21,095 bases of DNA from a virus, in IMG/VR virus record IMGVR_UViG_3300035666_000192, positions 1 to 21,095 of that record. One strand, 5' to 3'. The position numbers and the translations under genes were made by a program. The notes under the pieces were generated by a model, which searched no databases, was not told the origin of the DNA, and worked only from the letters and a program-made list of their open reading frames with translations. Below, in pieces: positions 1 through 21,095 of this stretch. The stretch's first letter is position 1. Each line of letters opens with the position of its first letter.

Positions 1-2
1 CT

Positions 3-1106
3 TTACAACAAAGAAAAACTTTATCTCAAAAAGATATTGATTATTTGATTGCCCTATGGTTGTGCGCTAAGGGGTCAGGATCAACATTTCGTTATCCTGA
101 TTTAGTTAACGGTTTATCAATTTTATCCCGGTTTAACTCTGTTTCTTTGAGCTACCAAAACCAAACCTCTTTACAAATTTATTCACTTGGAGAATTACAG
201 ATAAGGAGATTTACCGAGGGGGTACAACAAGATTTAGGGTTAGACGATTCTTTCGCAAATCCTGTTTTAACGCTGTGTTATTGCGTTTTAATTGAACTTA
301 CAAACGGAGAAAAGCTCGGTTATACAAATTTTTCCCAAGACTTAAAAATTGGTGGGGTAGTATTTCGAGCAAAGCAAGCTCTTGATCCGACTGCAATAGA
401 AAAACAATTGGGAATACAATCGGATAATCAAGAATATAGAGGTGCTTTTAGTGATAATATTGACGAAAATTTACTTTTTTCTGATAGATTTAGAGAAGCT
501 CGAATTATCACAGCAATTGTTGATTGGCAATATCCTCCTAATTCACTTTTAGATCTTCCAGACGAGCAAATACAAATAGGTTATGTGGGAGAAATTAAAT
601 CACTTGGTGGCGAAAGCTATACACTTGAAAATCTTACTGGCTCTAGTATTAATTTAAGGCAAAGTAGAGATGAAAAAACATCGCCTTTTTGCCGATGGGC
701 CTTTGGACAGGATAACGGTGATAACTCAGGATGCCGTAAACAAGTACCATTTTACGAAACTCAGGTTGCTAGTACTAATAGTCGGAGAGAATTTGAGGTG
801 TGGGGACAATACCAAAATCTTGCTTGGGGAAAATGTACATTTACAGACGGGGCAAATAAATCAGCTACTTACGCAATTTACCGAACTGTTTCAATATTTG
901 GAGGTAAAACTCAAATTCAGTTATTTACTGAAGCATCTGGTTCCGTAGCTACCCACGATAGCGTAATCCTTACTGCTGGCTGTGACAAAACTTACAATAC
1001 TTGTAAAAACACTTGGAATAATGCTATAAATTTTGGAAATATCCCCAGTTTTGGGAACTTTATGCCTGGGAATGACTTTCTATTAAGCTCTCCAAAGCAA
1101 AGTTAA
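3..1106 (+). CDS. Minor tail protein, lambda L / BR0599-like, 5'-truncated by window edge
   Basis: The reading frame is open to the left edge, so the true start lies outside the window; the TTG at 45 is only the first internal start-like codon. The C-terminal part ends with a GCDKTYNTCKN segment followed by an N-A-I-N-F-G-N-x-P-rich stretch and a PGND motif. This is the signature of the phage BR0599 / DUF2163 family related to lambda minor tail protein L, a tail-tip component that closes the tail tube. Four cysteines with L-like spacing are seen (codons at 690, 732, 981 and 1002); in lambda L such cysteines hold an iron-sulfur cluster, so cluster binding here is an inference. The next genes encode lysis functions, consistent with the end of a tail operon. 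The family call is by motif only; the N-terminal domain is not identified. Confidence 0.72.
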   Translation, partial: LQQRKTLSQKDIDYLIALWLCAKGSGSTFRYPDLVNGLSILSRFNSVSLSYQNQTSLQIYSLGELQIRRFTEGVQQDLGLDDSFANPVLTLCYCVLIELTNGEKLGYTNFSQDLKIGGVVFRAKQALDPTAIEKQLGIQSDNQEYRGAFSDNIDENLLFSDRFREARIITAIVDWQYPPNSLLDLPDEQIQIGYVGEIKSLGGESYTLENLTGSSINLRQSRDEKTSPFCRWAFGQDNGDNSGCRKQVPFYETQVASTNSRREFEVWGQYQNLAWGKCTFTDGANKSATYAIYRTVSIFGGKTQIQLFTEASGSVATHDSVILTAGCDKTYNTCKNTWNNAINFGNIPSFGNFMPGNDFLLSSPKQS

Positions 1107-1187
1107 GTGTTTCTAAAAAAATTAATTTCAATTCATGAATGACAGTAAAAAACTCTAGAATAGTTTTATTGATGTTTCCCTTTTGCC

Positions 1188-1592
1188 ATGTATTATATTT
1201 CTGTTGCCAACCAAAGCCGTCCCCCCTATGTCGAGAATCACGATTTAAAAATAAATTTTAACGATCTTGGGACTGTCGTTGCTATCGCAATAGCATTACT
1301 TAGTATGTTTTCAAGAAATACCAAATCACAGGCTAAAGAACTTGACCACGAAACCTTTGAGAAAACATCAAGGAAGATGGAGTCTCTTGAGCAAAAGCTA
1401 GAGAAAATGGTTGAAAGACTATCAACAGGAATAGAAAAACTGACTATATTAACAGCGCAACTTGACAAAGAGATAAGTCTTATTAAAGCCAAACAAGAAA
1501 CTTTCTCTTCTATTTCTACTCAAATAGAAGGACTTCGCAAAAAACAGGAAGAACTTGATATACGAATCGGAATACTTGAACATAAATCTTAA
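1188..1592 (+). CDS. Membrane-anchored coiled-coil protein (possible holin or spanin-like lysis accessory)
   Basis: This 134-residue protein has a polar N-terminus and one hydrophobic segment at about residues 27-42 (LGTVVAIAIALLSMF). A long heptad-rich, highly charged region at about 53-130 is a predicted coiled coil. No Shine-Dalgarno sequence is visible before the ATG, and no better in-frame start precedes the membrane segment. It lies 31 bases upstream of the GH19 endolysin, which suggests a lysis role such as a holin or an envelope-spanning helper. Typical XhlA-like holins have the membrane segment at the other end, so the class is uncertain. A single-anchor coiled-coil protein could also be structural. 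The gene looks real from its composition and position; the function is inferred from context only. Confidence 0.6.
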   Translation: MYYISVANQSRPPYVENHDLKINFNDLGTVVAIAIALLSMFSRNTKSQAKELDHETFEKTSRKMESLEQKLEKMVERLSTGIEKLTILTAQLDKEISLIKAKQETFSSISTQIEGLRKKQEELDIRIGILEHKS

Positions 1593-1623
1593 CAGAATTG
1601 TCAACTTTACTAACTAAATTGCC

Positions 1624-2382
1624 ATGAAATTTTTAACAGCAAATCGCAACACTATTTTAAAATCGTACTTAATGGATTCTAACTCCGAAAGTCTTCCTCA
1701 AGACTTTAGGGCAATCCCAATCAAAGCTGGACAAAGAGTAATTTATAGTCAGATTCTCAAAAGAGAAAAAAATCACTATTTGCTAGAAATAAAGCCCCCG
1801 ATTGAGGGTAAATTTAATTGGTACGCTTTTGTTGGTCACTTTAACGATCCCAATCCCCCTGTAGTCCCCAAGGATCAAGTTGAGGGTGTGTTTGACAGGC
1901 TTAACGATAAAATTACTGATTTTCAGTTTCAAAAATTAGATGAGTGCCTTAAGAGATTTAACATTACCACAGTACAAAGAGTTCGACATTTTTTAAGCCA
2001 AATAGCCCATGAATCAGCAGGATTACGGTACATGGTAGAAATCCACGACGGCTCAAATTATGAAGGACGAAAAGACTTAGGGAATACCAGACCTGGTGAC
2101 GGCAAAAAGTTCAGAGGTGTAGATGCTCTCCAAATGACTGGCAGAGCCAATTATCAGGCATTTGCTAACTATATAGGCGATCAGCGTGTTATGGAAGGGT
2201 GGCGATATGTTAGCGAAAGATATTTATTTTTACCATCTGGGTTTTGGTGGATGAATAACAAAATGAATGAGTTGTGTGACCGTGGGGCAACCGTTGAACA
2301 AGTCACCCGTCGCGTCAACGGTGGTACAAATGGACTAGCTGAAAGAAAACGGTATTATGAGAGGGCTTTAAGATTTATCTAA
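1624..2382 (+). CDS. GH19 chitinase-like endolysin with N-terminal SH3-like domain
   Basis: A 252-residue predicted peptidoglycan hydrolase. Residues about 1-73 form an N-terminal region (FLTANRNTILK ... WYAFVGHF) resembling the small beta domain found on cyanobacterial hydrolases, probably a wall-binding SH3-like module. Residues about 85-252 are a glycoside hydrolase family 19-type catalytic domain: the AHES motif carries the likely catalytic acid E130, and YEGR (E147) is followed by DLGNTRPGDG, then LQMTGRANYQAF and a C-terminal RRVNGG segment. Phage GH19 enzymes cleave the peptidoglycan glycan backbone to release progeny. It follows a membrane coiled-coil gene, together forming a plausible lysis cassette after the tail gene. 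No signal peptide is obvious, so export would depend on a holin. The family assignment is strong; exact bond specificity is not shown by the sequence. Confidence 0.9.
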   Translation: MKFLTANRNTILKSYLMDSNSESLPQDFRAIPIKAGQRVIYSQILKREKNHYLLEIKPPIEGKFNWYAFVGHFNDPNPPVVPKDQVEGVFDRLNDKITDFQFQKLDECLKRFNITTVQRVRHFLSQIAHESAGLRYMVEIHDGSNYEGRKDLGNTRPGDGKKFRGVDALQMTGRANYQAFANYIGDQRVMEGWRYVSERYLFLPSGFWWMNNKMNELCDRGATVEQVTRRVNGGTNGLAERKRYYERALRFI

Positions 2383-2386
2383 GATA

Positions 2387-2415
2387 TTGACAATTCAAAA
2401 AGTAACCTGTAATAT
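2387..2415 (+). promoter_or_regulatory. Sigma70-type promoter for the isolated gene at 2438
   Basis: A perfect -35 hexamer TTGACA (2387-2392) is followed after 17 bases by TAATAT (2410-2415), which matches 4 of 6 -10 positions including the key A2 and T6. It lies in the short gap after the endolysin and just ahead of a single small gene. The 36 bases from 2387 match those from 11537 at 26 positions, including the first 12 bases and TTTAGTTA at the same offset, which makes chance unlikely. Confidence 0.72.
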
Positions 2416-2437
2416 TTAGTTAAAACTAAAGGTTGTC

Positions 2438-2704
2438 ATGAGAAAAGAATTTCGTCCGTTAATACTAGAAACAGTAGAAGGTCATCCGGCATTTATTAAC
2501 TGTTACGATATTATTACAAGCACCCATTGCTCTATTGAAGATAATTACATAGTCGATGCGACTTCACAAGTGGGGATTGCAATATCCAATGTTGCGGCTA
2601 AGGCTTTAATGAACGCGTTAACTACTGATTTATTTTTTTCTAGTGATGACATTGACGAAAGAAGAGTTTTGCGGAGCGATGGAACATTTGATAGATATTT
2701 TTAA
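2438..2704 (+). CDS. Hypothetical protein, 88 aa, monocistronic (moron-like)
   Basis: I do not recognise this 88-residue protein. It has no membrane segment. The N-terminal half (RPLILETVEGHPAFINCYDIIT) looks like mixed beta structure, the middle is hydrophobic and alanine-rich (VGIAISNVAAKALMNAL), and the C-terminus is acidic and charged. A purine-rich AAAGG lies upstream of the ATG. The gene has its own promoter at 2387-2415 and an intrinsic terminator 26 bases after its stop, so it appears to be an independent unit between the lysis and head modules. That arrangement is typical of phage morons, which often act in the lysogen or modify the host. The gene is likely real; the function is unknown. 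Confidence 0.6.
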   Translation: MRKEFRPLILETVEGHPAFINCYDIITSTHCSIEDNYIVDATSQVGIAISNVAAKALMNALTTDLFFSSDDIDERRVLRSDGTFDRYF

Positions 2705-2730
2705 TATTTAGATTTCTCCTTGGGTGATTT

Positions 2731-2761
2731 AAAACAGACCATCAACAAAATGGTCTGTTTT
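2731..2761 (+). terminator. Intrinsic terminator after the 88-aa gene
   Basis: A perfect 12-bp stem (AAAACAGACCAT at 2731-2742 with ATGGTCTGTTTT at 2750-2761) surrounds a 7-base loop. The right arm ends in a T run on the plus strand. The A-rich left arm means it could also work in the opposite direction. It separates the isolated small gene from the portal gene. Confidence 0.85.
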
Positions 2762-2782
2762 CTTATATCATAGAAATAGTAC

Positions 2783-4066
2783 ATGGCAGTTCTAATGGCA
2801 AAAAAGAAGAAAAAGGATGACAAATTAAGAGGCTCTCAGCGATCCCTTACTTCACCGGGGATCGTGTCGGTATCACGTCGGTACGATTTGGAGATTACGG
2901 AAAATCCTATCCGTGATCCGAGAATATCAAGAGAATTAATCGAACTTAATCAATGGTGCTATGAAGTCGTCCACGCCCTTGATATGGCCGCTTCTGATAC
3001 CTTTGCATCTGACGATGGAGACGATCAGGGATGGATAGTAGCAAAAAACCTTGATGATGAAGAAACTCCTGTTAACCCAGAAGTATTTGCCATTGCAGAA
3101 GATATTAGGTTAAGAAAACAGAATTTTTCAACCTACATGATTGGTGGGGATAGACTCAAGAAAGCCCTAAGATGGGCATTAGGGAAAGGAGAATGTTTTC
3201 TAGAGTTGGGCATTGAACGAGAAGGGTTATCTGCCAACAAGTCTAAAGATTTTGGTGTAGCAAAGACTCTTTATTTACCTACCTTTGAGATGTTTAGAAA
3301 AGAAACAGATCAAGGGGAACTAATTGGTTTCGAGCAAAGAAAATATGTCTCGGAGTCTGACCCTGATTATTTTTTTGAACCCTATAAAATCTGTCATATT
3401 CGCCATGAACCTGATTTTCTTTATGGTCGCTCTCTTTGGTTAGCTTCTTTAGATGCTTGGGCTGATGTTAAACAAGCTTTCGATAATTTGATTAGGGCAT
3501 CCAATGACTTAGGAGTTTCTCCGACTCTGCATATTATGCCAGGTATTTCTACCGAGCAAGAAAGAATTTATGAGCGAGAATTAGAAATCCGTAGAAAAAG
3601 CGGAATAATATCCGACCATATTCTCAGCTATCCTGGGCAAGATATTCGTAAAATGGCTAATTTTAACCCTGATTTAACAGGGCTAATTGATACTCTTTTG
3701 CAATGCCGGTACAAGCTAATTATCCCTGGATTTCCGACCTATTTCTTCCCAGGATTAGAATCAAAAGGGGGAACTAAAGAGTTATCCCGGTCGCCTGATC
3801 GTCGCTATTCTAGGATGAGATACGGATGGTGTCAGCTTCTTAGCGGTGCTATCAAACAGGTAATTGACACAGAAATCATTCTCAGAAAAGGATTAGATTT
3901 TTATGCCGAAAATGCTAGAAATAAATATCGGATACTGTGGCCAGAATGGAGTGAATCTATTGATGGTATGTCTGGGGGAGAAGTTGAAGACACTGACTCT
4001 GATTTAACCGATGAAGAAACTAATAAACAACCTGTTAAAAAAATAAATATAAATCAAAATGATTAA
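2783..4066 (+). CDS. Phage portal protein
   Basis: A 427-residue protein of usual portal length that would form the dodecameric ring at one capsid vertex through which DNA is packaged. The N-terminus is lysine-rich (AKKKKKDD). A long helical/beta core contains a wing-like region, a FEPYKICHIRHEPDFLYGRSLW segment typical of portals (the clip/stem approach), then helices with DLGVSPTLHIMPG, and a strongly acidic tail (EVEDTDSDLTDEE). ATG at 2795 is a possible alternative start five residues from the end; neither has a clear ribosome site. It opens the head gene block and overlaps the following methyltransferase gene by 8 bases. The call rests on overall pattern plus position before the protease and capsid genes. 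A terminase was not found upstream, which is unusual. Confidence 0.75.
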   Translation: MAVLMAKKKKKDDKLRGSQRSLTSPGIVSVSRRYDLEITENPIRDPRISRELIELNQWCYEVVHALDMAASDTFASDDGDDQGWIVAKNLDDEETPVNPEVFAIAEDIRLRKQNFSTYMIGGDRLKKALRWALGKGECFLELGIEREGLSANKSKDFGVAKTLYLPTFEMFRKETDQGELIGFEQRKYVSESDPDYFFEPYKICHIRHEPDFLYGRSLWLASLDAWADVKQAFDNLIRASNDLGVSPTLHIMPGISTEQERIYERELEIRRKSGIISDHILSYPGQDIRKMANFNPDLTGLIDTLLQCRYKLIIPGFPTYFFPGLESKGGTKELSRSPDRRYSRMRYGWCQLLSGAIKQVIDTEIILRKGLDFYAENARNKYRILWPEWSESIDGMSGGEVEDTDSDLTDEETNKQPVKKININQND

Positions 4067-5465
4067 TCAAATTATTCACGGTGATTGTTTTGATGTTTTA
4101 AAAAATATTCCTGATAATTCCATTGATTTAATCCTTACCGATCCTCCTTATGGACTTTCGTTCATGGGAAAAAATTGGGATCATGGTGTACCCGGTGTAC
4201 AGTTTTGGATTGAAGCTTTACGAGTCGCTAAACCAGGAGCGCACCTATTTGCTTTTGGTGGGACTCGTACTTTTCACCGATTGGCAGTAGCGATCGAGGA
4301 CGCTGGTTGGGAAATCAGAGATACCATTATGTGGGTCTATGGGTCGGGGTTTCCGAAGTCGTTGGACGTAAGCAAGGCGATTGATAAACGAGGGGGAGCG
4401 ACTGTTGGATTTGAATCCTTTCGTAATGCAGTAAAAACTGCAATGAATAAAAATCAAATAAGCCGAGCAAAACTGCAAGAGGCTTTAGGTAATTTTATGT
4501 TGTCCCATTATTTGACGGCTGGCTCACAACCTGCGATTCCAAATTGGCGTGATTATCAAGTCATACGTGATACAGTTGGACTTGGCGATGCTTATGACGA
4601 AATGTTTAGACCAGAAGCCGAGCGTGAGGTTGTGGGTAAGAGCATAAGTGGTAAGACCGCAATATGGCAAGAACAGGGAGGCATGGGCGACTTTAACATC
4701 ACCGCCCCCGCCACACCCGAAGCAAAACAATGGGAAGGCTGGGGGACTGCTCTAAAACCAGCACTCGAACCGATTACGGTGGCTCGTAAACCTCTCACTG
4801 GCACGGTAGCTGAAAATGTCCTACAGTGGGGAACTGGGGCGATTAATGTGGATGGGGGCAGGGTAGGGACGAATGACGGACTTGAGCGCCCTTATGGCGG
4901 CGAGAACAAGGTTTATGGCAGCTATGGTATGGAACGCGGAACCAGAACCGGCGATGCGCTCACCGGCCGATGGCCTGCCAACTTCATCCACGACGGCAGC
5001 GAGGAGGTGGTGGGGTTGTTTCCTTATCAGAAGTCAGGCAAAGTTAAACCTCACGTTATAAAGCGTGACAAAACAGTAGTAGATTTTCAGCGTGGGTTGA
5101 CTCAAAGAACAGGGCATTTTCTATCTAGCGAAGGCTCCGCCGCCCGATTTTTCTATTGCGCTAAAGCTAGTAAATCCGAACGCGGTGAGGGCAATACTCA
5201 TCCTACGGTAAAACCACTAGCATTAATGAAATATCTCATAACTCTAGGATTACCTCCGGGTGGGATAGTCCTCGACCCTTTTTGTGGTTCTGGCACTACT
5301 GCTTTAGCTTGCAAAGAATTAGGTAGAAATTATATCTGTATCGAGAAAGAATTAGAATATTATCAGATAGCTTGTAACAGGCTAGACCAACCTATAGAAC
5401 CTATTCCAGATGAACCGATAGAAGAACCAGTAGATAATTCTCCATTACAGTTAAAACTGTTTTAA
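4059..5465 (+). CDS. Beta-class DNA methyltransferase (N6-adenine/N4-cytosine type) with HTH-like insert
   Basis: A 468-residue SAM-dependent DNA methyltransferase. The catalytic motif IV DPPY is at residues 28-31. HPTVKP is at 381-386 and the SAM-binding DPFCGSGTT at 406-414, followed by a glutamate-containing IEKE segment. Catalytic motif before SAM motif is the beta-class order. Between SLDVSKAIDK (about 105-114) and REVVGKS lies an insert of some 75 residues (NQISRAKLQEALGNFMLSHY, then a P-N-W-R-D-Y segment) that resembles the small helix-turn-helix inserted in many phage methylases. It may protect phage DNA from host restriction, inferred because no cognate nuclease is adjacent. The central region around 4683-5035 is conspicuously GC-rich compared with both ends, which suggests mosaic origin. 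It overlaps the portal gene by 8 bases. Confidence 0.93.
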   Translation: MINQIIHGDCFDVLKNIPDNSIDLILTDPPYGLSFMGKNWDHGVPGVQFWIEALRVAKPGAHLFAFGGTRTFHRLAVAIEDAGWEIRDTIMWVYGSGFPKSLDVSKAIDKRGGATVGFESFRNAVKTAMNKNQISRAKLQEALGNFMLSHYLTAGSQPAIPNWRDYQVIRDTVGLGDAYDEMFRPEAEREVVGKSISGKTAIWQEQGGMGDFNITAPATPEAKQWEGWGTALKPALEPITVARKPLTGTVAENVLQWGTGAINVDGGRVGTNDGLERPYGGENKVYGSYGMERGTRTGDALTGRWPANFIHDGSEEVVGLFPYQKSGKVKPHVIKRDKTVVDFQRGLTQRTGHFLSSEGSAARFFYCAKASKSERGEGNTHPTVKPLALMKYLITLGLPPGGIVLDPFCGSGTTALACKELGRNYICIEKELEYYQIACNRLDQPIEPIPDEPIEEPVDNSPLQLKLF

Positions 5466-5499
5466 ATTTGATAAAATACAGTAAAACCAAGAGATAATT

Positions 5500-5652
5500 A
5501 TGACAAATCTAAAAGCTTATGTTGTTTCCGATTCTAATGATGGTCAGGTCGTTAACATGACTGAACTGGAAGTTATTGAAGCTTTAAAAGATGAGGTGTC
5601 TAAGCTAAAAGCTCAGATCGGTGAACTTAACAAAGCAGAAACAGAAGCGTAA
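5500..5652 (+). CDS. Small coiled-coil protein, 50 aa
   Basis: A 50-residue frame (MTNLKAYVVSDSND, then MTELEVIEALKDEVSKLKAQ, ending NKAETEA) lies between the methyltransferase and the next small gene, with no competing frame. After a short beta-like start, the last 30 residues form an acidic heptad-like helix. It is below the length usually called automatically. Codon use matches the neighbours. No function is recognised; small helical proteins near the portal can be head assembly factors, but nothing here proves that. Confidence 0.5.
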   Translation: MTNLKAYVVSDSNDGQVVNMTELEVIEALKDEVSKLKAQIGELNKAETEA

Positions 5653-5667
5653 GTGGATTAGGGAACT

Positions 5668-5701
5668 GTCAAGAGTTATTTCTTGTCAGTCAAGAGTTAT
5701 T
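5668..5701 (+). repeat. Pair of 13-bp direct repeats upstream of 5724 gene
   Basis: GTCAAGAGTTATT occurs exactly at 5668-5680 and 5689-5701, a 21-bp period (two helical turns), in the gap between two small genes. TTGTCA between the copies could act as a weak -35 element. Same-face spacing would suit a dimeric regulator; no regulator is identified. Confidence 0.6.
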
Positions 5702-5723
5702 ATTTAATTTAAAGAGAAAATCC

Positions 5724-5948
5724 ATGAATAACAATAACTTTGACGCTATTATCGAAGATTTGAGTATCGAAGACTTGAGAGCCGAATACGCCGAATTAAC
5801 CGACTCATACGATAGCCTGATGTTTGATTATGAAACATTAAAATTAAAGATAAAAATGTTAGAAATTAAAAACCGCAACCTAAAAGCTAAACTTGATAAA
5901 TCAGAAAAAATCCAAGAATTAGTTTATGACGGATTAGGAGACAAATAA
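5724..5948 (+). CDS. Acidic coiled-coil protein, 74 aa
   Basis: A 74-residue acidic protein. The N-terminus (NNNNFDAIIEDLSIEDLRAEYAEL) is rich in Asp and Glu, and residues about 20-68 form a continuous charged helix with heptad spacing, probably a coiled-coil dimer. There is no Cys, membrane segment or enzyme motif. An AAAGAG purine run precedes the ATG. The next gene starts 1 base after its stop, so they are co-translated. Position between portal/methylase and minor head protein suggests a head assembly chaperone or scaffold-like role, but this is inference only; I do not recognise a family. Confidence 0.6.
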   Translation: MNNNNFDAIIEDLSIEDLRAEYAELTDSYDSLMFDYETLKLKIKMLEIKNRNLKAKLDKSEKIQELVYDGLGDK

Positions 5949-5949
5949 G

Positions 5950-6120
5950 ATGACAGATAAATTTAACCCAGAAGATAAAAACTTACAGCCAATTAGTCAG
6001 TTGCTAGGGAGAGCCGAAGTAACAGCCAATGACATCCAAAAAGCTATCGATGACTGGAAAAAGAAACCTCCGGATGATGAATTTAAAAACCTATTAGAAC
6101 CTGAAATAAGTTATGAGTGA
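5950..6120 (+). CDS. Small acidic protein, 56 aa
   Basis: A 56-residue frame (begins MTDKFNPEDKN, contains LLGRAEVTANDIQKAIDDWKK, ends LLEPEISYE) fills exactly the space between the 74-aa gene and the minor head gene. Its start is 1 base after the upstream stop, and its end overlaps the next start by 8 bases. Such tight packing argues that it is translated. The middle AEVTANDIQKAIDDWKK could be a short helical hairpin. It is shorter than typical automatic calls. No family is recognised; translational coupling with the head gene suggests a structural-assembly role. Confidence 0.55.
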   Translation: MTDKFNPEDKNLQPISQLLGRAEVTANDIQKAIDDWKKKPPDDEFKNLLEPEISYE

Positions 6121-6757
6121 TTTTTCTTTTAACCCTGCAACTCGACGCTATCGAGACAACCGAACGGGGAGATTTGTCTCCACTGAAAAAGTTAGACAAA
6201 TCTCCCAACAAACTATTAATGCCCGTACTCAAAAAACAGATAAACTTACCCGTGACCTTTTAGAGAAAAAAATAACTGTTAGTGAGTGGGAAGAGAAAAT
6301 GTCTTTCGAGATTAAAAACCTAACTATTCAGCTTTATCAAGTTGGTAAGCCCGATATGAACGCTTCTGACTATGGCAGAATTGGTCAGATGCTTAGAACA
6401 CAATACGCGCGATTAAGAAAGTTTTCCCGTGATATTATTCTTGGTACTCAATCAGAGGCTCAAATAATCAACCGCTCTAAACAGTACGTTGCCAAGTCTA
6501 GAGAAGCTTTTGAGGAGGGAAGCCGGAGAGGACACGCTCTAATCAACAAGTGGGAAAAGAGAATAATTACCAAAAAAGAATCTTGCCAAGAGTGTCTTTT
6601 TTATGAAAGTGCCGGTTGGCAGCCTATCGGAACACTCCCCCGACCGACTGAAAGATGTACTTGCCGGGCTAATTGCGGCTGTTACTTTATTTTTTCTAAC
6701 TCTAGGGAACGACCTACCCAGAATATGCTTTCGTTAAACTTTGGCTGGACGAAATAA
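6113..6757 (+). CDS. Minor head / head-morphogenesis-like protein with C-terminal Cys cluster
   Basis: A 214-residue protein. The N-terminus FNPATRRYRDNRTGRFVS is the kind of opening seen in phage minor head proteins. A long helical middle (about 25-150) is followed by a cysteine cluster with C158, C161, C182, C184, C188 and C190 around a GWQPIGTLPRPTERCTC segment. Cys pairs plus a G-W and P-rich spacer resemble the C-terminal end of the Mu gpF / SPP1 gp7 head-morphogenesis family, which binds the portal and a few copies of which enter the prohead. The six cysteines could bind a metal. It lies after the portal and before the protease/capsid, as expected for this family. The call is moderate because the match is by pattern. 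Confidence 0.58.
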   Translation: MSDFSFNPATRRYRDNRTGRFVSTEKVRQISQQTINARTQKTDKLTRDLLEKKITVSEWEEKMSFEIKNLTIQLYQVGKPDMNASDYGRIGQMLRTQYARLRKFSRDIILGTQSEAQIINRSKQYVAKSREAFEEGSRRGHALINKWEKRIITKKESCQECLFYESAGWQPIGTLPRPTERCTCRANCGCYFIFSNSRERPTQNMLSLNFGWTK

Positions 6758-6761
6758 AAAA

Positions 6762-6781
6762 CGCAGGGTATCAATCCTGCG
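6762..6781 (+). terminator. Possible weak terminator hairpin after minor head gene
   Basis: CGCAGG (6762-6767) pairs with CCTGCG (6776-6781) around an 8-base loop. A-rich sequence precedes it and CTGTTT follows. The T run is short and interrupted, so it may be only partly effective. The rest of the gap to 6939 is AT-rich with no convincing promoter. Confidence 0.4.
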
Positions 6782-6939
6782 CTGTTTCCTCAGCTATACA
6801 CTTTCTATGGAGACAAATATTTTGTATTGAAATTTTATATTTATAGGTTGGGCTGGAGACGACACTATTAATATACATCAACCAACCATAAACGTCAAGC
6901 CTTTAGATAGAATTATTTATATAAGTATTTTTTATTGAC

Positions 6940-7659
6940 ATGGAACTAGAACTAACCCGCGCTGAATTAGAGATATTGCTACAGACCCGTCATCCTACCG
7001 ACGAGGAGATGTCGTTAATCAATCAATTCAAACCCTACGGACTCGATCCGTGGGAATCATCGGAACTGATGCGATTTGCTTTAATTGCTTCAAATAACTT
7101 AATTCACGGTTCTGGCCAGGTATGGGATAAAAATGTTTTAGAAACTATGGTGGCTAGTTATCCCGGATGCGCCTTGATGATCGATCATGAATGGGAAGAT
7201 CAGACCAAAACTTTTGGGATGATCTATGATTCTTTTATTTATTCCTTGCCTCGTGTAAGCAAGGAAGGGATAGTGCGAATCCTCGAAAAATCTCCTAATC
7301 CAAGCGAAGATTATCGAATAATCCAAAAAGACGGCTATCATCAGGTCTTGGTCTTTGGATTTGCAGAAGCGACTCACCCGATTATTTCAGAAATTTCCTA
7401 TGGCAGAAAAGCCGATGTTTCAATGGGGGGAATTTTTTATGGCGAGTCGATTTGTCCTATCTGCGATATTCCTTACAGTGATCCTAAATGTCCCCACTAC
7501 CCCCCATATATGGCAGGGCTAGTAGATGAAGAAACGCTAACCCCTTACTATCGCCGTTCTGGAAAAATGGATTCTATCGAATGCAGTTTTGTTGCCAGTG
7601 GCAATTGTCGCCAAGCAAGATTAATAGATTCCCGTCCCAATACTTTTGTTTTTACCTAA
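6940..7659 (+). CDS. Putative prohead protease
   Basis: A 239-residue protein directly upstream of the capsid gene. The core has the order expected of prohead proteases: a strand-rich N-terminus (FALIASNNLIHGSGQVW), a His in PGCALMIDHEW (H83), G-M-I-Y (G93), and a Ser in KADVSMGG (S161). H83 and S161 would be the catalytic pair. After S161 a likely zinc knuckle (C172, C175, C184, H186) forms an insert, CPICDIPYSDPKCPHY. Prohead proteases remove scaffold sequence from the capsid subunit during maturation, and the adjacent capsid protein has a long N-terminal extension to be removed. No Shine-Dalgarno is visible; the ATG overlaps a TTGACA sequence that is too close to serve this gene. The catalytic assignment is inference. 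Confidence 0.6.
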   Translation: MELELTRAELEILLQTRHPTDEEMSLINQFKPYGLDPWESSELMRFALIASNNLIHGSGQVWDKNVLETMVASYPGCALMIDHEWEDQTKTFGMIYDSFIYSLPRVSKEGIVRILEKSPNPSEDYRIIQKDGYHQVLVFGFAEATHPIISEISYGRKADVSMGGIFYGESICPICDIPYSDPKCPHYPPYMAGLVDEETLTPYYRRSGKMDSIECSFVASGNCRQARLIDSRPNTFVFT

Positions 7660-7714
7660 AACAGAAAGTTCTGTAGTACAATTATATCTAATAGTTAGTG
7701 ATCAGCAATCAGTA

Positions 7715-9589
7715 ATGAATACCCTAAAAGAAATTAAACGGGTTACTCCCGTAGCTATTAAAGATTCAGCAGAAGGAACTGATACTCCTTCTCAAGAAGA
7801 AATCTACACCCTGACTCAAAAAGCCACTTTTCGAGGTGATTTAAAGCCTTCTGGAAGTGGTGTACCAGTTAAAAATTCCGACCCTGATCCCACTCCCGTC
7901 CCAGTCTTTGATCCCAAAGCGATTCAAGAGATTGTCAAAAACACCGTAGCAGAAACCGTAGCTTCGGTAAAGCAAGCGATGGAATTAGACAAACAATCTG
8001 CATTAGAGTCTCAAAAACAACAATTTGAAACTACAAAAGCTACCCTAGAAGCTTCTCTCAATTCTGCCACGGAAGCTATCCAAAAATCTAATGAAAAAAT
8101 CGCTCAACTAGAAACTAAAGTCACTGAGTCGGAAAAGACGATTAATAATTTTGCTGACGTAGGAAAGCTTTACGGTAGCCAAACACCAGAAAAAATGCAG
8201 TTCCCTAACTTCAACAAAACCGTCGCTCATAATGCTGATAAAATTACAGGTGCGCTTGACGAAACCTTTGATTTGATTGAAGACATTCAGAAAAATTCTG
8301 GTGTAATCTATTCGGCTCCTGTAATGGGCGGTAATCAGACAGTAAACCTGTACGATAAAGTACGATTAGATCGCCATGTTAAAAATAACCGGCAACAGAT
8401 TGTCAACTCTTTAGATGATTGGGGTCGCAAACAAGGCTGGTTCAGAGGGACTCGTTCGGCTCCTGTAATGGGCGGTCAAGTTTCAAAAAATGCCCCAACG
8501 ACTGCGGCGGATTTGCCTCCGTTTTTTCTTGACACTTTGTCAGCAATTCTCCGTACAACTCAAATCCCTGGGTTTGCCTTTTGGCAGATTCCTAATTATG
8601 CCTTAGACTTTACGGCTCGTAATGGAACTGTTATCCGAATTCCTCGATTAAATTACCTAACAAGTTCCCCGTCGGTAAGCGATTATCAACTATCAGGAAA
8701 GGGTGAGTATGCTGATCTGACTTCTGAATCAGATAATAATAGTGCGTCTAGCGTATCGGCAGAAATCTTTGAATATGGGCGCGGTAAAGTAGGTGCTTCT
8801 ACTGCAATCCGACCTGTTTCTATCCCAACTTTCACTGAATATTTTAGTGCGATGGGAATGATTGATTGGATGCAAAATACGCTGTATTACGACTATGCAA
8901 GTTTTGATAATACCATGATCAAAACTATGCTTGATAGCACGTCACTGCATTTGTATAATAAAAAAGGCAGTCTCGTTACTTCCCCCACTGGACTATCGGC
9001 AACAGGAGATGATGGAACTTTTACCAAAGGATTCTTGCGGCGATTATATCAATACGCCCACGATAACAGGTTCCAGATGTACCCTGACCAGACGTATTTG
9101 TTATTCCTAAATTCGACTCAAATTCTGCAATTAAAAGAGAGTTATGATGACGATTGGCAAGCAAATACGACTCGCGATCTTGACGCTTTACTAAATATTC
9201 TCAATCCATCCTATATTCCCCCTGGGGATACTGGAAGGGTTAACTCGTATTTAGGGTTGGTAGAAAAATTCCATATTTTTGAAACTGGCAATAGTGTCGG
9301 TGTCGGAGCGGCTGGTCAACCTGGTGTTCAAAGTGAAACATTGGGCGGTTCTTTAGGTGCTAAAACTACCCGTACTGGTTATTTAATTGGAGCCGGTGCG
9401 TTAGGTGTTGGTGTAGGGATGCCGTTTCAAATCACTTTTGATAATGTCACTCAATTTGATCGTCGGATTCGCGCAACTTGGTTAGCGTGGCTCGGCTACA
9501 AAACCTTAGATGTCGATCCCGTAGGTACTGGTGAAGCTTCTCAGCAGTTACGAGTAGCTGAATTACGCACCCTAGATGTAGCGGTATAA
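7715..9589 (+). CDS. HK97-type major capsid protein with fused N-terminal scaffold region
   Basis: I choose ATG 7715 (MNTLKEIKRV, 624 residues) because the frame extending to 7646 overlaps the protease gene and begins with an unlikely leader. Residues about 85-146 form a strong coiled coil, the usual scaffold (delta) domain. The HK97-like capsid fold appears to begin near residue 265 (DLPPFFLDTLSAILRTTQIPG) and includes TEYFSAMGMIDWMQNTLYYDYASFDN, DQTYLLFLNSTQILQL and a QITFDNVTQFDRRIRATWLAWLGY end. Two exact SAPVMGG heptapeptides at residues 200-206 and 248-254 lie in the linker and may mark processing or a duplicated hinge. It follows the putative protease that would trim it. The capsid call is supported by size, context and domain order. 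Confidence 0.82.
   Translation: MNTLKEIKRVTPVAIKDSAEGTDTPSQEEIYTLTQKATFRGDLKPSGSGVPVKNSDPDPTPVPVFDPKAIQEIVKNTVAETVASVKQAMELDKQSALESQKQQFETTKATLEASLNSATEAIQKSNEKIAQLETKVTESEKTINNFADVGKLYGSQTPEKMQFPNFNKTVAHNADKITGALDETFDLIEDIQKNSGVIYSAPVMGGNQTVNLYDKVRLDRHVKNNRQQIVNSLDDWGRKQGWFRGTRSAPVMGGQVSKNAPTTAADLPPFFLDTLSAILRTTQIPGFAFWQIPNYALDFTARNGTVIRIPRLNYLTSSPSVSDYQLSGKGEYADLTSESDNNSASSVSAEIFEYGRGKVGASTAIRPVSIPTFTEYFSAMGMIDWMQNTLYYDYASFDNTMIKTMLDSTSLHLYNKKGSLVTSPTGLSATGDDGTFTKGFLRRLYQYAHDNRFQMYPDQTYLLFLNSTQILQLKESYDDDWQANTTRDLDALLNILNPSYIPPGDTGRVNSYLGLVEKFHIFETGNSVGVGAAGQPGVQSETLGGSLGAKTTRTGYLIGAGALGVGVGMPFQITFDNVTQFDRRIRATWLAWLGYKTLDVDPVGTGEASQQLRVAELRTLDVAV
8311..8476 (+). repeat. Exact 22-bp in-frame repeat in capsid gene
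   Basis: The same 22 bases, starting TTCGGCTCCTGTAATG, occur at 8311-8332 and 8455-8476, exactly 144 bases (48 codons) apart and in the same frame. Both encode SAPVMGG. Synonymous sites are also identical, which points to recent duplication or conversion rather than protein-level convergence. Confidence 0.9.
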
Positions 9590-9609
9590 ACCTTATCTTT
9601 CTAACAATT

Positions 9610-9834
9610 ATGGCAAACAAAGAAACCCTCGAAGAAACTTTACCCACTGCGACAAGTGGAACTAAAAACCTTTCCACGACAAATGGAACTAATGAAGTTA
9701 CTTATAACAATCTGAAAGCGCTAGGTTATCCAGTCTGTAACCGGTGTAAAGGTCAACTCAGAACTGATCTCGATCATCGTCCATTTTGTCCAGTCAAAGA
9801 CACCAGTTGTCCTCTATTGAGCAAAATTTCCTAA
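9610..9834 (+). CDS. Small zinc-finger-like protein, 74 aa
   Basis: A 74-residue protein. The N-terminal half is low-complexity, Thr/Glu/Asn-rich and probably disordered. The C-terminal half carries CNRC (C43, C46), a spacer with DLDHRPFC and a final C, the pattern of a small metal-binding knuckle. The stop codon TAA overlaps the next ATG as TAATG, so translation is coupled to the downstream gene. Its place between major capsid and adaptor genes suggests a capsid decoration or head-completion role, but no family is recognised. A DNA- or RNA-binding role is also possible. Confidence 0.55.
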   Translation: MANKETLEETLPTATSGTKNLSTTNGTNEVTYNNLKALGYPVCNRCKGQLRTDLDHRPFCPVKDTSCPLLSKIS

Positions 9835-10505
9835 TGATTTTTAGCATTGATGACCTCTCTATTTTCGCACCATCAGTATCTTTATCAGAAGATGCTGTCA
9901 CTGGTGCGATTTACTTTGTTCAATCAATCATTGAAGGTGATAGAGGGGCAGATCGACCTTTAGAGATTACCCGTCACCGGGAAAAACTAAGAGTTAATCT
10001 AAAATTCCAAAATTTTAGATTAACTTATGTCAGTATAAATACTCCACTTATCAGCAATCCTGCTCCGATAATTAAAGCTAGACTAGGCAATATTACCGAT
10101 GGATTTAATCGGGCTATCGCTCCTGATAGTTGGCGGACTTTAGGTTCTAACGACTACATAATCGATATAGACGGGCAAATTCACCTATCTACTGCGATTG
10201 GTAGATCGTGGGGGTATGGCGGCTATCAAGGCCATAGTCGAGAGCCATATCCTGAGTTTTCTGAGGCTGATGTAGAGTATTCCAGTGGCATTGATTTCTC
10301 TCAAGATACCCGACAAACAAAAGAGATAAAAGCGGCTTTTGGTCGTGTTTTAGATTGGGTATGTAATACTGGTTCTTTTAAAGGTGTTTCGTCAGTTGAG
10401 TTACCTTTTGAAGAGGCAAAAATCAACTACGGAACTGGTCAACTTGGTACAATTCCTGATGATTTGTTAATGATATTTAAAAAGTATCGCCCCATAAAAT
10501 TATGA
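9834..10505 (+). CDS. Putative head-tail adaptor / head completion protein
   Basis: I choose ATG 9834 (MIFSIDDLSIFAP, 223 residues), which overlaps the preceding stop in TAATG; the frame is open back to 9786 but that part overlaps the Zn-finger gene. The N-terminus reads as helical, LSEDAVTGAIYFVQSIIEGDRGADRPLEI, like the helix bundle start of gp6-type adaptors, followed by a beta-rich body and an acidic YSSGIDFSQDTRQTKEIKAA helix. There are no enzyme motifs or membrane segments. Position just after the capsid gene is where HK97-like phages encode the adaptor between portal and tail. Family membership is by context and weak pattern only. It overlaps the RusA gene by 4 bases. Confidence 0.45.
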   Translation: MIFSIDDLSIFAPSVSLSEDAVTGAIYFVQSIIEGDRGADRPLEITRHREKLRVNLKFQNFRLTYVSINTPLISNPAPIIKARLGNITDGFNRAIAPDSWRTLGSNDYIIDIDGQIHLSTAIGRSWGYGGYQGHSREPYPEFSEADVEYSSGIDFSQDTRQTKEIKAAFGRVLDWVCNTGSFKGVSSVELPFEEAKINYGTGQLGTIPDDLLMIFKKYRPIKL

Positions 10506-10912
10506 AAGCGATTTTTATCTGTCCACTTCCGCCGACTCTTAATGAACAAATAAGATACGCTCGTGCAAATAAATTTAAAAGCGCGACTACTAAAAAAGAA
10601 TGGGACTTTAATATACAAAAACTTATTATAGAACAAAAAATTCCACGTTTTCCTGACAAAGTATGGATGCTTTACGAATGGCGAATTAAAAACTTTGGAC
10701 GTGACCCTGATAATGTTTGTGGTAGCGCAAAATACGTTAATGACGGACTGAAAAAAGCGGGGGTTATTGTCAATGATAATTTAAAATATATCTATGGATA
10801 CGATTCAATATTCACAAAATGGACGAAAGACGAATTAAAGTTAACAATTAGTGATAAACCAATTCTAAACAAAATTTTTATAGAGGATGATAATAGCAAT
10901 GTCATATCTTAA
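10502..10912 (+). CDS. rusA: RusA-family Holliday junction resolvase
   Basis: A 136-residue homologue of the small RusA endonuclease, which dimerises and cuts four-way DNA junctions; in phages it resolves recombination or branched replication intermediates before packaging. The N-terminus (FICPLPPTLNEQIR) matches the RusA PxPPSxN-like opening. The core FGRDPDN gives D68, D70 and N71, then AKYVNDGLKKAGVIVNDN gives K77, D81 and D92, corresponding to the acidic metal-binding centre and conserved Lys. The spacing DPDN-to-Lys is three residues longer than in E. coli RusA. It overlaps the upstream gene by 4 bases and the next two-TM gene by 14. Placement within a head-gene block is odd for a DNA-recombination enzyme but common in compact phages. 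Confidence 0.85.
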   Translation: MKAIFICPLPPTLNEQIRYARANKFKSATTKKEWDFNIQKLIIEQKIPRFPDKVWMLYEWRIKNFGRDPDNVCGSAKYVNDGLKKAGVIVNDNLKYIYGYDSIFTKWTKDELKLTISDKPILNKIFIEDDNSNVIS

Positions 10913-11060
10913 ATTAGACCCGTCTATTGTCTGTGTTTTAATTGTTTTCGCCTGCTTGATTCATTCTTTCTTTACTCCTGAAACTACTGACACCTACGGC
11001 AATGTTATCGTAGCAATTGTTTCAGGATACCTCGGCTACCTAAAAGGTTCCGATGCTTAA
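10899..11060 (+). CDS. Two-TM small membrane protein (possible holin)
   Basis: A 53-residue protein not previously obvious because of its size: MSYLKLDPS, a hydrophobic segment SIVCVLIVFACLIHSFF (about 9-25), a polar loop TPETTDTYG, then a second hydrophobic segment NVIVAIVSGYLGYL (about 35-48) and a KGSDA tail. Two short membrane helices with a charged end are the form of class II holins, so this may be the true holin, far from the endolysin at 1624. A GAGG sequence lies upstream. It overlaps rusA by 14 bases in another frame. Its TAA stop shares a palindromic TTAA with the stop of the minus-strand gene. Confidence 0.55.
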   Translation: MSYLKLDPSIVCVLIVFACLIHSFFTPETTDTYGNVIVAIVSGYLGYLKGSDA

Positions 11061-11491
11061 CTACCCTGATCAAATCTTGCATAAAGTTTAATTCTCCGTC
11101 CTAGTTTTGCGGCAATTCCTAGCTGTTGACCCGTCGGGGACTCAAACACATTTAACTGTCTCACAAGTCCGATTCTGCCATTAATTGTTACCTGTAATTC
11201 TCCTGTACTCATGATCGGGAACGGGTAATCTTTAGGCTTTACCAATCTTCCCTCAAAATATTCACAATCGAGATAACTACCTTCTTGTACTTCTGCCGCA
11301 GGCGGTTTTGCCTGCTGTAGCCAACAGGCAATTACTAAAGACTCTATAGAAGATGCTCGCATAACTGGATTACCAACGGCATCGGTAGTCATGGTAGAGC
11401 CTGTAGCCACAGAAAAGGATAGAGAGGCATTAGCCTTAATCGTGGGATTTTCTAAAAATTTCCCCGCAACTCCAATAGCAGTGTCGAACAT
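11057..11491 (-). CDS. Minus-strand protein, possible head-tail neck protein, 144 aa
   Basis: I choose the inner ATG at 11491 (MFDTAIGVAGKFLENP); the frame stays open to 11560, but that extension runs into the promoter at 11537-11565 and has weak protein character. The 144 residues are beta-rich: KANASLSFSVATGS, MTTDAVGNPV, a VIACWLQQAKPPAAE helix, YFEGRLVKPKDYPF and a C-terminal FESPTGQQLGIAAKLGRR. It looks like a small neck/stopper type structural protein, but I cannot name a family. It is the only minus-strand gene between two plus-strand operons, ends in a shared TTAA with the 53-aa gene, and no ribosome site is visible. Its role and even its expression are uncertain; protein-like composition supports that it is real. 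Confidence 0.5.
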   Translation of the reverse strand: MFDTAIGVAGKFLENPTIKANASLSFSVATGSTMTTDAVGNPVMRASSIESLVIACWLQQAKPPAAEVQEGSYLDCEYFEGRLVKPKDYPFPIMSTGELQVTINGRIGLVRQLNVFESPTGQQLGIAAKLGRRIKLYARFDQGS

Positions 11492-11536
11492 TTGTATTAA
11501 TATAAATTTTTCTAATCTTAGTGTACCAAGATTTTC

Positions 11537-11565
11537 TTGACAATTCAAGTAAGAAGCCATATAGT
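11537..11565 (+). promoter_or_regulatory. Strong sigma70-type promoter of the nblA-nrd operon
   Basis: TTGACA (11537-11542), a 17-base spacer and TATAGT (11560-11565) form a near-consensus promoter. The expected transcription start near 11572 would leave a leader of about 26 bases before ATG 11598, containing GGAAG ten bases upstream. It shares 26 of 36 bases with the region from 2387, including the TTTAGTTA block at the expected start-site region. It probably drives the whole plus-strand run to 19703. Confidence 0.85.
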
Positions 11566-11597
11566 TTAGTTATGGAGATTTCGGAAGTAAGTACATT

Positions 11598-11843
11598 ATG
11601 AAAAATAATTTATCAGAGTCTGAAACCTGGTTAGATAATCTTTCTAGATCAATTTCTAATGAGGAGGCTTTTAAGAAAGCATTAGAATATGGGCGTGTTT
11701 TTCGTCAGAATGTACCCTCAGAAACTACCTTTCATTCCCTAACGGATGATTTAATCAATCTTGATTCTTGGACAAGAAACTTAGTGGGGGTTGTTGATTT
11801 AGGCTCAGAAGACCCCAAAGAATCGTATATCAAAAAGAGCTAA
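11598..11843 (+). CDS. Hypothetical protein, 81 aa, first gene of the operon
   Basis: An 81-residue soluble protein, first after the strong promoter. It has a helical N-terminal half (SESETWLDNLSRSISNEEAFKKALEYGRVF) and a moderately acidic remainder (LTDDLINLDSWTRN) ending in a Lys/Ser-rich tail. No domain, cysteine cluster or membrane segment is seen. GGAAG lies 10 bases before the ATG. As the leading gene of an operon followed by a ribbon-helix-helix protein and nblA, it may be an early host-takeover protein, but that is inferred from position alone. Confidence 0.6.
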   Translation: MKNNLSESETWLDNLSRSISNEEAFKKALEYGRVFRQNVPSETTFHSLTDDLINLDSWTRNLVGVVDLGSEDPKESYIKKS

Positions 11844-11846
11844 AAC

Positions 11847-12050
11847 ATGAGTATCAAACAATTTCAAATAGAGTTTAATGGGAAAAGCTCAGAACATCTC
11901 GAAGAAATATCTCAGCAGTTGAATTTATCGAGAGATGAAATTATTCGCAAAGGATTAAAGTTTATGGCTTTGTACGCTAAATCTCAGGCAGAAAAAGATA
12001 CTCGGTTAATACTTGAAAAAAATGGCGATCAAAAAGAGATAATCATCTAA
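11847..12050 (+). CDS. Ribbon-helix-helix-like small DNA-binding protein
   Basis: A 67-residue protein whose layout fits a ribbon-helix-helix (CopG/MetJ-type) regulator: an N-terminal beta strand IKQFQIEF, then helix EHLEEISQQLNL, turn SRDEI, and helix IIRKGLKFMALYAKSQAEKD. Its charged C-terminal tail is KNGDQKEIII. Such dimers bind operator DNA through the strand and often act as plasmid or phage repressors or antitoxins. No toxin gene follows, so a plain regulator is more likely. It begins 3 bases after the preceding stop, so they are co-transcribed. A natural target would be the shared promoters at 2387 and 11537, but this is untested. Confidence 0.62.
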   Translation: MSIKQFQIEFNGKSSEHLEEISQQLNLSRDEIIRKGLKFMALYAKSQAEKDTRLILEKNGDQKEIII

Positions 12051-12065
12051 AAGAGGTGTTATGGT

Positions 12066-12344
12066 ATGGATGCGAATCTAATAAAAAACCTTAAAAAAGA
12101 CTTAATAAAATTAAGAAGTCAAATTTGGGATAAAATGTCGGATGCTCAAAAAGAACAATATTATCAAGATGAAGCTAACAATGCTATCAGCCTTGAAAAC
12201 ATTATTTCTTTTTTACATGAATACTCTGATAGAATAAAAAAAGAAATTGATAATCCTAATTTTCAGAATTTATTTGACAGAAGATTAGAGATGAAAATCA
12301 CTTGTTTTGACAATTTCTGGGAGGAGTTAGACAGTGGAAGATAA
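12066..12344 (+). CDS. Hypothetical helical protein, 92 aa
   Basis: A 92-residue charged helical protein (MDANLIKNLKKDLIKLRSQ, then LENIISFLHEYSDRIKKEID, ending FWEELDSGR) with no recognised domain. Start 12066 is preferred because the ATG at 12061 runs into a stop after six codons; GAGG lies upstream. It overlaps the next gene by 11 bases, and GGGAGGAG inside its 3' end serves as that gene's ribosome site, showing translational coupling. The function is unknown. Confidence 0.55.
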   Translation: MDANLIKNLKKDLIKLRSQIWDKMSDAQKEQYYQDEANNAISLENIISFLHEYSDRIKKEIDNPNFQNLFDRRLEMKITCFDNFWEELDSGR

Positions 12345-12528
12345 ATTCACGCTAGAAGATTACATCTATGTTCCCATTGAACCAGAGTTAGCAAGAAAGC
12401 TACTTAAACATCACGAAAAAGACTGGGAACCTTTTGACGAATTTAACGGCTTTTATCACTGCTTAAAACAAACGTTGGAAGACTTTGATAATAGATTTGA
12501 ACCTCAAAAAGAAGAGTCTGAATTTTAA
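12334..12528 (+). CDS. Hypothetical acidic protein, 64 aa, GTG start
   Basis: A 64-residue acidic protein beginning at GTG 12334, chosen because GGGAGGAG sits about 8 bases before it and no ATG follows early. The sequence EDKFTLEDYIYVPIEPELARKLLKHHEKDWEPFDEF has helices and aromatic residues, ending in a Glu-rich tail; no family is recognised. It lies directly ahead of nblA, 15 bases away, in the same small-gene run. A role in host takeover is possible from context only. Confidence 0.55.
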   Translation: MEDKFTLEDYIYVPIEPELARKLLKHHEKDWEPFDEFNGFYHCLKQTLEDFDNRFEPQKEESEF

Positions 12529-12543
12529 TTTAGGAGTAATGCT

Positions 12544-12747
12544 ATGCCTCAACCTATCGAACTTTCCTTAGAACAACAGTTCAACATTCGTTCTTTTCAG
12601 ACTCAGGTAGAAAAAATGAGTCAGGAGCAAGCGCAGGATTTCCTGATCAAGCTTTACGAACAAATGATGGTCAGAGAAAATATGTACAAAGCTTTTCTTA
12701 AACATCAATGGGGATTAGGCGATAATCCGTGGCAAAAAACAGAGTAA
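12544..12747 (+). CDS. nblA: NblA phycobilisome-degradation protein
   Basis: A 67-residue homologue of cyanobacterial NblA. The core ELSLEQQFNIRSFQTQV, then SQEQAQDFLIKLYEQMMVRE and KAFLKHQWGL carries the family's conserved helix-loop-helix, and the length fits the usual 59-65 residues. NblA binds phycobiliproteins and recruits the ClpC chaperone-protease, causing antenna disassembly and amino-acid release. Encoded by a phage it would bleach the host during infection, easing excitation pressure and supplying amino acids; this is known from cyanophages such as Ma-LMM01. TAGGAG lies 7 bases before the ATG, suggesting strong translation. It sits in the operon ahead of the dNTP-synthesis genes. 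No missing family residues are apparent. This is the strongest host clue in the window: the host must have phycobilisomes. Confidence 0.95.
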   Translation: MPQPIELSLEQQFNIRSFQTQVEKMSQEQAQDFLIKLYEQMMVRENMYKAFLKHQWGLGDNPWQKTE

Positions 12748-12802
12748 TACTACAATGCCAGTTATCGGTTATCGGATCAATGTACACTAACCCAAAAAAC
12801 CA

Positions 12803-13075
12803 ATGAGAACCATCTGGGAGTACCCTATAAATCCAACTTCTTGTTGCGAGATTGAAATGCCTTTAAACGCAAAGATATTATGCGTTCAGTTGCAGAATAA
12901 TATTCCTACACTTTGGGCATTAGTAGAAACAGAAGAACCTAAGAGGATTTTTGATATTTTGACTTACTATACTGGTAGCTATTGGATAGATAAAAAAGGA
13001 CAATACATTGGAACTTATCAACTAGCTGGATTGGTATATCATGTATTTGTTAGTCCTCATCCTGCATCTCCTTAG
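12803..13075 (+). CDS. DUF7352-like small protein, 90 aa
   Basis: A 90-residue protein matching the DUF7352 pattern as I recall it: IWEYPINPTSCCEIEMPLNAKILCVQLQNNIPTLWALVETEEPKRIF, then a Y-T-G-S and YIGTYQLAGLVYHVFVS end. Members are common in phages and their hosts, with no settled function; they may be small host-modifying or structural accessory proteins. The 55 bases before it hold a tandem GTTATCG repeat and no clear promoter. A Cys pair (C14, C15) is present near the N-terminus. Family assignment is from the P-L-N-A-x-I-L and L-W-A-L-V motifs. Confidence 0.55.
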   Translation: MRTIWEYPINPTSCCEIEMPLNAKILCVQLQNNIPTLWALVETEEPKRIFDILTYYTGSYWIDKKGQYIGTYQLAGLVYHVFVSPHPASP

Positions 13076-13092
13076 ATAGTCCTTTCGTATAT

Positions 13093-13311
13093 TTGTTAAA
13101 GTTTCTGATCGCATCCCTAATATTTGCCTTTCGTAAAAAATCCTCAAATAAAGAGGGACTTATAACTATCACAGAAATTGACAAAAGAATATTGATTCTT
13201 TTTCAAAAAGTAAGAGAATTGCTTGCCAATGAAAAAGAATCAATCAAAAAAACATTAGCAAAAATAAAATCTCTTGAACAAAGTAGAGGTAAAATCAATT
13301 ATGACTCTTGA
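13093..13311 (+). CDS. Short helical protein with hydrophobic N-terminus, TTG start
   Basis: A 72-residue frame beginning at TTG 13093, the only plausible start since no ATG occurs early. The N-terminus LKFLIASLIFAFRKK is a short hydrophobic segment followed by basic residues, possibly a membrane anchor; the rest (ITEIDKRILILFQKVRELLANEKESIKK, then SLEQSRGKINYDS) is a coiled-coil-like helix. No ribosome site is clear. It overlaps the next small gene by 11 bases. Start and function are uncertain. Confidence 0.45.
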   Translation: MLKFLIASLIFAFRKKSSNKEGLITITEIDKRILILFQKVRELLANEKESIKKTLAKIKSLEQSRGKINYDS

Positions 13312-13444
13312 AGAAATCAACGCAAAATTAGACTTGCTTCTTAAAGAAATAGAAAACTGGAAACCTAAATCTGATTTATTTCTGAAAGAAATAGAAACTT
13401 GGAAGCAACCCAATATTAAAGAAAAAGGAAAAGCTAATGTTTAA
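13301..13444 (+). CDS. Small helical protein, 47 aa
   Basis: A 47-residue frame starting ATG 13301 with GAGG upstream. It overlaps the preceding gene by 11 bases and the thymidylate synthase gene by 8. The peptide (MTLEEINAKLDLLLKEIENW, then KSDLFLKEIETWKQ) contains an internal near-repeat, LLLKEIENWKP and LFLKEIETWKQ, 15 residues apart, suggesting a two-unit helix. Its tight overlap with neighbours supports translation. The function is unknown. Confidence 0.5.
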   Translation: MTLEEINAKLDLLLKEIENWKPKSDLFLKEIETWKQPNIKEKGKANV

Positions 13445-15038
13445 TGCAATCTACAAGCCCAATCAGTTGATTTTAGGCAGTGGCTATATTGCTATCTGTA
13501 CAGGATGGACTCCTGCTAAGTCAGTAGCCGCAAAACTCGATCCTTCCGATTATGCCGTAATTGGTAATCTTTATAGCGCATCAAGGGGAATTAACTTTTT
13601 GGTTCGCAATTTGTTGGCTAATCCCCACGTTTGCGATCTTGTTGTAATGGATTCAACTCGTGAAGACAAAAATTCTGGTAGTGTTCAATGCTTGAAAGAT
13701 TTCTTTGAGAATGGAGTTTATAAAGGAAAAAATGATGTAGGGAAAGAGTGTTGGGTAATTGATTCTTTAGTGAAAGGATATATTGATATAGATATTCCTT
13801 TAGAAGTTTTAAATCAATTACGGTCTTCTGTTACTTTAAGAGATAATCTCACAACTTACGCAATTCTGATGTTGAGGCTATCAGTTTATGGTGCTAATAA
13901 ACCGTGGGCAGAACCGATGGTTTTTCCCTACAATGAACCTACATCAGAAGTAAAACCTGGCCCGCTCTATGGTCATCGGATCGAAGGTAAAACCATTGCT
14001 GAAACTTGGATAAAAATACTGCAAAGAATCAAAACTACTGGCACTATCAGACCTACTGGGTATGATGGTAAATGGCAAGAGTTAATCGACTTAATGGCGA
14101 TAGTTACCGATGAGCCAAAAGATTTTTATTTTCCCGAACCTAACTATCTACCTTTAGACAGAGAGTATCTAAAGAACTATATTCCGCAAATACTTAATGA
14201 TGCTGATTATCGAGAAGGGGTTAAATATACCTATGGTCAAAGATTACGCTCTTGGTTTGGTCAAGACCAGATTAAAGCAGTTATCAACAAATTGATTGAA
14301 GAAAATGACTCAGCTAGTGCCGTTATGTCTTTGTGGGATAGCGGAAGTGGAAACCCCCAAAGTCTTACCAGTGGATGTTACAGCTTGGCTTTAAAAAGTC
14401 AGCTTTTCCGATCAAACGAGCTTTTTTTCGATTCTGACGGGTGGGAAATAGTACCAAATTCTATTGACCGAGGAGGCCGCTCGGTAGGCGATTCAGATCA
14501 TAATCACAGCGGATCTCCCTGTCTCAATCATATCTGGGTAAGAGTAGTAGATAATGAACTATCCCTGACAGCTACCTTTAGAAGTAATGATATGTTTTCC
14601 GCTTGGCCAGCTAATGCAATGGGATTACGGGCTTTACAGCGTCATATCAGAGATGAAATTGCTAGTGAATCTGAGTACGATTTAACAATGGGTCCACTGA
14701 TTACTATTAGTCAATCAGCCCATATTTACGATGACTGTTGGGAGAATGTCGAACAGTTAATTAACAATCAATACCAATCAATTATTAGTCAAGAGTTTCG
14801 AGGCTACAGTGACCCTGCTGGTAACTTCTTAGTAGAAACAGATGGCAATAATATCACGGTTAGTCAGCTAACCCCTAGTGGTGAATTTGTGGGAAAATGG
14901 GAAGGTAAGAATCCTTTGAAGCTAATCCGTCAAATAATTGCCGATTGTCCCAGTATTCAATCTTTTCATATCGGCTACCTAGCTAGAGAAATTGAACGGG
15001 CATCTCAACTAAAAACAAATTACACTCAGGATAAATAA
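13437..15038 (+). CDS. thyA: Thymidylate synthase with MtrA-like N-terminal and DUF4346-like C-terminal domains
   Basis: A 533-residue three-part protein. Residues about 1-150 (YAVIGNLYSASRGINFLVRNL, NPHVCDLVV, LKDFFENGV) resemble MtrA of methanogens, though the cobalamin-ligand His appears absent. The middle is ThyA-like, with catalytic C362 (SPC), R382, S383, D385, N393, H429 and Y431 at spacings matching E. coli C146, R166, S167, D169 and N177. N393 favours dUMP over dCMP. The C-terminal 65 residues (DPAGNFLVETDGN ... FHIGYLAREIERA ... YTQDK) match DUF4346. The double Arg that binds dUMP phosphate from the partner subunit is A293-S294 here, and about 49 residues are inserted between W300 and C362. 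It would make dTMP beside the ribonucleotide reductase genes. TS domain identity is strong; activity is unproved. Confidence 0.85.
   Translation: MFNAIYKPNQLILGSGYIAICTGWTPAKSVAAKLDPSDYAVIGNLYSASRGINFLVRNLLANPHVCDLVVMDSTREDKNSGSVQCLKDFFENGVYKGKNDVGKECWVIDSLVKGYIDIDIPLEVLNQLRSSVTLRDNLTTYAILMLRLSVYGANKPWAEPMVFPYNEPTSEVKPGPLYGHRIEGKTIAETWIKILQRIKTTGTIRPTGYDGKWQELIDLMAIVTDEPKDFYFPEPNYLPLDREYLKNYIPQILNDADYREGVKYTYGQRLRSWFGQDQIKAVINKLIEENDSASAVMSLWDSGSGNPQSLTSGCYSLALKSQLFRSNELFFDSDGWEIVPNSIDRGGRSVGDSDHNHSGSPCLNHIWVRVVDNELSLTATFRSNDMFSAWPANAMGLRALQRHIRDEIASESEYDLTMGPLITISQSAHIYDDCWENVEQLINNQYQSIISQEFRGYSDPAGNFLVETDGNNITVSQLTPSGEFVGKWEGKNPLKLIRQIIADCPSIQSFHIGYLAREIERASQLKTNYTQDK
15017..15038 (+). repeat. 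Left copy of 22-bp duplicated gene end
   Basis: The last 22 bases of the thymidylate synthase gene (AAATTACACTCAGGATAAAT then AA), including its stop codon. A copy with one G-to-A change lies at 15450-15471, on the other side of the winged-helix gene. Confidence 0.85.
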
Positions 15039-15437
15039 ATGTCAACACAAATCATCCCAAAAGGACAATCCCTTCCCGACGGCACTTATCTGTATAAATG
15101 CCCTTGCTATGTTAATCCTTGCAACCTGTGTTTTAACGGCAATGAGACTGCTATAATTAACTCTTTAAAGACAGCAAAAGGACAAAAATATTATGGCAAC
15201 TTAAAAGCTTATTTGGCTATAAAAGGACAGATCATTATATCTACTGCAAAGTCAATAAAAGAAAAAAATAACGGCAAATTTACAATGATTAATATTACAG
15301 AATTAGCTGATACTCTAGGGTTTCCTAGAACACGAATTAAACCTTTAATAGAATATTTAGAAGAGTGTGGCTTTATAAAAGCTGGAACTTATGATAGACT
15401 GAGAATATCAATCAATTGGCAACCGACAAAGATGTAA
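15039..15437 (+). CDS. Cys-cluster winged-helix-like protein, 132 aa
   Basis: A 132-residue protein. The N-terminus carries C21, C23, C28 and C31 (CPCYVNPCNLC), a likely metal site or redox cluster. After a helical middle, residues about 82-128 (MINITELADTLGFPRTRIKPLIEYLEECGFIKAG, then RLRISINW) fit a winged helix-turn-helix, so DNA binding is plausible. Its ATG follows the thymidylate synthase stop with no gap. The gene is bracketed by a 22-bp direct repeat of that gene's end (15017-15038 and 15450-15471), which suggests it was inserted between TS and the 75-aa gene. No recombinase signature is seen, so the mechanism is not clear. Confidence 0.6.
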   Translation: MSTQIIPKGQSLPDGTYLYKCPCYVNPCNLCFNGNETAIINSLKTAKGQKYYGNLKAYLAIKGQIIISTAKSIKEKNNGKFTMINITELADTLGFPRTRIKPLIEYLEECGFIKAGTYDRLRISINWQPTKM

Positions 15438-15449
15438 TTACTTCAAATT

Positions 15450-15471
15450 AAATTACACTCAAGATAAATAA
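15450..15471 (+). repeat. Right copy of 22-bp duplicated gene end
   Basis: Matches 15017-15038 at 21 of 22 positions; the one change turns CAGGAT into CAAGAT. It now lies just before the 75-aa gene at 15474 and is not coding here. Confidence 0.85.
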
Positions 15472-15473
15472 CA

Positions 15474-15701
15474 ATGGACGCTAAACAAGTTCTTACAGAG
15501 TTAATACAATCGGTCAACGAAATTGATTTATACAATTTCTTATTACTTTATTCAAATATAGGAATTAAGAGTGAAAATAAAGTTGATGATGAAGTCGATC
15601 ATGGAGAAATTAGGCATGATCAAATCAATGCTTGGATTGATAAAGCTATAGAAGCGACTTACGAAAAATCAGAAAAAAATGACCGTCCTAATATTGAATA
15701 A
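15474..15701 (+). CDS. Hypothetical acidic protein, 75 aa
   Basis: A 75-residue acidic protein (MDAKQVLTELIQSVNEIDLYNFLLLYSN, then a DDEVDH-rich middle and a helical QINAWIDKAIEATYEKSEK end). No domain is recognised. It starts 2 bases after the right repeat copy. Before insertion of the winged-helix gene it probably followed thymidylate synthase directly. Two amphipathic helices around an acidic loop suggest a small soluble adaptor, but nothing confirms this. Confidence 0.55.
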   Translation: MDAKQVLTELIQSVNEIDLYNFLLLYSNIGIKSENKVDDEVDHGEIRHDQINAWIDKAIEATYEKSEKNDRPNIE

Positions 15702-15748
15702 ACGCTAGGATTATTAAAGTAAAATTAAAAATCTGTAGGAGTAAATAA

Positions 15749-18001
15749 ATGATTAATGTAATTCAGAGAAATGGAGAAACTCGACCCTTAGACATCACTA
15801 AAATTCGACGAGTAGTTGAATGGGCGTGTGAAGGGTTAGAAGTAAATCCCCTCGCTTTAGAATCAGGATTAACTTCTCGATTACGAGATGGGATTACCAC
15901 TAGAGAAATTCAAGACAATTTAGTTAATGTAGCTACACAATTGTTTTGTGTAGAAGAAACCGATTGGAAGTATGTAGCCGGAAGACTTCACATCTGGGGA
16001 TTATGGAAAGATACAAGGATTAAAAGAGAATTTGGCGGCTATTTATCTCGTACGGTTTTTAGAAGATTGGAAGGAACCGACTACGCTAAATATGTCCAGT
16101 GGCAAGTGGATAGGGGTGTTTATGATTCAAAAATTACTGAAATCTATGACGAAAACGATTTAAAGATTGCGGGGGATTGGATATACCCAGAATACGATAA
16201 AGATTTTGACTACGCTGGTGCAATCATGCTGTCAGAGAGGTATTTGCTTGATTGTGAATTACCTCAAGAGGCTTTCCTGACTTGCGCTTTATTGCTTGCG
16301 AGCGTAGAGGAAAACCCAGAGAATAGATTAAGAATTGCGTTTCAAATTTACTTAGCTATAGCTCAAAGAAAAATCTCTTTAGCTACTCCAATTTTAGGCA
16401 ATCTAAGAACCCCTAATGGTTCTTTAAGTAGTTGCTTCATCGTAGCAATGGAAGACAATCTAGAGAGTATTTTTAGCGAGATTACTAATACTGCTCGCAT
16501 CTCAAAAAATGGCGGCGGTGTTGGGGTAAATGTAAGTAGAATCCGTGCCACTGGTAGCTGGGTAATGGGGAAAGCTAATGCTTCCGGGGGGATTATACCC
16601 TGGATTAAATTACTCAACGATACAGCTATTGCAGTCAATCAAGGGGGGAGACGCGCCGGGGCTGTCACTGTTGGGGTTGATATTTGGCATCTAGATGTGC
16701 CAGAATTTTTAGAAATGCAGACAGAAAACGGTGATCAAAGACGTAAAGCTTATGATGTTTTCCCCCAATTAGTTATTCCCGACGAATTTATGCGTCGGGT
16801 AGTAGATAAAGACGAGTGGACATTAGTTGATCCTTATGAAGTTCGGGCAAAACTAGGGATAGAATTAGCAGAATTATGGGGCGAAAAATTTGAAGATGCT
16901 TACAAATTAATTGAAGATAATCTAGGGACAGAAATTACTCTCTACAGAAAAGTTAACGCTAGGGAGTTATTTAAAGATGTTATGCGCTCTCAAGTTGAGA
17001 CAGGTATGCCCTATCTTGCTTTTAAAGATACCATTAATCGGGCTAATCCTAATAAACACGACGGGTACATCCCTCAAGTTAATTTGTGCTGTGAGAGCTT
17101 CTCTAATGTCACACCGGGTAAAACAGCCCATTGCTGTAATTTAGTTAGTCTTAATTTAGCCAACATTGACACTCTTACTAATTTAGCGGAAATGTGTCAT
17201 CTTGCTGTTAGAGTGCTTGACAATACAATCGACTTGACTTGTCCCCCGATTGGTGAAGCCAAAAAACATAATGACCGTTATCGCACTATTGGAGTTGGGG
17301 TTATGGGATTAGCTGACTGGTTAGCTAAACAAAAATTATTTTATAAAGACTTTAAATCTATCAATGATTTATTTGAAAGAATTAGCTATTATTGTACTCA
17401 CGCTTCGATGAGATTGGCTAAAGAACGCGGTGCTTATCAAGCTTTTTCCAGCAGTGAATGGAGTCAGGGTAAATTACTAGGGGCTAAACCATTAGAATGG
17501 TTCAACGTAAATTCTGATAATACCTATAATTGGCATCAATTAGCCAAAAGTATTCAACAATTTGGCATTAGAAATTCCCATATTACTGCTGTAGCTCCCA
17601 ACACTACTTCTTCCTTAATTCAAGGTTGCACTGCCAGTGTTTTGCCCGTTTTTAAGCGGGTATTTACAGAAAAGAACTCAAAGGGTGCTATCCCTAATTG
17701 CCCTCCTTTTATTAAGGATTTCTTTTGGTATTACCAAGAGAATCAAAATCTTGATCAAAAGATTGTTGTTCAAGCGATTGCTGAAATGCAAAAATGGATT
17801 GATACAGGGATTTCTATGGAATTACTATTTAACCTTAATCAGGGTGTTTATTTTCCTGACGAACCTAACCGCGTATTAACAGTTAAAGAAATTTACGAAA
17901 CTCTAGTTTTAGCGTGGGAATCAGAATGTAAAGCAGTCTATTATGTACGGACTGTTCAGAAGGATAACTTTAAAGATAGCTGTTCTAGTTGTGCTAATTA
18001 A
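15749..18001 (+). CDS. nrdA: Class I ribonucleotide reductase alpha subunit (NrdA)
   Basis: A 750-residue catalytic subunit that reduces ribonucleoside diphosphates to deoxy forms, supplying phage DNA synthesis. Residues 2-90 are an ATP-cone, the allosteric on/off site (VIQRNGETRPLDITKIRRVV). The core has C229 (SLSSCFIV), NGGGVGVNVSRIRA, the radical triad N445, C447 and E449 (NLCCE), C462/C463 (HCCNLVSLNL), Y731-Y732 for electron transfer, and a C-terminal C745-S-S-C748 for reduction by thioredoxin-type partners. All key residues of the E. coli enzyme are present, so it should be active. TAGGAG lies 7 bases before the ATG. nrdB follows after two small genes. The complete ATP cone means dATP inhibition is likely kept, which many phage enzymes lose. 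Confidence 0.97.
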   Translation: MINVIQRNGETRPLDITKIRRVVEWACEGLEVNPLALESGLTSRLRDGITTREIQDNLVNVATQLFCVEETDWKYVAGRLHIWGLWKDTRIKREFGGYLSRTVFRRLEGTDYAKYVQWQVDRGVYDSKITEIYDENDLKIAGDWIYPEYDKDFDYAGAIMLSERYLLDCELPQEAFLTCALLLASVEENPENRLRIAFQIYLAIAQRKISLATPILGNLRTPNGSLSSCFIVAMEDNLESIFSEITNTARISKNGGGVGVNVSRIRATGSWVMGKANASGGIIPWIKLLNDTAIAVNQGGRRAGAVTVGVDIWHLDVPEFLEMQTENGDQRRKAYDVFPQLVIPDEFMRRVVDKDEWTLVDPYEVRAKLGIELAELWGEKFEDAYKLIEDNLGTEITLYRKVNARELFKDVMRSQVETGMPYLAFKDTINRANPNKHDGYIPQVNLCCESFSNVTPGKTAHCCNLVSLNLANIDTLTNLAEMCHLAVRVLDNTIDLTCPPIGEAKKHNDRYRTIGVGVMGLADWLAKQKLFYKDFKSINDLFERISYYCTHASMRLAKERGAYQAFSSSEWSQGKLLGAKPLEWFNVNSDNTYNWHQLAKSIQQFGIRNSHITAVAPNTTSSLIQGCTASVLPVFKRVFTEKNSKGAIPNCPPFIKDFFWYYQENQNLDQKIVVQAIAEMQKWIDTGISMELLFNLNQGVYFPDEPNRVLTVKEIYETLVLAWESECKAVYYVRTVQKDNFKDSCSSCAN

Positions 18002-18058
18002 CCATGAATATCATTTTTTCTGTTATTTTATCAATACTCGAAAAAATAAATAATCATT

Positions 18059-18349
18059 ATGGCAATAATAATTATTAACTTTCTAGCAACTATTGTATTA
18101 AGTATATTTTTACTTTATACTGCTTTAATTTTTGCTGTTGTCTTGTGTAGAGTGTTTTTTAGATTTAAGACTAATTTAATCTACACAGTTAAACAATTTA
18201 AATACTATTTAACAGATGAATATAATCGGATTAGTTCTTGTAAATATTATAATCCTGAAACCCATAAAGATTTTAATCTGAAATGTAGTGTAAATCCCTC
18301 TATTTCTTGTGTACAATGTAGAGACTGGGAACCTTCAGATAAACCATGA
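18059..18349 (+). CDS. DUF6464-like Cys-motif membrane protein, 96 aa
   Basis: A 96-residue protein with an N-terminal hydrophobic helix (about residues 2-33: IIIINFLATIVLSIFLLYTAL, then IFAVVLC). The C-terminal CKYYNP, LKCSVNP, CVQCRDWEPS segment resembles the cyanobacterial DUF6464 family (Cys, then L-x-C-A/S-V-N-P, then C-x-x-C). The five cysteines could bind metal or form disulfides. It sits between nrdA and nrdB, overlaps the next gene by 4 bases (ATGA), and so is translated with it. DUF6464 has no assigned function that I know. The family call is by motif memory and moderate. Confidence 0.6.
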   Translation: MAIIIINFLATIVLSIFLLYTALIFAVVLCRVFFRFKTNLIYTVKQFKYYLTDEYNRISSCKYYNPETHKDFNLKCSVNPSISCVQCRDWEPSDKP

Positions 18350-18618
18350 TTTCAATAATTAAAAGAATCATAATCGCTCACAAATGGCGTTCATCTAATA
18401 AGATGATTAGTACAGCTATTGTTTTTAAAGATAGCTTAATCGTTTTTGATTGCAATTTAAATTTATTTCGGATTCCGTTTAGTTCTCTGTCAGCACTAAA
18501 AAGAATCGAAATATCCGACCAATCAAGATTTACTATTCCAGAAGACGGCAGCTATATTCACTGGGAAAAATACGACATACATCTTGACCTAGAAGCTTTT
18601 AAATCAATCTTCAGATAA
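18346..18618 (+). CDS. Hypothetical protein, 90 aa, IHWE motif
   Basis: A 90-residue protein. The N-terminus is basic (IIKRIIIAHKWRSSNK) and a beta-strand core (TAIVFKDSLIVFDCNLNLF) leads to the motif SRFTIPEDGSYIHWEKYDIHLDLEAF. That end resembles small cyanobacterial proteins of the DUF2442 type, as I recall it, but the match is weak. The 4-base overlap with the upstream gene indicates coupling. It is 17 bases before nrdB and has no enzyme motif. A role alongside nucleotide synthesis cannot be inferred from the sequence. Confidence 0.5.
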   Translation: MISIIKRIIIAHKWRSSNKMISTAIVFKDSLIVFDCNLNLFRIPFSSLSALKRIEISDQSRFTIPEDGSYIHWEKYDIHLDLEAFKSIFR

Positions 18619-18635
18619 TTTACTCAATCAAAACT

Positions 18636-19703
18636 ATGACATTAGCAAATCTTAGCAATAAAATGCCCATTTCCCCGATCTTCAATCCATCGGGGGATGA
18701 TGCGATCAAAAACCGTTCGATCTGGTTTGGTAACACTACTAACTTGATGCAATTAAATGATGTCCGCTACGCTTGGGCTGTAGGTTTATATCAACAGATG
18801 CGTGAAAATTTCTGGATTCCGCAAAAAATAGATATTACTCAAGATATAACTGACTATAATAACTTAACCCTTGATGAAAGACGCGCTTATGATGGTATTT
18901 TATCCTATCTAACTTTTCTTGATTCTGTACAAACCTGTAACATTCCTCACTTAAAATCTTGCGTCACAGCCCCAGAGATCAGCCTTTGTATGGCAGAACA
19001 AATCTCTCAAGAGGCTATGCACAATCAAAGTTATCAATACTTGATTGAGACTATTATTCCCTCAAACAAAAGGGCTGAAATTTATGATTTATGGCGCACC
19101 GATAAAGTTCTCAAGGATCGCTGTGAATTTATTGCTAGTTCTTATCAAAAATATATTGACAGCCCAACACAGAGTAATTATTTTGGTTCTCTGTGTTCTA
19201 ATTATATTCTAGAAGGACTGTATTTCTATAATGGGTTCCAGTATTTTTATAATCTAGCTTCTAGACATCTAATGGCTGGAAGTGCCGATATTTTTAGGAT
19301 GATTAATCGAGATGAGTTAAGTCACGTCCGATTGTATCAAAAATTAATTGTGGAAGCATTGCAATTATTCCCAAAAGAGTCAATTAAAAAAGGCATAGCA
19401 AGTTCTTTTTTGGAGGCTGTCAATCAAGAAATTAATTGGTCCAACCATATTATCGGTAATCAAATACTGGGCATTACTGAAGAAAGTATAGATCACTATA
19501 CTAAATACCTTGCCAATATTCGACTAAAAGCCATCGGCTTAAATCCAATTTTTACCGAGGACAAATACAAAAAATCTCCCTATTCCCATTTAGAGAAATT
19601 CTCTGATACTCAAGGGGAAGGTCACACTAAGTCAAACTTTTTTGAAGCAACTGTTACCAGTTATGTTATGTCTTCTGGCTTAACGGGATGGGATGATATT
19701 TAA
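18636..19703 (+). CDS. nrdB: Class I ribonucleotide reductase beta subunit (NrdB)
   Basis: A 355-residue radical-generating subunit that partners NrdA. The di-iron ligands are D96, E126, H129, E193, E227 and H230, and the tyrosyl-radical Tyr is Y133. Their spacing matches E. coli D84, E115, H118, Y122, E204, E238 and H241. The C-terminal segment (ATVTSYVMSSGLTGWDDI) holds the docking tail with its penultimate acidic residues, which inserts in NrdA. It is thus a class Ia-type, Tyr-radical enzyme. Together with nrdA it should make all four dNDPs. It is the last gene of the operon; the minus-strand LamG fragment overlaps its 3' end by 38 bases. Confidence 0.97.
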   Translation: MTLANLSNKMPISPIFNPSGDDAIKNRSIWFGNTTNLMQLNDVRYAWAVGLYQQMRENFWIPQKIDITQDITDYNNLTLDERRAYDGILSYLTFLDSVQTCNIPHLKSCVTAPEISLCMAEQISQEAMHNQSYQYLIETIIPSNKRAEIYDLWRTDKVLKDRCEFIASSYQKYIDSPTQSNYFGSLCSNYILEGLYFYNGFQYFYNLASRHLMAGSADIFRMINRDELSHVRLYQKLIVEALQLFPKESIKKGIASSFLEAVNQEINWSNHIIGNQILGITEESIDHYTKYLANIRLKAIGLNPIFTEDKYKKSPYSHLEKFSDTQGEGHTKSNFFEATVTSYVMSSGLTGWDDI

Positions 19704-19851
19704 CAGCATCGCTCGATAAGACAGAAAGCTGTTGATGCCACCTTTTTTTCGGTTGTGCTAAAAGGTGGTTATTATTGCCACTCTTGTCTTGCCATGTGAT
19801 CAATTCTGCTGGTGGAATACTAATTCCAGCTAAGTATTTTCTGTAATTCAA
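19666..19851 (-). pseudogene. LamG-family partial copy, 61 aa
   Basis: A 61-residue minus-strand frame whose first ~38 residues (SIPPAELITWQDKSGNNNHLLAQPKK) match the early core of the LamG protein encoded at 19889-20686, where the comparable text is ITIATGVSQWRDKSGNDAHATQ. The rest is unlike LamG and runs across the hairpin and into the nrdB 3' end. It lacks the LWTP start and most of the domain, so I read it as a decayed or partial copy. DNA similarity is also visible (ATTGCCACTCTTGTC here against ATTGCCACTTTTGTC in the full gene). A functional short gene cannot be excluded. Confidence 0.5.
19738..19768. terminator. Hairpin between convergent nrdB and LamG region
   Basis: CCACCTTTT (19738-19746) pairs with AAAAGGTGG (19760-19768) around 13 bases. 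TTATTATT follows on the plus strand, so it may end the nrd operon. There is no clear T run on the other strand. A second stem (AACAGC at 19702 with GCTGTT at 19728) precedes it. Confidence 0.45.
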
Positions 19852-19888
19852 TTTAAATTCTCCAAATATTTTCTGATTTTATTTTACC

Positions 19889-20686
19889 TTAAATATCAGA
19901 AACAAGAGGTGGACGATTTTTAAAAGGATGCGCGGTGGGAAGGTTGGCGGTCAAGCCCCTATTCCACGCGAGATAGCCTTCAACAATCTGACGGATAGAA
20001 GTATTTGTTGTTCTCAACAGAATAAAATCGGTCATTGTGATATTTGAAAAGCGAGGCGCGTTTGCTTGCGCGGCTAAAGTGAAACCAAGGTTCATGTTAT
20101 TCGGTGCGCTAATCCCGTTTGTGGTTCCTTCCAAACTGCCGTTCCGCCACACGCCCCAGCCTGTCACGTTGCTCTGGAATGCCATGACCTGCGCGTTGGT
20201 ATTGTTGTATGCCGTGCCGGAATTGAGGTCGTAACTGAAGAGGCCTGGAGAGTAATACGGATACGACGCCCCGAAATTGTTACTGTTCTTCACGTAATGC
20301 AGCCCGCCACGGTCAGAAGAACTAGTGAGAACGCTGACGCTGGGCCTGTAGGTATCTGCACCAGTGCCAGCACCGCGACGGACAAAGATCCAATACACAC
20401 CGTGAGTTGTGTTTTGTATCTGCGTGGTAGAAATTGACAAGCTATCGTTTGATCCGTCGAAAGTTATACCCGGCAGTCCAAAAAATTCAGTCTGGGAATA
20501 GACAGGCTGGTTCGCCGCAGTTGTCTGAGTTGCGTGTGCGTCATTGCCACTTTTGTCGCGCCATTGACTAACGCCTGTGGCAATTGTAATAGTGCTTGAA
20601 TCAGCCGCATCTAACCACACTGAAAGCGTTCCAATAGGTAAATCTGCGGGTGTCCATAATCGGGGACTAGCATCAATTATTAGCAT
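19889..20686 (-). CDS. LamG/concanavalin-like tail or adsorption protein
   Basis: A 265-residue minus-strand protein. The N-terminal LWTPADLPIGTLSVWLDAADSSTI, then VSQWRDKSGNDAHATQTT, and a C-terminal EGYLAWNRGLTANLPTAHPFKNRPP are signatures of a LamG/ConA-like jelly-roll domain found in many phage tail or capsid-decoration proteins that bind surface sugars. The domain core (FDGSNDSLSIS, VYWIFVRRG) is intact. No clear ribosome site precedes ATG 20686; the upstream fragment gene ends 9 bases before it. Base content is markedly higher than around it: 37 of 60 bases are G or C in 20101-20160 against 15 of 60 in 20701-20760. This suggests recent acquisition. A receptor-binding role is inferred from domain type. 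Confidence 0.75.
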   Translation of the reverse strand: MLIIDASPRLWTPADLPIGTLSVWLDAADSSTITIATGVSQWRDKSGNDAHATQTTAANQPVYSQTEFFGLPGITFDGSNDSLSISTTQIQNTTHGVYWIFVRRGAGTGADTYRPSVSVLTSSSDRGGLHYVKNSNNFGASYPYYSPGLFSYDLNSGTAYNNTNAQVMAFQSNVTGWGVWRNGSLEGTTNGISAPNNMNLGFTLAAQANAPRFSNITMTDFILLRTTNTSIRQIVEGYLAWNRGLTANLPTAHPFKNRPPLVSDI

Positions 20687-20695
20687 TAATTAAAA

Positions 20696-20926
20696 TTACA
20701 GACCTTTAAAAATCGCTATCAAATTAATTACTGCTTTTCTAAAGAAAGCAAATACTTTTTGTAGAAAATGCTGATTACTTCTACCTTTTAAGATAAAAAT
20801 ACTATTATTTTTATCGCAACCAAAAGTAGTATTATCAGTAGCGTCAAACCAGAGATAAAGTCTTTTAGATTTTAGTTCTACTGGTGTCCACAATTGCGAT
20901 TTTTGTGATTTTTTAGATTCAAACAT
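20696..20926 (-). CDS. LamG-type N-terminal fragment protein, 76 aa
   Basis: A 76-residue minus-strand gene with TAGGAG 7 bases before ATG 20926, the same strong site as nblA and nrdA, so translation is likely. The N-terminus SQLWTPVELKSKRLYLWFDATDNTTF matches the start of the next LamG protein (PRLWTPADLPIGTLSVWLDAADSSTI), and KGRSNQHFLQ may match RDKSGNDAHATQ. The rest is a basic hydrophobic tail (VFAFFRKAVINLIAIFKGL) unlike a jelly roll. It looks like a truncated copy that kept its start, or a short membrane-active derivative. It is AT-rich like the phage background, unlike the complete copy. Confidence 0.55.
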   Translation of the reverse strand: MFESKKSQKSQLWTPVELKSKRLYLWFDATDNTTFGCDKNNSIFILKGRSNQHFLQKVFAFFRKAVINLIAIFKGL

Positions 20927-20945
20927 AACAAAACTCCTACAAGAC

Positions 20946-21095
20946 CTAATTATTAAAAACCGCAGACACTTTGAGAATATTTTGATTCAACAATTGAGCT
21001 AACAGATTCTCGTCATTAAATTGCTGTGTTACTGCCTGCAAAATATCCGATTCAGAAATCGGATTTAATTTATCTCCAATATTAATAGAAAGCGC
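20946..21095 (-). CDS. 3' end of minus-strand gene cut by window edge
   Basis: A minus-strand frame is open from the right edge to a TAG at 20946-20948 and gives 49 residues (ALSINIGDKLNPISESDILQ, then AVTQQFNDENLLAQLLNQ and KVSAVFNN). It ends 19 bases before the ATG of the 76-aa gene. Gln/Asn-rich helical sequence at a C-terminus fits a tail or fiber protein, but no family is recognised. Presumably it belongs to the same minus-strand operon as the LamG genes. Confidence 0.55.
   Translation of the reverse strand, partial: ALSINIGDKLNPISESDILQAVTQQFNDENLLAQLLNQNILKVSAVFNN

Follow-up and report, generated by a model that had tools for sequence, protein, structure and literature searches.

The window analysed here, the whole stretch of 21,095 bases of the viral record IMGVR_UViG_3300035666_000192, carries genes for tail assembly, a RusA-like protein, a DNA methylase and ribonucleotide reductase. 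An open reading frame on its plus strand, with start and stop checked (13437..15038), encodes a three-domain thymidylate synthase (TS) of 533 residues, recognized by HMM matches. On the same strand lie nrdA, the ribonucleotide reductase large subunit (15749..18001; PF02867, 4.9e-136), and nrdB, the small subunit (18636..19703; PF00268, 1.5e-66). The parts of the synthase gene described below are also on this strand.

The protein begins with an MtrA-fold N-terminal domain (residues 1-150; 13437..13886), supported by an AF2 model, the VIA structure search and a profile alignment. A linker that occurs in several types across the phages compared (residues 128-160; 13818..13916) precedes the ThyA core (residues 178-448; 13968..14780; PF00303, TIGR03283 and VIA), and a C-terminal DUF4346 domain (residues 459-533; 14811..15035; PF14251) stands immediately 3' of the core. 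The predicted model of the whole protein has a mean pLDDT of 79.3 and a pTM of 0.76, with residues 305-344, most of an insertion in the core, below 50. This make-up of MtrA-like, ThyA and DUF4346 parts had been proposed in a sequence-only reading and was confirmed by the HMM matches together with the structure match of the N-terminal domain. The HMM check suggested by that reading came out clearly for the core (PF00303) and the C-terminus (PF14251), both above their cut-offs, and less so for the N-terminus, which was significant in NCBIfam but below cut-offs and reached only 0.072 in Pfam.

Domains and active site

The core matched PF00303 with an E-value of 1.9e-11 (44 bits, above the cut-off of 24.3). 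Its best family model was the methanogen TIGR03283 (4.3e-36), whose 124.3 bits fall below the equivalog cut-off of 174.55. Scores against the classical ThyA equivalogs of NCBIfam stayed under their cut-offs, with 25.5-32 bits versus 325-405 for four NF models and 21.2 versus 108.35 for TIGR03284. The Thy1 domain of ThyX (PF02511) was absent from the four Pfam families listed up to E 1.

Conservation was scored in 116 aligned rows, 54 of them viral (the window, L001, included) and 62 from cyanobacterial genomes. They derive from 130 loci, after removal of 3 without a BLAST match (ORFs of at least 100 aa), 7 truncated ones without a start codon in range and 4 of 400 aa or less. Cys362 (14520..14522), Arg382 (14580..14582; the counterpart of the in-subunit phosphate Arg166), Ser383, Asp385, Asn393 (14613..14615; the uracil-reading Asn), His429 and Tyr431 show no substitution in any of the 116 rows. 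The sequence-only reading had placed the catalytic residues at exact spacing. Compared with L. casei TS (Cys198, Arg218, Asn229, His259 and Tyr261 in Table 2 of PMC6005164), the residues and three of the spacings agree (Cys-Arg 20, Cys-Asn 31 and His-Tyr 2), but Asn-His is 36 rather than 30, so that this claim was slightly overstated.

At the structural level, the core model matched L. casei TS with a VIA Z of 18.9 over model residues 185-450. The best VIA matches were the phage dCMP hydroxylase AfhB (9iqu; Z 21.8 over 175-443) and a related FAD entry (9iqc; 21.6), the CMP hydroxymethylase MilA (19.4) was level with TS, and Foldseek ranked T4 dCMP hydroxymethylase first.

For the N-terminal domain, sequence models gave lower scores: E 0.072 and 13.2 bits against a cut-off of 25 for Pfam MtrA (PF04208), and 7.1e-8 and 32.2 bits against 161 for NCBIfam NF002126 searched with the domain alone. 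The MtrA-named NF002128 matched the whole protein at 1.8e-8, far below its cut-off. A profile search was ambiguous, listing an engineered repeat protein first (E 0.002, over three weak stretches) and MtrA 5laa next (E 0.013). The structure search settled the matter: the AF2 model of residues 1-150 (mean pLDDT 89.7) matched MtrA 9qtr in VIA with a Z of 15.7 over 134 residues at 2.1 Å and 5laa with 15.6, while the next unrelated chain reached 7.8. As modelled, the N-terminal domain thus has the MtrA fold. MtrA holds cobalamin via His84, which is linked to Glu54, according to the part of PMC4915002 that describes the site. In the profile alignment to 5laa, His84 falls on position 80, a serine in the window; across the family, all 116 rows have Ser or Ala at this position and Pro, Ala or Ser at that of Glu54. 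With both residues replaced throughout, cobalamin binding of the MtrA type is unlikely, and the family probably carries an MtrA-like domain lacking it. A role in cobalamin-dependent methyl transfer is weakened by the same loss.

The C-terminus matched PF14251, which Pfam names PterinBD-DUF4346, at 2.5e-11 (44.6 bits, above the cut-off of 29.6). This part also gave a weak match to the dihydropteroate-synthase-like TIGR00284, and it is matched by the methanogen MtrA-named NF002128 at a place separate from the match of the MtrA-like part. Since NF002128 covers both halves at separate places, there is a hint that they also occur jointly in proteins without ThyA. A profile of the C-terminal domain found no convincing relative among solved structures (best E 1), a result that says nothing on its fold, and a literature search returned no paper on the three-domain architecture and none with the term DUF4346. 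In classical TS the C-terminal residues close over the folate, and the title of PDB entry 1tda names such a closing role. Here the PF00303 match covers its model only up to position 227 of 266, and the VIA match reaches residue 276 of the 316 of L. casei TS; both stop about 40 residues early, and DUF4346 follows. From these alignments the enzyme seemingly lacks the C-terminal lid of classical TS, for which it may possess a structural stand-in.

The four phosphate-binding arginines of ThyA are regarded as nearly invariant. HMM alignments to S. aureus TS and to the E. coli enzyme (1aiq, itself an R126E mutant) place Ala293-Ser294 (14313..14318) at the partner-subunit pair Arg126'-Arg127'. Of the 116 rows, 115 have Ala at the first position and one has Ser; at the second, 95 have Ser and 21 Arg. 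These 21 rows all come from cyanobacterial genomes, form a single branch (100/93) and have different surroundings of the Cys loop, mostly Pro-Pro-Cys. Further viral loci (L161-L239, the best 80 of 91, many already in the first viral scan) stand outside the 116-row counts. In 21 of these more distant copies, examined by eye (20 frames of 467-562 aa, the other copy, L223, being interrupted by an in-frame stop at 315 aa), Ala takes the first position 18 times, Cys twice (L234 and L238) and Asn once (L239); at the second there are 17 Ser and four Arg (L226, L228, L236 and L239). Both arginines together were seen in no member of the three-domain family, across the 116 rows and the 21 distant viral copies. 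The missing double Arg, already noticed in the sequence alone, therefore stands, and the aligned sequences make the altered phosphate site a family trait, which rules out a phage-specific change. By contrast with the pair, Arg382, Arg205, Lys263, Arg269 and Arg271 never vary across the 116 rows, in which position 199 is occupied by either Lys or Arg.

Arginine loss at this site has been met elsewhere. The E. coli Arg126-to-Glu mutant is reportedly marginally active (Strop et al., by title), and an R178T/R179T double mutant of the L. casei enzyme has been constructed and solved, according to PDB titles. In the portion of PMC6005164 (2018) that treats natural loss, even one missing phosphate arginine is presented as the first case to its authors' knowledge; that VAAP-clade ThyA is active despite a lost partner phosphate arginine, with a raised Km for dUMP.

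The core also holds a 58-residue loop between the LWD and SPC motifs, ahead of the catalytic Cys (residues 302-359; 14340..14513), whereas most cyanobacterial genome copies have 8-9 residues there. The insertion of about 49 residues that had been noted before is thus borne out by the loop comparison (49-50 extra). As a source of the missing arginines it was ruled out as a general answer, although the inserts contain Arg: most cyanobacterial enzymes have neither the insertion nor the pair, so the altered site does not stem from the insertion. Close phage relatives have loops of 38-39 or 58 residues and L050 one of 42; some distant phages have 16-19 or 42-43, and others are short. By sequence, the long loop marks the phage clade of the window, and the disorder predicted beside the active-site Cys suggests that it may act as a flexible flap. 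A phage-style loop of 19 residues was also observed in an Oscillatoriales MAG (L084), possibly a phage-derived transfer or a misbinned phage piece.

Distribution in phages and cyanobacteria

A first viral scan yielded 63 viral loci, and the frame is kept open in dozens of phage contigs. An nrdA-like neighbour was found at 39 of the 54 phage loci with clustered neighbourhoods, and L051 has a close copy of the dCMP deaminase of cyanobacterial loci directly downstream. Comparison of the window with six phage relatives gave dN/dS values of 0.03-0.13 in residues 1-127, 161-301 and 357-533, indicating strong purifying selection. Seven compared phage pairs, 92-97% alike elsewhere, carry differing loops, and loop and linker types combine freely. 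L001 and L007 show zero synonymous difference within the loop, against 0.16-0.35 synonymous changes per site in the flanking segments. The independence of loop types from their flanks and the identity of the L001 and L007 loops at synonymous sites point to recombination that would exchange loop and linker (14340-14513 and 13818-13916) as a few cassette types among diverged phages.

In a tree of 86 rows, with several long branches flagged, the window belongs to a viral clade of 23 rows (99/99); L051 and L054 stand beside Aphanizomenon flos-aquae (100/98). On this topology, thyA has moved between hosts and phages on at least two occasions. A phage collection gave no protein match at 1e-5. Short DNA matches involved six of its records, five Microcystis phages or cyanophages and one mycobacterial prophage, the latter at the DNA methylase. 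Window positions 12768-13103 and 18025-18146 are 86-89% identical to Microcystis phages MaMV-DC, MaMV-DL01 and MaMV-DL02 and cyanophage MaMV-DH01, which hints at a bloom-forming freshwater cyanobacterium as the host. In a plasmid collection the only matches were 13 Apilactobacillus ThyA pieces.

The same architecture occurs at 66 genome-contig loci, 46-62% identical over the best segment, of which 65 are titled as cyanobacterial and one as a Chloroflexaceae MAG. The sequence-only reading had called the architecture archaeal in style; this was not borne out by the loci found, which make the fusion the ThyA of many cyanobacteria, though parts of the protein do score against methanogen-named models.

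We surveyed 146 cyanobacterial genomes, at least 95% complete, for DUF4346, ThyX and ThyA. Twenty-seven genomes have DUF4346 within a frame of about 500-580 aa, and 26 of them lack ThyX; G130 is the sole carrier of both enzymes. Among the 119 non-carriers, 117 have ThyX (that of G088 below the family cut-off) and two, G025 and G072, have neither enzyme. Fisher's test for mutual exclusion gives p 2e-25 with kinship ignored, a value that overstates independence because the genomes are related. All 27 carriers have a PF00303 match in the frame of about 500-580 aa, and the sole other match is a 383-aa frame in a ThyX genome (G132). Similarly, 11 of 12 genomes picked for holding the three-domain gene lack ThyX. 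This exclusion fits the count of 23 ThyX and 8 ThyA among 31 cyanobacteria given in a section of PMC5954106. As a side observation, ThyA is matched twice on contig 72 of Aphanothece G005 (80038-83063), in frames of 580 aa and 499 aa separated by about 2.6 kb.

At 51 of the 65 cyanobacterial loci (a raw count), dCMP deaminase, dCTP deaminase, dUTPase or thymidylate kinase is encoded no more than 6 kb away; one representative of each of these four families was verified by Pfam. Thymidylate kinase is present at 10 loci, dCTP deaminase at 8 and dUTPase at 5; dCMP deaminase is counted at 35 by single-linkage clustering or at 30 by direct BLAST to one representative, and the union is 51 either way. 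The remaining 14 loci, some on cut contigs, have none of the four nearby. Because of the exclusion of ThyX and these neighbours in the pathway from dUMP to dTMP, the family very probably provides its hosts with their working thymidylate synthase, the sole dUMP-to-dTMP synthase of these cyanobacteria, borrowed by phages. Within about 6 kb of thyA, a CobO (cobalamin adenosyltransferase) gene was also seen at 17 of the 65 loci (L066, L080 and L122, for instance), possibly by coincidence of gene order.

ThyA yields dihydrofolate and is normally paired with a reductase. Dependence on FolA was considered and set aside, as the 26 ThyX-less carriers include only 5 strong and 2 weak PF00186 matches and 19 genomes without one. 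Strong FolA matches are nevertheless enriched among carriers of the three-domain ThyA (6 of 27, against 1 of 119 non-carriers; p 1.5e-4). On the phage contigs, PF00186 was matched in 0 of 16, which are possibly fragments. In addition to the RibD-sized frame, 25 of the 26 ThyX-less carriers have a standalone RibD_C frame of some 230-300 aa (the exception, G055, has FolA), as do 20 of 21 ThyX genomes (the exception, G033, also has FolA). The chance that both exceptions among these 47 genomes fall within the 6 with strong FolA is 0.014, for a pattern noticed before testing. This distribution offers a lead: in cyanobacteria, dihydrofolate may usually be reduced by standalone RibD_C. ThyX organisms without recognizable DHFR, such as Prochlorococcus, are described in a passage of PMC1971073 as having reductase genes still to be identified.

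Standalone DUF4346 proteins (frames of 124-190 aa) were also observed in 68 of the 146 genomes, including all 27 three-domain carriers. In at least 17 of 47 genomes, counted by eye, the gene lies 1.4-2.1 kb from standalone RibD_C (G030 contig 67, 236708-239155, is an example), and a 393-aa protein is encoded upstream of it in the two loci examined (L138 and L144). The neighbourhood of standalone DUF4346 and RibD_C is possibly a pterin-related cluster.

Proposed function and alternatives

Given the homology, active-site residues, selection, distribution and gene neighbours, we infer that the phage gene is a copy of the three-domain cyanobacterial thymidylate synthase, in all likelihood methylating dUMP to dTMP with ordinary ThyA chemistry. 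Cys362 would attack C6 of dUMP while Asn393 reads the uracil, and 5,10-methylene-tetrahydrofolate would be the methyl donor, giving both carbon and hydride. The dUMP phosphate would be gripped by Arg382 and other conserved basic residues (candidates are Lys199, Arg205, Lys263, Arg269 and Arg271) instead of the partner double Arg. DUF4346, at the usual position of the C-terminal lid, and the MtrA-like domain would form a cap closing the folate pocket. Together with the adjoining NrdA and NrdB, the dTMP made would supply the phage's own DNA synthesis.

The sequence-only reading had suggested that the altered Ala-Ser site might signal another substrate. This found no support: given the ThyX exclusion, the neighbours that supply dUMP or use dTMP and the retained uracil-reading Asn, the Ala-Ser site is by itself no such signal. 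The dimer, the grip on phosphate or the cofactor site may still differ from those of classical enzymes. A product of the phage enzyme other than dTMP, namely a modified pyrimidine destined for phage DNA such as a hydroxymethyl or hydroxyl pyrimidine nucleotide, would accord with the altered phosphate site, with the phage-clade loop next to the active Cys and with the VIA ranking, in which AfhB (21.8) is clearly above TS (18.9) and MilA level with it; this likeness, however, is a comparison of predicted folds alone, and the active-site residues examined are common to phage and host copies. dCMP hydroxymethylases have Asp at the position of the uracil-reading Asn. That Asp is not present here; Asn393 is invariant instead (116/116), and we regard a modified product as improbable. 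Decay of the phage copy into a dead passenger is less credible still, to the point of being negligible. Missing phosphate arginines, a disordered insertion and the in-frame stop of the distant viral L223 could be read that way, but dN/dS is 0.03-0.13 in three segments and six comparisons and the frame stays open in dozens of phage contigs.

More weight, though still modest, attaches to the idea that the family makes dTMP by a variant chemistry or cofactor, such as another pterin, a bound corrinoid or flavin, or a reaction releasing no dihydrofolate. The 19 of 26 ThyX-less carriers lacking a PF00186 match would then be explained, and the CobO genes near thyA at 17 of 65 loci and the matches of both MtrA-fold and DUF4346 parts to the methanopterin-methyltransferase-named NF002128 (and of the latter to TIGR00284) would agree with it. 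Against this, the cobalamin-binding His84 and Glu54 are replaced in all 116 rows, strong FolA is enriched with the three-domain enzyme (6/27 versus 1/119), and the standalone RibD_C of 45 of 47 genomes, the other two having FolA, could reduce dihydrofolate. Ordinary ThyA chemistry remains our preferred reading. Tentatively, and with some doubt, the family might be described as a third working TS design, in which the MtrA-like and DUF4346 halves around the ThyA core would act as a pterin-handling cap replacing both lid and double Arg, and the phage loop would tune or shield the site.

Comparison with known systems

The enzyme is ordinary in its pathway role and unusual in its anatomy. What is new is a naturally occurring ThyA branch that lacks the double Arg, seemingly has no C-terminal lid and carries two further domains. 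A family that lacks the Arg126' equivalent and mostly that of Arg127' is apparently the only TS of about a fifth of the cyanobacteria sampled (27/146) and is found in many phages, so the need for the partner arginine pair becomes directly testable. DUF4346 and the MtrA-like domain gain a concrete setting, and the finding points to a cyanobacterial dihydrofolate reductase yet to be identified.

With the MtrA corrinoid protein the phage enzyme shares a fold (Z 15.7), but it lacks the cobalt ligand His84 and Glu54. TIGR03283, the methanogen-type TS, is the best model of the core and likewise describes a short core, of 201 positions, but without flanking domains. The three-domain cyanobacterial ThyA agrees with the phage enzyme in domain order, active-site residues and the missing pair, at 46-62% identity; it differs in a loop of mostly 8-9 residues rather than 58 and in a subclade (21 of 62 rows) with Arg at the second position. 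Classical ThyA of E. coli and L. casei has in common with it the fold, the catalytic Cys, Asn, His, Tyr and Asp and the counterpart of Arg166, whereas the phage enzyme is without the partner double Arg, carries two additional domains and has no visible counterpart of the C-terminal segment, where sequence and structure matches end early. The closest parallel at the phosphate site is the VAAP-clade ThyA, also naturally short of a partner phosphate arginine; the sections of PMC6005164 concerned with this clade mention no additional domains and report that it drops only the Arg127' equivalent and retains Arg126', which the three-domain family drops throughout.
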